A DNA stretch of 64,000 nucleotides from Phycisphaerales bacterium (lineage in GTDB: Bacteria; Planctomycetota; Phycisphaerae; Tepidisphaerales; Tepidisphaeraceae): NCBI GenBank assembly GCA_028291615.1, contig JAQGHM010000067.1, positions 1 to 64,000 on the forward strand, in the 5' to 3' direction. The notes below the pieces were generated by a model. That model had not been told where the DNA came from and did not search any database. It saw only the letters and a list, made by a program, of their open reading frames with translations. Both the position numbers and the translations under genes were made by a program. Below are positions 1 to 64,000 of this stretch, one piece after another (within the stretch, counting starts at the first letter, position 1; each line of letters starts with the position of its first letter).

Positions 1-1
1 A

Positions 2-2317
2 TTCCGTACGGATGCAGTAGGCATATCGCTTGTTCAAGTGACCGCCGACGGTAAGCCCGACGCAACCTTCGCCGGCGGCGCGGGCTTTGTGCGCGGCGAC
101 ATCTTCGGCGGCGACGACGCGATTGCCTCCATCGCGATCGACGCCCTCGGCAGAACCCTGCTCCTGCACACCCCCGCACAAGGCCAGACCGCCGGCGCAG
201 TTGCCCGATTCCGCGCAAACGGGACATTCGACCGCTCCTTCGGCACGCGAGGCGTCCGCCAGCTCGATATCGCCGCCGACAATATCGCCTTCCAAAGCGA
301 TGGCCACATCGTTCTCGCCGGAACGCAGTTGCTCCCATCAGGCGGGCGAACGACGCGATCCGATGTCGAGCGCCTGAACTCCGACGGCTCCGTTGACGCC
401 TCGTTCGGCGTGCAAGGTGTCGCCCAAATCAGTTTACCGTCCGGCGGCGTGGACCAGTACCCTTATCTCGACCCCCATGCCTCCACGTCTGTCGCGATCC
501 TTGGCGATGGCCGAATCGCCATTGCCGGCGGCACGGGGCCGGATATCTCGGTCGCCGCCCTCACCCCATCGGGCCTGCTCGACCTCAGTTTCGGCGTCGG
601 TGGAATCGCCGACAAGACCGTTTCCGGCCCCGGCACCGATTACGCCAAGGCAATCGTCGTGCAACCTGACGGCGCTTACGTTGTCGGCGGATCGAGTGCG
701 GGTGCCGACGGAACCCACGCCGCCCTGACTCGCTATCACCCAAACGGCTCACCAGACCTCGCGTTCGGCAAAGGCGGACAAGTGCGCTTCGGTCAGGACA
801 TCGGAACAGAAGTACGCGCGCTGGCCGTTGCCGCTGGAGGGAAGCTGCTTGCCCTGACCGATCAGAAAGTGATTCGCCTAAACGCGGACGGTTCAATTGA
901 TCGCACGTTCGGCAGCGGCGGAAGTATCATGGCTCTTTCAAACCCGATCGCTCTCGCCGTCACGACACATGGGCGCTTCGTCGTAGTTAGCCGCACAGGT
1001 GCCGGTTCATATAACGCTCAAATCCAGCGCTACAATGCTGACGGATCACTGGATTTATCGTTCGCCAGTCGCGGCACATTCTCACTCCCAGGCGTGTCAG
1101 TGAGCTCGCCCAACAGCCTGCTCATTCAAGCCAGCGGCGCTATCTTGCTCGCCGGAGTGAAGGGCGGCACCAACTACCCAACCAATCCGTCGTTGCCTTG
1201 GGCTGTGTATCGAATCACTTCCCAAGGTTTGCTCGATCAGACGTTCGGCCAGAACGGGATGGCAACGATTAATGTCGGCGGTTCCGGAATCGACGCTCCA
1301 TTCGCCATCGACGTTGTGCCCGACGGGCAGATCGTCGTCGCCGGCCGAAAATCCACCTATTATGGCTTCGGAAGCGCCTACGCCGTCGCCCGACTAACCC
1401 CAACTGGCCAGGTCGATGCCACCTTCGCCGATCAGGGCGTTGCATTGGATGGTTTTCCGCCCTCGGGCCTCGTAGAGCGAGGTGCTTACGCAAGCGCCGT
1501 CCGCGTACAGTCCGACGGCAAGATCCTCGTCCTCGGCCCGACACACGAGCAAGTTCCGCCCGTAAAACCACCCTCTGAATTCCCCGACTCTCTCTTCGGC
1601 GACTGGGGCATCCTGCGCTATAACGTTGACGGCACCCTCGACAACGACTTCGGCACAAGCGGACAAGTCACCACCAGCTTCGGTTGGGGCGACACCCCGC
1701 AAGCCGCACTCCTCACCGCCGACGCCAAGCTGATCGTCGCCGGCACCGGCCAACCCTTCGACACCGACGCCGACTTTGCCATCGCACGCTACATCCTCAC
1801 CGACCCGCACCCGATCACCGCGCGCCTGCAGAACCGCGTGCTCACGATCACCGGCACCGCCGCCAACGACGTCATCCGCCTCCGCATCCAAAGCGGCCTT
1901 CTTTCCGTCGCCGGCCTCTCCCAAAGCTATCCCACCTCCGCCTTCTCCCGCATCGCCATCAACGGCGACGCCGGCAACGACACCCTTGACGCCTCAGCCG
2001 CCACCGTCCCCGTCACCCTCACCGGCGGCGACGGCAACGACCTCCTCCTCGGCGGCGCCTACGCCGACCTCCTCCAAGGCGACGCCGGCAACGACACCCT
2101 CTTCGGCGGCCAGGGCAACGACACCCTCCACGGCAACGACGGCAACGACTACCTCAGCGGCGGCCCCGGCGCAGACCAACTCTTCGGCGACGCCGGCAAC
2201 GACCAACTCGTCGCCCTCGACCACGCCACCGACACCCTCGACGGCGGAGCAGGCTTCGACCGCGCCAGGGGCGATGCGAGTGATCTCCTCACGAATATCG
2301 AGGGCGTACTCGCCTAA
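2..2317 (+). CDS. Delta-60 repeat protein with C-terminal RTX calcium-binding repeats, 5' end outside window
   Basis: Predicted secreted or surface repeat protein of unknown target. The frame is open to the left edge of the window, and the first visible residues already form a repeat, so the true start lies upstream; the GTG at 38 is internal. About ten units of the delta-60 type (D-x-[ST]-F-G-x-x-G-x followed by beta strands, such as DLSFGVGGI) fill the first 600 residues and probably form a propeller-like fold. From about residue 645 glycine/aspartate nonapeptides follow (GGDGNDLLLGG, GDAGNDTLFGG, GNDGNDYLSGG), the signature of RTX beta-roll calcium binding, which in known families accompanies type I secretion. 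No protease, lipase or other catalytic motif is visible. It stands alone, in the same direction as the lyase downstream. Confidence 0.85.
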   Translation, partial: FRTDAVGISLVQVTADGKPDATFAGGAGFVRGDIFGGDDAIASIAIDALGRTLLLHTPAQGQTAGAVARFRANGTFDRSFGTRGVRQLDIAADNIAFQSDGHIVLAGTQLLPSGGRTTRSDVERLNSDGSVDASFGVQGVAQISLPSGGVDQYPYLDPHASTSVAILGDGRIAIAGGTGPDISVAALTPSGLLDLSFGVGGIADKTVSGPGTDYAKAIVVQPDGAYVVGGSSAGADGTHAALTRYHPNGSPDLAFGKGGQVRFGQDIGTEVRALAVAAGGKLLALTDQKVIRLNADGSIDRTFGSGGSIMALSNPIALAVTTHGRFVVVSRTGAGSYNAQIQRYNADGSLDLSFASRGTFSLPGVSVSSPNSLLIQASGAILLAGVKGGTNYPTNPSLPWAVYRITSQGLLDQTFGQNGMATINVGGSGIDAPFAIDVVPDGQIVVAGRKSTYYGFGSAYAVARLTPTGQVDATFADQGVALDGFPPSGLVERGAYASAVRVQSDGKILVLGPTHEQVPPVKPPSEFPDSLFGDWGILRYNVDGTLDNDFGTSGQVTTSFGWGDTPQAALLTADAKLIVAGTGQPFDTDADFAIARYILTDPHPITARLQNRVLTITGTAANDVIRLRIQSGLLSVAGLSQSYPTSAFSRIAINGDAGNDTLDASAATVPVTLTGGDGNDLLLGGAYADLLQGDAGNDTLFGGQGNDTLHGNDGNDYLSGGPGADQLFGDAGNDQLVALDHATDTLDGGAGFDRARGDASDLLTNIEGVLA

Positions 2318-2393
2318 ACCGCTCCGGCCGTAATGCTCTTCGGATCTCAAACGTCCGATAACCAGTTCGTCTCCGGCATCAGCGTTACTGAGA

Positions 2394-2399
2394 TATAAT
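2394..2399 (+). promoter_or_regulatory. TATAAT -10 box 9 nt before the lyase start codon
   Basis: A perfect TATAAT lies at 2394-2399 and the ATG is at 2409. No convincing -35 hexamer or Shine-Dalgarno sequence is visible. Transcription would start at or a few bases before the ATG, giving a nearly leaderless mRNA. Confidence 0.4.
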
Positions 2400-2408
2400 A
2401 AGGGTCAG

Positions 2409-2930
2409 ATGTACCACGCCGTCGGTCCCGCCGTACCACCGCCCGCCGGTCTTTTCACGCTCGATCCCCTCGAGCCGCGCGTGCTGATGGCGGGCTCTCC
2501 GGCGGCGCTCGCCGTCGATCCGCCGCTCCCAACCGCGATGGCCACCTCCGCTCGTCGCTCACACGACATCGTCTCTGCTCAAGATCGCCAGCGGCTTCTC
2601 GATCATCTGACGCCTGCCCTGCGCACTGACCTCCAACCCCTGCTCGATCGTGGCGATGGCGCGGCTTTTGATGCGGCCCTACTCCGCTACTCCTCGCGCA
2701 GCAGCGCACCGCGCTTCTTCTTCAATCCCAAAAGCCTCCCCAAGTATCTCCGCTTCATGAACCGCAAGCTCCCGCAGCAGGTGGACGCGCGAGTCGCCCG
2801 GGCGGACGAAATTCTTGCGCACCGTTTCCCCGAGCAGATCAACTCCGATACTTACGATGTTCAGCTCGGCCGCAAGATCGACTGGGATTTCCAGCCAACC
2901 ACCAACGACAATCCTGACTTAATCAATTAG
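2409..2930 (+). pseudogene. N-terminal part of a heparinase II/III-family lyase, ended by an in-frame TAG
   Basis: 173 residues. The N-terminus holds the planctomycete LEPR-type motif (LDPLEPRVLMAG, about residues 18-29), which marks exported proteins in this phylum. The remainder is the start of the alpha-toroid region of heparinase II/III-like polysaccharide lyases. The frame stops at TAG 2928-2930 inside a conserved block. Reading on without a frame change gives the expected family continuation LNSHSYWPDLALAYRLT, so the two pieces are one gene of about 770 codons broken by a single stop, possibly CAG to TAG. The alternatives are a sequencing error or real readthrough. None of the tRNA anticodons visible in this window reads UAG. 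Confidence 0.7.
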
Positions 2931-2963
2931 CTGAACAGCCACAGCTACTGGCCCGACCTCGCC

Positions 2964-4718
2964 TTGGCCTACCGTCTCACGAACGACCCGAAATACATCA
3001 ACGAGCTGATGAGCCAGCTCACCTCCTGGTCCGCTCAGAATCCCAACCTCGCCAACCCGAATGATTGGCCCAACGTCAGTCCGCACTGGTGGTTGCTGGA
3101 CGCTGCGGATCGCGCGGACAATTGGACGTGGAGCTATTTCATGGTCCTCGGGACCGCTGGCTGGACCCCGCAGGCCAACACGCTTTTCCTGAGTCGCATC
3201 TACGACCATGGCGACTTCCTCGCCCGCGCCACGCCCGGCTCGCTCAAGGCGAACCGCACGACCCTCCAAGCCACCGGCTTGCTCACCATCGCGCAGCTCT
3301 TCCCCCAGTTCGCCGACGCCCCGGCATGGCAGCGGCAAGCTACTTCGCTCATGTTCGATTGTCTGAACGCCCAGTTCTATGCCGATGGCGGGCATATCGA
3401 AGAGACGCCCGCTTACCAGTCCGCCACGCTCAGCGCGCTGGCGCAAAACTACCAGCTCTCGGAACTCAACGGCGAGACCATGTGGTCGCGAAAGCCGCGT
3501 CGCAAACTGACTCGGGCGATCGAGGCGTATTATCAATTGCTGTCGCCCGATGGCACGCCGCCGGGACTATCGGATACGTACCGCGCGTCTACCGCGCTGC
3601 CGTTTCTGACCAACGCCTCGTTCATCTTTGATGACGATCGCTACCGCCTGACCACGCCGCGCCTCGATGACGTGCTTTTAATCGGCCCCGACCGCCTCCA
3701 GCAGGCGGCAGTCTCCGTGCACACCTACCTGCCGGATCGCGGCACGTCTTACGCGCTGCCGGATGCAGGCTATTACCTGTTGCGCTCGCGCGAATTAGGC
3801 GGCCCGGACGACGCCGGCTCGGCCACGCAGGTGGTGTTCGACGCCGGTCCCAAAGGCGGCACACATGGGCATTACGACCTATTGTCGTTCGAACTGGCCG
3901 ACTCCACGCTGCATACGCTGATCGCAGATCCCGGCCCATACCGTTACGACGACTCAGCCGACCGCCGCTGGGTTGTTTCCACCCCCGCGCACAACACGAT
4001 CAGCATCGACGGCCTCAACCACGCCGCGATCGAAGGCACGCACAATCCAGCCATCGTCGTCGATCGCTTCGAGAGCGCCCCCGACCACGCGTTAATTACC
4101 GCTCACCATTACGCCTACGAGTATCTCAAGGGGTCGCCCGTCGTCGGGCGGACGATCTGGCTGGACCGCAGCGGCGACAACCGCACGCCCCTGGTGCTCG
4201 TCGCCGACTACGGCCAAGCCTCGGCCACCCATACCTTTACCACCAGCTTCACGCTCCCCGGCAAGGAAGCGAAGTCCCTCGGAAACGGAATCATCGAAGA
4301 CAAACTCACACACTTCTACACCCTACGCCTGCAATCGATTCCCGTCACCGGCCAGACGTCATCGCTGCGCCCGACGTTCATCTCCAGCCGACCGCCGCCA
4401 AGCGAAAAAGACCCCGCCCGACGCTTCGCCGTGTCGCAGACGGGGCACCAAGCGATCTTCGTCACGCTAATCAGCGAATACATCACCACCGGCGAATTCG
4501 CCCAAGCCGCCCCCACCGCCGAATTCGCCGCGCCACCCGTCGCCGGTCAGCCACTGCAAATCCGCATCACGTTCGCAAGTGGCGAAACGCAGATCGTGAC
4601 GCTCGACTCCCCGCCGCTGGCGCCCGTGAACCTGCCAATTGTCGCCCCACCGTCCGCCACGCCGTTAAAGGCGTCCACCCGGCGTCACTTCGACGATCTC
4701 CAAACAACCCCCCCTTGA
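2964..4718 (+). pseudogene. Main part of the heparinase II/III-family polysaccharide lyase, downstream of the TAG
   Basis: Continues in the same frame as the preceding fragment. It carries the rest of the alpha/alpha toroid and the beta-sandwich domain of heparinase II/III-like lyases, which cleave acidic polysaccharides by beta-elimination in the periplasm or outside the cell. Family-like blocks are DGGHIEETPAYQ in the toroid and GTHGHYDLLSFEL at the entry of the beta-sandwich (HGHxD). The sequence after these blocks shows no further damage, so inactivation is recent or the stop is artefactual. As an isolated reading frame it could only start at TTG 2964 and would lack a signal peptide. Its stop overlaps the upstream edge of the next gene region. 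Confidence 0.75.
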
Positions 4719-4741
4719 CGCGCGTAGTATGCTACGTGAAC

Positions 4742-6253
4742 GTGAAACCGATTCTTAGGATATTGCTGGGCTTGCTGGTGGTGCTGGCTGGGGAAGCGCG
4801 CCTGTCGGGCGCTCCTGCGCCGGCTACCCGACCCGCCGCGCCGGCGACTAAACCCGCGCCGACTCCCGAGGAGCAGAAGCGCCTAGCCGCCCAGCAGCTC
4901 ACCCGGCGGTCGGTCGATCTCCTGCGGCAGAAGAAGTACGCACTGGCGGAGGCGATTCTCGTTGAGGCGCTGGTGATCGATCCGGATCACGCGACCAACA
5001 TCTACAACATGGCGTGCCTGAAGGCGCTGACCGATCGGCCGACTGATGCCATCGCCTACCTCGAACGCGCCGCCAATGCCGGATTTACCGACTTCATCCA
5101 TATCGAGCAGGACCCGGACCTGAACAGCCTCCGCCAGCTTCCGCGCTATAAGGCGTTGATCGCGAACAAGGATCTTTACCAGAAGAAGGACGCGGACCGG
5201 GCGGTGGCTTCGCTTCGCCGCCAGCTTGGGGATAAGTATCTTTTTGATGTGGATTACAACACAAAGTTGATCTTTGCTGCAGATATTGATGCCCAGAGCC
5301 TGGCGGCGGTGAAGAAGTGGCTGACGATGCAGGCCAAGAGCCAGTGGGAGCAACTTTTCTCGCACAAGCCGGATCAGTACGTGGCGATCGTGCTGCCGTC
5401 GGCGGCGGATTACCACAAGATCATCACCCGCATCATCGACAAGCGCGGCGTCGAAGGGATTTACATCCATAGCGCCCGCATGCTGATCGCCGGACGGCTC
5501 GGGCAGGTGATGACGCACGAGTTTACGCATGCGCTGCACGCGGGGGATCTGGACCCGCTCGGCCAGGAGCATCCGATCTGGATCGTGGAAGGGCTGGCGA
5601 GTTTGTTCGAATCGGGGCAGTTCGAAGGAGAGAAGCTGGTGCCGCGCGACAATTACCGGCTTTGGCATTTGCGGATCGCCTATCGGACCGGGAAGCTGAT
5701 TCCGCTGGAAAGACTCTTCACGTGGAAGCAGGCGCAATTCGTCGCGCAGGCCAACCTCGGATACGGCGAGGCGTCGAGCGTTATGCTCTATCTGTACGAA
5801 CACGATCTGCTGCGCAAGTTTTACGACACATACAAGACGAACTTTGAGAAAGATCCGACCGGCCGCCTGACGCTGGAACAGGTCACCGGCATGCCGCTGA
5901 AGGAGTTCGAGAAGGCGTGGCAGACGTGGATGTACCAGCGGACACCGCCGGCGACGGACATCGCGGTGCTCGGCCCGACGATCGGGATGTACTTCGTTCA
6001 GGAAAATGATGGGCTTAAGGTGGACCGGATTGTCGGGAAGGGGCCTGCGGATACGGCGGGGGTGAAGATGGGGGACGTGGTGGTGGGGTTGAACGACCTG
6101 GACGTGCGCGATCCTAATTCGCTTACGCCGTTGCTCAAGGAGTTTAAGGCGGGGGACAGCGTGATGTTTAAGATTCGGCGCGGGGAGGAATATGTCACGC
6201 TGCCACTGACGCTTGGGGCGGGCGAAACGAAGGTCCCGCGGAATCGGAAGTAG
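4742..6253 (+). CDS. Exported TPR / HExxH metallopeptidase / PDZ protein
   Basis: Predicted periplasmic zinc peptidase of the MA clan (peptidase_MA-like family). With a GTG start at 4742 the protein is 503 aa and begins with a clean signal peptide (MKPILRILLGLLVVLAG). Earlier in-frame starts (TTG 4715, GTG 4736) are possible, but they add residues before the signal peptide. Residues about 40-150 form TPR-like helices. The zinc site is MTHEFTHALH with H259, E260 and H263, and E283 in WIVEGLASLFE is the likely third ligand. The last 90 residues form a PDZ domain (GKGPADTAGVKMGDVVVGLN). A TATGCT box lies 8 bases upstream of GTG 4742. The substrate is unknown, and the peptidase-PDZ arrangement suggests processing of envelope proteins. 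Confidence 0.8.
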   Translation: MKPILRILLGLLVVLAGEARLSGAPAPATRPAAPATKPAPTPEEQKRLAAQQLTRRSVDLLRQKKYALAEAILVEALVIDPDHATNIYNMACLKALTDRPTDAIAYLERAANAGFTDFIHIEQDPDLNSLRQLPRYKALIANKDLYQKKDADRAVASLRRQLGDKYLFDVDYNTKLIFAADIDAQSLAAVKKWLTMQAKSQWEQLFSHKPDQYVAIVLPSAADYHKIITRIIDKRGVEGIYIHSARMLIAGRLGQVMTHEFTHALHAGDLDPLGQEHPIWIVEGLASLFESGQFEGEKLVPRDNYRLWHLRIAYRTGKLIPLERLFTWKQAQFVAQANLGYGEASSVMLYLYEHDLLRKFYDTYKTNFEKDPTGRLTLEQVTGMPLKEFEKAWQTWMYQRTPPATDIAVLGPTIGMYFVQENDGLKVDRIVGKGPADTAGVKMGDVVVGLNDLDVRDPNSLTPLLKEFKAGDSVMFKIRRGEEYVTLPLTLGAGETKVPRNRK

Positions 6254-6259
6254 CGGTGC

Positions 6260-8716
6260 TCATCGTTCCAACAGCACTTTGGCGACCTCGGTTTCGGCGT
6301 CCTGCACCATCAAGCTTTTAGCGCGGACGTTGCCGTCGGGGCCGATGATGCAGAGGGTGGAGGGGGAGCCGAAATACTCTTTGGGCATCACCTTCATGTA
6401 GTCGGGGCCGGGCCAGGCGTGGATGCCGCCTAGCTTCCAGTCGGCGACGCGCTTCTTCGCGGTCTCGATCTCGCTGTCCATGCCCAGCGTGATCAGGATG
6501 ACGTCGGTCTCTTTGGCGATGCGCTCGTATGCGCGGTTCATCGCGGCGGCTTCGATCTCCATCTCGCTCCAGTTCCACCAGTACTTGAGCACCACGGTCT
6601 TGCCGCGGTAGTCGGACAGCTTGAGCGGCTTGCCGTCGAGAGTTTTGACGGTGAAGTCGGGGGCGGGCTTGCCGAGGCGCAGGCGCGGCTGGGTTTTTAC
6701 GGCGATTGTGCCGATGTCGAGCGGATCGTCGATGCGGTCTTTGCCGGCGGGCAGGGGCGGCACCTCGAAATCCACGGATGCGTCCACCAGGTCGATGCCG
6801 AAGTGGTTCTCGGTGACCAGCATTCGCAACTGCACGTTGTATTTGCCGGGCGTGAGGTCGTCGATGCGAAAGGAGCCGTCCGGGTTGATGTCGAAGTCTT
6901 CGCCCCACTGCTGCTCCACGGCCGCGCGCCCTTGCGGCGTGGTCTCCTCCCACTCCCGCTGCAACCGCCTCTGCTCCTCGTGGGACAGGCGCTCCCAACC
7001 GGGCGGGGGCGGCATGTTCGGGCGCTCGGCGTGGCTATACATGCCTTCGACGTTTTGATTCCCGCGCGTCACCCACGCCAGCTTGGTATCGGGCTCGTTG
7101 GTGGGCGTGGTGGCGGCGCGGCCGATGACGGGCCGGCCTTTCCCGCCGATCTGCGTTATCAGTGTGGCCCCCGGCTTGACGTCAATCAGCGTGTGGCGGT
7201 CGATGCGGAGCCGCTTGCCCGCCTCGAACCGCGATAGCCACGAATAGCCGGGCGCCACCTGTTTGAACGAGAAGCGCCCCTGGGCGTCGGTGATCGTCTC
7301 TTGGCTGTGGCGCACTTGCATCGGGACCCACTCGTCCTGTGATCCGGTTCGGTCGAGCATGACCTTGGTCTTCGGCTGGGGCGTCGCGCCGATCAGGAGC
7401 TGACCTTCGACGGCGCCCCATGCGCGGAGCGTGACCTGTCCCTTGAGCTTGGCAAACTCTTCGTGCGTGATCTCGGCGTAGCCGCTCGGATGCCGCGCCA
7501 CCAACATCCACGGTTGACCCGCGGGCGGCGCCGGGAATGTGAAATATCCCTGCGCTTCGGTTGAGATCGTCTCGACGGGCCACTGCGCGGCGTAGACGTC
7601 GACGTGGTCCGCCTCCCTTGGCGCGGGCGGCTGCGCCCGCGGGTTGGCCATCATCGCCGCCTGCCATTCCATGCGTGCCTGGCGTATTTCCTTGGACTCC
7701 TTCACGACGATGAAGACCTCGGCCTTCTCGGCGGGTGCTTCGGATGGGGTTCGGATGACGCCTTCGAGCACCTTGGACGGGGCCTCGGGGGCGGCGGTGG
7801 GTAACGCGGGCGCTGGGGTGGGTGGTTGCGGCTGGGCGAGCGGCGACTGCGCGAGTGGCTTGGCTGGCGCGGGCAAGGCCCATTTGACGATTGCGCCGGT
7901 GGCGGCCGCGCCGGTGAGACCCATGGTCAGCAGCGCAATTGCGACCTTTGACTTGGCCCAGGTCGTGATCGATCCCATGCCTTTGCCGAAGGCGATGGAT
8001 GTGATGGTGGAACCTGATACTGACGTCGCGATCGTGCCCGCGAGGCCAGCGGGCACGCCGGCGGCGCTGGCTTGTGTGGAGAGGACCGCCGCGACGGCCG
8101 CGACCGAGACCGCCACTCCGCCGGTGGAGAAACGGGTGCGCAGGCGCTCGATCGCGCGGCTGACGCGCTTGCGGGCGGCTTCTTCGCTGATTCCCATGGC
8201 CAGGCCGACGTCGCGGTGCGTTCGCCCTTCGATGTACTTGAGCAGCACCGCTTCGCGGTCGCGGCGAGCGAGGGCACCCAGCGCGTCGTCGAGCAATGGC
8301 GCGAGCGCGTCCCAGTCGTAGGTCGCGTCGTCGTCGGAGGCGGGGTTGGCGGGGGCGTTTGCAGGAGTCATGGCTTGATGCTTTTGTTCGTGGTGTCGGC
8401 GGCGGGCTTGACTCTTAAGCGCGTTGGCGGCGGCATAGCGCGTCGTGCAGAACAGCCAGTTCGACAGGATCGTGCGCTCGTTCAATCGCCCCGCCTTCTT
8501 CGCCAGCACGAGGAAGACCGCCTGGGCGACGTCCTCGGCCAGGTGCCGGTCTCCCACGCGGCGCACGGCGACCGAGTAGACCAGCTCCAGGTGCCGCGCG
8601 ACGAGCTTTGCGAACGCCGGCTGGGCGTCCGCACCGCCGACGGCGTAACGTCGGAGTAAGGTGTAATCCGAGACCGATTCCTCGACGATGATCGGGATGG
8701 AGTCGATGGGTGTCAT
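6260..8716 (-). CDS. ECF sigma factor fused to a membrane anchor, carboxypeptidase-regulatory-like domain and thioredoxin-like domain
   Basis: 818 aa. Residues about 18-110 form sigma-70 region 2 (HLAEDVAQAVFLVLAKKA) and about 140-195 region 4 (RDREAVLLKYIEGRTHRDVGLAMGI with its HTH), so the N-terminus should bind RNA polymerase and DNA. An Ala/Gly-rich segment near 255-275 is a plausible transmembrane helix, followed by a Pro/Ala-rich linker. The rest would be outside the membrane: beta-sandwich segments like carboxypeptidase-regulatory domains (GYFTFPAPPAG, GRFSFKQVAPG), then a redoxin-like C-terminus (GKPAPDFTVKTLDGKPLKLSDYRG). The usual redox CxxC is absent; the position reads WWNWSEMEIE, so thiol chemistry is not expected. 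Long C-terminal extensions on ECF factors are a known planctomycete habit and may replace a separate anti-sigma sensor. Confidence 0.85.
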   Translation of the reverse strand: MTPIDSIPIIVEESVSDYTLLRRYAVGGADAQPAFAKLVARHLELVYSVAVRRVGDRHLAEDVAQAVFLVLAKKAGRLNERTILSNWLFCTTRYAAANALKSQARRRHHEQKHQAMTPANAPANPASDDDATYDWDALAPLLDDALGALARRDREAVLLKYIEGRTHRDVGLAMGISEEAARKRVSRAIERLRTRFSTGGVAVSVAAVAAVLSTQASAAGVPAGLAGTIATSVSGSTITSIAFGKGMGSITTWAKSKVAIALLTMGLTGAAATGAIVKWALPAPAKPLAQSPLAQPQPPTPAPALPTAAPEAPSKVLEGVIRTPSEAPAEKAEVFIVVKESKEIRQARMEWQAAMMANPRAQPPAPREADHVDVYAAQWPVETISTEAQGYFTFPAPPAGQPWMLVARHPSGYAEITHEEFAKLKGQVTLRAWGAVEGQLLIGATPQPKTKVMLDRTGSQDEWVPMQVRHSQETITDAQGRFSFKQVAPGYSWLSRFEAGKRLRIDRHTLIDVKPGATLITQIGGKGRPVIGRAATTPTNEPDTKLAWVTRGNQNVEGMYSHAERPNMPPPPGWERLSHEEQRRLQREWEETTPQGRAAVEQQWGEDFDINPDGSFRIDDLTPGKYNVQLRMLVTENHFGIDLVDASVDFEVPPLPAGKDRIDDPLDIGTIAVKTQPRLRLGKPAPDFTVKTLDGKPLKLSDYRGKTVVLKYWWNWSEMEIEAAAMNRAYERIAKETDVILITLGMDSEIETAKKRVADWKLGGIHAWPGPDYMKVMPKEYFGSPSTLCIIGPDGNVRAKSLMVQDAETEVAKVLLER

Positions 8717-8931
8717 CGAAGGGTAATAATGTACGGCCGATGGGACGGCCGGACAGAAAAAACGCGCGGTCGAGGTCGTTTCCCGACGGCCTGATGCAGC
8801 CCGTCATCCAGAGGTACTTCGAAGGATTTGATCAGCAGTCGACTGACCTCTACTCCCGCGCAGGTCCTTCGGTTGTTGAACTCCCTTCAGGATGACGGCG
8901 CTTGCCGCAACCGAGAGGATTCGTCAATCGA

Positions 8932-9870
8932 TCAGCGCCATTTCAGATCGAGCTTTTCACCATGCTGAGCGTGTTTGGGGTCGAGGCTTCTCAGTTCGAA
9001 GGTTGCGCCGGTGTCGGTGAGGTTTAGATCGACCCAGCCGCGCGGCTTGCCTTGTTTGAAGAGCCACGCAGTGGGCGGCAGGTTCACGAGCTGGAGGCCG
9101 TCGCGCTGGAGGTGATGCCAGTCGTGGGTGTGGCCGAAGACGCAGGCCTTGACCTGCTTGCGGGGGAGGAGGACGTCGAAGAAGGCTTGGGTGTCGGTCA
9201 GGCTACCGGCCTTTTTTTTCGGATCTTTCTTTTCCTCGGCGGTGCGGGGGTCGGGGTCGTGGTGGACGAAGACGATGGCGGGCTTGTCCGCGCGGGCGTC
9301 GAGGGTCTTGGCGAGCCAGGCGAGTTGCGGCGCGCCCAGGACGCCGGGCGTGGCGGCGGTCTTGTCCAGCGAGTCGAGCATGATGATGTTCGCGCGCGGC
9401 GCTTCGATCAGGCAGACCTGACGGTCCTTGATGCCGGTTTTTCGCGTATCGTCTTCGGGGAGGGCTTTCCAGAAGTTGTCGCGATGATCGTGGTTGCCCA
9501 TCGCCAGGTGAAGGGTGAGGCCGCCGGTGCGCAGCGGAGCGAGCCCATCCAGGACCGTGGCGTAGTCGCCGGGCAGGCCCTGATGATGGGAGAGGTCGCC
9601 GTTGACCAGGACGGCGGCTGGGCGGGTGGGCGTTGCAAGAATCTCGCCGACTGCCTGCTCCAGGTTGTTCCAGACGTTGGTCTCGCTCTTGGCGAACTTG
9701 CGGTCGGCGTCGATGTGGATGTCGGAGAGGAGCACGAAGCGGTGAGGGTCGATCGGGGCGGCGGCGGCGGCGGCGGTCAGCCACCTCGGCAGCAAACATG
9801 CGGCGGCGGCGCCGGCAAGTGAACCGGTGAGGAATCGACGACGGGAGATGGGGGGAAGGGTGATCGGCAT
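8932..9870 (-). CDS. Tat-exported calcineurin-like metallophosphoesterase
   Basis: 312 aa. The N-terminus has a twin-arginine signal (ISRRRFLTG, R10-R12) followed by an alanine-rich hydrophobic stretch, so it should be folded in the cytoplasm and exported. The metallophosphoesterase blocks occur in order: LLSDIHID (D50, H52), VNGDLSHH, MGNHDHRD, VFVHHDPDP and VFGHTHDWH, which supply the two-metal site. It should hydrolyse phosphomono- or diesters; the substrate cannot be read from the sequence. A GGAGGAAC Shine-Dalgarno precedes the ATG. It is monocistronic and convergent with nothing obvious. Confidence 0.88.
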   Translation of the reverse strand: MPITLPPISRRRFLTGSLAGAAAACLLPRWLTAAAAAAPIDPHRFVLLSDIHIDADRKFAKSETNVWNNLEQAVGEILATPTRPAAVLVNGDLSHHQGLPGDYATVLDGLAPLRTGGLTLHLAMGNHDHRDNFWKALPEDDTRKTGIKDRQVCLIEAPRANIIMLDSLDKTAATPGVLGAPQLAWLAKTLDARADKPAIVFVHHDPDPRTAEEKKDPKKKAGSLTDTQAFFDVLLPRKQVKACVFGHTHDWHHLQRDGLQLVNLPPTAWLFKQGKPRGWVDLNLTDTGATFELRSLDPKHAQHGEKLDLKWR

Positions 9871-9983
9871 GAACTGTTCCTCCGGAATGGAATCCTAACC
9901 GCCCCCATAACAGATACAGAAGTCCCAGGCATTTATTCGTCGCGTTCGACGCGATTTTCCGACACCCGCATGGGCGCGACAGT

Positions 9984-10097
9984 TACAATACCCTCCAGCC
10001 CCGGCGGTGTTCGTCGGGGCAACCTACCCCAGTCGCGACGGAACGGGAAACGAGGACCGCAGTGCGACTCAGTCGTATTTATCTTCATTCACGACTG
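9984..10097 (+). promoter_or_regulatory. Promoter and three-hairpin leader of the pseudopilin gene
   Basis: The 309-base gap 9871-10179 has no gene. It contains a TACAAT box at 9984-9989, then three consecutive inverted repeats: 9998-10006 with 10012-10020 (9 bp, one G-U, 5-nt loop), 10031-10036 with 10064-10069 (6 bp), and 10070-10076 with 10091-10097 (7 bp perfect). The first hairpin would sit at the extreme 5' end of the transcript, and about 80 unstructured bases follow before the Shine-Dalgarno at the pilin start. It could be a riboswitch or a stability element. I could not match it to a known riboswitch consensus. Confidence 0.4.
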
Positions 10098-10179
10098 ACC
10101 AACGTCATCATTCTTCTTCATCCATCTTTCCGATCCGAGGATTCCGCCTCCGTGCGACGCTTCTTGAAAGGAGCTTCAC

Positions 10180-11058
10180 ATGAAGCGCCTCAATCGGAGG
10201 ATGGATCAGGGCCATAGCGCCTTCACCCTCCTGGAAATCCTCGCGGTGATCTTCATCATCGCCATCGTGACGGCAGTGTTGCTGCCGACCATTACGCGTA
10301 CGCGCGGCGATACCAACTGGCGCGTGCGCTGTGGTAGTAACATGCGCCAGATCGGCCAGGCGATCCAGCTCTATGCCAATGAGAACAAGGGGAATTATCC
10401 CCGCACGTTCTATGTGGCGGGCGGAAACCTGGCGTTTTCGAACGACGTCAGCGATAGCGCTGCGGAACGCAACCCGTTCGGCGACAAGAGTCTGCCCGGA
10501 AAAGTCGGCGATAACGAAGTGGTCTCCGGCATCTTCCTGCTGATTCGCACGCAGGACATTACGCCCGAAGTCTTCATCTGCCCGTCGTCAAACGCGGAGA
10601 AGGACGTCTACGGAAAGGCCGCGGGCATCAGCGCCGCGAGCAAGACCAGCTTCACCGACTGGCGAAAGAATCTCTCTTACAGCTTGGCCAATCCATACCC
10701 GGACGAGGCGGCCGTCAAGAACGGCTACAAGCTTAACGCCACGACGGGCGCTGAGTTTGCCATCGCCGCGGATCTGAATCCGGGCGTGGGTGACGGGTAC
10801 GACGTCACGGCGCCCAAGGAGACTTCCTCCTCCGCACAGATGCAAAAGGCCAACAGCCGCAATCACCAGGGCCAAGGCCAGAACGTTCTCTATGGCGACG
10901 GTCACGCCGAGTTTCAGCAGAACCCCTTCTGCGGCTCCAAGCGCGATAATATCTACACCGTCAGCGGCTCGATCGACGGCAGCGTGACCACCAGTAAAAC
11001 GGTGGTCGGCAGCCCGACCTGGGCTGGCGATAGCGTGTTGTTGCCGGCTTGGAAATGA
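10180..11058 (+). CDS. Type II pseudopilin-like protein (DUF1559-style, prepilin N-terminus)
   Basis: 292 aa. The N-terminus has a type III prepilin signal with the helix SAFTLLEILAVIFIIAIVTA after a short basic leader, to be cleaved and N-methylated by a prepilin peptidase. The body is the planctomycete large-pseudopilin type, and near the C-terminus it has the block NHQGQGQNVLYGDGHAEF, resembling the H-x9-DG processing-associated motif but with x10. These proteins are thought to form secretion or surface pseudopili. A GAAAGGAG Shine-Dalgarno sits 7-8 bases before the ATG. The gene has a structured leader upstream and a strong terminator downstream, so it is probably transcribed alone. Confidence 0.88.
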   Translation: MKRLNRRMDQGHSAFTLLEILAVIFIIAIVTAVLLPTITRTRGDTNWRVRCGSNMRQIGQAIQLYANENKGNYPRTFYVAGGNLAFSNDVSDSAAERNPFGDKSLPGKVGDNEVVSGIFLLIRTQDITPEVFICPSSNAEKDVYGKAAGISAASKTSFTDWRKNLSYSLANPYPDEAAVKNGYKLNATTGAEFAIAADLNPGVGDGYDVTAPKETSSSAQMQKANSRNHQGQGQNVLYGDGHAEFQQNPFCGSKRDNIYTVSGSIDGSVTTSKTVVGSPTWAGDSVLLPAWK

Positions 11059-11104
11059 CCGTTTGAGGTCGTATCGTCCGATTTCTTCCGGATGACGAAG
11101 AGGC

Positions 11105-11133
11105 AAGGCCTGCGCCTGGCGCAGGCCTTTTTT
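11105..11133 (+). terminator. Rho-independent terminator of the pseudopilin gene
   Basis: A perfect 10-bp inverted repeat (11107-11116 with 11118-11127, effectively 8 bp plus loop) is followed directly by a run of six T. It lies 50 bases after the pseudopilin stop. Confidence 0.85.
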
Positions 11134-11276
11134 CATCCTTGCGGACCGCACCTCCAGGGTGACATGGGTCACCGGCGGTGACCCTGCCGATTTGCGCGCT
11201 TCCGCAACATTTCCCACACCCTGCGCGTCCTTGAAATGGGTAGAATCTCTACCCTGCACCCCGACCGGAGATTGTG

Positions 11277-12416
11277 ATGATGAGATATGCACTGACCTTA
11301 CTTATCGCGGCGTTCATGCTGACGCCGGCCCGCGCGGCCTCGCCTGCGGCCACGCAGGCAGCGCCCGATGAGATCAAGCGGCTGATCGATCAACTCGGCG
11401 ACGGCGAGTATCCCAAGCGCGAGGAGGCCGCCAAGCGACTCAAGACGATCGGCAAGCCCGCCGTGCCCGCGCTCAAAGACGCGATCGCCAACAACGAAGA
11501 CGCCGAGATCGTCTCTCGTTCACAGGCGCTGCTGAAGCGCATCGAGATTCGCCCGCTGCCGGGCGCCGATACGGTCAACGCGAATGGCATGGTCCTGATC
11601 CAGGCGACGCGGATGCGCATCAGCGTGAACAACAACGGCGGGCGCGTCCTGAACGTGACCGAAGGCGGCCGCGACATCCAGATCACCGACGGGCCCGACG
11701 GCATCGTCATGAGCGTGACGGGGCTGGTCGATGGGCAGCGCGTGACCGAAGAGTATACGGCCAGGGATCTGGACGAGCTCAAGGCTGACAACCCCCCGGC
11801 CGCGGAGCTTTACCAACGCTGGGGCCTGGGCGGGGCCAACGGCATGCTGCGCGGCGTGCGGATCGGTGGCGGCGGCGTCGTGCAGTTCAACCAGATCAAT
11901 CAGCTTAACCTGCAGCCGATCGTCCCCGATGAGCTGGTGCAACTGCGCGCGAGCCTGGACAAGCAGATGCGCGACGCGAAGGTGAAGGAGGCCGATCGCG
12001 ACGAGGTGAACAAGGGTCTCGAAAAACTGGCCGAGGCGCGGCGGGCCGGCGGCATTGCGGCGGGGATGGACAAGTACTCCGATCAGTGCGATGAATTTCG
12101 CAAGACGCTCGAGCAGTACAAGCTCGAGCCGGGTGAGTTTCTCCCACCACCGGCCAAGACGCGGCTGGGCGTCAGCATCACAACCGAAGGGACGGCGATG
12201 TTCGTGCAGCGCGTCGGCGACAAGTCGCGCGCCGAGCGCATCGGCCTCAAGCCAGGCGATCAGATTCGCAAGATCGACGGGAAGGATGTCTCCAACATCG
12301 GCGAGCTGCGCAAGGCCGCGAGCGCCAAGGAAAAAGGCCTGATCATCGAGATCAACCGCGACGGCGCGGCCCTGAAGCTGGAAGAAAAGGAAGCTAATGA
12401 AGACGCCGCGAAGTGA
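11277..12416 (+). CDS. Exported HEAT-like / PDZ domain protein
   Basis: About 379 aa with a signal peptide (MRYALTLLIAAFMLTPARA). Residues about 30-90 resemble a HEAT repeat (DGEYPKREEAAKRLKTIGKPAVPALKDAI). The central part has no recognised domain. The last 90 residues form a PDZ domain (VQRVGDKSRAERIGLKPGDQIRKIDGKDV). PDZ domains bind protein C-termini or guide proteases, but no protease domain is present here, so it is probably an envelope adaptor. GTG 11274 and ATGs 11277 and 11280 are adjacent; GGAG at 11267-11270 fits ATG 11277 best. It ends 11 bases before the convergent tRNA array. Confidence 0.75.
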   Translation: MMRYALTLLIAAFMLTPARAASPAATQAAPDEIKRLIDQLGDGEYPKREEAAKRLKTIGKPAVPALKDAIANNEDAEIVSRSQALLKRIEIRPLPGADTVNANGMVLIQATRMRISVNNNGGRVLNVTEGGRDIQITDGPDGIVMSVTGLVDGQRVTEEYTARDLDELKADNPPAAELYQRWGLGGANGMLRGVRIGGGGVVQFNQINQLNLQPIVPDELVQLRASLDKQMRDAKVKEADRDEVNKGLEKLAEARRAGGIAAGMDKYSDQCDEFRKTLEQYKLEPGEFLPPPAKTRLGVSITTEGTAMFVQRVGDKSRAERIGLKPGDQIRKIDGKDVSNIGELRKAASAKEKGLIIEINRDGAALKLEEKEANEDAAK

Positions 12417-12837
12417 CGTCTCCGCGATGCTGCGCGAGGGATTCGAACCCCCATCGACCGGATTTTGAATCCAGCGCCTCTACCGGTTGGGCCAGCGCAG
12501 CGGAATCAAAGGATGAATGATGGAGGCGGAAGGATGAATCGGAAAAACATTCGCCTGATTCATCCTTCATCCTTCCCGCCTTCACCCTTCTCTTTGCCGT
12601 AGGTGGGATTCGAACCCACAACACGCGGGGTTTAAGCCCGCTGCCTCGTGCCGTTGGGCTACTACAGCTTGCAATCCTCAGCAGCTCCTCCACCTCAATC
12701 GCGCCGTCGTCCCGGCGCACCAGGCGCAGATTGCCGATCACCAGCTCGGTCCAGGGGCCGAGATAGATGCACTCACGATGATCTTCAAAGACCGCGGATA
12801 GCTCATCGGTATCCAAGATTCGACTGGGGTAAGGCAC
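12394..12837 (-). CDS. Hypothetical protein whose frame runs through two tRNA genes
   Basis: A GTG at 12837 follows a good Shine-Dalgarno (AAAGGAG, 8 bases away). The first 60 residues look like a real protein (start VPYPSRILDTDELSAV, then ECIYLGPWTELVIGNL). The frame then reads without a stop through tRNA-Leu(TAA), spacer 1 and tRNA-Leu(CAA). The natural 3' end was probably replaced when tRNA genes came to lie here, so the protein is either chimeric or no longer made. No family recognised. Confidence 0.3.
   Translation of the reverse strand: MPYPSRILDTDELSAVFEDHRECIYLGPWTELVIGNLRLVRRDDGAIEVEELLRIASCSSPTARGSGLKPRVLWVRIPPTAKRRVKAGRMKDESGECFSDSSFRLHHSSFDSAALAQPVEALDSKSGRWGFESLAQHRGDVTSRRLH
12428..12501 (-). 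tRNA. tRNA with anticodon CAA (leucine codon UUG), class-I shape
   Basis: 74 nt with a perfect 7-bp acceptor stem (GCTGCGC/GCGCAGC), A73 and no encoded CCA. The anticodon arm CTGGA-TTCAAAA-TCCGG closely resembles bacterial tRNA-Leu(CAA). The variable loop is only 5 nt (TCGAT), whereas bacterial leucine tRNAs normally carry a long variable arm. Last gene of the array. Confidence 0.85.
12508..12594. repeat. Palindromic heptamer-repeat spacer 1 in the tRNA array
   Basis: The left arm 12511-12540 (GGATGAA units) and the right arm from 12557 (CATCCTT units) are inverted copies that pair perfectly over at least 12 nt at the loop end. The left arm is repeated with one mismatch at 12958-12987. Confidence 0.75.
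12595..12668 (-). tRNA. tRNA with anticodon TAA (leucine codon UUA), class-I shape
   Basis: 74 nt. Acceptor GCTGTAG/CTACGGC with one T-G pair, A73, no CCA. The anticodon stem GCGGG/CCCGC is perfect, with loop CTTAAAC. The variable loop is 5 nt (GTGTT) instead of a long arm. Confidence 0.85.
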
Positions 12838-12874
12838 GCGATCATCTCCTTTCAAAACAAACTAACAACCACAA

Positions 12875-12949
12875 TGCTGCGGGCGGGATTCGAACCCGCA
12901 CTATCCGGGATCTCGGCCCGGCGCCTCCTACCGATTGGGCTACCGCAGC
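12875..12949 (-). tRNA. tRNA with anticodon GAG (leucine codons CUC/CUU), class-I shape, C33
   Basis: 75 nt with perfect acceptor GCTGCGG/CCGCAGC, A73 and no CCA. The anticodon stem CCGGG/CCCGG is perfect with loop CCGAGAT, so position 33 is C rather than the near-universal U. The variable loop is 5 nt (ATAGT). Confidence 0.8.
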
Positions 12950-12955
12950 GAATCG

Positions 12956-13050
12956 AAGGATGAATGATGAAGGCGGAAGGATGAATCAAATGCGGCGAGG
13001 CTTGCACTCTGATTCATCCTTCATCCTTCCACCTTCATCCTTTCTTCTTC
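12956..13050. repeat. Palindromic heptamer-repeat spacer 2 in the tRNA array
   Basis: The left arm 12958-12987 matches that of spacer 1 with one mismatch. The right arm from about 13014 is its inverted, partly shifted copy built of CATCCTT heptamers. The loop region differs from spacer 1. Confidence 0.75.
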
Positions 13051-13052
13051 AG

Positions 13053-13127
13053 TGCCACAGGTGGGATTCGAACCCACACTGTCCGGATTCTGAGACCGGC
13101 GCCTCCTACCGATTGGGCTACCGTGGC
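13053..13127 (-). tRNA. tRNA with anticodon CAG (leucine codon CUG), class-I shape
   Basis: 75 nt. Acceptor GCCACGG/CTGTGGC with one G-T pair, A73, no CCA. Anticodon loop CTCAGAA is closed by a T-T mismatch above four GC pairs. The variable loop is 5 nt (ACAGT). It shares the D-arm sequence AATCGGTAGGAGGC with the GAG tRNA. Confidence 0.83.
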
Positions 13128-13130
13128 AAG

Positions 13131-13218
13131 GATTCAGTAGGCAGTAGGCGGTCGGCAGTCGGCAGAGAGATTTCTCCTTCTTCTCTGCCTACCGCCTACT
13201 GCCCACTGCCTACTACTC
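13131..13218. repeat. Palindromic heptamer-repeat spacer 3 in the tRNA array
   Basis: Left arm of CAGTAGG-type heptamers, right arm of CTACTGC-type heptamers. The two are inverted copies that would fold into a long imperfect hairpin around a TTTCTCC loop. Confidence 0.75.
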
Positions 13219-13222
13219 AAGC

Positions 13223-13311
13223 GGAAGCTGCAGGAGTCGAACCTGCCAGGCCCCGTAAGAGGCCCCCTGGTTTTCGGGACCAGTCCCCGCGCCAAGAGGG
13301 TCAGAGCTTCC
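13223..13311 (-). tRNA. tRNA-Ser with anticodon CGA, class II, C33
   Basis: 89 nt with perfect acceptor GGAAGCT/AGCTTCC and a long variable arm with a 6-bp stem (GGCCTC/GGGGCC), as expected for serine. The anticodon stem CTGGT/ACCAG is perfect, and the loop CCCGAAA has C at position 33 instead of U. No CCA is encoded. Confidence 0.85.
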
Positions 13312-13361
13312 AGTATTTCTTTTCTCGCTTCTCACTACTCACTTCTCGCTTCTCTTCCAAA

Positions 13362-13432
13362 GAGCACGACAGGAGTCGAACCTGTGAGAATCCGGGCTTG
13401 CAACCCAGCCGCCGACCGTCGGCATCGTGCTC
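13362..13432 (-). tRNA. tRNA-Cys(GCA)
   Basis: 71 nt. Perfect acceptor GAGCACG/CGTGCTC; anticodon arm CTGGG-TTGCAAG-CCCGG. No CCA follows. The 50 bases between it and tRNA-Ser(CGA) are a one-sided run of TCTCGCT/TCTCACT-like heptamers. Confidence 0.85.
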
Positions 13433-13442
13433 GAACAAACCA

Positions 13443-13528
13443 TGGGTGCGGAAGGACTCGAACCTCCGTCGGTCTCATGGAGACTCCAGATCTACAGTCT
13501 GGCGCAATCGCCGCTCTGCCACACACCC
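13443..13528 (-). tRNA. tRNA-Tyr(GTA)
   Basis: 86 nt class II tRNA. Acceptor GGGTGTG/CGCACCC, A73, anticodon stem CCAGA/TCTGG with loop CTGTAGA. The long variable arm (AGTCTCCATGAGACC) is normal for bacterial tyrosine tRNA. Confidence 0.88.
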
Positions 13529-13531
13529 AGA

Positions 13532-13618
13532 TCAGTAGGCGGTAGGCAGAGGGCAGATGGCAGAAAGGACATGCCACCTCTGCCTACTGCCTACTGCTTA
13601 CTGCTTACTGCCTACTGT
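13532..13618. repeat. Palindromic heptamer-repeat spacer 4 in the tRNA array
   Basis: The left arm has degenerate CAGTAGG-type units. The right arm is a run of about five CTACTGC/TTACTGC heptamers in tandem. Same unit family as spacers 3 and 5. Confidence 0.7.
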
Positions 13619-13621
13619 TCA

Positions 13622-13694
13622 CGCCTCGTACGGGAGTCGAACCCGTTCCAACACCTCGACAGGGTGCCATGCGATCCCGTTACACCAACGAGAC
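13622..13694 (-). tRNA. tRNA-Asp(GTC)
   Basis: 73 nt. Acceptor GTCTCGT/ACGAGGC, anticodon loop CTGTCGA closed by CACC/GGTG. No CCA. It lies only 16 bases from tRNA-His. Confidence 0.85.
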
Positions 13695-13709
13695 CAACCG
13701 TTCTTCACA

Positions 13710-13781
13710 GGGCGAGCAGGGGAATCGAACCCTCGCCACGACATTCACAGTGTCGCGTGCTGCCACTACACCAAACTCGCC
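13710..13781 (-). tRNA. tRNA-His(GTG)
   Basis: Acceptor GGCGAGT/GCTCGCC with C73; anticodon stem CGACA/TGTCG and loop CTGTGAA. The base before position 1 is T in the DNA, so the G-1 typical of histidine tRNA is not plainly encoded unless the acceptor register shifts. The T-stem has one A-C mismatch. Confidence 0.82.
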
Positions 13782-13831
13782 ATCGCGCAAACCTTTTAGC
13801 GGCTCCGCTTGCGGAGCGCGTCCAACACCAG

Positions 13832-13921
13832 CGGAAGAGGAGGGACTCGAACCCTCACCGCCCAATTAAGCGGACACGTTTAGCAAACGCGTGCGACGAA
13901 ACCGATATTCGCCTCTCTTCC
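13832..13921 (-). tRNA. tRNA-Ser(GCT)
   Basis: 90 nt class II tRNA with perfect acceptor GGAAGAG/CTCTTCC and discriminator G. Anticodon stem CGCGT/ACGTG, loop TTGCTAA, long variable arm (TCCGCTTAATTGGGCGG). Confidence 0.87.
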
Positions 13922-13924
13922 AAT

Positions 13925-14007
13925 TCAGTAGGCGGTAGGCGGTATGCAGTAGGCGGAAAAGAGAAATCAGTTTCTGCCTACCGCCTACTGCCGACTGCCT
14001 ACTTCCT
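13925..14007. repeat. Palindromic heptamer-repeat spacer 5 in the tRNA array
   Basis: Left arm of CAGTAGG/CGGTAGG heptamers and right arm of inverted CTACTGC/CTACCGC heptamers around an AGAAATC loop. Long imperfect hairpin like spacers 3 and 4. Confidence 0.73.
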
Positions 14008-14010
14008 CCA

Positions 14011-14082
14011 TGCCCCCGCCAGGAATCGAACTTGGATCTCGAGCTTCGCACGCTCGCGTGGTTTCCATTCCACCACAGGGAC
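14011..14082 (-). tRNA. tRNA-Arg(GCG)
   Basis: 72 nt. Acceptor GTCCCTG/CGGGGGC with two G-T pairs, A73, anticodon stem CGAGC/GCTCG and loop GTGCGAA. Most bacteria read CGC/CGU codons with an A34 (inosine) tRNA-Arg(ACG); here G34 is encoded, so TadA editing is not needed for this tRNA. Confidence 0.83.
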
Positions 14083-14136
14083 GAATCTCGCATTCCCTCT
14101 CGCTACTCGCTTCTGACTTTTCGCTTCTCTCCTCAT

Positions 14137-14209
14137 TGCCTCCGCCAGGATTCGAACCCGGAACGCAGCGTTCGAAGCGCCGCATGATCATCCGTTTCAA
14201 CACGGAGGC
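14137..14209 (-). tRNA. tRNA-Arg(TCG)
   Basis: 73 nt. Perfect acceptor GCCTCCG/CGGAGGC, A73, anticodon stem CGGCG/CGCTG with loop CTTCGAA. No CCA. Separated from tRNA-Arg(GCG) by TCTCGCT-like heptamers. Confidence 0.86.
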
Positions 14210-14225
14210 GTATGATTTTCTTCAG

Positions 14226-14299
14226 AGCCCGTTGCCGGGGTCGAACCGGCGACTCGTCGCTACGAGGGACGCGTGATGCCGCGACTTCACCAAGCGGGC
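14226..14299 (-). tRNA. tRNA-Thr(CGT), divergent
   Basis: 74 nt. Acceptor GCCCGCT/AACGGGC with one C-A mismatch; D-stem GTGA/TCAC; anticodon loop CTCGTAG with a C-C mismatch at the closing pair; T-arm GCCGG/CCGGC perfect; 4-nt variable loop. First gene of the array. It starts 5 bases after a terminator-like hairpin, so it has no room for its own promoter. Confidence 0.7.
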
Positions 14300-14303
14300 C
14301 AAA

Positions 14304-14339
14304 CAAAAAACCCCGAGGCCGTCACCGGGCGCTCGGGGC
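14304..14339 (-). terminator. Terminator-like hairpin between the GH5 region and the tRNA array
   Basis: Read on the minus strand, CCCCGAG...CTCGGGG (14332-14338 with 14311-14317) is followed by six T. It ends what lies upstream, yet tRNA-Thr starts 5 bases beyond it, so array transcription must read through it or start inside the array. Confidence 0.75.
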
Positions 14340-14364
14340 TGAACAGTCGTCTCGCGACTCGCGC

Positions 14365-14568
14365 TCAGCGCCTCACCCGGAATACAAAGCCCGATCGCTG
14401 CGCACCGATAGGTGGCGGCAGCAACGCGTGCAACGGCTGCGATAAGCCGTCCGCATGCAGGAGCGTGAGTGGAGTTGGCAAGCCAAAGTCTTCATGGGTA
14501 AATGCCTTCGCCAGGAGATACGCAACGCTTTTAGGAATCTGACAAGCAGCCCCAAATTCTCCGATCAA
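14365..14568 (-). CDS. Small hypothetical ORF coupled to the GH5 gene
   Basis: 67 codons from a TTG that overlaps the GH5 stop (TTGA) to a TGA 26 bases before the terminator hairpin. The sequence contains KSVAYLLAKAFTHEDFGLP and ends GFVFRVRR. The placement between gene and terminator, and the absence of any competing frame, are the only support. No family recognised; it could equally be the untranslated 3' end of the GH5 mRNA. Confidence 0.28.
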   Translation of the reverse strand: MIGEFGAACQIPKSVAYLLAKAFTHEDFGLPTPLTLLHADGLSQPLHALLPPPIGAQRSGFVFRVRR

Positions 14569-15662
14569 TGGGCCTGGATCAGCTCCATCATCTTCCGATC
14601 CACCTTGTGCCCCTTCCAATCCTCGTAATTCACGTCTTTGCGCCCCGAATCCAGCGGCCCAAACGCGCCGCGGAAGTTCCACATCGCCCAGCCCCAACCC
14701 GCCTCTTTCCATAGCTCCAGGTAATCCTTCATCCACGCCAGGGCCACCGCGTGCGGCGTTTTGTTGAACGCCCCCCACTCGCCGACGTGCACGCCGCTCC
14801 CTTTCTGCTCCAGCGCTTTCCACGGGTCGATCCGGTTCTTGACGAGCTTGGCGCGGTCCCAGAGTTCTTCGTGATCCTTCTGCGGGATCTTCAGCGGCCA
14901 CGTCGGTTCGGGCCATTCGTCCGAGCCTTTCATCCAGTTGGCCTTGTAGTGACTGATGCGGCTCGGCTCGTAGCCGCGCGTCGATTGCGCCACCAGTCCC
15001 GCCAGTGAAAGAACAGGCGTGCCGCCCCACTTGAGCCCATCCGCAATCACCAGCCTCTGCGGGTCCTGCTCGTGAATCGCCGCTGCCAGTCGCTTCACGA
15101 CCTTCGCGTACTTCTCCTCGGGGATGTCGGCCGGTTCGTTCAACAGGTCGAACGTTACCTCCCGATTGGGCCGACCCTTATATCGCTTGGCAAAGTGGCC
15201 CCAATGGTGCGCGCAGGCATCCAGCGCCCGCTCATCGTCCCAGAGCACCAGCGGTTCGTTGGGCGGGTTGACGCAATAGCCGGGCGCGCGGTGGAAGTTG
15301 ATGTTCACGTGCACGCCGTGCTGCTTGCCCAACTCGACAGCCTGATCGACCTGCGCCAGCGCTTTCTCGTCCATCTGATCCCACTCCTCCACCTTCCCGC
15401 TGTTCCAGCAGCGGTACGAAAGCGGCAGGCGGACGAAGTCGAACCCCAGCCCCGCGATCACGGCAAAATCCTCTTCCTTGAACGGCTTTCGGTTATCCGC
15501 GTTAAACCATTCAAGCAGGTTAAACCCGCGCCAGCGCGGCAGCCTGGCAACGGTCGGCTCCGGGAGCGCGGGCTTGTCGTCAGCGGCGCGGAGCAGGTTC
15601 GCGGGAAGCGCAACCGCCGCAGCCGAAGCCGCGGCGCTCTGTAAGAATTGGCGTCTGTTCAT
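14565..15662 (-). CDS. Exported glycoside hydrolase family 5 (endoglucanase-like)
   Basis: 365 aa. The N-terminus MNRRQFLQSAAAS resembles a Tat signal. The rest is a GH5 TIM barrel: WRGFNLLEWF at the first strand, FDFVRLPLSY, the acid/base E176 in FDLLNEPAD, and the nucleophile E295 in VHVGEWGAFN. Such enzymes cut beta-1,4 glucans or mannans with retention of configuration in the periplasm or outside the cell. No carbohydrate-binding module is attached. The reading is not interrupted. It lies upstream of the terminator at 14304-14339, on the same strand as the tRNA array. Specificity (cellulose, mannan, other) is not decidable here. Confidence 0.88.
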   Translation of the reverse strand: MNRRQFLQSAAASAAAVALPANLLRAADDKPALPEPTVARLPRWRGFNLLEWFNADNRKPFKEEDFAVIAGLGFDFVRLPLSYRCWNSGKVEEWDQMDEKALAQVDQAVELGKQHGVHVNINFHRAPGYCVNPPNEPLVLWDDERALDACAHHWGHFAKRYKGRPNREVTFDLLNEPADIPEEKYAKVVKRLAAAIHEQDPQRLVIADGLKWGGTPVLSLAGLVAQSTRGYEPSRISHYKANWMKGSDEWPEPTWPLKIPQKDHEELWDRAKLVKNRIDPWKALEQKGSGVHVGEWGAFNKTPHAVALAWMKDYLELWKEAGWGWAMWNFRGAFGPLDSGRKDVNYEDWKGHKVDRKMMELIQAH

Positions 15663-15941
15663 CGCCGCATCCTACTGCGCGCGGTGACAAATCGTGATGT
15701 AGTTCTTCCCCCGAGCGACAGAAAGTCGATCCCCCAAAAAAGAAAACCGCATCCGGACACTGCCGTGGCCACAAAAAAACGGGGCACAACGATTGCTCTA
15801 CTTCCATCAACACCCGCCCGACGTCGAGGCGGAATCACTTCTCAGCGGCAACGCCGCACGTCACGCGATACATCAACCGACACGGAAGTCTTAACCGCAT
15901 GGCCGCCTGAGGGAGGCCTGCGCTTTGACTGGAGTTACGTC

Positions 15942-16028
15942 ATGCGAATCGTAGAAAACATGCTGCAGATGATGCTGTTCGGCGCCGTAGGCGTCGTGAT
16001 GATCTACGCCCTGCTCTCCGTGCGGTAA
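15942..16028 (+). CDS. 28-residue single-pass membrane protein
   Basis: ATG-initiated microprotein with GGAG 7 bases before the start. Most of it is one hydrophobic helix (LFGAVGVVMIYALL) flanked by an N-terminal RIVEN segment and a C-terminal arginine. It lies between the divergent GH5 gene and the convergent ybaB gene in an otherwise empty 390-base gap. No family recognised; a small membrane-complex subunit or regulator is possible. Confidence 0.5.
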   Translation: MRIVENMLQMMLFGAVGVVMIYALLSVR

Positions 16029-16053
16029 CCCCAATCGATCCGCTCTACAGTTC

Positions 16054-16392
16054 CTACCGCCCCAGCATCCCCGGTGGAATTCCCATCTCCTGTGCCTTCT
16101 TCTGCATCTCCGCCTGCATCATCTGCCCCGCGCGACCCTGGGCGGCATTCACCGCGGCAATGATGACGTCTTCCAGCATCTCCGTGTCGTTCACGTCCAC
16201 CCGCGCCTTGTCGATCTTCAGCTTTACCAGTTCCAGCTTGCCGTTGACGGTGGCCTGCACCATCCCGCCGCCCGCGTCGGCGGTGACGGTCTTCTTCGCC
16301 ATCTCCGCCTGCATCTGCTCCATCTGCTGGCGCATCTGCTGAGCCTGGTTCATCAGGTCGCCCATGTTCATATTCTTCAATGCGTCAAACAT
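16054..16392 (-). CDS. ebfC: YbaB/EbfC nucleoid-associated protein
   Basis: 112 aa, the normal length for the family. Methionine/glutamine-rich N-terminal helix (NQAQQMRQQMEQMQAEM), then the conserved beta region GGGMVQATVNGKLELVKLKID and the segment LEDVIIAAVNAAQGRAG. EbfC proteins are dimeric tweezers that bind DNA and influence nucleoid structure. The gene lies 20 bases downstream of dnaX on the same strand, the usual bacterial arrangement dnaX-ybaB (often followed by recR, which is not here). Confidence 0.95.
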   Translation of the reverse strand: MFDALKNMNMGDLMNQAQQMRQQMEQMQAEMAKKTVTADAGGGMVQATVNGKLELVKLKIDKARVDVNDTEMLEDVIIAAVNAAQGRAGQMMQAEMQKKAQEMGIPPGMLGR

Positions 16393-16412
16393 ATGAGAGC
16401 CTTTCGGTGGGG

Positions 16413-18398
16413 TTACTCTATCTTTACCGGTGTCGCCCCGAATTTGTCCATCACCGATCCCGCCAATGGATCCTGCTTGATCTGCTCGATCAACTCCGGC
16501 GTGATTCGAATCGCAGGCGGCCCGGCGGGTTGGGCGGGCTCGGAAGGCGGGGCGGGACGGGCGGCCGCGGCGGGACGGGCGGGCAAAGCGGTCGCGGCCG
16601 GCGCGGCTTCACTCTCAACCGCATCGTCCACCTCAAACCGCACCCCCATCGGCTTGCCAAGGATCTTGGAGAAACCGTCGCGCACCAGGTCCTTCTTGCC
16701 GTTGCGCTCCAGCATTTTGCGAAACGTTTCATTCTTCTTCGTATAGCGGATGACGACCTGCCCATCCTCGACCGCCGCGAGGCTCCCGTTGGAGATGAGG
16801 GAGTGAAACATCGGCCCGTGCTCGGCCATCATCGCCAGCAGCGTCGTCCATAGAGCGCGCAAGTCGTTCGTATTGACGGGCTCGACATTGGTGAAGGAAT
16901 CGGCCGGCGGCTCTGCAGCGGGCGGCGGAGCCGACTGTGCAGCTTGCTGGGCGAGAAGTTCCTTCAGAGACGGACCTGAGGAATCCCACACTTTGCCGGG
17001 ACGCGGGAGGTCGTCGTCTTCGTCTTCGAAATCCAGCGCAGGCGGCGCGGAAACTGAAGGAACCGATCCCAGCGGCGAGGCCGCTTCAGCGGCTGGGAAT
17101 TCCATTCCAGAAACCAGGGGCGTCACCGGTGCGTGATGTGGAGTTGGAGCAGGTTCGGGTGCACTACGGGACGAAACCGCAAGCGGCGGAGGTGCGGGAT
17201 TTTCAGTTCTTAATGCGCTAGGGAAGTTTTTTTTTTGCGCGCCGTCACTGCCGCCCGTCGCCGTTCCACCAACACGCGCGAGTAGCTCCGCGACCGGCGT
17301 GAACTGTTCCGCCAACGTCATCCGCACCAGCGTCGCATCCAGCAGCGCCCGCCCCGACTGGCTCTGCCGCATGTGCCGCCGCAGTTCTTCCAGAATCGTG
17401 ATGTTTTGCGTCAGGTTCACCGGGTCGAATCGGCCCGCCTGCTCCGCCAGGTCCGACAGCGCGATACCGGGAACTTCGACCAAATCAGAATCCGCGCCGC
17501 ACGTCCGCAGGATCAGCAGGTTCCGCAGGTGATCGACCAGCGACGTCAGCATCGAATCGGCGCTCAGCCCGCGCATCAGCATCTCGCTTGACTGCCGGAG
17601 CGTTCCCTTCACGTCCCCCTTGCCGATGGCCCGCGCCAGGTCGAACATGAGCTGCGCCTTGGGCAGCCCCAGCAACTGCTCGATCATCTCAACCGTTAGC
17701 GTTTTCTCCCCCACCGACAGCAGCCGATCCAGCAGCGACAGCGAATCGCGCATCGATCCCGCGCCGGCCTTGGCGACCAGCAGCAGCGCATCCTCCTCAG
17801 CCTCGATCCCCTCCTTCTTCACCAGTTCCTTCAAATGCCCAGCGATCTCGCGCGTCGGGATATTGCGGAAATCGTAACGCTGGCAGCGCGAGAGGATCGT
17901 CTGCAGCACCTTCTCCGCCTCGGTGGTCGCGAGGATGAATTTGACGTGTTCAGGGGGTTCTTCGAGCGTCTTGAGCAGCGCGTTGAACGCTGCCTTACAT
18001 AGCATGAGCACTACGTCGATGATGTAGACCTTGAAGCGGCTTAGCACCGGGCGGTAGGCGGAGTTTTCGATGATGGTGCGGACGTTATCGACGCCGGTAT
18101 TGGAGGCCGCGTCGATCTCGATGACGTCGATATCGTCGCCCCGCGCGATCGCGCGGCAGGATTCGCAGACGCCGCATGGCTTGGTGGTGGGGGCTTTGGA
18201 TTTCTCGCAATTCAAAGCCTTGGCGAGGATGCGCGCCATCGAGGTTTTGCCCGTGCCGCGCGTGCCGGTGAAGAGGAAGGCGTGGGCGATGCGGCCGGAT
18301 TCGATGGCGCGTTTGAGCGTCTGCGCGACGTGGTCCTGCCCGACGACTTCGTCGAAGTCCTGCGATCGGTATTTGCGCGCCAGCACGGTGTACGACAT
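16413..18398 (-). CDS. dnaX: DNA polymerase III subunit gamma/tau with slippage tract and altered Walker B
   Basis: 661 aa from ATG 18398 (MSYTVLARKYRSQDF). Clamp-loader ATPase: Walker A GTRGTGKTS (about 45-53), four-cysteine zinc module (C64, C75, C78, C81), SRC motif SRCQRYDF, then domain III and a long Pro/Ala-rich tau tail. Two oddities. The Walker B block, DEVHMLS in the family, reads DVVLMLC (D128-C134), so the catalytic Glu is Val. In the mRNA a run of ten A (17236 down to 17227) lies at about codon 387; gain of one A gives a TAG three codons later and loss of one gives a TAA soon after. Either would yield a gamma-like short form, as transcript slippage does in Thermus. The start has no Shine-Dalgarno but a TATAAT 7 bases upstream. 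Confidence 0.95.
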   Translation of the reverse strand: MSYTVLARKYRSQDFDEVVGQDHVAQTLKRAIESGRIAHAFLFTGTRGTGKTSMARILAKALNCEKSKAPTTKPCGVCESCRAIARGDDIDVIEIDAASNTGVDNVRTIIENSAYRPVLSRFKVYIIDVVLMLCKAAFNALLKTLEEPPEHVKFILATTEAEKVLQTILSRCQRYDFRNIPTREIAGHLKELVKKEGIEAEEDALLLVAKAGAGSMRDSLSLLDRLLSVGEKTLTVEMIEQLLGLPKAQLMFDLARAIGKGDVKGTLRQSSEMLMRGLSADSMLTSLVDHLRNLLILRTCGADSDLVEVPGIALSDLAEQAGRFDPVNLTQNITILEELRRHMRQSQSGRALLDATLVRMTLAEQFTPVAELLARVGGTATGGSDGAQKKNFPSALRTENPAPPPLAVSSRSAPEPAPTPHHAPVTPLVSGMEFPAAEAASPLGSVPSVSAPPALDFEDEDDDLPRPGKVWDSSGPSLKELLAQQAAQSAPPPAAEPPADSFTNVEPVNTNDLRALWTTLLAMMAEHGPMFHSLISNGSLAAVEDGQVVIRYTKKNETFRKMLERNGKKDLVRDGFSKILGKPMGVRFEVDDAVESEAAPAATALPARPAAAARPAPPSEPAQPAGPPAIRITPELIEQIKQDPLAGSVMDKFGATPVKIE

Positions 18399-18405
18399 AG
18401 GAGGG

Positions 18406-18434
18406 ATTATAGTAGCCCCGGCCCCGGGCACCAA
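18406..18434 (-). promoter_or_regulatory. Promoter of dnaX, apparently leaderless
   Basis: On the minus strand TTGGTG, 17 bases, TATAAT (18406-18411), then 7 bases to the ATG at 18398. Transcription should begin at or next to the A of the start codon. There is no Shine-Dalgarno on this strand. Confidence 0.5.
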
Positions 18435-18449
18435 CCGGGGAGGGAGATC

Positions 18450-18577
18450 ATGAGCGAATCACCGGACCTTCCGCCATCGACGAACTTCACCTCGCCCGCG
18501 CCTCGGCCCGTGGGATTTTCGGCGCATGCGGCCGCGGTCTTCGCCGATGCGATGCTGGTCTATCTTCTGCGGATCTT
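18450..18577 (+). pseudogene. 5' fragment of an unidentified gene cut by the IS remnant
   Basis: ATG 18450 has a strong Shine-Dalgarno (GGGAGGGAG). About 41 residues look genuine (MSESPDLPPSTNF, then GFSAHAAAVFADAMLVYLLRI) before the sequence becomes the antisense of the transposase gene near 18577. A probable 3' remainder lies beyond the IS remnant, ending at 19393. No family recognised. Confidence 0.5.
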
Positions 18578-19159
18578 GCCGGCGATCTCGCGCTGGCAGC
18601 CCATGGCGTCGATCGTGACCGTCGTCGCGCCGTTGATGCTCAGCAAATCCAGCAGTTTGGGGATGGCCGTGATCTCGTTGCTCTTGTCAGCCACGGCCAG
18701 TTGCCCCAGCACCAGTTGGTGGTCCGCCGCCCAGGCGCTGACCAGGTGGATCGTCTGTCGGTCCCACGCATGGCCGAAGCTGCGCCGCAGCGTCTTGCCG
18801 TCGATGGCCACCACGTCGTTGCCACCACCGCCGCCGTCGCCGCCGCCGCCCAGCGCCTTGGCCAGGTCGCTGGTCCAGGCGATGAAGCAGCGTTCGAAGG
18901 CGTCCGGATCCAATCGCGCAAAGACGCGGGCGAACGTGTCGGGCGAGGGGATGCCGTTGGGCAGGGCCAGGAACGTCTTGAGCCAGTCGTGGCGGGCCTT
19001 GGCCCAGATGACCACGTCGTCCCAGTCATCGGCGGTGCAGATCACGGCGAGGATCGCGAGGGTGAGGATGTCGGTGAACACGTGGCGGACATTATGCCGC
19101 CGCGGGTCGGTCAGATCACGAAAGTGGCGCAGGAACGGCGCGGTCGCTGTGGCGTCCAT
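18560..19159 (-). pseudogene. ISAs1-family transposase, C-terminally truncated
   Basis: ATG 19159 follows AGGAG at good spacing. The 199 residues match the N-terminal half of ISAs1/H-repeat-associated transposases: HFRDLTDPRRHNVRH, LTLAILAVICTADDWDDV, VVAIDGKTLRRSF (first catalytic Asp region) and TIDAMGCQREIAGKI. The family protein is about 370-390 aa; here it ends abruptly in RRR-stop where host sequence begins, so the later DDE residues are missing and the element cannot move itself. It also carries a Gly-rich insertion (GGGGDGGGGG). It interrupts a plus-strand gene. Confidence 0.88.
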
Positions 19160-19239
19160 GCCAAGCTCCTCGGTGGAAGGTCTGGATTGACAAATCCCCC
19201 GGCGCCGGGAACGGCCCGCGAACCTACCCGAGATCACGC

Positions 19240-19393
19240 GATTGCGCAAGGCGCAAGATTCTTACATGCGGTTGCGCTGTTGATCCTGGTGCGCGATCGC
19301 GTGAAGCAACTGCTTCTCGGATATCATGTGCTAGACCTGAACGCGAAGTACGGCATGCCGACGCCGCCTCCTGGCGGACCGGCGGCGGGATAA
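19240..19393 (+). pseudogene. Possible 3' remainder of the gene disrupted by the IS
   Basis: An open stretch with good codon use that encodes FLHAVALLILVRDRVKQLLL and ends with a proline/glycine tail at TAA 19393. It lacks a start of its own and lies just outside the transposase start, on the same strand as the 5' fragment at 18450. The pairing of the two fragments is inference. Between 19394 and 19604 I see nothing else. Confidence 0.3.
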
Positions 19394-19604
19394 TCAAACG
19401 TTGGAATGGATCGGCCGGGCGGAATGCAATTGGATTTGGGGGGCGCATACATGCGTCATCTCCTGCCGCCCGCCCCGCTGGGGCGGCGTAAATGTGGAGG
19501 GACAATGGTAACGGCGGGGGATTAGCTTTAGCGGAGAAGACGGTCCGCGAGCGGGGCTGTTACTGAGGATTTGGGTAATGATAGCGCCGCGCTGTTGCGA
19601 AACG

Positions 19605-19664
19605 AATCCGGGTCGTCGCTTGAAGCTCCGAACCCGGCGTGGCGGCGCGCTTTGATTATCCCGC
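19605..19664 (+). repeat. 60-bp dispersed direct repeat, copy 1
   Basis: Begins ATCCGGGTCGTCG and ends GATTATCCCGC, with an internal CCGGGT...ACCCGG inverted pair. A copy with a few differences lies at 22283-22341 in the same orientation. The two bracket the Uma2 and glmS genes. Confidence 0.75.
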
Positions 19665-19681
19665 AACTCAGTAAACGGTGA

Positions 19682-20353
19682 TCAGGTTTCCCAGACTTCG
19701 CGGAGGGGGATTTTCAAGCCTGGGAAGGCGGGGGGTTCGACGATGTCGTATTGAGTGCCGGCAGCGTCTAAGTCGTAGTGGTCGCCGTTGAGGCGGAAAC
19801 ATTCCAACGTTCGCGCGAAGCCGTCGACGATCCAGTAATGTGGAACCTTGAATCTGCCGTACCACTTCCGCTTGGTCACCCGATCGTGCTCTTCGTGACG
19901 CTGGCTGATCGATTCGATCACGAGCGATGGCGGTAGAGTGAGGACGTGATCTTCCCAAGTCGTATTCGGGGCGTCGAAGCGGAGCGCTTCGAACCTGGTC
20001 AGGTCATCGCCGAAGACCACCACGCCGTCCGCCCGCAAGACGCGCGGCGGGGCTGCGGCGATGTCGACTTCGCCGGAAAATGCGGCGCGAATTTTCTGAG
20101 TGACCAGGTAGCTTCGAAGGATGAATTTAAGATTGTCGGCGACTTTCCCACCGCGGAAATATGCTGGAGGCATGACGGTAAGCACCCCTTCGATGATTTC
20201 GTAGCGTCCCTGGTCCCAGAGAAACCGGATTTCTGGATCCTCCAGGTCCTTCACGCTCCAGCCAAGCGTTCCCACTTGAAGTACAGGCTCCGCGCCATTA
20301 CCGAAACGGTACGGATCGCGCCGGGTCAGGATTTCCGGTTCTGCGAGGGACAT
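19682..20353 (-). CDS. Uma2-family PD-(D/E)XK endonuclease-like protein
   Basis: 223 aa. The core is the Uma2 fold (DUF820): YEIIEGVLTVMPPA near residue 52, RADGVVVFGDD with the acidic position near 107-115, LVIESISQRHEEHDRVTKRKWYGRF with its Glu and Lys, and VPHYWIVD. The family has the restriction-endonuclease-like fold and is expanded in cyanobacteria and planctomycetes; natural substrates are not established. It lies 21 bases downstream of glmS on the same strand and may be co-transcribed, though a functional link is unlikely. Confidence 0.88.
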   Translation of the reverse strand: MSLAEPEILTRRDPYRFGNGAEPVLQVGTLGWSVKDLEDPEIRFLWDQGRYEIIEGVLTVMPPAYFRGGKVADNLKFILRSYLVTQKIRAAFSGEVDIAAAPPRVLRADGVVVFGDDLTRFEALRFDAPNTTWEDHVLTLPPSLVIESISQRHEEHDRVTKRKWYGRFKVPHYWIVDGFARTLECFRLNGDHYDLDAAGTQYDIVEPPAFPGLKIPLREVWET

Positions 20354-20374
20354 GTTCGATATTCTAACCCGTCG

Positions 20375-22243
20375 CTACTCCACCGTCACGCTCTTGGCCA
20401 AATTGCGCGGCTTGTCCACGTTGCAGCCTCGGGCGACCGCGGCGTGGTAGGCTAGGAGTTGGAGCGGGACAACGCTCAGGAGGGGTTGCAGGCCTTCGAT
20501 GGCGTCGGGGACGTAGATTACGTGGTTGCTGTAGCGTTTGATCTGGGTGTCGCCTTCGGTGGCGACGGCGATGATGTGGCCGCCTCTTGCCCGCACCTCT
20601 TCGATGTTGCTGATGACCTTGTCGTATTGAACGCCCTTGGTGGCGATGAAGACTACGGGCATGCCTTCGTTGATCAGGGCGATCGGGCCGTGCTTCATCT
20701 CGGCGGCGGGCATGCCTTCGGCGTGGATGTAGCTGATTTCCTTGAGCTTGAGCGCGCCTTCGAGAGCGATGGGGTAGTGGTAGCCGCGGCCGAGGAAGAG
20801 CCAGTTTTCGCGGTCGCAGAACTTGCCGGCGATCTCTTTTATGTGATCGCTTTGCTTGAGAACGCGTTCCATCTGGTCGGGGATGGCGCAGAGGCCGTCG
20901 ATCATCTCATGGCACTGGGTCTGGCTCATGAGGCGGCGTCGGCCGAGGAAGAGGGAGAGGAGGGTGAGAACGACGCACTGGCAGGTGAAGGCCTTGGTGC
21001 TGGCGACGCCGATCTCGGGGCCGGCGTGGAGGTAGATGCCGCCGTCGGTCTCACGGGCGATCGTGCTGCCGACGACGTTGACAACGCCCAGGGCCATTGC
21101 GCCTTTTTCCTTGGCTTCGCGGAGGGCGGCGAGCGTGTCGGCGGTTTCGCCGGACTGGCTGATGGCGACGAGAACGGTGTCTTCTTCTACGATCGGATTT
21201 CTGTAGCGGAACTCGCTGGCGTAGGTGCACTCGGTGACGACCTTGGCGTTGTCTTCCATCAGGTAGTCGCCGACGAGGCCGGCGTGCCAGGCGGTGCCCT
21301 GGCCGGTGAGGATGTAGCGCTTGGCCTTGACGAGCTCGCGGGTGTGGTTGGCGAGACCGCCGAAGACGATGCGGCCCTCGCGCTGATCGACGCGGCCGCG
21401 CAGGCAGTTGCGCACGGCGGTGGGCTGCTCGAAGATCTCCTTGAGCATGTAGTGCTCGTAGTCGCCCAGCTCGTACTCTTCGAGCTTGTTTTCGAGCTGC
21501 TGGATGACGGGGGAGACGTTGATGTCGTCGATCGTCATCGTGCGGAAGCTGTCGGGCTTGAGGACGGCCATCTCGTTGTCGTTGAGGTAGATGACCTGCG
21601 TGGTGTGCTCGACGATGGCGCTGGCGTCGGAGGCGACGACATATTCGTTCTGACCGACGCCGATGATCAGGGGGCTGCCCTTGCGGGCGACGACGAGGGT
21701 GTCGGGTTCGTCCTTGCAGATGACGGCGATGCCGTAGGTGCCTTCGACTTCGTGGAGGGCGGCTTGGACGGCGCGTTGGAGAAGCGAGGCGCCCGGCGGG
21801 AGGTGGTTGGCGGCTTTGATATCGGTGTAGAGGTCGCCGATGAGCATAGCGAGGACTTCGGTGTCGGTCTGGCTGGTGAAGGTGTGGCCTTTTTCGGTGA
21901 GGAACTGCTTGAGGGCGACGTAGTTTTCGATGATTCCGTTGTGGACGAGTGCGATGCGGCCGCCGTCGTCGGTGTGGGGGTGGGCGTTGACCTCGGTGGG
22001 GGCGCCGTGGGTGGCCCAGCGGGTGTGGGCCATGCCGACCTGGGACGGGGGGAGGGGGGTCTGCAGGACGGAGTTTTCCAGCACGGAGATGCGGCCGACG
22101 GCGCGGCGGATGTGCAGTTTGTTGTCCTTGTCGATGACCGCGACGCCGGCGGAGTCATAGCCGCGGTATTCCAGGCGCTTAAGCCCTTCGATCAAAAGGG
22201 GTTGGGCGATTTTTCGGCCGACGTATGCGACAATTCCACACAT
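20375..22243 (-). CDS. glmS: Glutamine--fructose-6-phosphate aminotransferase (isomerizing)
   Basis: 622 aa, near the normal length. Begins MCGIVAYVG so that Cys2 becomes the N-terminal nucleophile of the glutaminase domain; THGAPTEVNAHPH follows. The second half has two SIS isomerase domains (SQSGETADTLAALREAKE, EGALKLKEISYIHAEGM) and the C-terminal NLAKSVTVE that closes the active site. It makes glucosamine-6-phosphate for peptidoglycan and lipid A. A Shine-Dalgarno AGGAG precedes the ATG. No glmS ribozyme core is recognisable upstream. Confidence 0.97.
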   Translation of the reverse strand: MCGIVAYVGRKIAQPLLIEGLKRLEYRGYDSAGVAVIDKDNKLHIRRAVGRISVLENSVLQTPLPPSQVGMAHTRWATHGAPTEVNAHPHTDDGGRIALVHNGIIENYVALKQFLTEKGHTFTSQTDTEVLAMLIGDLYTDIKAANHLPPGASLLQRAVQAALHEVEGTYGIAVICKDEPDTLVVARKGSPLIIGVGQNEYVVASDASAIVEHTTQVIYLNDNEMAVLKPDSFRTMTIDDINVSPVIQQLENKLEEYELGDYEHYMLKEIFEQPTAVRNCLRGRVDQREGRIVFGGLANHTRELVKAKRYILTGQGTAWHAGLVGDYLMEDNAKVVTECTYASEFRYRNPIVEEDTVLVAISQSGETADTLAALREAKEKGAMALGVVNVVGSTIARETDGGIYLHAGPEIGVASTKAFTCQCVVLTLLSLFLGRRRLMSQTQCHEMIDGLCAIPDQMERVLKQSDHIKEIAGKFCDRENWLFLGRGYHYPIALEGALKLKEISYIHAEGMPAAEMKHGPIALINEGMPVVFIATKGVQYDKVISNIEEVRARGGHIIAVATEGDTQIKRYSNHVIYVPDAIEGLQPLLSVVPLQLLAYHAAVARGCNVDKPRNLAKSVTVE

Positions 22244-22282
22244 GAAACGACTCCTGGCTGGGTCCGGGTGCTGGAGCTACCG

Positions 22283-22341
22283 ATCCGGGTCGTCGCCTGA
22301 AGCTCCGAACCCGGCGTGGTGGCGCGTTTTGAATATCCCGC
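22283..22341 (+). repeat. 60-bp dispersed direct repeat, copy 2
   Basis: Same unit and orientation as 19605-19664 with a handful of substitutions. It lies about 40 bases upstream of the glmS start. The neighbouring 22342-22535 holds no gene that I can support. Confidence 0.75.
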
Positions 22342-22535
22342 GGTCGGTAAATCCTGTCCGTACCTCGTTCATTCGGCCCGAATCGCCATTGGCATGAACG
22401 AATGAGGCGATCGGGCTGGGCAGCGCGCGGGGCGGGGGCCATGCGCTCGCTGGGCGGTTGGTGTCACGCCGCGGTCAGGAAGTGTAATCGGATTTATCGG
22501 ACCTACAACTTGATTCCGTCAGGGGCGGAAGAGTT

Positions 22536-22973
22536 TCATCGGTTTGCCCTGCCAGTTGCGGTGCCAGTGCTGCTGCCAGAGGTACCGGTTTCCGCACCGC
22601 ATTCCGGGCAGCGATCTGGGGTAGCACGCAGATCGTACAAACAAACGGCGCAGAATCCGGGACGTGGTGGGCGATTTGCGCGGCAGACCTTCGTGACGAT
22701 CCATCCAAGAGAACCCAGGAACATGGCAATCGACGTTAATCCAACGCTGCCAATTATGTGGCCGAGCGATCGATAACTTTGAATGTCGATTTCATCGTCG
22801 AAGAGATGATAGGAAGTGTGAGTTGGGTAATTGCATGTCCGAGTAAGGTTGAGCGACACAACCGATGATGTGATCAGGAGGATAACTGCCGTGACAAGCA
22901 ACCTGAAAGGCCAGTTTCGCACCGTCGATATTCTACCGCGAATTCCCGTCAATCGCCCGCATTTTGGTCTCAC
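22536..22973 (-). CDS. Two-pass membrane protein with C-terminal zinc ribbon
   Basis: About 145 aa. Two hydrophobic helices (FRLLVTAVILLITSSVVSLNL and IIGSVGLTSIAMFLGSLGWIV) flank a 40-residue outside loop. The tail carries the ribbon CAVCLYDLRATPDRCPECG, a module common in planctomycete membrane proteins of unknown role; a related ribbon occurs at the N-terminus of the protein at 39401-41683. The GTG start overlaps the stop of the upstream GH32 gene (GTGA), so translation is probably coupled. Confidence 0.7.
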   Translation of the reverse strand: MRPKCGRLTGIRGRISTVRNWPFRLLVTAVILLITSSVVSLNLTRTCNYPTHTSYHLFDDEIDIQSYRSLGHIIGSVGLTSIAMFLGSLGWIVTKVCRANRPPRPGFCAVCLYDLRATPDRCPECGAETGTSGSSTGTATGRANR

Positions 22974-25123
22974 CACGATGACTTCAGCGTGTGAACTTCG
23001 ACGAAGTCCACCTTCGCCGTGCCGCCTTTGGCGACGATCCGTACCGTCTGATCGGCGTCTTTGGGAATGAACGGCAAGGGGATGTACGTCAGCCCATCGT
23101 CCGTAAAGATCTCCAACGAATTGCGATCCGCGAGCACGGTCAGGCGCTGCTTGCCGTCACGTGCCGGGGCTGGCGCTTTGTGGCCATTCACTACCCATTG
23201 GCGCTCCTTTGCATCAAAGCGGATTGACGCACCGTGAACCATGAGTTCCAGGTCGCTTGCCTCGGCTGGCTCGAACTGCAGGCGGATGTCGAGCAAATCT
23301 CCTTTCAGGTCCGCCAGCGGATCGTCGCCTGGGTTGAGATCGATTGGGCCAATGCGCTTCGTTGCATCGCGCAGGGATTCCAGCTCTTTCACGGGCATGA
23401 AACTGAGTCTTGGCCCCTCTGGCGTCGTTAGCAGTTTCAACTCCAAGGGCACGCTCATTGACTGGTTGAACGGCATGCCGGGCGAGGGCGTCTGCAGCCA
23501 GCCGATCATGATTCGGCGGCCGTCGCTGGCGGGGATATCGCTGAAGGTTTGGGCGGCGTAGAAGCCTTTGCCCATGTGGCCTTTGAGCTTGGGCGTTTCG
23601 GGGGTGAAGACTTTGCCGTCGAAGCGGCCGATCATGTATTCGCTGCTGGCGGCGGTTAGTACCCATCGGATTTCCTTCGCGTCGCCGTCGATCGTGAGGG
23701 GGAATAAATCGGGACACTCATAGAAGCCTTCGATCTCGCTGGTGGGCGTCCACTCTATTAGGTTCGGCGACGTCAGGATCTGGATCGTGTGCCGTTCGCT
23801 GGGTTTGGATTTCGCATCTTTGGCCGGCACTGGGAAGCCAGCGTATAGCACCATCACCCAGCGTTTGGTTGGTTCGTGCCAGAAGACTTTCGGATCGCGG
23901 TTGCCGCCGCTGATCGTTTTCACCACTGGGTTCTGCGGATATTTCGCGAACGTGCGGCCGTCGGTGCTCGACGCGAGGCACTGGACTGACTTGCCGGCGG
24001 CTGTGTACACCAACACTAGTGGCGGTTTTCCTTCGCTCCCGAGGCCGCTGCTGTTTGTCCAATCGACCACCGCCGAGCCGGAGAACATGGGGCCGAACTC
24101 GTCGGGGTGGAGCGCGATCGGCAGCTCCTGCCAGCGGATGAGGTCTTTGCTGACCGCGTGGCCCCAGTGCATGTTGCCCCACTTGGTGCCGTAGGGGTTG
24201 AGCTGGAAGAAGAGGTGGTATTCGCCGTTGAAATAGACCAGGCCGTTGGGATCGTTGTTCCAGCCGCGCGACGGCGAGAAATGGAACTGGGGACGCAGCG
24301 CTTCGCGGTAAAACGTGTCGGCCTGTTTCGGCGCGTCGGTCTGGTCGATCGTGGTGAGAAAGGTGGAATCGTCCGGCAGGCGATCGACCTCGATCGTGAG
24401 CGATTTGCCGCGGTAGGCGGAGATGTCGAGGGTCGCCCACCAATCCGGCGCGGCGTCGGCGCAGCCGATGGTGAACTCGCGGACGGCATTTCCATCGACG
24501 ATCAACTTTGCATTGCGTATCGGCGCGTCATTGCGAATGGGCAGGTTGAGTAATTGCCGTTCGGCGACGATTTCCCGCCGCGCATTTGCGCGCATTGCCG
24601 CGAGGCGTTTGTCGCTGAAGACGATTTGATCGACGAGGATGTGGCCCCAGCCGCCGGTTGCGTTATCGATGATCTCGATCCGTGCGTTCTTCCCTGCCAG
24701 TTCTGCGACGTCCCAGCTCTGCGGTTCGAGGAGTTCGCGGCCGCCCGGCTGCGTGTTGGGGCCGGTGGCGGTGCGGGCGGGCTTGCCGTCGACCACGAGG
24801 TTCATGCAGGTCTTGGCCGCGAAACCGCCGCCGCCGATGAGGAAGTTGATCTGCTTGCGCGTGATTTCGAATGGCGGGGACGTAAGCGTGCCGGTCGAGC
24901 CGTCGCCGCCGTGAAACGAGTTGATCAGGCGTTTCCCTGCGAATCCGGAGACCTCCATTTGGCGGGGCAGCGTTCCCGTTGCGGGCCCGGCGCCGAAAGC
25001 ATCGCCGGTCGCTGTCCAGTCGCCATACGTCTCAGCCTCGAAATCGGCAAAGAGGATGTCAGTCGGCTGGGCACGAAGTTGAGACGCGGTGAAACAAATC
25101 AGGAGGACAATAAGGGTTCGCAT
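22970..25123 (-). CDS. Exported GH32 fructan hydrolase (levanase/inulinase type)
   Basis: 717 aa with a signal peptide (MRTLIVLLICFTASQLRA). Residues about 20-270 form an N-terminal beta-sandwich extension as in some levanases. The five-blade GH32 propeller follows, with nucleophile D291 in WNNDPNG, transition-state stabiliser D410 in NRDPKVF and acid/base E469 in FYECPDLFP. The C-terminal beta-sandwich ends the protein. It should release fructose or short fructans from levan, inulin or sucrose. It lies 15 bases downstream of the DUF4432 gene, which is consistent with an operon for sugar use. Confidence 0.92.
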   Translation of the reverse strand: MRTLIVLLICFTASQLRAQPTDILFADFEAETYGDWTATGDAFGAGPATGTLPRQMEVSGFAGKRLINSFHGGDGSTGTLTSPPFEITRKQINFLIGGGGFAAKTCMNLVVDGKPARTATGPNTQPGGRELLEPQSWDVAELAGKNARIEIIDNATGGWGHILVDQIVFSDKRLAAMRANARREIVAERQLLNLPIRNDAPIRNAKLIVDGNAVREFTIGCADAAPDWWATLDISAYRGKSLTIEVDRLPDDSTFLTTIDQTDAPKQADTFYREALRPQFHFSPSRGWNNDPNGLVYFNGEYHLFFQLNPYGTKWGNMHWGHAVSKDLIRWQELPIALHPDEFGPMFSGSAVVDWTNSSGLGSEGKPPLVLVYTAAGKSVQCLASSTDGRTFAKYPQNPVVKTISGGNRDPKVFWHEPTKRWVMVLYAGFPVPAKDAKSKPSERHTIQILTSPNLIEWTPTSEIEGFYECPDLFPLTIDGDAKEIRWVLTAASSEYMIGRFDGKVFTPETPKLKGHMGKGFYAAQTFSDIPASDGRRIMIGWLQTPSPGMPFNQSMSVPLELKLLTTPEGPRLSFMPVKELESLRDATKRIGPIDLNPGDDPLADLKGDLLDIRLQFEPAEASDLELMVHGASIRFDAKERQWVVNGHKAPAPARDGKQRLTVLADRNSLEIFTDDGLTYIPLPFIPKDADQTVRIVAKGGTAKVDFVEVHTLKSSW

Positions 25124-25138
25124 GCTGGAACTTTCGCG

Positions 25139-26398
25139 TTATTCGATCTTTTCCGGTTCCGCATCCACCTGCGGTTTGCGATCGGCTTGAATCGCCGCGA
25201 CTTGATCGACGGCCGCTTTCACTGCCGCTTCGCCGACGTGGATCGTGTAATCGATCTGGAAGTTTCGGCTTTCGCCTGCCGCGAGTTTCGGCACCCGGCC
25301 ATGCTGGCGTTCGACGCGCCGGTTGTGCGGGAAGCTCGTGCCCGGCTCGATCCCGGTCACGTAACCTTCGCCTACTGCGTTGGTGTTCTTCCATTGCGTG
25401 AGGTAGGGCAACTGCTTGACGTTGAACGTCAGCGACGCCGCCCGATCGCCTTTCGCGTTTTTCAGCAGCGCCCTCGTGCGTCCTTGTGCGTCGGCCGCGG
25501 GTTTGATCTTGTAGACCTGCTCGATGAATCCGAGGGTCGGGCCGGCGTATTTGTCGTAGGTGGCCATCCCTTCGGCGGCGTGGGCGTTGAAGGGCGTGAT
25601 CCGCTCGATTGCCGCCACGAATGTTGCTCCTTCGCCCAGCAGCGGCGTGCCGAAGTTCGTGTGGTATAGGATCTGAAATTCCTGTGGCGCATCGCCGTGA
25701 TTGGCGATTACATCCGCGATCCTAAATCCGCTCGATCCCGGCTCGGTCGAAAGATCCGTCCAGATCTCCAGCTTGGGTCCGTAAAACATGCGCTCATCCA
25801 CGCGCCCGCGCACGTGGATGCGATAGGGCGCTTCGCGCTCGATCACCACCTCCACCTCGCTCGCCGGCAGGTTGGCCACCTTGCCGTGGAGCGTCAGTTC
25901 CATCGTCGCCTCGTCGCCGACGTTGTTGACGAATTTGTCCGTGCCCGGATGCCCGCTCCATTCCAGACCGCAACGGCAGGTGAACTCGTTGAATCCGCCG
26001 AGCCATCCCAGGCCGCCGCGCTCCTGCAGATTTACGAAGCGCGGATCGACGATCTCTTTCACGGGCGAATCCCACCCGAGGCGCACGTCGCCGAGGGTCG
26101 CCCAGAGCACGCCCATGCCGCGCGTTGGGCAAACGGCCACCTGGAGCTTGCCGTTATCCACCACGATGACGTCCACCCCCTCCTGCTTCCCGCCATGCAG
26201 CTTGAACTTACGCACCGACCACGGAATGGGGGAGCTTGGCGTAATCGTGCGCGAGTTCGCCTCCCACGTTTCAACGCTCACGTTCCGCGAACTGCTGGCG
26301 AGGACTTGGACGAACGGTTCGCCGCCCGCCGCCGCGGCGAGGCTTGCGAACAAGAACGACGTGGCAAGGACGGACACAAGGTGGAACCGGTTCGACAT
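25139..26398 (-). CDS. Exported DUF4432 protein (aldose-1-epimerase-like fold)
   Basis: 419 aa with signal peptide (FHLVSVLATSFLFASLAAAA). The body matches DUF4432, related to galactose mutarotases: VAVCPTRGMGVLWA, GGFNEFTCRCGLEWSG, ILYHTNFGTPLLGEG and EPGTSFPHNRRVERQ. The role is probably binding or epimerising a sugar released by a neighbour. A GAGGGAAGG Shine-Dalgarno precedes the ATG. First gene of a run with the GH32 enzyme and the zinc-ribbon membrane protein. Activity is inferred from the fold only. Confidence 0.85.
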   Translation of the reverse strand: MSNRFHLVSVLATSFLFASLAAAAGGEPFVQVLASSSRNVSVETWEANSRTITPSSPIPWSVRKFKLHGGKQEGVDVIVVDNGKLQVAVCPTRGMGVLWATLGDVRLGWDSPVKEIVDPRFVNLQERGGLGWLGGFNEFTCRCGLEWSGHPGTDKFVNNVGDEATMELTLHGKVANLPASEVEVVIEREAPYRIHVRGRVDERMFYGPKLEIWTDLSTEPGSSGFRIADVIANHGDAPQEFQILYHTNFGTPLLGEGATFVAAIERITPFNAHAAEGMATYDKYAGPTLGFIEQVYKIKPAADAQGRTRALLKNAKGDRAASLTFNVKQLPYLTQWKNTNAVGEGYVTGIEPGTSFPHNRRVERQHGRVPKLAAGESRNFQIDYTIHVGEAAVKAAVDQVAAIQADRKPQVDAEPEKIE

Positions 26399-26504
26399 GG
26401 CCTTCCCTCTGCGAAGTGAGAATTCGAATGGCGCGCTTTTAACCCACGCAGTCTATGCCGATCGGCAGATTTCCCCAATTCCGACCCAAGCATACCATCC
26501 ATCC

Positions 26505-26759
26505 ATGGACTCGATGAAAGGCCCCAGCGAAGTTGTGATCGCCTGCCAAATCGCCCCGGCGACGGTGGTCAATCTAGTCCGGTACCAGGACGGCGGCTGG
26601 GGAATCACTAAGGCGGGCACGACGATCGGCATCTGGGAACACGCGGAGCTTGATGAGTGTTTCAACGTCTTCGCGCTGCAGGTGGGCATCAGCGACCGGC
26701 ATGCGGAGCAGACGGTGGTGCTGCGCGTCCGATCCGTGGCCAACGCCGCCCTCAATTGA
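26505..26759 (+). CDS. Hypothetical 84-residue protein
   Basis: Begins MDSMKGPSEVVIACQIAP and has a compact mixed alpha/beta composition with VVNLVRYQDGGWGIT and QTVVLRVRSV. No signal peptide or known motif. It lies 75 bases upstream of rarA on the same strand and may share its transcript. Supported by codon use and by absence of a competing frame. Confidence 0.5.
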   Translation: MDSMKGPSEVVIACQIAPATVVNLVRYQDGGWGITKAGTTIGIWEHAELDECFNVFALQVGISDRHAEQTVVLRVRSVANAALN

Positions 26760-26834
26760 CCGCCGCGGGTTGCCGCGTCGGGGCCTAAGTTCACCCTTCC
26801 CCCTCGCCCGCCTTTCGGCGACAGTACCGCGTTG

Positions 26835-28202
26835 ATGGATCTTTTCGGCGATATCCGCAAGAAGAACCTCGACTCCGCCGCGCCGCTGGCGGTGCGGATG
26901 CGGCCGCGCAATCTGGACGAGTTCGTGGGGCAGCAGCATTTCCTTGGACCGGGCAAGCTCCTTCGCCGGATGCTCGAGGCGGATCGCCTCTCGTCCGTCC
27001 TCTTTTATGGGCCGCCCGGCACCGGCAAAACCACGCTCGCGCAGATCATCGCCAACTCCACCAAGTCTCACTTCGAGCAGGTGAACGCCGCTTCTGTCGG
27101 CGTCAAGGAAGTTCGCGCCATTCTCGACGCTGCCAAGGAGCGCCTGGCCCACACCAGTCAGCGCACGGTCCTCTTCCTCGACGAGATCCACCGCTTCAAC
27201 CGCGCCCAGCAGGACATCCTCCTGCCTGACGTTGAGAACGGCCTGATCCTCCTGGTCGGGGCGACTACTGAAAACCCGTTCTTTGCGGTTAACTCCCCCT
27301 TGGTCAGCCGAAGCCAGATCTTCCAGTTCACGGCGCTGAACGAAGCCGACATCAGCGCCCTGATCCGCCGTGCCCTCAAAGACGTGGACCGCGGCTTCGG
27401 CAAACTTCAGATCGAGATCGACGACGCCGCCGTCAATCACTGGGCGGTGATGTCTGACGGCGACGCCAGAAGGGCGCTGAGCGCGTTGGAGCTTGCGGTG
27501 CTGTCGCAATTGGCGGAATCTGGGATTGCGGGGGACCTGGCCGCGGAAGCGGTTAGGCCGCATATTACGCTGGGGATCGCTGAAGAATCGATTCAGCGCA
27601 AAGCGATCGTCTACGATGGCACCGGGGACGAACATTACGACGCGGCCAGCGCGCTCATTAAATCCATGCGCGGCAGCGACCCAGATGCCGCGGTCTACTG
27701 GGTCGCCCGCATGCTCGAAGCCGGCGAAGACCCGCGCTTCATCGCCCGCCGCATCGCGATCTTGGCGAGCGAGGACATCGGGAACGCCGACCCTAATGCC
27801 ATCGTTATTGCCGCCGCTGCCTTTGATATCGTTGAGAAAGTCGGCATGCCCGAAGCCCAGCTAACCCTTGGGCAGGCCGCAATTTACATGGCCACAGCGC
27901 CTAAGAGCAACGCCAGCGCCATGGCCATTTGGGGCGCGATGGCCGACGTGCGCGAGGGGCGAACCCTCCCCGTTCCCAAGCACCTGAAGGACACCCACTA
28001 CCAAGGCGCTCAGCGTTTAGGCCACGGGCAAGGGTACCAATATGCCCACGACCACCCCGGCGGATACGTCAAACAGGATTATCTGGGGGTCGAAAAGCAG
28101 TACTATACGCCGACCGATCGGGGGTTCGAGCGGGAGATCGCCAAGCGGATGGATGACTTGAAAAGGGAGCAGTCCGAAACAAAAACTAACAAATCCACGT
28201 AG
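26835..28202 (+). CDS. rarA: Replication-associated recombination protein A (AAA+ ATPase)
   Basis: 455 aa from ATG 26835. Typical RarA/MgsA/WRNIP1 order: [19 protein letters not shown], Walker [10 protein letters not shown], Walker [11 protein letters not shown], sensor GATTENPFF, then the tetramerisation C-terminus with [20 protein letters not shown] and the family tail [10 protein letters not shown]. It acts at stalled replication forks with SSB and RecA-linked pathways. The preceding in-frame TTG adds one residue only. Confidence 0.97.
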
Positions 28203-28210
28203 GAAGTGTC

Positions 28211-28216
28211 TATAAT
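28211..28216 (+). promoter_or_regulatory. TATAAT box upstream of the cyclo-ligase gene
   Basis: A perfect TATAAT just after the rarA stop, about 90 bases before the next start. The -35 region is not convincing. Confidence 0.3.
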
Positions 28217-28308
28217 AAGTATATAACTAGGCGAGTCGACCACAAAGCGGTAAGAACGCTGGCGGATCGGCCGATATTAAGTTTGGCGGAACGCGGGGCG
28301 GAGAAGAC

Positions 28309-28911
28309 GTGGATATGCCCGAAACTTTGAACAAGTCGCTGCTTCGTCGACAGCTTCGCGAAAAGTTAGCTGCGATGTCTGACGAGGTTCGCCATCACAA
28401 AAGCGTGCAGGCATGTAGCTTCGTTGCCAGCAGCGCAGAATTTGCCGCGGCGCGGGTGGTGATGCTCTACCTGAGCGCGCCCAACGAAGTCGATACGTCG
28501 CCGCTCGCGCTGAAGGCGTGGCAGGCGGGGAAGACGGTGGTGGTGCCGAAGGTAAGCTGGAACCAGCGGCGGATGCTGCCGGTCGAGATCAACAGCCTGA
28601 ACGATCACATGACCACCAGCGGCCCGGGCGTGCGCGAGCCGATTGAAGGCAAGCCGGTCCCGGTCGATTTCATCGACTTCGTGGTCGTGCCGGGGCTGGG
28701 GTTCAGCGAGAAGGGGTATCGGATCGGGCGGGGGATGGGGTTCTACGATCGGTTTTTGGCGCAGCCGGAGTTTATCGGGACTTCGTGCGGGCTGGCGTTT
28801 GACGAGCAAATCGTGCCGGAACTGCCGGTGCTTGACCATGATATCCCGCTTAGTATGCTGGTAACCGATCGGGGCATCAGGCGTTTTGCGAACAACTGCA
28901 TAGAGAAGTGA
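28309..28911 (+). CDS. 5-formyltetrahydrofolate cyclo-ligase family protein
   Basis: 200 aa from GTG 28309 (GGAG 6 bases upstream); ATG 28315 is an alternative. Family blocks: KSLLRRQLREKL at the N-terminus, VMLYLSAPNEVDT, VVVPGLGFSEKGYRIGRGMGFYDRFL (ATP/folate site) and GLAFDEQIV. It converts 5-formyl-THF to methenyl-THF with ATP. The length is normal. In proteobacteria this gene follows 6S RNA; the 106-base upstream gap is too short for that here. Confidence 0.93.
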   Translation: MDMPETLNKSLLRRQLREKLAAMSDEVRHHKSVQACSFVASSAEFAAARVVMLYLSAPNEVDTSPLALKAWQAGKTVVVPKVSWNQRRMLPVEINSLNDHMTTSGPGVREPIEGKPVPVDFIDFVVVPGLGFSEKGYRIGRGMGFYDRFLAQPEFIGTSCGLAFDEQIVPELPVLDHDIPLSMLVTDRGIRRFANNCIEK

Positions 28912-28992
28912 CGGGAAAACGGCATCGGCCGCGCATTTTGTAATTAGCCCACACCCCGCTGCTTCCGATAGAGAACATGGAGGTTCTCGCAC

Positions 28993-30138
28993 ATGAGCCG
29001 AACAAGGATGAGTCGGGGTTTAGTGGCGTTTGTCGGGATTACCATCGTCCTGGGGGCGGTGGCTTATTTCCATAACAGTAACAAGAGCAAGGCGAAGGAT
29101 GCCGCGGTTGCGCCTACGGTGGCAACTGGCGCGGGCGCGGTTGCGCCAGCGCCCAAGGCGACCGCTCAGGCGGCACCTCCGCCGGTGCGCTCGACCGGGC
29201 AGATCAGCCTGCCGGGTTCTGCGAAGGCGATGCTGACGCAGACGCCGGGCACGGATAGCGGCAGCCCCGCCACGCCCAAGCCGCCGAGCGCCGAGCGCAA
29301 GACAATCGCCCTGGCACCGACACCCGCTCCGACGCCGACGGTCAAGGCGCCGACTGCGCCGCTGGTCTCCACGGGCAATGCCCTGGCCGACGGCAAGGCG
29401 CAGATCGAAGCCGGCAACCTGCTGGCCGGTCGACAAATCCTGAACGACGCGCTGACCGCCGGTCAGTTCAGCGAGGCCGACGCGGACAAGGCCAAGGAAC
29501 TGATCACGCTGGCGAACCAGACGATCGTTTTCTCTCCGCGAAGGTTTACGGACGACCCGCTTCAGGGAAGCTATACGGTGCAGGCGGGCGATCGCCCGAT
29601 GAAGATCGCCAGCCGCTGCGACGTGACGTGGGAATTTCTGGGCCGCGTGAACGGTATCTCAGACCCGCGGCGCATTCGCGCGACGCAGACGCTTAAGACG
29701 GTCAAGGGACCGTTCCACGCGGTGGTGAGCAAGTCGAAGTTCACGATGGACATCTACTTCGGCTCGCCGGGCGAGCGCGGGTCGATGTACCTGCGGAGCT
29801 TCCCGGTGGGCCTGGGCAAGCATGGCTCGACCCCGACGGGGACGTGGATGCTGGCGCCGCAAGGCAAACTGAAGAACCCGAAGTGGTGGGGCACGGCCGA
29901 CGAGCCGGCGCGCGAGGCGGGCGACCCGCTGAACCCGATCGGCAAGTTCTGGATGGGGCTGAACGGCACGGACGGGGACGCGGTCGGCAAGGAAGGCTTC
30001 GGCATCCACGGCACGATCGACCCGGACAGCATCGGCAAGGAGATGAGCCACGGGTGTATTCGGCTGGTGAATGAGAATGTCGAACAGGTGTACGAGATGC
30101 TGATTGATGGGAAGAGCACGATCATTATTAAGGATTGA
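28993..30138 (+). CDS. Membrane-anchored L,D-transpeptidase with LysM-like domain
   Basis: 381 aa. One N-terminal transmembrane helix (LVAFVGITIVLGAVAYF), a Pro/Ala/Thr-rich periplasmic stalk, a short TPR-like helix pair (DGKAQIEAGNLLAGRQILND), a LysM-like motif (GSYTVQAGDRPMKIASRC), then a YkuD catalytic domain with GFGIHGTID and the active site SHGCIRL (C354). L,D-transpeptidases cross-link peptidoglycan or attach proteins to it, which implies peptidoglycan in this planctomycete. GGAGG precedes the ATG. A terminator follows. Confidence 0.93.
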   Translation: MSRTRMSRGLVAFVGITIVLGAVAYFHNSNKSKAKDAAVAPTVATGAGAVAPAPKATAQAAPPPVRSTGQISLPGSAKAMLTQTPGTDSGSPATPKPPSAERKTIALAPTPAPTPTVKAPTAPLVSTGNALADGKAQIEAGNLLAGRQILNDALTAGQFSEADADKAKELITLANQTIVFSPRRFTDDPLQGSYTVQAGDRPMKIASRCDVTWEFLGRVNGISDPRRIRATQTLKTVKGPFHAVVSKSKFTMDIYFGSPGERGSMYLRSFPVGLGKHGSTPTGTWMLAPQGKLKNPKWWGTADEPAREAGDPLNPIGKFWMGLNGTDGDAVGKEGFGIHGTIDPDSIGKEMSHGCIRLVNENVEQVYEMLIDGKSTIIIKD

Positions 30139-30164
30139 TCGTTCGCATAATTTGGAAGATGAAG

Positions 30165-30192
30165 ACGGGCACGCGAAGGCGTGCCCGTTTTT
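30165..30192 (+). terminator. Rho-independent terminator after the L,D-transpeptidase gene
   Basis: ACGGGCACGC-GAAG-GCGTGCCCGT followed by TTTT, an 8-10 bp GC-rich stem 27 bases past the stop codon. Confidence 0.88.
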
Positions 30193-30194
30193 CG

Positions 30195-30224
30195 TTAAGG
30201 ATGATGATCCGGACATGGTATAAT
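30195..30224 (+). promoter_or_regulatory. Promoter of the parDE-like pair, apparently leaderless
   Basis: TATAAT at 30219-30224 with a weak TTAAGG at 30195-30200. The ATG at 30232 is 7 bases after the -10 box, leaving no room for a Shine-Dalgarno in the transcript. Confidence 0.5.
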
Positions 30225-30231
30225 TGCGGTC

Positions 30232-30489
30232 ATGGCGATTTCACTCAGCCCCGAAACGCAGAAGCTGATCGAGGAACGAATGAAGCACAGCGGATACGCG
30301 TCAGCGGACGACGTGGTGCGCGCCGGCTTGTCATCGCTTGAGCAGCAGGAGAACGGCGGGGAGTTTGAGGCGGGCGAGATGGATCGACTGTTGGTTGAGG
30401 GGGAGCAGAGCGGGGCGCCCCTGGACGGCGAGCAGGTTTTGACCGAACTGCGGGAATTGCGGTCACGACACTCGAACAAGGCGGGATGA
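30232..30489 (+). CDS. ParD-like antitoxin
   Basis: 85 aa. N-terminal ribbon-helix-helix typical of ParD (AISLSPETQKLIEERMKHSGYASADDVVRAGLSSL is the conserved region; positions 2-35), then a flexible acidic tail that would wrap the toxin. It should repress its own promoter and neutralise the ParE-like partner. Its stop overlaps the toxin start by 4 bases (ATGA), and its promoter leaves almost no leader. Confidence 0.9.
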   Translation: MAISLSPETQKLIEERMKHSGYASADDVVRAGLSSLEQQENGGEFEAGEMDRLLVEGEQSGAPLDGEQVLTELRELRSRHSNKAG

Positions 30490-30782
30490 GAAAACTCCTG
30501 ATCCAACCGCAGGCGCGGGTAGACCTGCTGGAAATCTGGCACTACATCGCCAAGGACAGCGTGGTCGCTGCCAATCGTGTTGGCGAAGAATTGGATGACG
30601 CGATCCGTGGACTATTGCTGATGCCGGGCAAGGGTCACATGCGGTCGGACGTGAAAAACGTTCAGTATCGATTCTGGAGCGTCTATTCTTACGTAATCGC
30701 TTATCGTTTCGATCAAGCGACACTTACGGTAATGCGCGTGGTGCATGGGCGCAGGAACTTCCGACGGCTATTCAAGCGGTGA
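30486..30782 (+). CDS. ParE/RelE-family toxin
   Basis: 98 aa with the RelE/ParE fold: LLIQPQARVDLLEIWHYIA at the N-terminus, GKGHMRSDVKN near the middle and VMRVVHGRRNFRRLF at the C-terminus. ParE members inhibit DNA gyrase and RelE members cleave mRNA; the ParD partner favours ParE. Translation is coupled to the antitoxin by ATGA overlap. Intact on sequence. Confidence 0.9.
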   Translation: MRKLLIQPQARVDLLEIWHYIAKDSVVAANRVGEELDDAIRGLLLMPGKGHMRSDVKNVQYRFWSVYSYVIAYRFDQATLTVMRVVHGRRNFRRLFKR

Positions 30783-30785
30783 AGT

Positions 30786-30986
30786 TTAGCGACCGAGCAC
30801 AAACGGGTAGATGCTACCGGCGACGAACACCAAGCCGACCAGGATGCAGATCACGCCGATGATTTGCGCTGACGTGCCGGTGATGCGCTTGGTGCTGGTG
30901 AAGGGGAGGCCTTCGGGTGTAAATCCTTTTGCGCCTAGAAGGATCGCGGCGATTCCGAGTGCGATGCCGATGATGTTTCCGACCAT
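30786..30986 (-). CDS. 66-residue two-pass membrane protein
   Basis: Two hydrophobic helices (IIGIALGIAAILLGAKGF and IIGVICILVGLVFVAGSIY) joined by a polar loop (TPEGLPFTSTKRITG). AAAGGAG lies 6 bases before the ATG. It resembles small proteins of unknown function common in planctomycetes. It converges with the parE stop with only 3 bases between. Confidence 0.65.
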   Translation of the reverse strand: MVGNIIGIALGIAAILLGAKGFTPEGLPFTSTKRITGTSAQIIGVICILVGLVFVAGSIYPFVLGR

Positions 30987-31096
30987 TTGTGCTCCTTTTC
31001 CGCTGGGTGGGTGGGGCTCCGGCGCGTTACAGTTTACCTCCGGATGAGGCGGTCGGGTATCATCGTTGCCGTTGCTCGCTTGGAGGCCAGATAACC

Positions 31097-32551
31097 ATGT
31101 CGAGAATTGTCCGCGCGTTGTCGGTTGCCTTGTTCTTCCTGGCTGGGTGCGGGGCGCGGGCCGCTGATCGGCCCAATGTGTTGCTGATCATCTCTGATGA
31201 TCTGGCGGCGCGGCTGGGGTGTTATGGGGATCCGCTGGTGACGTCGCCTAATATTGATCGGCTGGCGGGGCGGGGGGTGCGGTTTGATCGGGCTTATTGC
31301 CAGTTTCCGCTTTGCAATCCGTCTCGGGCTTCATTCCTGACGGGGCTGCGGCCGGACACGTTGCGGGTTTACGAGAACGCTACGCAGTTTCGCAAGAATG
31401 TTCCGGATGCGCAGTCGGTGGGGCAGACGTTTCAGAAGGCGGGGTATTACGTGGCGCGGGTGGGTAAGTTGTATCACTACGGCGTGCCGGCGCAGATCGG
31501 GACGGACGGGATGGACGATCCGCCTTCGTGGGCGGAGCGGTACAACCCGAAGGGTGCGGATGTGGAGGAGCAGGCGCCGCTGGTGAAGCGGGTGGAGCTG
31601 GATGCGAAGACGGGGAAGGCGGTGCTGACGACGGGCAATGCGCTGAATAAGACCGGGGCGACGCTGAGCTGGCTGGAGGCGGAGGGGCCGGACTCGGGGC
31701 AGACGGATGGGAAGATCGCGGACCGGTCGATCGCGCTGCTGGAGGCGCATAAGGAGAAGCCGTTTTTCCTGGCGGTGGGATTTTTCCGGCCACATACGCC
31801 TTACGTCGCGCCGAAGAAATATTTTGAGGGGTATCCGACCGATCGGATCGTGCTGCCGACCGTGCCGGCGGACTATCGCGCGAGCGTGCCGAAGCCGGCG
31901 TTCACGTTCCGCAAGGAAGAGGAGGCGATGGACGACGAGCAGCGGCGCATGGCGATCCGCGCGTATCATGCCTCGACCAGTTTCATGGATGCGCAGGCGG
32001 GGCGCGTGCTGGATGCGCTGGAGCGGCTTAAGCTCGCTGACAACACAGTGGTCGTGTTCATGAGCGACCATGGGTATCAACTGTACGAGCATCAGCTCTG
32101 GCAGAAGATGACGCTTTTTGAGAACAGCGCGCGGGTGCCGCTGATCATCGCTGCACCGGGTGGGGCGAAGGGGGCAGTGTCGAAGCGGGTGGTGGAGCTG
32201 GTGGATTTGCACGCGACGCTGGCGGACCTATGCGGGGTGGCGGCGCCGGCGAAGCTCGACGGCGTGAGTTTGAAGGCGCTGGTGGCGGATCCGAATGCGC
32301 CGTGGGACCGGCCGGCGATTACGCAGGTGACGCGCGGCGGCGGCGCGGGCGGGGCGAAGCGGATCATGGGGTACAGCGTGCGCACGGACCGCTGGCGGTA
32401 CACGGAGTGGGACGGCGGGAAGGCGGGGGTTGAGTTGTATGATCACGACGTCGATCCGCGGGAGCTGACGAACTTGGCGAAAGACGCGGGGCGGGCGGAC
32501 ATCGTCGTCCAGATGAAAGGTTTGCTGGGTGGAATGGCGAAGCCGCGATGA
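31097..32551 (+). CDS. S1-family sulfatase lipoprotein
   Basis: 484 aa from ATG 31097 with GGAGG upstream. The N-terminus has a lipobox (ALFFLAGC, C18), so it is probably membrane-anchored. Metal residues in ISDDLAARLGCYGD (D34, D35), the formylglycine site C73-N-P-S-R77, and later FFRPHTPY, MSDHGYQLYEHQLW and SVRTDRWRY match iduronate-2-sulfatase-like S1 enzymes. C73 must be oxidised by a formylglycine-generating or anaerobic maturase, not encoded here. Likely substrate: sulfated polysaccharide. Same direction as the beta-helix gene downstream. Confidence 0.92.
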   Translation: MSRIVRALSVALFFLAGCGARAADRPNVLLIISDDLAARLGCYGDPLVTSPNIDRLAGRGVRFDRAYCQFPLCNPSRASFLTGLRPDTLRVYENATQFRKNVPDAQSVGQTFQKAGYYVARVGKLYHYGVPAQIGTDGMDDPPSWAERYNPKGADVEEQAPLVKRVELDAKTGKAVLTTGNALNKTGATLSWLEAEGPDSGQTDGKIADRSIALLEAHKEKPFFLAVGFFRPHTPYVAPKKYFEGYPTDRIVLPTVPADYRASVPKPAFTFRKEEEAMDDEQRRMAIRAYHASTSFMDAQAGRVLDALERLKLADNTVVVFMSDHGYQLYEHQLWQKMTLFENSARVPLIIAAPGGAKGAVSKRVVELVDLHATLADLCGVAAPAKLDGVSLKALVADPNAPWDRPAITQVTRGGGAGGAKRIMGYSVRTDRWRYTEWDGGKAGVELYDHDVDPRELTNLAKDAGRADIVVQMKGLLGGMAKPR

Positions 32552-32778
32552 TGGTCGGCAGAAACTCGCCGATGGGCCGACTGGCGCAGCCTGGAGGAGC
32601 CCGCGGTTTGGGAGTTGCAGGGCCGATAATCCTTAGCCGTGAATTAGAAATCGCCATTGGCTTGGGCGCGAAAGCTGGGGTATTGTTGAGGCGTCCGGCG
32701 CTGTTGGTTGGCGGCGGATCCACAGTGGGTGTGGCACATCCAGATTGGGTTTCATTGCGTCGAGGAGGCGCATCTCCC

Positions 32779-34065
32779 ATGCTTCAGAAGAAACATTCGC
32801 GCCGGGATTGCCGGCTGGCTGCCGGGTTTTCGCACATCAATGGGGGATTTTCTCCGGTCGAGCAATTGGAAGGGCGGCTGCTCTTTTCGACCTACATCGT
32901 CACGGGCGCGGGGGATGGCGCTGGCAGCGTGACTCCGGTGGTCAAGGGCATTTATGCGGCGACCACGCTGCGGGGAGCCATTGCGGCGGCTAATGCGAAG
33001 CCCGACACGGACCTGATCCTGCTCAATCCGTTCTTCAAGGGGACGATCACGCTTTCGCCGGCGGCGGGCGAACTGGCGATCACGAACAACGTGACAATCC
33101 AGGGATTCGGCGCCAACCGGCAGGCGATCAACGGTGGCGGCGCGGGACGCGTGTTCAGCGTTGCGGCCGGTGTGACCGCGGAGATCAATGACCTGACGAT
33201 ATTCAATGGCGTCGCCGGGCAGGACCTGCCGGGCGGGGGTGGGATTCGCAACCTCGGCACGCTGACGCTCAATCGCGATACGATTCGCAATAACGTGGTC
33301 GTGACCAACGACGGCGGCGGCGTGTTCAACGCCGGCACGCTGAACGTGCTCAACTCGACCTTCAGCAATAACACCGCGGCAGGCTCGGGGGGCGGGCTCT
33401 TTAACAAGGGGACGGCGACCGTCGTCAACTCCACGTTCGCGGGAAACACCGCGAGCTTCGGCGGCGGGATCGACAACCTGGACGGCGCGACGCTGCTGGT
33501 GGTGAATTCGACGATCAGCGGAAATAAGGCGACGATCTCGGGCGGCGGTATCGCCTCGACGTTGAATGACCCGCTCGCCACGCCGGGGACGCGCCTGAAC
33601 AACACGATCGTTGCGGGAAATGTCTTTAACCCGTCGATCCCGGGGGCGCTGGGGCCGGACCTGTACGGGTTCTTCAACTCGGCGAGCTCGAACAACCTGA
33701 TCGGGTCGCTCGGCTTTGCGAAGGGGCTTGATGCAAGCAAGAACCTGCTGGGTTCGATCGAGAACGCGACGCCGGCGATCGACGCGATGCTGGCGCCGCT
33801 GGGCGATTACGGTGGCACCACGCAGACGATGCCGCCAATTGCGGGAAGCCGCGCGATCGACGGCGGGAATAATGCGCTGGTGCCTGCGGGCGTGTTCAGC
33901 GATCAACGCGGCTTGTCGCGCATCTCGCACGGCACGGTCGATATCGGCGCGGTTGAGGTCCAGGTCCGCGGCAACGGCAACGGACGCGGCGACTGGGAAT
34001 GGAATTTCAACGGCAGCGGTAAAGACAAAGAGAAGGATAAAGACAAGGACAAGAAGGACGACTGA
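32779..34065 (+). CDS. Secreted right-handed beta-helix protein with LEPR-like N-terminus
   Basis: 428 aa from ATG 32779 (GAGGAGG 11 bases upstream). After a basic start comes VEQLEGRLLFS, a variant of the planctomycete LEPR motif. Residues about 45-330 are parallel beta-helix rungs (GGGIRNLGTLTLNRDTIRNN, VVNSTFAGNTASFGGG). Then follows a block like the choice-of-anchor Q domain (GSRAIDGGNNALVP, DQRGLSRISHGTVDIGA), ending in an unusual alternating Lys/Asp tail (KDKEKDKDKDKKDD). Probably a surface or secreted adhesin-like protein; no catalytic residues recognised. The gap 32552-32778 holds only its upstream region. Confidence 0.8.
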   Translation: MLQKKHSRRDCRLAAGFSHINGGFSPVEQLEGRLLFSTYIVTGAGDGAGSVTPVVKGIYAATTLRGAIAAANAKPDTDLILLNPFFKGTITLSPAAGELAITNNVTIQGFGANRQAINGGGAGRVFSVAAGVTAEINDLTIFNGVAGQDLPGGGGIRNLGTLTLNRDTIRNNVVVTNDGGGVFNAGTLNVLNSTFSNNTAAGSGGGLFNKGTATVVNSTFAGNTASFGGGIDNLDGATLLVVNSTISGNKATISGGGIASTLNDPLATPGTRLNNTIVAGNVFNPSIPGALGPDLYGFFNSASSNNLIGSLGFAKGLDASKNLLGSIENATPAIDAMLAPLGDYGGTTQTMPPIAGSRAIDGGNNALVPAGVFSDQRGLSRISHGTVDIGAVEVQVRGNGNGRGDWEWNFNGSGKDKEKDKDKDKKDD

Positions 34066-34095
34066 TATTCAGGCGTTGAATTGAGTCACAGCGAA

Positions 34096-34130
34096 ACGGG
34101 CCGCGCGCGTGCGCGTGTCCGTTTTCTTTT
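34096..34130 (+). terminator. Probable terminator after the beta-helix gene
   Basis: ACGGGC...GTCCGT outer pairs with an inner GC repeat, followed by GTTTTCTTTT, 30 bases past the stop. Confidence 0.5.
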
Positions 34131-34166
34131 GCCCTGCGATAAAAGCGACGGACGCGGCGGATTGTA

Positions 34167-34856
34167 TCAGGCGAAGGCAGCGAGAAAGTTTTGGGCGAAG
34201 GATTGTTTTAGATGGGCCATCGTGGGGGCGGCGTCGCCGAGGATATTGTGGATCGAGGTGATGGGGCGATTTAAGCCGCAGGGGTTGATGAGATTGAAGA
34301 GGGAGAGGTCGGTGGTGAGGTTGAGCGCGATGCCGTGGAGAGAGACGCCACGCTTGATGCGGACGCCCAGGGCGCAGATCTTGGCTGATGAGAAAACCCT
34401 GCCCGTCCCGGTTTTTTCGGCACAGGAAACCGCCCCCGTCCCGCTTTGTTGCGTCACCCAGACGCCGATGGCGGTTTCGTCTTTAAAGGCGTTTATGCCG
34501 TAATGGGCGAGGGTGGCTATGACGACGTCTTCGAGCTTGCGGACGTAGGCGCCGACGGAGAGGGCGTGGTCGTTGAGGCGGATGATCGGATAGGCGACGA
34601 GTTGGCCGGGGGCGTGGAGGGTGATGTCGCCGCCTCGGTCCGATTCGACGATTTCGATGTTCATCTGCTGGAGCAGGCGAGGGTCAGCGATGAGATTTTT
34701 TTGGCTGTCGGCGGCGCGGCGGCCGAGCGTGATGACGGGTGGATGTTCGAGGAGGAGGAGCGTCTCCTGGGCACCGGCGAGGATCTGGGCGTGGAGGTCT
34801 TCCTGGATTTGCCAGGCGTCGCGGTAGGGGATAAGGCCTAGGTCCTGGGTGCGCAT
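34167..34856 (-). CDS. lipB: Lipoyl(octanoyl) transferase
   Basis: 229 aa from ATG 34856 (MRTQDLGLIPYRDAW); ATG 34901 would add 15 untypical residues. Family blocks: LEHPPVITLGRR, RGGDITLHAPGQLVAYPI, the catalytic Lys in AKICALGVRIKRG (K159), SLHGIALNL and the catalytic Cys in NPCGL (C193). It moves octanoyl from acyl carrier protein to lipoyl domains. About 20 extra residues (134-156) sit between GVWV and AKI compared with common LipB proteins. LipA is not in the window. Confidence 0.95.
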   Translation of the reverse strand: MRTQDLGLIPYRDAWQIQEDLHAQILAGAQETLLLLEHPPVITLGRRAADSQKNLIADPRLLQQMNIEIVESDRGGDITLHAPGQLVAYPIIRLNDHALSVGAYVRKLEDVVIATLAHYGINAFKDETAIGVWVTQQSGTGAVSCAEKTGTGRVFSSAKICALGVRIKRGVSLHGIALNLTTDLSLFNLINPCGLNRPITSIHNILGDAAPTMAHLKQSFAQNFLAAFA

Positions 34857-34991
34857 GTATTGGAGTTTAGGGCGGCTGGTCTTCCCGGAGGCGCGGCGCA
34901 TGGCTAGGCGGGCGAAACCGCGAAGCGACTTAGGCGGTCCCTGTGGGAGCGGAGCGCTGGGAATGCGGGGGCGGTGGCCGGAGCCCTCTGG

Positions 34992-35822
34992 CTATTTGGT
35001 GTTTTCCCGAAGGAAGGTGATGGTTTTGGGCCAGGCTTGTTCGGCGGCCTTTTGGTTGGCGCCGTTTTGGCCGTCTTGTTGGCGGAGGAAGCCGTGGCCT
35101 GCGCCTTCGTAGATGTTGGGCTCGTAGGTCTTTTTCAGTTCCTTCACCTTGTCTTCGGCGGGCTTGATGGTGGCGTTGACGCGGTTGTCGTTCCCGCCGT
35201 AGTTGCCCAGGACCGGGGCCTTGAGCTTCTCGAGGGCGGCGGCATTGGGGCTGGTGCCGTAATAGACGACGGCGGCATTGAGGTCGGGTTGCTCGGTGGC
35301 GTAGCGGAAGCTGGTGCCGCCGCCCCAGCAAAAGCCGATGGTGGCGGTCTTGCCGTTGGCGGCGGGAATCTTCAGGGCATAGTCGCGGGTGGCGTTGAGC
35401 ATGGTGGTGACGAGCTTGGGGTCGAGGCCGGAGACGGCTTTGGTGACGGCCGATCGGTCGCCCAGCGCGTCGGTGCCTTTGCCGGCGGGGCCGCTGAGCA
35501 GATCGGGGGCGATGGCGATGAAACCGTCGGCGGCGAGTTGGTCGGCGACGGAGCGGATCCAATCCGAGAGGCCAAAGATTTCCTGGATGACGATCACGAC
35601 CGGCGCCTTTTCCTTGCGCTCGGGGTAGACGACGAAGGCTTTCATCTTCGCATCGGAACCGGGGACGGCGATCTCGACCCATTCACCGTGGCGCGGGGAG
35701 GCATCGAGGCGGGCCTTGGCCTCCTTCTCGCCGGGCGGGAGCGCCGGTTGATCGGCGGCGAAGGCGAAGGTCGAGAAGAGAAGCGCAAGGGCGGCGACGG
35801 CGGTTGGGGTGAGGTGTCTCAT
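34992..35822 (-). CDS. Exported dienelactone hydrolase family protein
   Basis: 276 aa with a signal peptide (PTAVAALALLFSTFAFA). The alpha/beta-hydrolase core has the dienelactone hydrolase triad: C165 in GFCWGG, D212 in GGNDNRV and H243 in GAGHGF. QEIFGLSDWIRSVADQLAADG is the typical early block. Periplasmic DLH-like proteins act on varied esters, and the true substrate is unknown. Monocistronic. Confidence 0.88.
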   Translation of the reverse strand: MRHLTPTAVAALALLFSTFAFAADQPALPPGEKEAKARLDASPRHGEWVEIAVPGSDAKMKAFVVYPERKEKAPVVIVIQEIFGLSDWIRSVADQLAADGFIAIAPDLLSGPAGKGTDALGDRSAVTKAVSGLDPKLVTTMLNATRDYALKIPAANGKTATIGFCWGGGTSFRYATEQPDLNAAVVYYGTSPNAAALEKLKAPVLGNYGGNDNRVNATIKPAEDKVKELKKTYEPNIYEGAGHGFLRQQDGQNGANQKAAEQAWPKTITFLRENTK

Positions 35823-35934
35823 GGCGGGTATTGTGAGCGACGGGAATTGGATGGGTCAAGCGGCGTCCGTCGAATTCGCGCGGGTCGCTGCATTCGACGG
35901 ACGCTTGCGTCTGATTGGTGTGTCCTGAGCCAGA

Positions 35935-36423
35935 TCATTCTGGCGAGAACTTTTCCATCATGTGCTGCAATTGCGACACGTGGGCATTGGCGCGATGGAG
36001 CAGCGTGATCGCATCGCGGAGCGACTGCTTGAGGTCGATGTAGGCCTCTTGATACTTCCTGTTGTCAGCGGGCCCCAGCTTCGGCATCGCCTCCAAGTGT
36101 TCGCGGAGGGCGGTTTCGCTCTGGTCCAGGCGTTCGGCAATGGCCGCGACCGTTCGCATGTCCGGCACCTTTTCGCCATCGAAAATTTCCGCAGCCTGGT
36201 TCAAGGTTCCCTCCAAACCGCCTCCATTGTCAGCGCTGCCGATCGTCTCAAGAACGGCGCTGGCAACCCCACGCAGTTTCTCAAACTGCCTCGCATTCAT
36301 GGCTGCTTCACGCACCTTCTGAACGGCTGGCACCAGCAGGGCAATCAGAATTGCAATGATGGCGATTACCACCAACAATTCGATCAGGGTGAAACCGCGC
36401 GCTTTCCGAGTGCTTTGCCTCAT
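35935..36423 (-). CDS. Pseudopilin-like protein with prepilin N-terminus
   Basis: 162 aa. Class III prepilin signal [25 protein letters not shown] with the cleavage site after G10 and the +5 Glu. The body is a helical coiled region ([32 protein letters not shown]) without the beta core or H-x9-DG motif of the larger pseudopilins. GGAGG lies 6 bases before the ATG. Probably a minor pseudopilin or a membrane-anchored helical protein that uses the prepilin peptidase. Confidence 0.8.
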
Positions 36424-36546
36424 CGCGAACCTCCGAGTTAGAGTTGTTGCAAGGTTCAGAAATGCCCGATGCGAAGCAGCAAATTAATAAGCGCGGGAGT
36501 ACGCGTCAATTAAAATATGGGGCGCGCGAATGAATTTTTCGGCGGA

Positions 36547-37164
36547 TCAGTCTTTCTTGGGGAGCTTGCCGACCAATCGCCCGAGGAGCTTTTTGGCGTA
36601 CATCGACGAGCGTTCGCGGATGCCGTCCTCCTCGACTTCCTCGTCCCAGCCGAGCTCGGGAATGCGCGTGATGCAGCGGCCTTCGGTGGGTTTGAGGACC
36701 ATCCAGGCGCAGGCCTTGATCAGTTGGTCCTTGTCCACTTCGCTCTTGAGCTTGTCGAAGATGACGTAGGCGGTTTCGCCTTCGAATTCGCTGTGGATCA
36801 TGTCCGCCAGGCAGGCGACGCTCATCAGGTTGCGGACGCGCTGGGGGACGTTTTCTTCCTTGGCGCCGGACCAATCGTTGAGCTTGGCGGTCCAGTCGTC
36901 GAGGCGCTTCTTCGAATCGTTGTCGAGGCTGTCGAGGTCGGCGGCGAGGGGCGTGATGAAACCGGTGTCTTCCTCGGCATCTTCGTAGGTGATGGCGTCG
37001 ATGTCTTTCTGAGTGATCGCGTTGATCGAGTTCTCGGGCTTGGCGGGGGCGGCGGCTTGGGTGGTCGCTTGCGTCGTCGCCGGTTTGGTGGCGGGTTTCG
37101 GAGACTCCGCGCGGGCAAGAAGGCAGGGGAGACAAATCAGGATTGCGATCAGTATGAGACGCAT
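36547..37164 (-). CDS. Hypothetical exported protein
   Basis: 205 aa from ATG 37164 with signal peptide (MRLILIAILICLPCLLARA), then a low-complexity Thr/Ala/Pro linker and an acidic alpha-helical domain (DIDAITYEDAEEDTGFI, LNDWSGAKEENVPQRVRN). No known domain. It lies about 100 bases downstream of the ABC permease-protease gene on the same strand and may be its last co-transcribed gene. Confidence 0.65.
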   Translation of the reverse strand: MRLILIAILICLPCLLARAESPKPATKPATTQATTQAAAPAKPENSINAITQKDIDAITYEDAEEDTGFITPLAADLDSLDNDSKKRLDDWTAKLNDWSGAKEENVPQRVRNLMSVACLADMIHSEFEGETAYVIFDKLKSEVDKDQLIKACAWMVLKPTEGRCITRIPELGWDEEVEEDGIRERSSMYAKKLLGRLVGKLPKKD

Positions 37165-37260
37165 GATCAAAAGAGTATAGCCCGAATGGGCTCGGTGTTG
37201 CAGGGAATTCGGCTCGCTTCGGCTGCTGTCGGGAGGTCGCCTACAGCCGGATGGCAAGGG

Positions 37261-39336
37261 TTAGACGCGGTGAACCGAGGCGGCAGGTGGTTCGGAACTG
37301 CTCGGGATGACCTCAAAGCCGCGCCCTGGCTCGCGAGGACGAAGACGGTTGATCAACCAGAAACCCGCGAAGCAGAGCAGAAGTCCGATGATCAGACGAA
37401 CGGCTCCGGCACCATCGAGGATCGGTTGGGCGGCTTCGGAAGTTTGATGATGCACTTCCCACGCGGCAAGGCCGACCGTACCCGCGTCGTACAGGCCGTG
37501 CAACAGCATCGCGGGGAAGATCGAGCCGCTGCGCCAGACGATCCAGCCGAGCACGATGCCCAGCAGCGCGCGCAGGGCGAAGCCGTGCAGGTCGAGATGC
37601 GCGGCGGCGAAGATCGCGGCGGTGATGACGATTGCGGCCCACGGCCGGTTCCTGCGCATCAGCGCGGTCTGGATCGGCCCGCGGAAGAGCAACTCTTCAA
37701 AGATGCCGGCGAACGCGCCGATGAAGAGCGCGGTGAAGACCGGATGAGTCTGAAGCAGCGGGACGAGCAGGTCGTTCATGAACTTTTCGGTTTCGCTGTC
37801 GGCGGGCCAGAAGTGCCGCTGCACGCCGCTGAGCAGGCCAACGACGGGAACAAGTCCCAACCCGAGCAGTGAGCCTCCGACGATGGCCGCCGCGCTGGGG
37901 GCGTATAGTTTGAACGTCTCGCGCCACTTCCACTTTCCCAGTAGTGCGAAGAGCACAGCGGGCGCGAAAAACAGGGCGATCTGGCTGACCGCCAACATCA
38001 CGTACAGGCCCCACTTCAGGAGCGAAGGCTGGACGTAAAACATCAGCAACATGCAGAGGGCGAAGAGGGCGATCGCCTCGTCCACGGCGGGCAATCTCGC
38101 TTGCCGTCGGTCGCCGCGCCGGCCCAGGCCCTTCAAACTGAGCGGTTCCCAGCCGGGGTTTACGAGTTGTTCATTCGAGAAAAGCCTCGCCGCGATCGAA
38201 AGCAGCAGGCCCGCGTAAACCAATGACGAGGCGAACGCCAGTGCGAACGCGCCGCCCGACCATTTGCCGCGAAGCACGTCGCGCATGACGAGCGTGGTGT
38301 TGGCGATGGGCGTAATCAGCAGGCCGGGCGTGGTCTTTACATCAGCGATCGAGAGCGCGAGACTCGCCAGCGGCAAGAGCATCGCGGGCGTTGCATAGGA
38401 ATTCGCCTCGCGGAACGTGCGGGCGAGCAGGCCGACGATCAGCACCAGCGTGGTGAAGAAAATCAGCGCCGGCGTCGCGGCGAGAAACGTGAGGGCGAGC
38501 GTCCCCACGCTCAGCGATAGCGTCTCCCCCGGAGCCACCAGCGAGAACGTCCGCCAGAGCACCAGCGACATGCTGATCATGTTGAGCGCGGCGGTCACCA
38601 GGCCGCAGAGCAGTACGAGCAAACCCTTGGCCAGCAGCAATTCGGTGCGGCCGGCGGGGGTGACCAAGAGCGTCTCCAGCGTCCCCAGTTCGCGCTCGGT
38701 GGTGGTGGCGGCGAGGGCGGGGAACAGCGCCCCGAGCATGCCGGTGACAAGCACCAGCAGCGGCAGGAGCTGCGCCAATCGGTTGCCCATGCGCTGGCCG
38801 GCGGTGGCAACATCCTCGGTCTTGCGCTCGATGCTGCGCGTCACGCCCACCGGCGCGCCGTACTTCTCAAGACGCTTGGCGATCACCCACTCCTGGTAAT
38901 CGGCCAGGATGTGGTTGAGCTTCCGCTCGACGAAATCGGCCTCGGTGCGGCTGCGATCGAAGCGCAGCACGATCGCGGGATTCTTGCCCGCGATCAGGTC
39001 GCGCTCGAAGTCGTCGGGAAGCTGGACCAGCCCGTCGATTTCTCCCGCGAGCAGGCCGCGCATCGGATTGCCGGATTCGAACACCTCGAGCCCGCTGGTG
39101 TCCACCAACAATCGCTTGGTTAGTTCCGGCGCGGCGGCGCGGTTGACGAGCGTGATCTTGTAGCGCGTCTCCTTCAGGTTATCGACCTTAGCCTTGCCGA
39201 GCGTTGCCAGGGCGATCGTGAGGAGCGGGTAGAGGACGAGCGGCACGCCGAACATCACCGCCAGCGACCGGCGGTCGCGCAGCATTTCGCGGAGTTCTTT
39301 GAGGAAGACGGTTTTAACGATGGAAAGTCGGAGCAA
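37261..39336 (-). CDS. NatB-like ABC permease fused to a CPBP intramembrane protease
   Basis: 691 aa. Residues about 1-400 are an ABC-2 type permease of the NatB/LinM kind: ELREMLRDRRSLAVMFG, a large outside loop (25-180), TERELGTLETLLVTPAGR and several helices. Residues about 430-670 form a CPBP (CAAX protease/bacteriocin-processing) domain with the metal motifs EELLFRG, AAIFAAAHLD and MLLHGLYDA. The fused permease-CPBP architecture is known in planctomycetes and other phyla. It should pair with the ATPase at 41695, and substrate and protease target are unknown. Both halves look intact. Confidence 0.88.
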   Translation of the reverse strand: MLRLSIVKTVFLKELREMLRDRRSLAVMFGVPLVLYPLLTIALATLGKAKVDNLKETRYKITLVNRAAAPELTKRLLVDTSGLEVFESGNPMRGLLAGEIDGLVQLPDDFERDLIAGKNPAIVLRFDRSRTEADFVERKLNHILADYQEWVIAKRLEKYGAPVGVTRSIERKTEDVATAGQRMGNRLAQLLPLLVLVTGMLGALFPALAATTTERELGTLETLLVTPAGRTELLLAKGLLVLLCGLVTAALNMISMSLVLWRTFSLVAPGETLSLSVGTLALTFLAATPALIFFTTLVLIVGLLARTFREANSYATPAMLLPLASLALSIADVKTTPGLLITPIANTTLVMRDVLRGKWSGGAFALAFASSLVYAGLLLSIAARLFSNEQLVNPGWEPLSLKGLGRRGDRRQARLPAVDEAIALFALCMLLMFYVQPSLLKWGLYVMLAVSQIALFFAPAVLFALLGKWKWRETFKLYAPSAAAIVGGSLLGLGLVPVVGLLSGVQRHFWPADSETEKFMNDLLVPLLQTHPVFTALFIGAFAGIFEELLFRGPIQTALMRRNRPWAAIVITAAIFAAAHLDLHGFALRALLGIVLGWIVWRSGSIFPAMLLHGLYDAGTVGLAAWEVHHQTSEAAQPILDGAGAVRLIIGLLLCFAGFWLINRLRPREPGRGFEVIPSSSEPPAASVHRV

Positions 39337-39400
39337 GGTAGTCCTTTACATATGCTCGGGGGGCGGGGGCGTCCAGCGAGCGATGCGGCTCATTACGATG

Positions 39401-41683
39401 TTAATTGGCGGGAAGCTCAATCCAGAGTACACCAACGCGAATGCGCTCGCTCGGTTCGGGGCGTACGACGAGTGGACAAAGATCGTCATAATCCTGCGAA
39501 GACATCAGATGAAGATATCGACGGCCGGGGGTTCGGAAGAAGACCTGTCGCCAGCATGAAGTGAGCCCATCTGCTTCGCTTCGGGTAAGGCCGCGCTTTT
39601 GGAGGGCGTCAACAAAGTCGCGCTCGGCCGCGTCAGCCGAGGAAATGGAGAGGTCGCTCAGGTCGATTGAATCGGGCTCGCTACGACCCGACGCCCATCG
39701 CGTCGAAACTCCAGTCGGTGTCACCGAAACGACGACGCCATCGCTCATCGGCTCGCGTCTTCGTACTGGAGTGAGCGACCAATGACTTGTGAGTTGAAGG
39801 CGTCCGTCGATAACTTCGACTCGCACGGGCGCCCACCGGTTAACTGGGCCATCGTAATAGAGGAATCGTTCGCTCTCGCCCCGGCTGCTGACCCACGAGC
39901 AATCGACGTCGCGCAGGCGTTTCCACCAGTCGAAGCGAGGATCTGAGCCTACCTCAGCGAGGGTCATCCAGGGAAGCCGCGTCGGGCTGACGATTACGCT
40001 TTGCCAATGCACCCCTACGCCGTCTACCACCTCATCGCTGGAGAAGGCAGGAACGGTCGTGCTCGTCGCACCCAGAGGAGCGGATCGATTCGGCGACATG
40101 ATCCACGGATAATTCCGGCGATTCGGCAGCAACCACGGATATCCTTCGCGAAGCTCCCCAAGCAGCTTTTCATTCGATGCCGGACTCTTCGTATACACCG
40201 ATGTCGGAGGGGAAGGAAATCCGTCCGTTCGCATTCGTCTCAAGACGGTCAGATCGTCGAACATCGGATACGCCACCCACGGACGTCCCCGAGCAAGCGA
40301 TACCTGGATATCAACCGCGAGCGGCGCTTGGCTCGATAAATGGATGACGGGCTTCCAGACCGGCATGCTTGGACCGAACCCGATGCGCTTGTTCAATTCC
40401 GCGTCGAGATCCGGAATGCGATGGGCCAGCGCAGGGATCTCGTCCAGTCGATCCTGAATTCGCGCTACGGTGCGCCCAAACGTATCCGCCTGAAACACTC
40501 CCCACTCGGCGTACCGAAAATGAACGCCCAGCGGCCAATTGGCGATGCCTCGCGCGGCCGCCTCGCGCTCGGCGGTCGTTGAACCCGAAAGCATCATCCG
40601 CTCCAACACGCCTCGCACCTGGATCGCCGGTTCGACCGGTGGGTCGCTCGCCAGCCAGTCCCACCGAACGGTGATCGGCGGGTCCGTGTCGAGGCGAATC
40701 GGCCAGCCGCGATCGCGACGGCTCAATGGCCACAGCGGCGAATGCCAGATCCCCAGCGCGTCGGCAGCGGCGGCGCGCACCGTTGCGTCGCCGTCCTTTG
40801 CCAACGACAGCAGCGTCGGAATCGATCGCGTCGTGCAGGTCATGCCGATCAATCGCGCTTCGAGCGCGCGGACGCTCGCGTCCTTCTCGTCTGCCACTGC
40901 GCCACGGAGGATTGGCAGAAGCTCGACGATCGACTGCTCCTCGACCAACCATTTAATCGCCGCCACGCGCTCGCGCGGCGTTCTCCCCTGCCGCACCGCC
41001 GACCGCAACGCCACCAATCTCACGTCCGGCGCGAGATTCAGCGGCGGCTGGCGCACCACGAGTAAAGACCCAGGCCAATTTGAGATCGGCAGTGGCGCGG
41101 GCGGCGGCACGCTCAATTCGGTAGCCACCCACCGCTGCCCAAGCCGGTACGACCACCCGACACCCACGCCAATGAAGCCAACGACCAACAACAACGCCAT
41201 GGCGGCAGTCGATCGTCCCCACGTCCCCCGCTGAAACGCGGGCGGACGATAATGCCGCACCGCAAACGCCCTGCCCTCCAATCGCAGCATCCGCCACGTC
41301 GCCACCGCCGCGCAGGTGATAAGACCGAACGTATACGCGCCGTCGGTCAGCGTCATCGCCACGCCGCGGTGACGCCATTCCCAGAACGGCGCGTAGTACC
41401 GCAGGTCGAGCATCGAGAACCGCCACCCCTCAACTGGCCAGCGCGTCGTGGCCAGGATCGCCGCGCAACCGGCAAAGGCGATCACAACGCCACTCCACCC
41501 TAAATCCCCCAGCATCCACCGTCCCACCCGCCCCATCGGCCGACCGAAGTTCACCGACTTCGGATCGCTCAAATCAAACGCCCGTCCGCACTCCGGGCAC
41601 CGCCCGCTCGCCACGCCGCGCAGCAGATACCCGCACGACCAGCAACGGGCATCGTCCGCATTCGCAGAAAGCTCGTCGCCCAT
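39401..41683 (-). CDS. Zinc-ribbon, multi-pass membrane protein with HEAT-like repeats
   Basis: 760 aa from ATG 41683. N-terminal ribbon CWSCGYLLRGVASGRCPECG, then four hydrophobic helices (including VVIAFAGCAAILATT and AAMALLLVVGFIGVGVGW), then a long outside region. Residues about 265-370 have HEAT-like repeats (SIPTLLSLAKDGDATVRAAA). The C-terminal half has no recognised domain. It lies 11 bases after the ABC ATPase and 64 before the permease-protease, so it is probably a part of the exporter operon, perhaps an accessory sensor. Function is inference. Confidence 0.7.
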   Translation of the reverse strand: MGDELSANADDARCWSCGYLLRGVASGRCPECGRAFDLSDPKSVNFGRPMGRVGRWMLGDLGWSGVVIAFAGCAAILATTRWPVEGWRFSMLDLRYYAPFWEWRHRGVAMTLTDGAYTFGLITCAAVATWRMLRLEGRAFAVRHYRPPAFQRGTWGRSTAAMALLLVVGFIGVGVGWSYRLGQRWVATELSVPPPAPLPISNWPGSLLVVRQPPLNLAPDVRLVALRSAVRQGRTPRERVAAIKWLVEEQSIVELLPILRGAVADEKDASVRALEARLIGMTCTTRSIPTLLSLAKDGDATVRAAAADALGIWHSPLWPLSRRDRGWPIRLDTDPPITVRWDWLASDPPVEPAIQVRGVLERMMLSGSTTAEREAAARGIANWPLGVHFRYAEWGVFQADTFGRTVARIQDRLDEIPALAHRIPDLDAELNKRIGFGPSMPVWKPVIHLSSQAPLAVDIQVSLARGRPWVAYPMFDDLTVLRRMRTDGFPSPPTSVYTKSPASNEKLLGELREGYPWLLPNRRNYPWIMSPNRSAPLGATSTTVPAFSSDEVVDGVGVHWQSVIVSPTRLPWMTLAEVGSDPRFDWWKRLRDVDCSWVSSRGESERFLYYDGPVNRWAPVRVEVIDGRLQLTSHWSLTPVRRREPMSDGVVVSVTPTGVSTRWASGRSEPDSIDLSDLSISSADAAERDFVDALQKRGLTRSEADGLTSCWRQVFFRTPGRRYLHLMSSQDYDDLCPLVVRPEPSERIRVGVLWIELPAN

Positions 41684-41694
41684 CGCGCGGCCCC

Positions 41695-42516
41695 CTATTC
41701 GTCCGCAACCATCTCCCGTGGATCCGCGGTCAGATGGGCGGCTTCGATCATCTTGAAAAACGCCTCGCGCAGATCTTTGGCGCCGCAGCGCTCGCACAGT
41801 TCCGCCGCCGTGCCGATGCCCAGGACCTTTCCGCCCGCCATGACCGCCAGTCGATCGCAGATCTCCTCGGCCTGCCAGAGCATGTGGGTGGAGAAGACCA
41901 CGCATTTGCCCGCGTCCGCCAGGGCCCGCACCGCCTGCTCTACCGTGCGGCTGACGACCGGATCAAGCCCCGTCGTCGGCTCATCGAGGATCAGCACCGG
42001 CGGGTCGTGCACTACCGCGCGAGCGAGGCCGACGCGTTGTTTCATGCCGGTCGAAAGGCGATCGTTTGGCCGATCGGCGTACGACGTCACGTCGAACATC
42101 GCCAGCACCTCTTCGACGCGCCGCTCGAGTTGGTCGCCCGCCCAGCCGTACATCGCGCCGAAAAATCGCAGCGTCTCGCGCGGCGTCAGGCGGGCGTAGA
42201 CGCCTGTCGTCCCCGAGAGAAACCCGATGCTTCGCCGGATCATCTCGGGCTGCTTGAGCAGGTCGTATCCGGCAACCGTCGCCGATCCGCGCGTGGGGGT
42301 GAGGATCGTCGCGAGACAGCGCAGCGTGGTCGTCTTCCCCGCGCCGTTGGGCCCGAGCAGGCCGAAGATCTCCCCCGCCTTGCATGAAAGCGAGACGTCA
42401 TCGGCAGCGGCGATCACCCCGCCGCTGGGTTCCTCGTAGATCTTCGAGAGCCCGCGGACGTCGACCATGATTTGAGGCGGCGCGGCGATTACAGCGCATT
42501 CGGAGCCATGAGACAT
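41695..42516 (-). CDS. ABC transporter ATP-binding protein, NatA-like
   Basis: 273 aa from ATG 42516; ATG 42468 (MVDVRGLSKIYEE) is an equally likely start, and neither has a good Shine-Dalgarno. Complete ATPase: Walker A GPNGAGKTTT, Q-loop FLSGTTGVYARLTP, signature LSTGMKQRVGLAR, Walker B VLILDEPTTGLDP, H-switch STHM. NatA-type ATPases drive ABC-2 permeases that export sodium or peptides. First gene of the run with the zinc-ribbon protein and the permease-CPBP protein. Confidence 0.9.
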   Translation of the reverse strand: MSHGSECAVIAAPPQIMVDVRGLSKIYEEPSGGVIAAADDVSLSCKAGEIFGLLGPNGAGKTTTLRCLATILTPTRGSATVAGYDLLKQPEMIRRSIGFLSGTTGVYARLTPRETLRFFGAMYGWAGDQLERRVEEVLAMFDVTSYADRPNDRLSTGMKQRVGLARAVVHDPPVLILDEPTTGLDPVVSRTVEQAVRALADAGKCVVFSTHMLWQAEEICDRLAVMAGGKVLGIGTAAELCERCGAKDLREAFFKMIEAAHLTADPREMVADE

Positions 42517-42668
42517 AAGTGCCGCACACTGTAACGCTGGCTTGGCGGGTGTGTCCATTTGCCGGGGCAATCGCAATTACCTTGTGGCAACTCGCTCATG
42601 CTTACTCCCTTCCCGATCAAGATTCCGTATAATCGTGAGCCACGTTGTCGGTGCATAGGAAGAAAAAG

Positions 42669-42890
42669 ATGGCGGATACGAAGACACAACGGGAAATTCC
42701 TGCCGATTGGCTCGCGGAATTCGAGGCCGCCTCTCGGCGGTCGCTCGAACAGCGATTCCGATACGCGTTCATCAAGACCTACAAGCCCGTCATGGACGAT
42801 GCTCCTTATCGCGTCTTCGATACCATGGCGGACTACCGCAAATGGTGCGAGGAAAACCTCCCCGATTGGCTCGGCTATGGCCGCGTTTGA
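42669..42890 (+). CDS. Hypothetical 73-residue protein upstream of a nucleotidyltransferase
   Basis: From ATG 42669 (AGGAAG about 9 bases upstream; TATAAT at 42628-42633). Mostly helical and charged: REIPADWLAEFEAASRRSL, then FDTMADYRKWCEENLPDWL. No DNA-binding motif recognised. It overlaps the next gene by 14 bases, which suggests that the two act together. May be an antitoxin or partner subunit. Confidence 0.65.
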   Translation: MADTKTQREIPADWLAEFEAASRRSLEQRFRYAFIKTYKPVMDDAPYRVFDTMADYRKWCEENLPDWLGYGRV

Positions 42891-43344
42891 ATACCGACAG
42901 GCGGAAGAAGTCCGGGACGCGCTGTCGCGTCATCGCGTGCGCTACCTGTTCCTCGGAAAATCCGGAGCGATCCTCTTGGGTTTTCCCGACACCACTCAGG
43001 ACGCCGACTTGTTCGTCGAGCGGGATCGAAACAACGGCCGCGCGCTCGTGGCCGCCCTCGGCGATCTCGGATTCGTCCTATCCGGGGAACTGGCTGAGCA
43101 AATTGAACGCGGGAAGGATTTCATCCAGTTGAAGGACGGCCCGTTCGACCTCGACCTCATCTTCGCCCCTGATGGCATTGAGCGATTCGATGACGCGTGG
43201 CAGCGGCACGTCGAAGTCAACGGTTTCCCCGTCTGCCATCCAGACGACATCATCGCCAGCAAGCGGGCCGCCAATCGTGCGAAGGATCGCGAGTCGCTCC
43301 CTCGCTTGGAATCATTCCGGGATTACTGGATGCGAAACCATTAG
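42877..43344 (+). CDS. Nucleotidyltransferase-fold protein, possible toxin
   Basis: 155 aa from ATG 42877. The nucleotidyltransferase fold is suggested by FLGKSGAILLGFPDTTQDADLFV, with the DxD pair of metal ligands (the G-[GS]-x9-T-x-D-x-D pattern), a third acid in DGPFDLDLIFAPDG, and the later block CHPDDIIASKRAANRAKDRESLPRL. Such proteins include AbiEii- and MNT-type toxins and uncharacterised DUF families. The overlap with the small upstream gene resembles toxin-antitoxin or MNT/HEPN pairs, but the partner is not a recognised HEPN. Function is not proven. Confidence 0.75.
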   Translation: MAAFEYRQAEEVRDALSRHRVRYLFLGKSGAILLGFPDTTQDADLFVERDRNNGRALVAALGDLGFVLSGELAEQIERGKDFIQLKDGPFDLDLIFAPDGIERFDDAWQRHVEVNGFPVCHPDDIIASKRAANRAKDRESLPRLESFRDYWMRNH

Positions 43345-43363
43345 CGCATCCGGCGTTCCCCGC

Positions 43364-43369
43364 TATATT
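43364..43369 (+). promoter_or_regulatory. TATATT -10 box 8 nt before the glgB start
   Basis: TATATT at 43364-43369, then eight bases, then GTG 43378. No Shine-Dalgarno in between, and a poor -35 (TTAGCG). Suggests a leaderless mRNA with a GTG start. Confidence 0.45.
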
Positions 43370-43377
43370 CAGTCCCC

Positions 43378-45432
43378 GTGACAACCACCCCCCTCGCCAC
43401 CGACGGCACCGCCCTGATCAAAGACGATCCCTGGCTCGCCAACTACGCCCCGCTCTTGCGCGAGCGGCACGGCCACCTCAAATCAACCCTTGCCAAGATC
43501 GACGCGCAGGGCGGCCTCCTCGGCCCGATCTCACAGGGTCACCACTTCTTCGGCTTCAACCGCGGCGAGTTCCACGGCACGCCGGGCGTCTGGTACCGCG
43601 AGTGGGCTCCCGGCGCCCTCCAACTCCGACTGATCGGGGACTTCAACAACTGGAACCGCTGGGATTGCCCGCTCGTCCCAGATTCCTTCGGCGTCCATTC
43701 GCTCTTCCTCCCCGATGATAAGTTCAAGACCCGCCTCAGCCACGGCTCGATGGTGAAGGTCCTGGTCGTTCATCACAATTCCACCATCACCGACCGCATT
43801 CCCGCCTACATTCGCCGCGTTGTGCAGGAACCAGGTTCGAATAATTTCACCGGCCAACTGTGGATGGCGCCACAACCGTACCCCTGGCAGCATGCCGCGC
43901 CGCCCCTGCCCGCCGGCCAAGGGTTGCGCGTGTACGAAGCGCACGTCGGCATGTCGCAGGAGGAAGGGAAGGTCGGCACCTTCACCGAGTTCGCCGACAA
44001 GATTCTCCCGCGCATCAAGCGCCTTGGCTACAACGCGATCCAGCTCATGGCCATCCAGGAGCACCCGTATTACGGCTCGTTCGGCTATCACGTCAGCAAT
44101 TTCTACGCCGTCTCCAGCCGATTTGGTACGCCCGAGGAACTGAAACGCCTGATCGACATCGCCCATAGCATGGGCATCGTCGTGATCATGGACCTGGTCC
44201 ACAGCCACAGCGTGAAGAACACGCACGAAGGCCTGAATCTCTTCGATGGCACCGACTTTCAATATTTCCACGGCGGCCCGCGCGGGCAACACGTCGCTTG
44301 GGATTCGATGGTCTTCGATTACGCCAAGTACGAAGTGCAGCGCTTCCTCCTGTCGAACGTCCGCTTCTGGCTCGAGGAATATAAGTTCGACGGCTTCCGC
44401 TTCGACGGCGTCACCAGCATGCTCTATCTCGACCACGGCCTGGGCAAGAAGTTCTCGTCTTATGACGACTACTTCGGCCCCAACGTCGATCGCGACGCGC
44501 TGACCTACTTACAGATGGCCAACCTCGTCGCGCATGAAGTGAAATCCGATGCGATCACCATCGCCGAAGACGTCAGCGGCATGCCCGGCGTCGCGCGGCC
44601 CGTGGTTGAGGGCGGCCTCGGGTTTGACTACCGCCTGGCGATGGGCGTTCCGGACTACTGGATCAAGCTGCTCAAGGAGAAGCGTGACGAGCAATGGATC
44701 ATGGCCGAGATCCTGCACACGCTGCTCAACCGCCGCCACCAGGAGAAGCACATCGGCTACGCCGAAAGCCACGACCAAGCCTTGGTTGGCGATAAGACGC
44801 TCGCCTTCTGGCTCATGGACAAGGACATGTACTGGCACATGGACACCGCCAGCCACAGCCTGGTGATCGACCGCGGCATCGCCCTGCACAAGATGATCCG
44901 CCTGATCACCTTCAGTCTCTCCGGCGAAGGGTACCTCAACTTCATGGGCAACGAGTTTGGCCACCCCGAATGGATCGACTTCCCCCGCGAAGGGAACGGC
45001 TACAGCTACCACTACTGCCGCCGCCAGTGGAGCCTCGCGGACAACCCCCTCCTGAAATACAAGGGCCTGCAAAACTTCGACATCGCGATGCAGCACCTCG
45101 ACGAGGAGCACCACCTGCTGACCGACCGCCTGATCGAGCAGCTCATGGTGCATGAGGACAATAAGCTGCTGATCTACCGCCGCGGGCCGCTGGTGTTCGC
45201 GTTCAACTTCCACGCGACCAACAGCTACACCGATTTGCGCATCCCCGTGCCGGACCCCGCGGATTATAGGATTGTCCTGAACACCGACGCCCAGGAGTTC
45301 GCCGGGCCGGGACTAATCATGCCCAACACGATCTACCCCGTGCAGCGCCAGCCATTCGAGGGACGGCAGCAGTCGATCCAGATCTATTTGCCGGCGAGGA
45401 CAGCGCAGGTGCTGGGGCCGGTGAAGAAGTGA
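43378..45432 (+). CDS. glgB: 1,4-alpha-glucan branching enzyme of eukaryotic type
   Basis: 684 aa from GTG 43378. N-terminal CBM48 (GVWYREWAPGALQLRLIGDF), then the GH13 barrel: MDLVHSHSVKN, nucleophile D343 in GFRFDGVTSM, acid/base E397 in TIAEDVSGMP and D466 in AESHDQAL. The C-terminal all-beta domain follows. The sequence resembles animal/plant/fungal branching enzyme (FRFDGVTSMLY, WDSMVFDYAKYEVQRFLLSN) more than the E. coli-type GlgB. It makes alpha-1,6 branches in glycogen. No other glycogen gene is nearby. Confidence 0.93.
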   Translation: MTTTPLATDGTALIKDDPWLANYAPLLRERHGHLKSTLAKIDAQGGLLGPISQGHHFFGFNRGEFHGTPGVWYREWAPGALQLRLIGDFNNWNRWDCPLVPDSFGVHSLFLPDDKFKTRLSHGSMVKVLVVHHNSTITDRIPAYIRRVVQEPGSNNFTGQLWMAPQPYPWQHAAPPLPAGQGLRVYEAHVGMSQEEGKVGTFTEFADKILPRIKRLGYNAIQLMAIQEHPYYGSFGYHVSNFYAVSSRFGTPEELKRLIDIAHSMGIVVIMDLVHSHSVKNTHEGLNLFDGTDFQYFHGGPRGQHVAWDSMVFDYAKYEVQRFLLSNVRFWLEEYKFDGFRFDGVTSMLYLDHGLGKKFSSYDDYFGPNVDRDALTYLQMANLVAHEVKSDAITIAEDVSGMPGVARPVVEGGLGFDYRLAMGVPDYWIKLLKEKRDEQWIMAEILHTLLNRRHQEKHIGYAESHDQALVGDKTLAFWLMDKDMYWHMDTASHSLVIDRGIALHKMIRLITFSLSGEGYLNFMGNEFGHPEWIDFPREGNGYSYHYCRRQWSLADNPLLKYKGLQNFDIAMQHLDEEHHLLTDRLIEQLMVHEDNKLLIYRRGPLVFAFNFHATNSYTDLRIPVPDPADYRIVLNTDAQEFAGPGLIMPNTIYPVQRQPFEGRQQSIQIYLPARTAQVLGPVKK

Positions 45433-45465
45433 AACATGAAGGCGTCGGCCAGAAGTAGGACTTCA

Positions 45466-45767
45466 TCATTCCTCCGTTCCCGAAGTCACCTGGACGGAGT
45501 TTTCCGGAACCAATGACTCTAAGAATTCTTCCCCCGCGCCAGTGACGTAGACAAGAGGACCAAACACGCGGCCTTTGACGAAGCGCTGCTGATAGGCACT
45601 GAATGAAAAGAGCCCGACGAACAGGAGGAATATGGCAACGTTGATCAGGGCCAGCGCTGCTCGGCCTGCCGGTTCCGACGCCGGCGGGATGTCTGGGCCA
45701 TCGGAAGCGGTAACTGGGCGCTAACACTGGCTGAAACCGATTCACGTTTGAAAACCATTTCGAACAT
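45466..45767 (-). pseudogene. Small membrane protein gene broken by a frameshift
   Basis: From ATG 45767 (AAAGGA upstream) the frame reads MFEMVFKRESVSASVSAQ. Near 45700 a one-base frame change is needed to continue into DIPPASEPAGRAALALINVA, a transmembrane helix (VAIFLLFVGLFSF) and a tail ending NSVQVTSGTEE at the TGA 45466-45468. The downstream part has no usable start codon in its own frame. The total is one base short of 101 codons. A mutation or a sequencing error would both fit. No family recognised. 45768-46003 holds only the upstream region of the next gene. Confidence 0.5.
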
Positions 45768-46003
45768 CGAACTGTCCTTTGCGATTGCGATGGGCGAATC
45801 CTATCCAGCTCCTTTTGGCCGTGCGATTGGCCTGAATCGGTCAGCCCACGTCGGGGCCGCCCGGACCCGCAAATCCTGCAGAAAAACCTCGCAATCGCCA
45901 TTACGGTGGGCTAGCTTACGTGCAAGCGGGCTCCCGATGAGGGTAGTTTCGTCCCGTTGATCCTTCATTTCTGGTTTGGACTGGGCCACGTCTGGAGGGA
46001 ATC

Positions 46004-49000
46004 ATGAACTTGTTGCGCCTTGCTATTCGGGTCTTGCTCGCCATCGTTTTGGGCATCGGGTTCATCAATTCGGCGGGCGCGCAGACGTGGACGGGCAACT
46101 CGAACGGCCTCTGGAATGTCGGCTCCAACTGGACCTCAAATCCGAGCGTCCCGGTCAGCGGCGTCGATACATCGCTCAACTTCGGCGCAGCCGGCGCTGG
46201 TGGCACGTCGCTGACACAAAACCTGCTCCCCAACCCATTTCTGCTCAATGCCCTGATCTTCACCAAGTCGGCGCCCACCTACACCATCAGCGGAAACGGC
46301 TTGGATTTTCGCACCAGCAGCGTCGCGGTCGCGCCGCAGATCGTGCAGAATTCCGCCACCGCCATCACCCTCGTAAACCCGCTCACGCTTACCAATAACG
46401 TGACGATCGCCGGCACTGGGATTGGAGCGTTGAACCTCAATGGCGCAGTACTCGGCGCCGGCTCCCTCACCATCAATGCGGTCGGACCGGTGCTGCTGGG
46501 CAACAGTGGGAATGCCTTCAGCAGCCTCACCATCGCCAGCGGAAGCTTGACCTTGGGGAACGGAGCTGCGATTCCAGCAGGCCGAAATGTCACTATCCAG
46601 TCCGGCGGCAGGTTCAGCACCGGCGGTCTTTCCAATACCGCCGCTACCGCAATCGGCGCTGTCAGCATTAGCGATGGTGGAACCTTTCAAGTTCCCAGCG
46701 GCAGCGGCAACTACTTCATCAACAGGTTGGCGATGGACTCCCCGGGGTTTGGCCAAAGCATGCTTGACTTCACCGGTGCCGCGACCGCGACGCTGCACTT
46801 GGTCAATCCCGGAGCGGGCATCAGCATCAGTGGGGACGGCGCCTGGATTGGCGGCGGCAATTCCCGACTTGTCAACGACACCGCGACGCCCATCGACATT
46901 AGCCTGGCGACCTTCGGCACGCTGACCAGCAGCCTGCGCCTTGCAAACGGAGCGAATGGGCAGGGGTTTCGCGTGACCGGTGCGGGAACGACCTTCACGG
47001 TGACCAACGCCGGCAATTCGGCCAACCTAAACGTGGACAACGCCGCCAACCTTTCGGTCGCAGAATTTATCGGCACCGGCACGCTCACCCTGTCCGACAC
47101 AAGCGTACAGCAGACGACAGGAACCCTGCTTTACACGGGAGGGACGGCCAGCTCGACAAAAGCAATAACGCTCGGCAGCGGGGGCGGCCAGGTTCAGGTC
47201 GGCGCCGCCGGTACCAACCTCACGCTGAGCGGCGTGATCAGTGAATCCAGCGCCGGGCAGCGGCTGCTCCTCGCTGGCACGGGTGACCAAGTCCCCGCGA
47301 CGCTGACGCTAACGGGCAACAACACCTATACCGGGCTCACCCAGATCGGCGCCGGATTGGTGGTCAGCGTCGCCGCGATACCTAACGGGGGAATCGCGGG
47401 GCCGTTCGGCGCGGCGTCGATAAGCTCCGGCGGCAACTTCGTCGCACTCAGCGGTTTTTTGAATGGCGCGATTGCCACGCTCCAGTATACTGGTGCGACC
47501 GCCTCCACCGATCGCGGCATCGCCTTAACTGGCGCCGGCGCGATCGAGGTGACCAATGCGCAGAGCAGTTTGACCCTAGCCGGCCAGGTTATTGACGCTT
47601 TTTTGAACAGTGGCGCGTTGGTGAAAAACGGTCCCGGCACGCTGATCCTGGGCAACAGCACCAACGCGTTCTCAGGCGGAGCCGTGGTCAACGCAGGCCG
47701 GCTGATGCTGGGAAGCGGCACGGCAATGCCCGCTGGAGCCAACGTCGTCGTGCAAAGCGGCGCAGAATTCAACACCGCCGGATTCGCAAATGCCAAGGCG
47801 AGCGCGATCGCCACGCTGGTGCTTAATGGCGGGACCCTTCGCGTTCCCTCCGGGACTTTCAACAATTCTTATCATCTCAATAAGCTCGTGACAGACTTTA
47901 GCGGCGGAACCGTTGACCTGACGGGTACCACAAACGGCAGCTCCGGTGGATTCGCGCTGCTTTTTGACACCACGGGGGCCGCAATCAACATTAATGGAAA
48001 TACCTCCTGGATGGGGCCGGGCACCTCTTTCATTGCCAACAACATCGGTGGCGGGGTCGAACTTCCCATCACGATTGCCCCCAACGCGACGCTCACCAGT
48101 ACGGTGGGCCTCGCCAGCTTCTCCCCGAGCGCGAGTTTCCCCATCCGCGTGACCGGCGGGGGCACACTCTACTTGAACGGCGGAGTCGTTTTCGCCGCCA
48201 CCATCCGCGTGAACCAGGCGAAACTGCGATTGGATACTCTCACGGGCCTTAACTCGTCGGTGCTCGCCCTGACGCTGGACGCCGCTACCCTGCAATATGG
48301 GGGTGCAAGCTCTACCGGCGGCAGCGCGTTCTCCCTTGGCTCGGGCGGGGGCACGATTGAGGTGCTCAATCCCTCGACCATCCTCACGCTTTTCGGCGCC
48401 ATTCCCGGCTCCGACACCGCCCCACTCACTAAGATTGGCCCCGGCACGCTCGCGCTCACCAACACCTCCAACAATACTTACCAGGGCGGGCTGATCGTGA
48501 GCGGCGGGCGGCTCGACGTCAGCGCCGACGCCCAACTTGGCCAGGTCAGCCCCACGGTCAATCCCGCCGGCACGCTGCGCTTCACCGCCAGCACCACCAC
48601 TGCCCGCACCTTCAGCCTGAACGGCGGTGCGCTCGAAGCCGCCTCCGGCGCGACGCTTAACCTGAATGGCGCGGCGGTGAACGGCGGCTTCATGCGCGGA
48701 GCCGGTGTCTTCGCGCTGACCGGCGGCACTGCGATCAGTGGCGCCAACACCGCCAGTAGCGCGACCCTGAACCAAATCGGCCCGGCGTCAGTTAATAACT
48801 TCACCAACAACGGCCAGTTCACCAACGCGGCGGGTCAGACGCTCACCTGGAACAACGGCACGAACACCAGCGCCGGGCGCATGACCGTCATGGGCACTGC
48901 CAACGTAAATGACTTGGTCAGCGACGGCACCCTGACCATCGCGGCCGGCGGCACGCTAAACAATGGCGGCTCGCCGATGGTCCTGGGCGGCGGCAGCACG

Positions 49001-49864
49001 ACGTTCATCGGAAGCGCGGCCGCCCCGGGCGGCACGGTAAACCTCGGCGGACAAAGCCTGGAGGTGCGCGGTGGACTCCTCGTCAACAACGGGACGATCA
49101 ACGGCACAGTCAACGTCCACTTCAACGGCCAGGCTTCGGGCGCTGGGACGTTCGGGCCAGTGAATCTCTTTGAGAACGGCCGATTCGCCCCCGGCGCCAG
49201 CGCCAGTCCGGCGGTGTTCAGCCCCGCCGCCGTCGCCGCCAGCCAGGCCTCCTTCGCGACCGGCACGTCACTGGCAATCGAGATCGGCGGCAAAACCGCC
49301 GGAAGCGGCTTCGATCAGGTCAACGTCACCGGCGCTGCTGCGCTCGCGGGGACGCTGGAGGTGACGACCGCCAATAACTTCATCCCCGCGGCACTCGATG
49401 CGTTTAAGATCGCATCATTCGCATCGCGCAGCGGCGCCTTTACCACTTACCAGGGAATGACCAGCGGCAACGGTTTCGCCTACGCCCCGATCTACAGTGG
49501 CACCGACCTGACGCTGATCGCCACCCTGCCCGGCGACGCCAACTTGGACGGCAGGGTGGATTTCCTCGACTTGGCCAAACTCGCGCAAAGCTACAACAGC
49601 ACGGTCTCGGGCATCACCGATTCCTGGTGGCTCAATGGCGACTTCACCTATGACGGCACGGTCGATTTCCTCGATCTGGCGAAGCTCGCTCAAAACTACA
49701 ACACGTCGGCCCTGCCTGCCGCGCCGGGCGAGTTCTCCGCGGCTTTTGCAGCCGATTGGACCAAGGCGCAGGAACTTGCCAGCGTACCCGAGCCCGAGTC
49801 GATAGCGTTGATGGGTGTGGCGATCCTGCTGATGCGCATCCGAAGGAAACGAATACCCAATGAT
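46004..49864 (+). CDS. PEP-CTERM surface protein with autotransporter-type repeats and dockerin-like motifs (paralog 1)
   Basis: 1287 aa. Signal peptide (MNLLRLAIRVLLAIVLGIG...), then TWTGNSNGLWNVGSNW as in many autotransporter-repeat proteins. Most of the length is beta-solenoid with PATR-type repeats (NGPGTLILGNSTNAFSGG, NNTYTGLTQIGAG, NNTYQGGLIVSGG). Near 1165-1225 two EF-hand/dockerin-like units occur (GDANLDGRVDFLDLAKLAQ, GDFTYDGTVDFLDLAKLAQ). The C-terminus is a PEP-CTERM sorting signal: VPEPES, a hydrophobic helix and RIRRKR, which an exosortase would process. GGAGGG precedes the ATG. The stop overlaps the next gene's start. Confidence 0.88.
49165..49795 (+). repeat. 3'-terminal segment duplicated in the next gene (copy 1)
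   Basis: From about 49165 the sequence encoding LFENGRFAPGAS through the dockerin-like units and the PEP-CTERM entry is nearly identical at DNA level to 51957-52585. The rest of the two genes is much more diverged. Confidence 0.75.
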
Positions 49865-52667
49865 TAAGTTTGCCTGCATCGCCGCGGCCGTTGCGCTATT
49901 CTCCTGCGCCCCGGTTTTCGCCGAAACCTTCACTTGGTCCAGCGCCGCCACGGGCAATAACAATTGGAGCGCCGGCAACAGTTGGATAGGTGGTACCCCG
50001 CCCGTCTCCGCCAACACCACTGACATCCTGTTTGCCACGTCCCTTCGCACGTCCCCCGTCGACAATCTCGCCACTCCTTTCACGATCCGTTCGCTTTTTT
50101 TCGTCGACAATCCCTACAGCCTGAGCGGCAATTGGTTGACCTTTGAAGGTGAATTCGCCGGCATCTTCAACAACACCACCACGTCAATCTCCAACCACAT
50201 CACGCTCAATTCGACCATTACCTACCAGCAGAATGGCAACGCGACTTTCTCGAACACCATTGATGGCGGGGGTGGGTTCATCAAAGCAGGCGCCGGCACC
50301 GTCACGTTCAATACCTTCAACCTCTACAACGGCGACACCGATATCAACGCCGGCCAGATCGTGCTCGGGCACACGCAGGGTTTGCTCTTAACGACCGTCA
50401 ACCTCAACACCAACAACGGCATCAATCTGAATGGTTTTGCGGCGGTGATCGGCAACCTTGCCGGGACCGGAAATCTGAATCTCGGCTCCGCGTCCGTCAG
50501 CGTCGGCACCAACAACACCTCGCAGGCCTATTCCGGCCAATTCTCCGCAACCACCGGCACTATCGATAAGCGCGGCTCGGGCACTTGGACGCTCAGCGGC
50601 GCCGGCAGCAGCTTTTCAAGGTTCTCCGTCAGTAGCGGCCGCACCGTGCTCTCCGGCGGCAACCTTACGCTGACCTCAACCTCCGCGGTCAATCGCGCGC
50701 TGATGGTCGGAAACACCGAAGGTGGCGCCTTGGATGTTTTCGCCGGAGCCGCTCTCAATACCGTCGCCGGCGGCACGGGCAGCGCGCTGATCAAGGGTGC
50801 CTCCGGGACCGCATCGACGATGACGGTGGCCGGCGCGGGATCGCGCTGGGATGCCTCGCAAATTGATATCGGAGGCAGCACCACCACGCGCGGCGCACTG
50901 GTCGCCGATAACGCAGGCGTTATCAACGCCGGCGACATCTTCGTCGGCAAACCCGGCGGCGGATCTCTCGTCATCCAAAATGGCGGCATCGTCACTACCA
51001 CGCATTTGAATGTCAGCAGCGACGCAGCCGATCCGGCCCCCACCGTCGCTCTGCGCAGCGGCGGCCAATCCGCCGCCACCGAAACCATCCTCGCCACGCC
51101 AACCAGCTCGATCGACGTCGATCGCGGCACCCTGCACACCGCGATGCTCACCAGCGCCGCGGGAAATGGATCGATCACTCTGCGCGATCCCTTCGGCGCC
51201 AGCGCCCTGGTCATCGACGGAAGCAGCGCTTCGGCCACCTACACCGGCTCCATCTCCGGTAGCGGCGGCATCACGAAAAATGGCGCGTCCACGCAGACGC
51301 TCTCCGGCCCCAACACTTACAACGGCGCCACCACCGTCAATGCCGGCAATCTCATCCTGACCAACGGCTCATCCGCCTCCTACAACGCCAACGGCGCCGG
51401 CAAAATCACGCTCAACTTCGGCGATCTCGGCCACAGCTCGCTACGCGTCAGCGGCGGCGGCACCATCATTTATCCCCCTACCGTTATCGGCGGCTTCATT
51501 CGCGGCAGTGACGGCCAGCACAACCTCAAGGCCGTCACCAGCTTTAATGGCACGACCTTCGCCGTCGATTCCGCTCTGTCGCAGGACAACCCGCTCACCC
51601 TCAACAACGTCACTAACAGCGGCAACTTCACCAATAACGACTCGCTCACCTGGGATGGCGGGGTCAACACATCGGCCGGCACGTTCACCGTCAATGCGAA
51701 GGGAACATTGGTCACCGCATTCGAAAACAATGGCGTGATCGCGATCCAGCGCGGCGGCTCGCTCACTAACTCCAATACCACCCTCGTCAGCGGCGGCGGC
51801 AGTCGCATCGACATCGATTCACAAGGCCAGCTCAACCTTGTTTCCTCCGAACTGAACCTCAACGGCAGCCTGCTTATCAACAACGGCGCCGTCAAAGGCA
51901 CGGTCAACGTACATTTCAATGGTCTGGCGACTGGCAGTGGGGACTTCGGCAAGATCAACCTGTTTGAGAACGGCCGGTTCGCCCCCGGCGCCGGCGCCAG
52001 CCCGGCAGTGTTCAGCCCTGCCGCCGTCGCCGCCAGTCAGGCGTCCTTCGCGACCGGCACGTCGCTGGCGATCGAGATCGGTGGCAAAACCGCCGGGAGC
52101 GGGTTCGATCAGGTGAACGTGGACGGTGTCGCCACGCTGGCCGGGACGCTTGAGGTCACGACCGCCAACAACTTCGTCCCCGCCGCGCTCGATGCGTTTA
52201 AGGTAGTGTCATTCGCGTCGCGCAGCTGCGCCTTTTCCACCTACGCCGGTACGCTCAGCGCCGCGAACGGCTTAGCTTACGCGCCCATCTACAGTGCTAC
52301 CGACCTGACGCTGATCGCCACCCTGCCCGGCGACGCCAACCTGGACGGCAAGGTCGATTTCCTCGATCTGGCCAGGCTCGCGCAAAGCTACAACAGCACG
52401 GTCTCGGGCACGACCGATTCTTGGTGGCTCAAGGGCGACTTTACGTATGACGGCAAGGTCGATTTCCTCGATCTGGCCAGGCTCGCGCAGAACTACAACA
52501 CGTCGGCCCTGCCTGCCGCGCCGGGCGAGTTCTCGGCGGCCCTTGCAGCCGATTGGAGCAAGGCCCAGGAACTTGCCAGCGTACCGGAGCCGTCGCTGGC
52601 TGCGCTAACCGGTTTGGCGCTCCTGCTGGTGCGCACTCGCGGGTGCCGCCATGCGTCGAATATTTAA
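49860..52667 (+). CDS. PEP-CTERM surface protein with autotransporter-type repeats and dockerin-like motifs (paralog 2)
   Basis: 935 aa. Signal peptide (MIKFACIAAAVALFSCAPVFA), then TWSSAATGNNNWSAGNSW. Beta-solenoid with PATR-type repeats (SGPNTYNGATTVNAGN). A central region has another repeat type (LMVGNTEGGALDVFAGA, GALVADNAGVINAGDIFVG). Two dockerin-like units (GDANLDGKVDFLDLARLAQ, GDFTYDGKVDFLDLARLAQ) and a PEP-CTERM end (VPEPSLAALTGLALLLVRTRG) close it. The final 210 residues nearly equal those of paralog 1. The start overlaps the upstream stop by a few bases, so the two are one operon. Confidence 0.87.
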   Translation: MIKFACIAAAVALFSCAPVFAETFTWSSAATGNNNWSAGNSWIGGTPPVSANTTDILFATSLRTSPVDNLATPFTIRSLFFVDNPYSLSGNWLTFEGEFAGIFNNTTTSISNHITLNSTITYQQNGNATFSNTIDGGGGFIKAGAGTVTFNTFNLYNGDTDINAGQIVLGHTQGLLLTTVNLNTNNGINLNGFAAVIGNLAGTGNLNLGSASVSVGTNNTSQAYSGQFSATTGTIDKRGSGTWTLSGAGSSFSRFSVSSGRTVLSGGNLTLTSTSAVNRALMVGNTEGGALDVFAGAALNTVAGGTGSALIKGASGTASTMTVAGAGSRWDASQIDIGGSTTTRGALVADNAGVINAGDIFVGKPGGGSLVIQNGGIVTTTHLNVSSDAADPAPTVALRSGGQSAATETILATPTSSIDVDRGTLHTAMLTSAAGNGSITLRDPFGASALVIDGSSASATYTGSISGSGGITKNGASTQTLSGPNTYNGATTVNAGNLILTNGSSASYNANGAGKITLNFGDLGHSSLRVSGGGTIIYPPTVIGGFIRGSDGQHNLKAVTSFNGTTFAVDSALSQDNPLTLNNVTNSGNFTNNDSLTWDGGVNTSAGTFTVNAKGTLVTAFENNGVIAIQRGGSLTNSNTTLVSGGGSRIDIDSQGQLNLVSSELNLNGSLLINNGAVKGTVNVHFNGLATGSGDFGKINLFENGRFAPGAGASPAVFSPAAVAASQASFATGTSLAIEIGGKTAGSGFDQVNVDGVATLAGTLEVTTANNFVPAALDAFKVVSFASRSCAFSTYAGTLSAANGLAYAPIYSATDLTLIATLPGDANLDGKVDFLDLARLAQSYNSTVSGTTDSWWLKGDFTYDGKVDFLDLARLAQNYNTSALPAAPGEFSAALAADWSKAQELASVPEPSLAALTGLALLLVRTRGCRHASNI
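51957..52585 (+). repeat. 3'-terminal segment duplicated from the previous gene (copy 2)
   Basis: Partner of 49165-49795. Differences are mostly third-position changes, plus Ser-Cys versus Ser-Gly in SRSCAFSTY and a few others, which points to recent duplication or gene conversion. Confidence 0.75.
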
Positions 52668-52710
52668 ACAAACAAGCCCCATGACGGCGAGCCATGGGGC
52701 CTGTTCTTCT
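52668..52710. terminator. Bidirectional terminator between the PEP-CTERM pair and rpsD
   Basis: GCCCCATG (52676-52683) pairs with CATGGGGC (52693-52700). On the minus strand TTGTTTGTTT follows; on the plus strand a weaker CTGTTCTTCT. It lies between convergent genes. Confidence 0.75.
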
Positions 52711-52744
52711 ATTGAATTGTGGTCGGCAAGACCGGGATGCGGCT

Positions 52745-53341
52745 TTACCGATAGAATTCGATGATCAGGTTCATATTGACTTCGAACGGCACGTCCTCGG
52801 GCGTCGGCAGGGCGTTGACCTTGCCGGTGAGCTGCGAGGGGTTCCATTCAAGCCAGTTGGGGACGTTGTGGCTGCCGACCTGTTCCATGTTGTCGCGCAG
52901 GACCTTGCCAATCCCTTCCTTGAAGGTGATCGTCTGGCCGGCTTCAACGCGGTAGGACGGGATGTCGGTTTTGTGGCCGTCGACCAGAACGTGGCCATGG
53001 GCGACGATCTGGCGGGCGGCCCAGATGGTTTTGGCGACGCCCAAGCGGCGCAGGACGTTGTCCAGGCGCGTCTCCAGGATTTGCATCATCGTGCTGGCGG
53101 TGTTGCCCTTGGAGCGCTTGGCGATGTCCAGGAACTTACGGAACTGCTTTTCCAGCATGCCGTAATGGAAGCGGAGCTTCTGCTTTTCGGTCAGGCGCAC
53201 GCCGTATTCGGTGTTGCGGCGGCCGCGATAGCCGTGCATGCCGGGGAGGGTAAGCTCTTTGGCGGTGTGCTTGGGGATGTCGGCGATCGGTACGCCGACG
53301 CGGCGGGACAGTTTAACCTTGGGACCCAGGTAGCGGCCCAT
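52745..53341 (-). CDS. rpsD: 30S ribosomal protein S4
   Basis: 198 aa. Begins MGRYLGPKVKLSRRVGVP and has the S4 hallmarks: LTEKQKLRFHYGMLEKQFR, the S4 RNA-binding domain (LETRLDNVLRRLGVAKTIWAARQIVAHGHVLVDG) near residues 90-125, and NLIIEFYR at the end. It binds 16S rRNA early in 30S assembly and often controls its own mRNA. It stands alone, away from the alpha operon, with a strong promoter and a leader of about 185 nt. Confidence 0.97.
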   Translation of the reverse strand: MGRYLGPKVKLSRRVGVPIADIPKHTAKELTLPGMHGYRGRRNTEYGVRLTEKQKLRFHYGMLEKQFRKFLDIAKRSKGNTASTMMQILETRLDNVLRRLGVAKTIWAARQIVAHGHVLVDGHKTDIPSYRVEAGQTITFKEGIGKVLRDNMEQVGSHNVPNWLEWNPSQLTGKVNALPTPEDVPFEVNMNLIIEFYR

Positions 53342-53486
53342 ATCTCACGCAACTCTTTCTACGCGCTCTTCTTGTAAATCGAGGCGCGCTCAAAACATGC
53401 GCAGCGACCGTGCTGAAAGCGGGCGATCGTCTTATGCGCCTTGCCGGCGGGCATGGTTTTGAGGCATGCGGGCCGGTCTCAGCCGC

Positions 53487-53557
53487 GCGGGCCGCGATCG
53501 GGCCCGCTTCCACGGCGAGGGGAGGGGGGATTATAGCGATTGACGCCCGGCTGACAA
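53487..53557 (-). promoter_or_regulatory. rpsD promoter and leader hairpin
   Basis: On the minus strand TTGTCA (53552-53557), 16 bases, TATAAT (53530-53535). In the resulting leader GCGGGCC (53501-53507) and GGCCCGC (53487-53493) form a 7-bp GC-rich hairpin. The long leader would suit S4 autoregulation, but I see no recognised S4-binding structure. Confidence 0.6.
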
Positions 53558-53613
53558 GGCAACGCGCGATCTGTCCATTGTCGATTAGGGCTCGCAGAGG
53601 ATAAAGGAGAAGG

Positions 53614-54867
53614 ATGCCAGCCCTTGCCACGCCTGCCAAGCTCAAGTTCGGGCCGCCTTCCCAGGTCCGGTCATTCCTGAACCTGCCGGGAAGTTTTGAA
53701 TACCTGCTGACCGGAAGCACGTCGCGGCCGCGGTTGCCGGACGAGTTGCTGGGCGCGAGCGCCGCGCGGCCGAAGAACGTGGTGCTGATCCTCATTGACG
53801 GCTGGGGCTGGAAGAAGGCGTTCGATCCAACGTTGCCGCTCGTCTCGCGCATCAGCCGCGAAAGCTCTACCCACATCCACCCCATCGACAGCGGTTTCCC
53901 GACGACGACGGCGGCGATGCTCCCCTCGCTTTACACCGGTCAACCGCCCGTGGTGCACGGGTATGTCGAGTGGCGTCACTATGAGGAATCGCTCGGCGCG
54001 ACGATCAACATCTTGCCGTGGCGGCTGGAGTCGGACCACGGCCAGCGCGAGAGCCTGGCGCGGCGCGGTGTCGATCCGCACACGATCCTGCGCAAGGGGA
54101 CGTTCTTCAAAGAGCTGAAGGAGAAGGGCGTCACCGGCCACCTGGTTCAGCCGGACGAGTTGCAGAACAGCACGTTCAACAGTTTTATCGTGCCGCCGGA
54201 AGATGCGACGACGGTCTTCTACGCGAATTTTCGACGGGGCCTGGATGAGATCACCAACGCGCTGGCCCTGCCGGGCGAGCGCAAGCTGATCATCTTCTAC
54301 GCGATGAAGTACGACCACATCTGCCACCTGCTGGGCCCCGAGTCGGCCGGGGCGCGGGAGGCGCTGCAGCAGACGCTGAACACGATCGACGACTGGTACC
54401 TGAGCGTTGCCGGCCAGCACCCCGGCACGCTGCTGACGATGACGGCCGATCATGGTCAAATCCACGTCCCGCTGACGCAGTGGATCAGCTTGCCGGAAAA
54501 AACGCCGCTGTTGGGGAAGTATCTAAGAAAGGACGCAGCCGGGAACCTCATCCCGATGGCGGGCTCGGCGCGGGACCGTTTCGCATATCTCCGCCCCGGT
54601 AGCGAGGCCGAGGCGCTGGAGGTCGTCTCAAGACAACTGGAAGGCCTGGCCGACGTGCAACTGGTGCGCGACATGGTGGCGCGCGGGTATTACAACAGTG
54701 CGACGCCGTCAGAACAGTTCTGGCGGCGGATGGGCGATCTCTGCATCCTGCCCCACGCCGGGTGCATCACGGGATGGGATGGCGCAGTCGGAAAGGACCT
54801 CGGACACCACGGCGGACTATCGGAGGATGAGGTGCAGATCCCGTGGATCATGACGGGGTTGGGGTAA
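53614..54867 (+). CDS. Alkaline-phosphatase-superfamily (phosphodiesterase/nucleotide pyrophosphatase type) protein
   Basis: 417 aa, AAGGAGAAGG before the ATG, no signal peptide. Superfamily metal and nucleophile positions: VVLILIDGWGW, the Thr nucleophile region SGFPTTTAAMLPSLYTG, MKYDHICHLLGP, TMTADHGQIHV and a final HHGGLSEDEVQIPW. Typical substrates are nucleotides or phosphodiesters; the exact one is unknown. The last 20 bases overlap the convergent GH63 gene. Confidence 0.88.
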   Translation: MPALATPAKLKFGPPSQVRSFLNLPGSFEYLLTGSTSRPRLPDELLGASAARPKNVVLILIDGWGWKKAFDPTLPLVSRISRESSTHIHPIDSGFPTTTAAMLPSLYTGQPPVVHGYVEWRHYEESLGATINILPWRLESDHGQRESLARRGVDPHTILRKGTFFKELKEKGVTGHLVQPDELQNSTFNSFIVPPEDATTVFYANFRRGLDEITNALALPGERKLIIFYAMKYDHICHLLGPESAGAREALQQTLNTIDDWYLSVAGQHPGTLLTMTADHGQIHVPLTQWISLPEKTPLLGKYLRKDAAGNLIPMAGSARDRFAYLRPGSEAEALEVVSRQLEGLADVQLVRDMVARGYYNSATPSEQFWRRMGDLCILPHAGCITGWDGAVGKDLGHHGGLSEDEVQIPWIMTGLG

Positions 54868-57595
54868 GGGCAGGCGCGTCGGTCGCCGCTTTCTTCTCCG
54901 CTTCAGCGCGATCGAGTGCTTGTTGCTCGATCAATTTGGCGACCAATCCGGTCCATCCCGTCTGGTGACTGGCGCCCAGTCCCGTGCCGTTGTCGCCGTG
55001 GAAGAATTCGTGGAAGAGGAGGTGGTCTTTAAAGTGGGGGTCGTGCTGGAGGAGCGGGTTGTCGCCGAAGCAGGGGCGCTTGCCGTTTTCGTCGGGGAGG
55101 AACAGGTTGACCAGGCGGCGACCCAGCTCGATCGCGACTTGATTCAGCGTTAGCAATTGTCCGGACCCGCGCGGGCATTCGACGGTGAACATTTCGCCGT
55201 AGAAGCGGTCGTAGACGCGCAGGGCGGTGATCAGCATGAACGCGGTGGGGAACCAGATCGGGCCGCGCCAATTCGAGTTGCCGCCAAAGAGGCGCGTGGT
55301 CGATTCCGCCGGTTCGTAGCGCACGGTCCACTCGCGGTCGCCGACGCTCAGCACATACGGCTTGGCGAGGTGATACCGCGACAGCGAGCGCAGGCCGAAC
55401 TCGGAGAGGAACTCCGTCTCGTCAAGCGTGCGCTCGAGGATGCGCTTCAGCCGGTCGAAGTTGGCGATCGACAGCAGGCAGCGAGCGCCGTTGGCGGTCC
55501 AGATGCACATCATGCCCAGCGACAAATCCGGGCGATTGGTCATCAGCCAATCGTATCGCGCCTTGAAATTCGGCAGCTTCTCGAACCAGCTGTGATCCAG
55601 GATCTGCGCCGCGAAGAGCGGGATCAGGCCGACCAGCGAGCGCACCTTAAGCTTGGTCGAAACCGTTGAATCGACGTTCTTGATCGAGTCGTAATACCAG
55701 CCGTCTTCCTCGTCCCAGAGCGTATTGCCCGCCGCCTCGCCGCGATTGATGGCTGCCGCGATGGCCATGAAATGCTCGAAGAATTTAATCCCTAGGTGCT
55801 CATAGACCTGATCTTCCTGCGCCAGTTCCAAACCGATCGCCATCATGTTGAGGCAGAAGAGGGCCATCCATCCGGTGGCGTCGGCCTGTTCGAGATAGCC
55901 CCCATCGGGCAACGGTTTTGAGCGATCGAAGACCGAGATGTTGTCGAGCCCGAGGAAGCCGCCCTGGAAGATGTTTCGTCCCTGGCTGTCCTTGCGATTG
56001 ACCCACCAGGTGAAGTTGAGCAGCAGCTTGTGGTAGCAGCGCTCGAGAAACTGGCGGTCGCCCTTCTCGCCATTCGCATGCTTCTCGATGTTGTAGACGC
56101 GGAATGCCGCCCATGCCTGCACCGGCGGATTCACGTCGGAGAATTCCCACTCATACGCGGGGATCTGGCCGTTGGGGTGCTGGAGCTTCTCGCTGATGAT
56201 CAGTTCGAGCTGGTGCTTGGCAGAATCGACGTCGATCATCGCCAGCGGGATGACGTGAAACGCAAGGTCCCACGCGGCGAACCAGGGATATTCCCACTTG
56301 TCGGGCATTGAGAAAACGTCGGCGGTTGAGAGGTGCTCCCAATCCTTGTTCCGCCGGGCGAGGCGCTCTTGGGGCGGGGGTGGGCCGGCGGGGTCGCCGT
56401 GGAGCCAGGCGTGGACGTCGTAGGCGTAGAACTGCTTGGACCAGAGCATGCCCGCGAACGCCTGCCGCTGCACGCGCCGTTCTTCGTCGGTGGCGTTTTC
56501 CGGGTGGATCGCGTTGTAAAACTTGTCCGCCTCGCGCTGCCGCACGGAGAAGAACTTCCCGAAGTTGGCGAACGGGTGATCGTGCTCCTCGGGCGTAAGC
56601 CGCAGGTCCACCTGCCGCGACTCACCGGCCGGGATCTCCAGCAGGTAATTCAGCCCCGCCTTCGTGCCGCGCGCATCGGGAGTAGTCACGCCATCCACCT
56701 GGTTGACGATGTACTCGTGAAACGCGTCCTTCACGTGCGGCTTGGGATTCTCCTGCTGGTAAAGCCGCTGCGCGTTGGTCTCATTGTCGGTGAAGAGCGG
56801 TTCGGGCTGGCCGGCGGCGTAGAGGAAGCGGTTGCCCAGCGTTTCGTGGGTGGCGCGCAGCTCCACCTGATGCTCCAGCTTGCGCTTGACGGTGATCAGC
56901 GGCTCTTCCCCGCGCGGCTTGCTCCACGCCCAGGTGTTGCGAAACCAGAGCTGCGGGATCACGTGCAGGATCGCCGGATCGGGGCCGCGATTACTCACGG
57001 TGATGCGAATGACCAGGTCCTGCGGCGCGGCCTTGGCATACTCGACCACGACGTCGAAGTAACGCGAGTGGTTAAAGACGCCGGTGTCGAGCAACTCAAA
57101 CTCGGGCTCGAACGTGCTGCGCTGGCCGTTGGCCTCGACGAGGCGGGCGTAGGGGAACTCAGCCTGCGGATATTTGTACAGGTACTTGAGGTACGAATAC
57201 GTCGGCGTCGCGTCGAGATAATAGTAGAGCTCCTTGACGTCCTCGCCATGGTTGCCTTCGGGACCGGTCAGTCCGAACAGACGCTCCTTGAGGATCGAGT
57301 CGCGGCCGTTCCAGAGCGCGAGCGAGAAACAGAGGATCTGGTCTTCATCGCAAATCGCCGCGAGTCCGTCCTCGTTCCAGCGGTAAGCCTTCGAGCGGGC
57401 GTGGTCGTGGGGCAGAAACGCCCAGGCGCTGCCGTCGGCCGAATAATCTTCGCGCACGGTGCCCCAAGCGCGCTCGGCGACGAACGGGCCCCACTGCTTC
57501 CAGTTCTTCTCGCCGGCCCGATGTTCCAGAAGTCGCTTGTGCTCGGGCGTAACCTGCAGGGACGACGTGGAAGTGGTGGTGGTGTTGCGTTTCAT
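54848..57595 (-). CDS. GH63/MGH1-like glucosidase
   Basis: 915 aa, cytoplasmic by absence of a signal peptide. The sequence follows bacterial proteins annotated as glucosidase with an MGH1-like (alpha/alpha)6 barrel: [18 protein letters not shown] at the start, [18 protein letters not shown], the barrel with [39 protein letters not shown] and [16 protein letters not shown], ending [13 protein letters not shown]. Candidate catalytic acids lie in WDLAF and GWTGLV surroundings. Relatives act on alpha-glucosides or mannosylglycerate. ATG overlaps the tsaE stop (ATGA). The 3' end overlaps a convergent gene by 20 bases. Confidence 0.87.
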
Positions 57596-58065
57596 CGCGG
57601 ATCGATTGTCGGGCCTTGCGCGTCGCTTGTCACCGGCCCGGGAGCCTCGATCGAGATTCGCCGCGTGGTCTCGTCAAGTGGCTCGATGCGAATGTGCAGG
57701 GTGCCCGCGGGCAGCAGTTCGGTGATTCGGTCGGCCCATTCGACCACGACCACGCCCCCCTGCTCGAGTAGCTCTGTGAAGCCGATGGCTTCGAAATCTT
57801 CCGGCCCATTGACGCGATACGCATCGAGATGAAACAGCGGCAATCGACCGGTGTCGTAAATATTCAGGAGTACATAGGTGGGGCTCGACACCGTTCGCGG
57901 GTTGCCGCCCAGCCCGATCAGCAAGCCGCGGACGAACTGTGTCTTGCCCGCGCCCAGATTCCCGTGGAGCGCGATGGCCGAGCCGGGCCCGAGCGTGCGC
58001 GCGAGTTCCGCGGCGACGGTTTCGGTCTCGACGACGGAGCGCGTTTCATAATCCACGGCGAACAC
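57592..58065 (-). CDS. tsaE: tRNA threonylcarbamoyladenosine biosynthesis ATPase TsaE
   Basis: 157 aa from GTG 58065, 1 base after the upstream stop. Walker A GNLGAGKTQF, switch region SSPTYVLLNIYD, HLDAYRV, and the Walker-B-like VVVVEWADRI. TsaE helps TsaBD make t6A37 on ANN-decoding tRNAs. Translation is coupled to the glucosidase gene by ATGA overlap. TsaB and TsaD are not in the window. Confidence 0.93.
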   Translation of the reverse strand: MFAVDYETRSVVETETVAAELARTLGPGSAIALHGNLGAGKTQFVRGLLIGLGGNPRTVSSPTYVLLNIYDTGRLPLFHLDAYRVNGPEDFEAIGFTELLEQGGVVVVEWADRITELLPAGTLHIRIEPLDETTRRISIEAPGPVTSDAQGPTIDPR

Positions 58066-58066
58066 C

Positions 58067-60130
58067 TTAACGCAAAATCGGGAAGAGGCTGCTCTGGTCA
58101 TCCGTCCAGAGGCGCGGCGGGATCTTCGCCGGCGTCTGCGTGACTGGCCGGATCGGTAGCGCCGCGAGAAACGCCTGATCGGCGCTGAGCAGCATCCATG
58201 CCGAAGTGAACTGCGGATTTCCCACACCCCCCTGCTCGTCGAGCACGAGCAGCGTCTTGAGACCGAGATGATCGGCGGCGGCTTGCACGATCGGGCGGAG
58301 ATCAAGGTGCTGATTGGTGATGTGAACGGCGATCACCCCGCCGGCGTTCAGGTGCCGGCGGTAGAGGTCGAACGCTTCTTTGGTCAGCAGATGCACCGGG
58401 ATCGCATCGCCATTGAAGGCATCGAGGATCAAGACGTCGAAATGTTGATCTGGCTCGCGCTCCAGTGACAAGCGAGCGTCGCCTAAAACGTGTTCCACGT
58501 GCGCCGGTGAATCCTTCAGGAACGTGAAGTAGCGCTGCGCGAAGTCCAGCACCTGCGGGTTGATCTCGTAGAAGCGAAAGATATCCGCTGGCCGGCCGTA
58601 GGTCGCCAGCGTCCCCGCGCCCAGGCCCACCGCCCCGATCGTCCGCGGCGCATCGGGCATGAAGTGTTCCAGCAGCAACCCCGCCCCGCTGGTGCGGCCG
58701 TAGTAGGTGGTCGGTTCGCGGCGGCGGGTTTCATTGGCAAATTGCAGTCCGTGCGTGATGCCGCCGTGGCGCATGAGATAGTTGTGAGCAAGCGAGCGAT
58801 CCTCGTCGCGCGCGACGACGCTGATCGCGCCGTAGAACGACCGCGCCGCCGCAACCACGCGCCCCGGTTCGCCGGCATGGGCGGCGATCAGGAAATAGCC
58901 GAGCACCATCGCCAACGTGATCATGCCCAGCCACGCCCAGTTCGGCCGGCCGCTATGAAGGCGCGATGTTCGATCCGTGAAGAGAATCACCATCGCCAAT
59001 ACGCCGGTGATGATCAGGCTCAGCGGATACTCGAAGTACGTCACGAAGAGCAGCGGCGCCGCCACCGCGACGAAGAGACCACCCAGCGCGCCGCCCGCCG
59101 AGAGCGTGAGGTAATAGCCGGTGAGCCGTTCCACAGGCGGTTTGAGGCGCGCCAATTCACCGTGGCAGATCATGCAGGCGATGAAGAGCGCCGCCGAGTA
59201 CGTCCCCAACTGCACCGCGATGGCAAACCCGCTCCCCAAAAACATGATCACCGTCACACCCACCACCGCCAGCGGCAAAAGCCAGAGCATGACGCTGCGG
59301 CGATACCACCGCGGCCCGTCAAACGCGATCACGAACGTGAGCAGGTAAAGCGAAAGCGGCACGATCCAGAGGAACGGGATAACCGCTACTTCCTGGCAGA
59401 TCTTGTTGGTCGTCGCCAGCAGCAGCAAAGTCCCGCACGCCGGCAGTAACAACCACATCAGGCGAGTGAAGATGGATGGCGACGTGAGCGACGCAGGCGC
59501 CGTCAGTGGTTCAATCTCTCGCCGCCGCGAAGTAAAGGCGCACGCCGCGCACAATAGTGCGAACAGACCAAACCCCACCGACCATACCACCGCCTGCGTG
59601 CGCCGGCTCAGCATCGGCTCGATCAGGAACGGATACGTCAGCAGCGCCCCCAGCGATGCCAAATTCGACAGCGCATACAACCGATAAGGCGACCGCCCCG
59701 GCGATACCCGCCCCAGCCACCCCTGCAAAAGCGGCCCGGTCGAAGCGACCAGCAAATACGGCAACCCCACGCTCACTGCTAGCAACCCAAAGATCCGCCA
59801 CGTTGGATCATCAGCCGTCACCGGCTTCCATCGCTCGCTCGGAACGATCGGAAGCGTCGCCAGCGCCAATGCCAGCAGCGCCACGTGCAATACCAATTGC
59901 CCCTTTGCCCCAAGTCGTCGCAGCGTCACATGCGCATATGCATACCCCGCCAAGAGCGCCACCTGAAAAAACAGCATGCACGTCGTCCAGACCGCCGGCG
60001 AACCCCCGAACCACGGCAGGATGAACTTCGCAATCAGCGGCTGAACCTGAAACAGCAGGAACGCGCCCGCGAAGATCGTGACGGCGTACAATCCAAAGGG
60101 CGAGCGCGTACGAAGTGGCACTGCGGTCAT
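58067..60130 (-). CDS. Membrane protein with fused MFS-like and spermidine-synthase-like domains
   Basis: 687 aa from ATG 60130, 2 bases after the thiL stop. About 12 hydrophobic helices fill residues 10-430 (FGLYAVTIFAGAFLLFQVQPLIA, LLLPACGTLLLLATTN). The C-terminal part is a spermidine-synthase-like Rossmann domain: VGLGAGTLATYG, FYEINPQVLDFA, DVLILDAFNGDAIPVHLLT. The family is called fused MFS/spermidine synthase; real activity is not established and it lacks an obvious partner such as SpeD. Confidence 0.88.
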   Translation of the reverse strand: MTAVPLRTRSPFGLYAVTIFAGAFLLFQVQPLIAKFILPWFGGSPAVWTTCMLFFQVALLAGYAYAHVTLRRLGAKGQLVLHVALLALALATLPIVPSERWKPVTADDPTWRIFGLLAVSVGLPYLLVASTGPLLQGWLGRVSPGRSPYRLYALSNLASLGALLTYPFLIEPMLSRRTQAVVWSVGFGLFALLCAACAFTSRRREIEPLTAPASLTSPSIFTRLMWLLLPACGTLLLLATTNKICQEVAVIPFLWIVPLSLYLLTFVIAFDGPRWYRRSVMLWLLPLAVVGVTVIMFLGSGFAIAVQLGTYSAALFIACMICHGELARLKPPVERLTGYYLTLSAGGALGGLFVAVAAPLLFVTYFEYPLSLIITGVLAMVILFTDRTSRLHSGRPNWAWLGMITLAMVLGYFLIAAHAGEPGRVVAAARSFYGAISVVARDEDRSLAHNYLMRHGGITHGLQFANETRRREPTTYYGRTSGAGLLLEHFMPDAPRTIGAVGLGAGTLATYGRPADIFRFYEINPQVLDFAQRYFTFLKDSPAHVEHVLGDARLSLEREPDQHFDVLILDAFNGDAIPVHLLTKEAFDLYRRHLNAGGVIAVHITNQHLDLRPIVQAAADHLGLKTLLVLDEQGGVGNPQFTSAWMLLSADQAFLAALPIRPVTQTPAKIPPRLWTDDQSSLFPILR

Positions 60131-60132
60131 CG

Positions 60133-61083
60133 TCACAACACGTGCTCCCATCCCTTAACCTCCAGCGCGACGTCCCCGCCCGCCGCCGTCCGCAATCGCA
60201 CCCCCGGCTCCGCCGTCGTTATCCCCACGAAAATCCCAGGTATTCCCGCCGGCATCTCCCGATCCGCCACATACAGCAACTCGTAATCCTCCCCATCGTG
60301 CAGCGCATGCTCGAGGGGCGACCACCCCGCCCGCGCCATCCTCCCCGCATCGGCATGGACCGGAATCCGATCGGCATAAAGGATCGCCCCCACGCCCGAC
60401 TCCCGACAGATATGACCCAGATCCCGAGAGATCCCATCCGACAAATCAATCATCGCGCGCACCGCCCCCGTCGCCGCAATCTGCCGCGCCTCCAGAACCC
60501 GCGGCGTAAAACTCATATGCCGCCCCAGCACCGATCCCCCCAGCGGCCCCGTTACGTAAATCCGCTGCGCCGCCCCCGCCGCTTTTCGCGTGATCGGCGT
60601 CACGCCCGCCGACCGCCCCAGGATCGTAACCGACAACGCGAGTTTTCCCGTCCAACTGCCGGTGTCGCCGCCGACAATCGCACAACCAAACGCGTCGCCC
60701 GCCTCCTTCATCCCCAGATACAGTTCCTTCGCGTACTCCAGACTAGACCCCCGATGCATAGCCGCCGACACAACCGCCGCCGCGGGCAAACAGGCCATCG
60801 CCGCGCAGTCCGACAGGTTCCGATTCATCACCTTCGCGCCAATTTGCCGCGGCGTGTACACGGCCGAATCAAAATGCACGCCATCGAGCACCTGATCCAC
60901 ACCCACCAAAAGCAGGTCATCCTTAGGCCAATTCAGCACCGCCAGATCGTCCCCAGCCGGCACCGGCACCAAGGCCGACGCCGTCTGCTGCGACCGCAAC
61001 CAAGCAATAAAATCGAATTCGCCGGGCATTGTGGGAATAGGATACGCGACCGGCCCCGGCGCGCCGACGCGCGCGTGCGTCAT
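60133..61083 (-). CDS. thiL: Thiamine-monophosphate kinase
   Basis: 316 aa. Begins at ATG 61083, overlapping the previous stop (ATGA). Family blocks: PAGDDLAVLNWPKDDLLLVGVDQVLDGVHF, NLSDCAAMACLP, IVGGDTGSW, GPLGGSVLGRH, MIDLSDGISRDLGHIC and HDGEDYELLYV. It makes thiamine diphosphate from the monophosphate with ATP. Its stop lies 2 bases from the next start, so the run from 62984 to 54848 appears to be one transcript. Confidence 0.95.
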   Translation of the reverse strand: MTHARVGAPGPVAYPIPTMPGEFDFIAWLRSQQTASALVPVPAGDDLAVLNWPKDDLLLVGVDQVLDGVHFDSAVYTPRQIGAKVMNRNLSDCAAMACLPAAAVVSAAMHRGSSLEYAKELYLGMKEAGDAFGCAIVGGDTGSWTGKLALSVTILGRSAGVTPITRKAAGAAQRIYVTGPLGGSVLGRHMSFTPRVLEARQIAATGAVRAMIDLSDGISRDLGHICRESGVGAILYADRIPVHADAGRMARAGWSPLEHALHDGEDYELLYVADREMPAGIPGIFVGITTAEPGVRLRTAAGGDVALEVKGWEHVL

Positions 61084-62984
61084 TTCAGATTCGCCACGTC
61101 GCCGTCGGAGATAAAGCGAAACGTCCCGCCGCTTTGCTCGGAAATCTGCCGAAGGATCTTTTCGTAGTCCTCGCCGCGGTCCATGAACGCGATCGTGTGG
61201 ATCTTCGTGCGACGTGCGGCGTTGAGCTTGCGAATCTCCGCCACGACCTGGTTGTTATTTGGAAAGTCGCCGTCGGTCAGAAAGTAAACCGCGTCGGGAT
61301 TTTGCGCGAACGCAAAGCGCAGTGCGACGATTGGATCCGACGAGCCATGAGGCGCTGTCCGTTTCATGAAGGCATAGAAGAGGTTCTTGTTCGCATCCGT
61401 CGCCGGAACCGCCTGCTTGTTGAACGGAACGCCGTCATCCTCGTGCATGACCACGACGTCGAACAACTGCGTCGGCTTGAGCTCGGCGACCGCCTTGCCA
61501 ACGGCCGTGCGCAGCACGTCGAACTTATTCATCATTGAACCAGAACCGTCCAGGACATAGATCACACGCCGCGCCGCCGTCTCCACAAAAACTGGATTCC
61601 CGGCCGCTTGATCGGTGGCGCCGGCGCCTGCCGCGCCGTTCGCGCCGCCGCCACCCGCTGTGGCGTCCGTCGGCGGCACCGCCGGGACCTGCGTCTTAAG
61701 CCGCGAGAGGTAAAGCCGACCCTTCGTATAATTCGCATCCGAGGTCCGACTCGCGCGCACAAATTGCTCGAGGTGCCCGACCGCCAGCTTGATCAGGATC
61801 GTCCGCTCTTTCCCGCTGGCAGCGTCGATCATCGGAACCAGCGCCAGCCCTACAGCGCCATTGCGCGACACCAGATCGCGCGTCATCGCGGCCTCGCCCA
61901 CCGCCTTGAGCACCGGATCTCCGCTCTTGAGCGCCGCCTGCACCGCAGGCTGCACGTTTTGCGCGACGATCAAAACCAGCCGTGCATATTCGGCGTTAGC
62001 CTTGGGGTCGTCGGGGGCCGCCCGCCAGGCGTGGTATTTTTCCAGGAACTGACCGCGCATGCGCGACCAATCCTCCATCAGCGTGCGCAACTTACTGCAA
62101 ACCCGCAGGATCGCGTCCCCCTTCCCCACTCGTGCATAGTATTCCGCCCGCGCGATCATGTCCGGCATCTGGGTCAGGTAGTAATGCTGTTCCTGCCACA
62201 ACGCCACGTCGTAATAGGAACGGGCGGCCCGTCCGACCTGATTTTGCATGGTCGCTACGTCCTGTCCCTTCTGCCTGGCTTCCAGCACGGCATCCGCCAC
62301 CGCACCGTCGACTTCCGCGCGCTGAAGCAGAAGGCTCGGAATACCCTGGATCGGATCCCCCTGGCCCAGCGTTGGCCGAATCTGCTCGGCGATCTCGTTC
62401 AGAGTCCCGACTGTGGCACCGGCGTCGCGCGCCGCCACGAACGCCCGTAACAGCAGGTATCGCTGCAATTCTGGCTGATCGGTGACATCCTTGGCCGCGT
62501 CCTTTAACGTCCCCATTAGCAGCATCAGCTCCGCCGGCCTCCCCGCCGCTCGTCGTTCGTCCGCGCCGTAGACCGAATCGTAGTCCTTTACCTGTTGTTC
62601 GCCGATCAGTGCCGCATACCGCCGCCGCAGCGCCGCGACGTTTGCCGGGCGGATTGGCGGCAGTTCCCGCACTACTGGCACCGTCGTCGGCCTGGTCGTG
62701 GGCGCCGACGAGATCGGCGGCGCGGTCAGTCGTACTACACCGCTCGTCGCATCCTCCCACGCGACCGGAGGAAACAGGTAATAACGATCGGGTGGCGCCG
62801 TGATCGGGCCCGGAGGCAAATCGATCTCAGGCCGCTGCGGCGCAGTCGCACCGCCCGTGCTTGGACGGGTCGTCGGCTCGTCAAAATCGAAAATGCTTTG
62901 CGCGCTTGCCCCCGTTCCATTGAGCAATGACAACGCAAGGCACAGCAGACCCATCGATCCAATCGCCGTTGCCTCTGGTTTCAT
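61080..62984 (-). CDS. Exported von Willebrand factor A domain protein
   Basis: 634 aa from ATG 62984 with GGGAGG 7-8 bases upstream. Signal peptide (IGSMGLLCLALSLLNGTGASA). Residues about 20-110 are Pro/Thr-rich and disordered; 110-420 are helical with no known family. The C-terminal 190 residues form a VWA domain with the metal-ion site DGSGSM and YFLTDGDFPN. VWA domains bind protein ligands through a divalent metal. First gene of the thiL-tsaE run. Confidence 0.83.
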   Translation of the reverse strand: MKPEATAIGSMGLLCLALSLLNGTGASAQSIFDFDEPTTRPSTGGATAPQRPEIDLPPGPITAPPDRYYLFPPVAWEDATSGVVRLTAPPISSAPTTRPTTVPVVRELPPIRPANVAALRRRYAALIGEQQVKDYDSVYGADERRAAGRPAELMLLMGTLKDAAKDVTDQPELQRYLLLRAFVAARDAGATVGTLNEIAEQIRPTLGQGDPIQGIPSLLLQRAEVDGAVADAVLEARQKGQDVATMQNQVGRAARSYYDVALWQEQHYYLTQMPDMIARAEYYARVGKGDAILRVCSKLRTLMEDWSRMRGQFLEKYHAWRAAPDDPKANAEYARLVLIVAQNVQPAVQAALKSGDPVLKAVGEAAMTRDLVSRNGAVGLALVPMIDAASGKERTILIKLAVGHLEQFVRASRTSDANYTKGRLYLSRLKTQVPAVPPTDATAGGGGANGAAGAGATDQAAGNPVFVETAARRVIYVLDGSGSMMNKFDVLRTAVGKAVAELKPTQLFDVVVMHEDDGVPFNKQAVPATDANKNLFYAFMKRTAPHGSSDPIVALRFAFAQNPDAVYFLTDGDFPNNNQVVAEIRKLNAARRTKIHTIAFMDRGEDYEKILRQISEQSGGTFRFISDGDVANLK

Positions 62985-63072
62985 GGACGTCCTCCCATTG
63001 CATGAGATGGACGAAAGTGTACCGCGACCGCCCACGGATGCGACATAATCCCTACGAAAAATCGCCCGCCCC

Positions 63073-64000
63073 CTATTGCGCCAACCGCTCCCGAATCACC
63101 TCCCACGCCACCGGCGGCTTCCCATCCGCCGCCATCGCCAGTGTGTTGTGATCCGCGTGCAGCAGCACGATGTCTTCAACTCCGGGCAATTTAGCGCTCT
63201 CGACCGGCACCACCCCATCGCTGTCGCATCGCTGCTCCGCAAGCCGCGCCTCCGCCATCTCCAAACCCGCCCGACACACCCGCACGCCCCAGGCGCGCTT
63301 CGGCAGGCATGCCGCCATCGTTCCAATCGCGCCCTCGCCGAAGCGCGACAGCACGTGATGGTCGCCCATGACGATCGTATATTTCACGCCCGCGCGCCGC
63401 GGCCGCTCGTTCAGCGCCGCCAGGAACTTCGAACCCGGTTTCAAATCGTCCGCCGCTTCGCCGTGCCCGTCGGTGAACATCCAGATCGGGCTCCAGCCGT
63501 TGTTGATCCGCCAAAGCCAGTACTGCTCGTTGGCTTCCAACAGCCAGCGCTCCCGCGTCCAGGGCGATCCATGGTTAGGCGGCCCCAGCGCGATGAAACG
63601 ATCCACCCGTTGCGTGTACCGATCCCCCTCGATGTACGCCCGCGCGATCAAGCCGCCCATGCTGTGGCCGATCACATCCACGCGTGCCCGCGGATACATC
63701 TCGTGCAGCGCCGCCATCTCCGCCGCGAATCGATCCGCGTCATCCTGGATCGGCCCGTCACTGGGAAAACCGAAATAACCGACCTGGTAATGCTCCGCCT
63801 CGAGCAACTGCGCCATCGACCACCAGACGCCCGAGTGCGAATCGAGGCCATGGATCAGCACCACCAGCGGTTTGTCCTGATCGAAATTCGCCGGCAGCTT
63901 GAGCCCCCAGGTCTTCGCCTGCTCAGCCTTCGCCCGCTCCACCTTGTCGTTGCAGTATCCGCTGACGCGCTGCGACGTCGCCGAGCAGCAGTTCTTGATG
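63073..64000 (-). CDS. Lipase/esterase-like alpha/beta hydrolase, 5' end outside window
   Basis: Frame open to the right edge; sequence before the GTG at 63942 (GYCNDKVERAK) continues the protein, so the true start is beyond the window. The core is a PGAP1/lipase-like hydrolase: oxyanion region VVLIHGLDSHSG, nucleophile elbow VIGHSMGGLIARAY, FIALGPPNHGSP, a likely acid in CDSDGVVPVESA and His in LLHADHNTLA. It should hydrolyse lipids or esters; localisation cannot be judged without the N-terminus. Confidence 0.85.
   Translation of the reverse strand, partial: IKNCCSATSQRVSGYCNDKVERAKAEQAKTWGLKLPANFDQDKPLVVLIHGLDSHSGVWWSMAQLLEAEHYQVGYFGFPSDGPIQDDADRFAAEMAALHEMYPRARVDVIGHSMGGLIARAYIEGDRYTQRVDRFIALGPPNHGSPWTRERWLLEANEQYWLWRINNGWSPIWMFTDGHGEAADDLKPGSKFLAALNERPRRAGVKYTIVMGDHHVLSRFGEGAIGTMAACLPKRAWGVRVCRAGLEMAEARLAEQRCDSDGVVPVESAKLPGVEDIVLLHADHNTLAMAADGKPPVAWEVIRERLAQ

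Follow-up and report, generated by a model that had tools for sequence, protein, structure and literature searches.

The long variable arm of leucine and serine tRNAs is kept everywhere but in animal mitochondria, according to a 2023 review of tRNA identity (PMC9976931). What, then, is the role of four tRNA genes that pair leucine anticodons with short variable loops in a bacterium of the planctomycete class Phycisphaerae? They lie in the window, the 64,000-nucleotide stretch of DNA analyzed here, and were found by both ARAGORN and Rfam (bit scores are those of covariance model R2, described below):

12428 to 12501, minus strand, class I tRNA-Leu(CAA), 73.5 bits
12595 to 12668, minus strand, class I tRNA-Leu(TAA), 76.2 bits
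12875 to 12949, minus strand, class I tRNA-Leu(GAG), 77.6 bits
13053 to 13127 (start at 13052 or 13053), minus strand, class I tRNA-Leu(CAG), 76.8 bits

The answer that we consider likely is that they are working leucine tRNAs, charged by leucyl-tRNA synthetase (LeuRS), and that they belong to a second, redundant set of tRNAs, probably a backup kit.

The first-pass annotation of the window had described four leucine-anticodon genes with well-paired stems, A73, and a short variable loop. This description was confirmed by ARAGORN, the run of which had been recommended there and which called all four genes on the minus strand, by Rfam RF00005 (55.2 to 61.1 bits against a gathering score of 29), and by individual folds. 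Each gene has an acceptor stem of 7 bp, a D stem of 3 bp, an anticodon stem of 5 bp, with one U.U mismatch in the CAG gene, a T stem of 5 bp, and A73. The variable loop is 4 to 5 nt long in all four, short of the long arm of class II. Refolding with a long arm had been named as a finding that would overturn the description, and folding returned no such structure for any of the four. The anticodon arm of the CAA gene had also been judged close to that of a standard tRNA-Leu, and its central 13 bases, GGATTCAAAATCC, are indeed identical to those of the class II tRNA-Leu(CAA) of the genome (L040). Thus, the four genes are real, well-formed class I tRNAs.

They belong to a 13-gene tRNA array (12428 to 14299), all of it called by ARAGORN on the minus strand. 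The other nine are as follows, with the arms of the serine and tyrosine genes seen in their folds:

13221 to 13311, minus strand, tRNA-Ser(CGA), class II arm present
13361 to 13432, minus strand, tRNA-Cys(GCA)
13442 to 13529, minus strand, tRNA-Tyr(GTA), long arm present
13622 to 13694, minus strand, tRNA-Asp(GTC)
13710 to 13781, minus strand, tRNA-His(GTG)
13831 to 13921, minus strand, tRNA-Ser(GCT), class II arm present
14011 to 14082, minus strand, tRNA-Arg(GCG)
14137 to 14209, minus strand, tRNA-Arg(TCG)
14225 to 14299, minus strand, tRNA-Thr(CGT), first in the direction of its strand

The serine tRNAs (91 nt each) and the tyrosine tRNA (88 nt) keep their long arms, as had been noticed at first pass. 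With 13 genes, the locus is smaller than a tRNA array unit, defined by at least 20 clustered redundant tRNA genes. The genes dnaX and glmS lie 2 to 6 kb away, marking a chromosomal stretch and arguing against a prophage origin, which we rejected. The spacers of the array contain hairpin repeats made of GATTCATCCTTCATCCTTC and its complement (window positions 12505 to 12592 and 12950 to 13040), also present at two other tRNA loci of the genome, C171 and C347. About 81 copies of the repeat occur genome-wide with up to two mismatches, and a reversed-pattern control gave none.

The assembly of the genome (G000), 87% complete, comprises 6.9 Mb in 400 contigs, and 64 tRNA matches were found in it. 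For each of the anticodons TAA, CAA, CAG, and GAG, a single canonical class II tRNA-Leu gene lies on another contig (L039, L040, L046, and L047). A search for them had been proposed in the first-pass annotation, and since all four anticodons are covered by class II genes elsewhere, the four window genes are extra copies. Moreover, they belong to a second, divergent set of 28 tRNA genes, which is spread over four loci and covers all 20 amino acids:

C242, the window array, 13 tRNA genes
C171, five tRNA genes: Gly, Ala, Gln, Gln, then an EF-Tu gene, then Asn
C347, six tRNA genes: Val, Val, Ile, Lys, Met, Phe
C372, four tRNA genes: Glu (identified by eye from the sequence), Lys, Trp, Pro

The tRNA-Asn(GTT) of such arrays shows the opposite oddity to that of the leucine genes, an extended variable region, in two genera: 86 nt at C171 (L020, 5610 to 5695) and 84 nt in the relative G012 (L093, 12511 to 12594).

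Membership in a whole second set was missing from the first-pass annotation, which had offered three alternatives, namely acceptance by LeuRS, charging by another synthetase with recoding, and no use in translation; these were borne out only in part. Recoding would mean that another amino acid is inserted at leucine codons, either as a rule or during stress, and because class II leucine tRNAs with the same anticodons coexist, it would render those codons ambiguous. The one feature of these genes that favors it is the unusual tRNA body, and some allo-tRNAs with leucine anticodons do insert serine in Escherichia coli (PMC7609411). However, these unusual bacterial tRNAs have acceptor/T arms of 8/4 or 9/3, compared to 7/5 in the window four, in which A73 and C2 also speak against serine. 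No synthetase gene was found among the flanking open reading frames that were named, beside arrays with identified proteins, and members of the same tRNA family serve as UUR-leucine tRNAs in Actinobacteria, as described below. We therefore regard recoding as highly improbable, and a change of the genetic code by the window four is not supported.

A sequence pattern derived from these leucine genes matched at least 119 GTDB contigs, mostly of Actinobacteria, in which the class I tRNA-Leu is a lone chromosomal gene with the anticodon TAA, CAA, or TAG. In the complete genome CP015604.1, the class II tRNA-Leu genes read were TAG and GAG, the TAA gene was class I, and no tRNA match of at least 79 nt had the UAA anticodon. 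Likewise, in Corynebacterium pelargi and a Mycobacterium, CUN anticodons are on class II genes, and the UUR gene that was found is class I; part of the short tRNAs were read in these three genomes. Any tRNA that is the sole UUA reader in such organisms has to carry leucine, and on sequence grounds the class I family is an ordinary UUR-reading leucine tRNA in many members of that group. Covariance model R2, built from 39 actinobacterial class I tRNA-Leu genes and no others, gave the four window genes 73.5 to 77.6 bits, above every other tRNA of the genome (next best, 64.4 bits; canonical tRNA-Leu[CAA], 61.7 bits), and these scores identify them as members of the actinobacterial family. R2 replaced a nearest-isotype comparison by global alignment, which was dropped because cheap gaps made the neighbors meaningless. 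Both groups share the D arm TAGCCCAAY-GGYAGAGGC, a 5-nt variable loop, A15-U48, A20a, and A73. The actinobacterial gene is a lone housekeeping gene, mainly with UAA or CAA, whereas here the genes are extra copies that also include CUN readers.

Class I tRNA-Leu genes also occur on plasmids of Nostoc and mycobacteria, in no fewer than 120 viral contigs, and in the arrays from Cylindrospermum, Microcoleus, a Chloroflexaceae metagenome-assembled genome, and other sources. Within the phylum, a strict pattern matched 27 of 294 genomes, which is a lower bound, as G000 itself was missed. Four genomes of the same class (G201, G252, G263, and G347) have a single match each, a class I tRNA-Leu(TAA), as in Actinobacteria.

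Could LeuRS charge tRNAs of this shape? In E. coli tRNA-Leu, A73, A15-U48, G18G19, and A20a matter, the long arm is dispensable, including in variants without an arm, and C2-G71 repels SerRS (PMC9976931). All four window genes have A73, A15-U48, G18G19, A20a, and C2. These determinants are not specific to leucine, being present also in five other canonical tRNAs (Lys, Arg, and three Ala) and in three array tRNAs (Ala, Phe, and Arg); with eight other tRNAs of the genome sharing them, we rejected the five determinants as a sole test of leucine identity. Thus, they support, without proving, the leucine identity of the window four. One LeuRS was found in the genome and no second, and one strong LeuRS is present in each of 31 genomes, except G013, which has no full match. 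The single LeuRS of the cell would charge the window four, given that the bacterial enzyme reads A73 and the core formed by the D and T loops and not the variable arm, and the tRNAs would then read UUA, UUG, and CUN as leucine. The first of the three alternatives is therefore the one favored by the sequences, through the actinobacterial UUR family, the full complement of E. coli determinants, and the single LeuRS. Animal mitochondrial tRNA-Leu also lacks the long arm and is charged by LeuRS (PMC9976931), but it belongs to an organelle and probably lost its arm separately.

The fold itself appears to be under selection. Across 33 class I tRNA-Leu genes of G000 and related genomes, 99.1% of the cloverleaf stem cells are paired, with changes on both sides at 18 of 20 stem pairs. 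Double-changed cells numbered 191 against a shuffle mean of 51, and none of 500 shuffles reached as high, a comparison that is inflated by the kinship of the sequences; a sliding control, unaffected by kinship, lowered pairing to 37 to 46% when partners were shifted. These compensatory changes indicate that the fold is not due to chance, and they make the third alternative, no use in translation, unlikely. They bear equally on the idea that the genes are degenerate or silent leftovers of a phage or plasmid with no present role. The frequency of such arrays on plasmids and viral contigs and the dispersed repeats in the spacers of the window array would fit leftovers, but structure is maintained by compensatory changes across many genera, gene order and the second EF-Tu (EF-Tu2) are conserved, and the surroundings of the window array, with dnaX and glmS close by, are chromosomal. 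We consider this origin improbable.

A second covariance model, R1, built from the four window genes and used on related genomes, matched clusters in many of them, so that such sets do occur in relatives; a search of close relatives had been proposed in the first-pass annotation. The relatives' arrays contain 18 (G003), 25 (G021), 29 (G019), and 30 (G046) tRNA genes, and gene order is largely common to those of G003, G019, and G021. In G012, a closed relative of 7.2 Mb on one contig with 69 tRNA matches and arrays at several loci, the canonical class II tRNA-Leu genes, five in all, coexist with class I CAG, GAG, and TAA genes, and one of its two EF-Tu genes adjoins an array. EF-Tu2 lies within the array in G019, and the second EF-Tu of G018 is on a tRNA-free stretch. 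The EF-Tu2 of C171 (P0001) has a mean identity of 66% (maximum, 70%) to the housekeeping EF-Tu of relatives; in an EF-Tu tree, the three array-linked copies are set apart on long branches, in a group with weak to modest support. Outside the second set, the 87% complete assembly (L009 to L048) lacks a housekeeping EF-Tu as well as tRNA-Phe, tRNA-Trp, and tRNA-Thr(GGT), all probably lost in contig gaps. In relatives, tRNA-Thr(GGT) and the canonical tRNA-Trp flank tuf, and because these flankers are unseen as well, the absence of the housekeeping EF-Tu is probably an assembly gap; the duplication of EF-Tu in this organism thus rests on its relatives. A gene for an E1-like ThiF protein lies downstream of the G003 array, and its neighbor resembles, by eye, a gene beside the G021 array, which hints at a common flank (L081, 10038 to 11626, and L084, 15540 to 16412).

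Redundant tRNA arrays and a stress-induced trn operon are already known. The trn operon of Anabaena sp. strain PCC 7120, a redundant second tRNA set like the present one, has 26 genes, is silent, and is induced by translation antibiotics; the repressor of the operon, TrcR, has rtcB, slipin, and HNH genes under its control as well (PMC10272220). In relatives of our genome, such genes lie inside the array: in G046, genes encoding RtcB, a slipin/Band_7 protein, and an HNH protein are interspersed among the tRNA genes, and G032 encodes, on one strand, tRNA-Lys, tRNA-Phe, tRNA-Ile, slipin, a class I tRNA-Leu(TAG), an RNase T-like exonuclease, RtcA, and RtcB. These arrangements recall RtcB/RtcA repair operons, of which that of Salmonella responds via RtcR to tRNA halves (PMC7790460, with no mention of tRNA gene arrays). 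RtcB of G000 is encoded on C152 and C311, contigs other than those of the arrays, and no tRNA genes were found in the RtcB stretches of G000, G003, G011, G012, G016, G018, G019, and G033; a link of the second set to RNA repair in G000 is therefore suggested by analogy. The likeness to the Anabaena trn/TrcR system, together with the linkage to RtcB, slipin, and HNH genes in relatives, leads us to infer a backup kit with repair functions. The second tRNA set and second EF-Tu would form a reserve for translation that is turned on by damage to housekeeping tRNAs or by translation stress; leucine charging, expression, and the backup role of the window four are likewise inferred for this organism. 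Unlike the Anabaena operon, the present set is scattered across four chromosomal loci and comes with a second EF-Tu. An Anabaena-like cyanobacterial plasmid array, on pNSMS105 of Nostoc sp. strain MS1, also has class I tRNA-Leu. The array units of mycobacteria and of mycobacterial phages and plasmids (PMC5966550 and PMC12803027), which have been discussed in mycobacteria as putative antidefense elements (PMC12803027), share redundant anticodons, divergent sequences, and an embedded HNH gene, and a Mycobacterium intracellulare plasmid array includes class I tRNA-Leu, as the window array does; the mycobacterial units have at least 20 genes in one place, compared to 13 at the window locus.

The term "Leu" is absent from the main text of those two papers, and we found no statement on short-armed bacterial tRNA-Leu in the literature searched, which lay outside subscription journals, so that a prior report is possible. 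Such tRNAs contradict, on a large scale, the rule that exempts only animal mitochondria (PMC9976931), and their genes offer natural test molecules for the requirements of LeuRS. They are also a visible marker by which spare tRNA sets can be recognized, whether chromosomal, plasmid-borne, or in phages. In this bacterial class, the spare sets are associated with RNA repair genes and a second EF-Tu, so that the idea of backup translation can be tested directly.

Why should only leucine tRNAs have lost the arm? In the arrays of G000 and its relatives, all 22 tRNA-Leu genes are class I, and all 11 tRNA-Ser and all 5 tRNA-Tyr genes are class II. Plasmid arrays found through their HNH genes, and thus not selected by leucine, have 11 class I and 2 class II genes among 13 tRNA-Leu genes, with all Ser and Tyr genes class II, two of the records being near duplicates; no tRNA array was found within 10 kb of the plasmid HNH matches in Methylobacterium, Bosea, Paracoccus, Persicobacter, and Acaryochloris. 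This rule would be expected if the second set is a means of escape from tRNA-cutting toxins of the host or of phages: tRNA-Leu can go armless, as LeuRS needs no arm, and would be immune to nucleases acting on class II arms, and tRNA-Ser and tRNA-Tyr retain theirs, since SerRS and TyrRS use them. Septu cleaves the variable loop of tRNA-Tyr (PMC13096335), the short-armed tRNA-Leu occurs in many viral contigs, and two families show tight linkage to RNA repair genes. However, the short-armed tRNA is a housekeeping gene in Actinobacteria, so that the arm may have been lost for reasons other than nucleases. We hold nuclease evasion to be a possible but not the favored explanation, compatible with the backup-kit reading and not opposed to it. 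More speculative, and rather unlikely as a whole, is the proposal that this class keeps a chromosomal spare kit, comprising a full tRNA set and its own EF-Tu, in which arm loss of tRNA-Leu evades nucleases or toxins recognizing class II tRNAs and EF-Tu2 is tuned to the divergent set. The plasmid array of Nostoc sp. strain MS1 (L097, 13111) also encodes a tRNA with a CTA anticodon, a possible amber suppressor.

Follow-up and report, generated by a model that had tools for sequence, protein, structure and literature searches.

Why should the spacers between tRNA genes be built of seven-base words that fold back on themselves? The question is raised by an operon-like cluster of 13 tRNA genes (four Leu, two Ser, Cys, Tyr, Asp, His, two Arg and Thr) on the minus strand at 12428..14299 of the window, the whole 64,000-nucleotide stretch of a Phycisphaerales contig that was analysed. 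Five of its 12 spacers consist of hairpins of degenerate heptamers, and two others carry one-sided arrays. GGATGAA-type hairpins lie at 12509..12589 (arms ~12509-12540 and ~12557-12589; fold z −4.5), in the tRNA-Leu(caa)/tRNA-Leu(taa) spacer (12502-12594), and at 12956..13042 (arms 12956-12988 and 13010-13042; z −6.1), in the Leu(gag)/Leu(cag) spacer (12950-13051), where the left arm is T-type and the right arm C-type. CAGTAGG-type hairpins occupy 13135..13214 (arms 13136-13168 and 13182-13214; z −9.3; Leu(cag)/Ser(cga) spacer, 13128-13220), 13533..13617 (z −5.6; Tyr/Asp spacer, 13530-13621) and 13926..14007 (arms ~13926-13957 and ~13973-14007; z −5.9; Ser(gct)/Arg(gcg) spacer, 13922-14010). 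The two one-sided arrays, both of TCTCGCT type, are found at 13316..13357 (Ser(cga)/Cys spacer, 13312-13360) and 14098..14131 (Arg(gcg)/Arg(tcg) spacer, 14083-14136).

As RNA, the five palindromic spacers folded far better than shuffled sequences (z −4.5 to −9.3), and the two one-sided spacers showed no fold beyond that of shuffles (z +1.5 and +1.0). An earlier sequence-only reading had described the five palindromes, the two one-sided spacers and a 30-base arm common to 12511-12540 and 12958-12987 with one mismatch; all are present as described, and folding of the spacer RNA bore out the long hairpins that it predicted. Near-matches to two consecutive units were enriched in the window for GGATGAA (19 versus 4.4 expected) and CAGTAGG (21 versus 1.9 expected), with none of 100 dinucleotide shuffles as high in either case, and more weakly for TCTCGCT (18 versus 9.8 expected, with 2 of 100 shuffles as high).

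The same words recur throughout the source genome (a 6.9 Mb assembly of 400 contigs, 87% complete). CAGTAGGCRGTAGG was found at 62 sites, compared with 0 for its control, and, with at most one mismatch allowed, GGATGAAGGATGAA at 118 sites (4 for the control) and TCTCGCTTCTCGCT at 38 (0 for the control), so that a search for the units across the genome, as the sequence-only reading had proposed, returned copies far above controls. An unbiased sample of 80 stretches (1.07 Mb; tract threshold 16) contained 31 noncoding and 13 coding lag-7 tracts, and only 0 to 10 noncoding tracts at each of lags 5, 6 and 8-13. In the over-representation of seven-base tandem units relative to other unit lengths, and in their dispersed, mostly intergenic distribution, these sequences behave as heptameric intergenic repeats. 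At least nine unrelated heptamer families, told apart by eye, share one architecture: GGATGAA, CAGTAGG, TCTCGCT, CCGATTG, GATGGAA, AAAGGCA, CTAGCAA, CTGAGTC and CCAGAAG. The repeats are thus scattered, but not in the random, symmetry-free manner that would have spoken against the initial reading, since they keep their hairpin symmetry and sit strictly at gene borders.

In each element a short, variable loop separates the left arm, made of about four G-rich heptamers, from its inverted counterpart on the right. When inverted tracts were searched in both orders, the order in which the unit precedes its inverse prevailed completely in loose clusters (24:0 for GGATGAA, 24:0 for CAGTAGG and 4:0 for other families) and, among the matches listed, in strict CAGTAGG pairs (20:0). 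Some of the loose GGATGAA clusters are chance matches. The G-rich arm came first in 10 of the 11 hairpins with lag-7 arms from the sample and window, and in 16 of 22 other hairpins. Arm counts for both major families refer to the matches listed rather than to the whole genome. On this basis CAGTAGG has 68 arms, 43 of them with exactly four units, and its unit number varies in steps of seven bases; GGATGAA has 70 arms and 15 strict pairs. We claim a preference for four units for CAGTAGG only, because the GGATGAA arm scan forces that number.

The second unit of a GGATGAA arm is either TGATGAA-like or GGCGGAA/GGTGGAA-like, and the 13 pairs that could be typed at this unit, among the matches listed, all combined one arm of each type, in both orders (p 8e-4, permutation of 26 labels); the remaining two pairs fit the same rule if one unit is offset. 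This constant combination argues that the hairpin spreads as one unit. We limit the two-arm-type result to GGATGAA, because visual comparison of the second units in CAGTAGG pairs gave no clear excess of mixed pairs over chance. No target-site duplication was detected, the direct-repeat score of the flanks equalling that of shuffled partners, and no loop sequence was conserved, with loops sharing 6-mers in 5 of 55 and 3 of 36 comparisons.

Placement was counted for 29 of 35 hairpins, six without a called neighbour being excluded; gene calls came from a home-made finder based on codon usage, and the start codons that it gives are approximate. The neighbours were co-directional in 28 of the 29, and removal of the hairpin left a gap of at most 30 nt in 26 of the 29, a class of gap that accounts for 0.75% of intergenic bases. 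Paired CAGTAGG arms had their outer ends −3 to 6 nt from stop codons (14 ends), 2 to 13 nt from starts (15 ends) and −1 to 7 nt from tRNA ends (8 ends), and 3 of the 40 ends had no called neighbour. Single CAGTAGG arms were placed likewise on their outer side in most cases, their inner distances being mostly 12 to 167 nt with a few farther. GGATGAA arms were placed similarly, but 18 of 70 fell inside called genes, as compared with 0 of 68 CAGTAGG arms (both among the matches listed). Among sampled gaps of at least 40 nt, lag-7 tracts occurred in 15 of 310 co-directional, 5 of 77 convergent and 4 of 120 divergent gaps; thus tracts in general, one-armed ones included, are less strictly placed. 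Position also led us to reject intrinsic terminators, since the hairpins lie inside operons and a start codon follows a few nucleotides later.

The equivalent tRNA gaps in other genera are short. The Leu(gag)/Leu(cag) spacer measures 6 and 31 nt in relatives versus 102 here, Leu(taa)/Leu(caa) 4 and 20 nt versus 93, and Leu(gag)/Leu(taa), which is heptamer-free here, 17 nt in a relative versus 206. Together with the genome-wide dispersal of the hairpins, these short equivalents support the earlier suggestion that the repeats may be mobile. One relative carries a GGATGAA-type hairpin in its Phe/Gly spacer (109 nt) and a GATTGCC-type hairpin in Met/Gln (107 nt). A sample of 260 kb from a relative with a closed genome held 13 lag-7 tracts, whose units were partly different (for example, CGAACAT).

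Four gaps between protein genes, which we take to be mcsA-mcsB, nuoK-nuoL, mreB-mreC and rplY-pth, were followed through other genera of the family; they were chosen for having a CAGTAGG hairpin here and genes that looked conserved. A lag-7 hairpin was present in 9 of the 43 equivalent gaps, compared with 6 of 356 co-directional pairs in a baseline drawn from the sample of this genome rather than from each relative (Fisher p 2.7e-6). For mreB-mreC, mreC was located at 9 of 24 loci, 8 of which yielded a spacer. In 8 of the 9 cases the units differed from those of this genome: GTGGAAA, AAGTGAC or GGTTGCT types were found at mcsA-mcsB, AGTTGAT types at nuoK-nuoL, GGTTGCT at mreB-mreC, and a CAGTAGG/GTACGCA mixture, an AGTGGAA type and a CAGTTGT type at rplY-pth. 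The remaining genera had nearly empty gaps, from gene overlap to ~30 nt, or unrelated longer spacers.

One explanation for these results is that the hairpins arise in place by polymerase slippage and strand switching, with seven reflecting the stretch of DNA that the polymerase holds, a hypothesis for the repeat length that is cited by Rehm 2015 (PMC4692102). Stepwise change in unit number, the absence of target-site duplications, unrelated loops and the replacement of unit families at one site between genera are all consistent with such a local origin. However, dozens of loci share one unit with identical unit-by-unit variants, and the two arm types combine one of each; local slippage also leaves unexplained the shared word itself and the rarity of 5-, 8-, 10-, 11- and 13-base units. 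We therefore consider it rather unlikely as the main source of the hairpins.

The start side of the hairpins was examined for Shine-Dalgarno motifs. In this genome a Shine-Dalgarno 4-mer lies at −18 to −4 in 208 of 561 genes (37%), compared with 77 of 561 in a control region 30 nt farther upstream. For 21 hairpins between co-directional genes whose start lay within 16 nt, the motif was present in 11 when the flanks were joined without the hairpin and in 1 in the sequence as it stands, from which we conclude that the start codon is often separated from its Shine-Dalgarno motif by the hairpin; the 11 joined motifs show no excess over the genome's own 37% (p 0.18). RNA hairpins bring a Shine-Dalgarno motif and a start codon together in some T4 genes. 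In the same manner, the hairpins described here might fold out of the RNA and leave the Shine-Dalgarno motif and the start codon, or both tRNA ends, close to each other. Among one-armed copies on the start side, 9 of 16 lay 4-13 nt before the start codon, and 13 of the 16 genes behind them had no Shine-Dalgarno motif. Because these copies, which cannot form the hairpin, also precede starts, folding out is not required for tolerance, and the strict version of the idea, in which a hairpin is tolerated only by effacing itself, is weakened.

These positions also raise the possibility that the arms are regulatory or RNA-binding elements under selection, those before starts controlling translation and those after genes stabilising 3′ ends. 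Translation control has already been proposed for TAACTGA repeats in Beggiatoaceae, and the strict position beside start and stop codons, the reuse of the same sites in other genera and the single arms before starts without a Shine-Dalgarno motif are consistent with a role of this kind. Nevertheless, the neighbours are tRNAs and what we presume, from the names we gave them, to be unrelated housekeeping genes, and the same site is empty in many genera. Moreover, since the units change from genus to genus, one RNA-binding protein would not suit them all. Selection for such a function is in our view doubtful.

Short, dispersed inverted-repeat hairpins between genes, in doublets with two end types, also call to mind REP elements and REPINs, which likewise spread as doublets and are moved by RAYT (Y1) transposases. 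The arms here are heptameric, and no RAYT association was found: the genome has 2 Y1-transposase matches, and a search for a linked mobilising gene across 30 Y1 loci (88 kb) from this genome and related ones yielded a single lag-7 tract, leaving the flanks of the Y1 genes without heptamer hairpins. To our knowledge, tandem heptamers or heptamer arms are not a REP trait. We consequently reject REP/RAYT elements as very improbable. The hairpins also lack the target-site duplication and conserved internal sequence that mark MITEs and derivatives of insertion sequences.

The sequence-only reading had also proposed that the repeats, sitting exactly between tRNAs, may direct processing. Among 124 flanks of 62 of the genome's 64 tRNA matches, 20 had a lag-7 tract (11 spacers) and none had a tract at lags 5, 8, 10, 11 or 13. 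The first spacer of the window cluster (12502-12594) was missed by the strict lag-7 test because its right arm has one 8-base unit; counting it, 12 tRNA-adjacent spacers carry heptamers. Seven of them belong to the window cluster; of the five others, spread over four loci, three lie in two further tRNA clusters and two separate a tRNA from a protein gene. Despite these 12 spacers, a signal specific to tRNA operons is the least tenable explanation and is rejected, as most copies lie between protein genes, none of the 11 sampled tRNA-adjacent spacers that reach 40 nt had a heptamer tract, and the same tRNA pairs in relatives have heptamer-free spacers of 4-31 nt, so that the repeats are neither confined to nor conserved at tRNA spacers.

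The comparison with cyanobacterial heptamer repeats made in that reading, with the qualification that the repeats here are inverted, is a fair one. Cyanobacterial STRR sequences are heptamer units in plain tandem arrays, as opposed to the inverted hairpins found here, and the P6b repeats of the Nostoc tRNA-Leu(UAA) intron are heptanucleotides. The P6b stem-loop consists of either of two repeat motifs, and repeated replacement of one class of motif by the other is described (PMC4476775), which resembles the different units at one site described above, although P6b lies inside an intron and the present hairpins between genes. Rehm 2015 (PMC4692102) describes GGGAATC and GGGGA(C/T)T repeats in Xanthomonas and Nostoc that are dispersed, intergenic and mostly of four units, with 70 and 75 inverted "convergent" pairs among the 186 and 183 repeats of two genomes. 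On the sense strand those repeats lie close to stop codons, and on the antisense strand upstream of starts, at sites partly common to species, with varying length and sequence. The likeness extends to dispersed intergenic heptamer arrays, inverted pairs and nearness to gene ends; tRNA spacers and the gap between Shine-Dalgarno motif and start are features here that do not appear in the accessible part of that report. It proposes G-quadruplexes as the explanation of its one G-rich unit (PMC4692102). Here, at least nine units, with no GGG and in some cases no GG in their consensus, share the same layout, so quadruplexes cannot be its general reason, and, judged on consensus units, the repeats lack the three-tier quadruplex tracts of the Xanthomonas/Nostoc subclass. 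According to MacGregor 2015 (PMC4679880), TAACTGA direct repeats in Beggiatoaceae, cyanobacteria and Bacteroidetes stand a few nucleotides before start codons where Shine-Dalgarno motifs are rare, are patchily distributed, and are absent from shorter gaps in relatives. All of these traits have parallels here, but TAACTGA forms direct arrays of one unit, with one inverted repeat, rather than inverted hairpins of many families. In the mostly openly accessible literature, we found nothing on several heptamer families in one genome, or on heptamers in tRNA spacers or in the gap between Shine-Dalgarno motif and start.

The words themselves are unevenly distributed among bacteria. CAGTAGGCRGTAGG is present in 31 of 393 genomes of the phylum, mostly at one or a few sites, and no other of the 393 reaches the 62 sites found here; with most of these genomes lacking it, the word is rejected as a phylum trait. 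Four exact [AG]GTAGGC units were found in at least 116 stretches of named bacterial genomes, including Mesorhizobium, Rhizobium, Bacteroidetes, Planctomycetota, Acidobacteria, Verrucomicrobia, Chloroflexi, Okeania and others. The 80 loci examined contained 102 clusters, of which 25 were inverted pairs, all in the same order as here (25:0).

The explanation that we favour, and on which our judgment is evenly balanced, is that these are lineage-specific, dispersed hairpin repeats that are copied within the genome into operon gaps and tolerated there. The hairpins are probably mobile. They would spread through the genome as whole units, by copying, and would land in very short gaps within one operon, between tRNA and tRNA or stop and start, and in many cases precisely in the interval that separates a Shine-Dalgarno motif from its start codon, where they may persist as near-neutral passengers. 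The occurrence of hairpins with other words at the same gene gaps in relatives points to a process that repeatedly places hairpins at gene borders. More tentatively, and with clearly less confidence, we suggest that one process common to many phyla places operon-border hairpins by a rule of architecture instead of sequence, each lineage having its own words and the same gaps being refilled. The rule would be about four heptamers per arm, the G-rich arm first, a few nucleotides from a stop, a start or a tRNA end. Its target may be RNA that lies accessible between genes, for example a pre-tRNA spacer or the stretch from Shine-Dalgarno motif to start.

Heptameric intergenic repeats were already known; new here are the mixture of families, their placements and their recurrence at the same sites. 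Earlier reports of heptamers each concerned a single species and offered separate explanations (quadruplexes, translation control or slippage). In the present case, many unrelated families in one genome follow a single layout, and other families occupy the same gaps in related genera. Because many families share layout and sites, the cause must act on architecture and position and not on one sequence. The questions of why seven, and why at gene borders, thereby become testable, and the gap between Shine-Dalgarno motif and start codon is a place where bridging of a hairpin by ribosomes can be tested simply.

In the genome of the window, stretches of which carry the handles L081 to L150, ACGTGAAACATGAAG arms in which 7- and 8-base spacing is mixed formed a dispersed hairpin family (L081:17558-17612, L086:483-542, L098:2643-2722 and L136:1351-1405). 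A second hairpin class, next to the heptamer hairpins, had an arm period of ∼8 or 9 bases, with GGCACGAA- and CGCGAAGG-like units (L087:2968-3088, L150:5473-5569 and L147:13632-13682). A longer inverted repeat, TATCACGGGCGTCTCGCCCGTGC, which has no heptamer structure, was present at at least two sites in this genome (L106:12690-12793 and L128:1764-1863).

Heptamers were absent from the longest spacer of the tRNA cluster, that between Leu(taa) and Leu(gag) (window 12669-12874), which spans 206 nt in the window as compared with 17 nt in one relative; a 153-aa frame overlapping this spacer had no match in a Pfam comparison. Elsewhere in the window, a single 818-aa frame (6260-8716, minus strand) encoded an unusual sigma factor fusion, with sigma-70 regions 2 and 4, a carboxypeptidase-regulatory-like domain and a thioredoxin-like (AhpC-TSA) domain.

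In other bacteria, CAGTAGG units were found in arrays mixed with CAGTAGT or CAGTTGG units (loci L305:5841-5917 and L319:5116-5234), and both arrays look as if neighbouring heptamer words had been interchanged.
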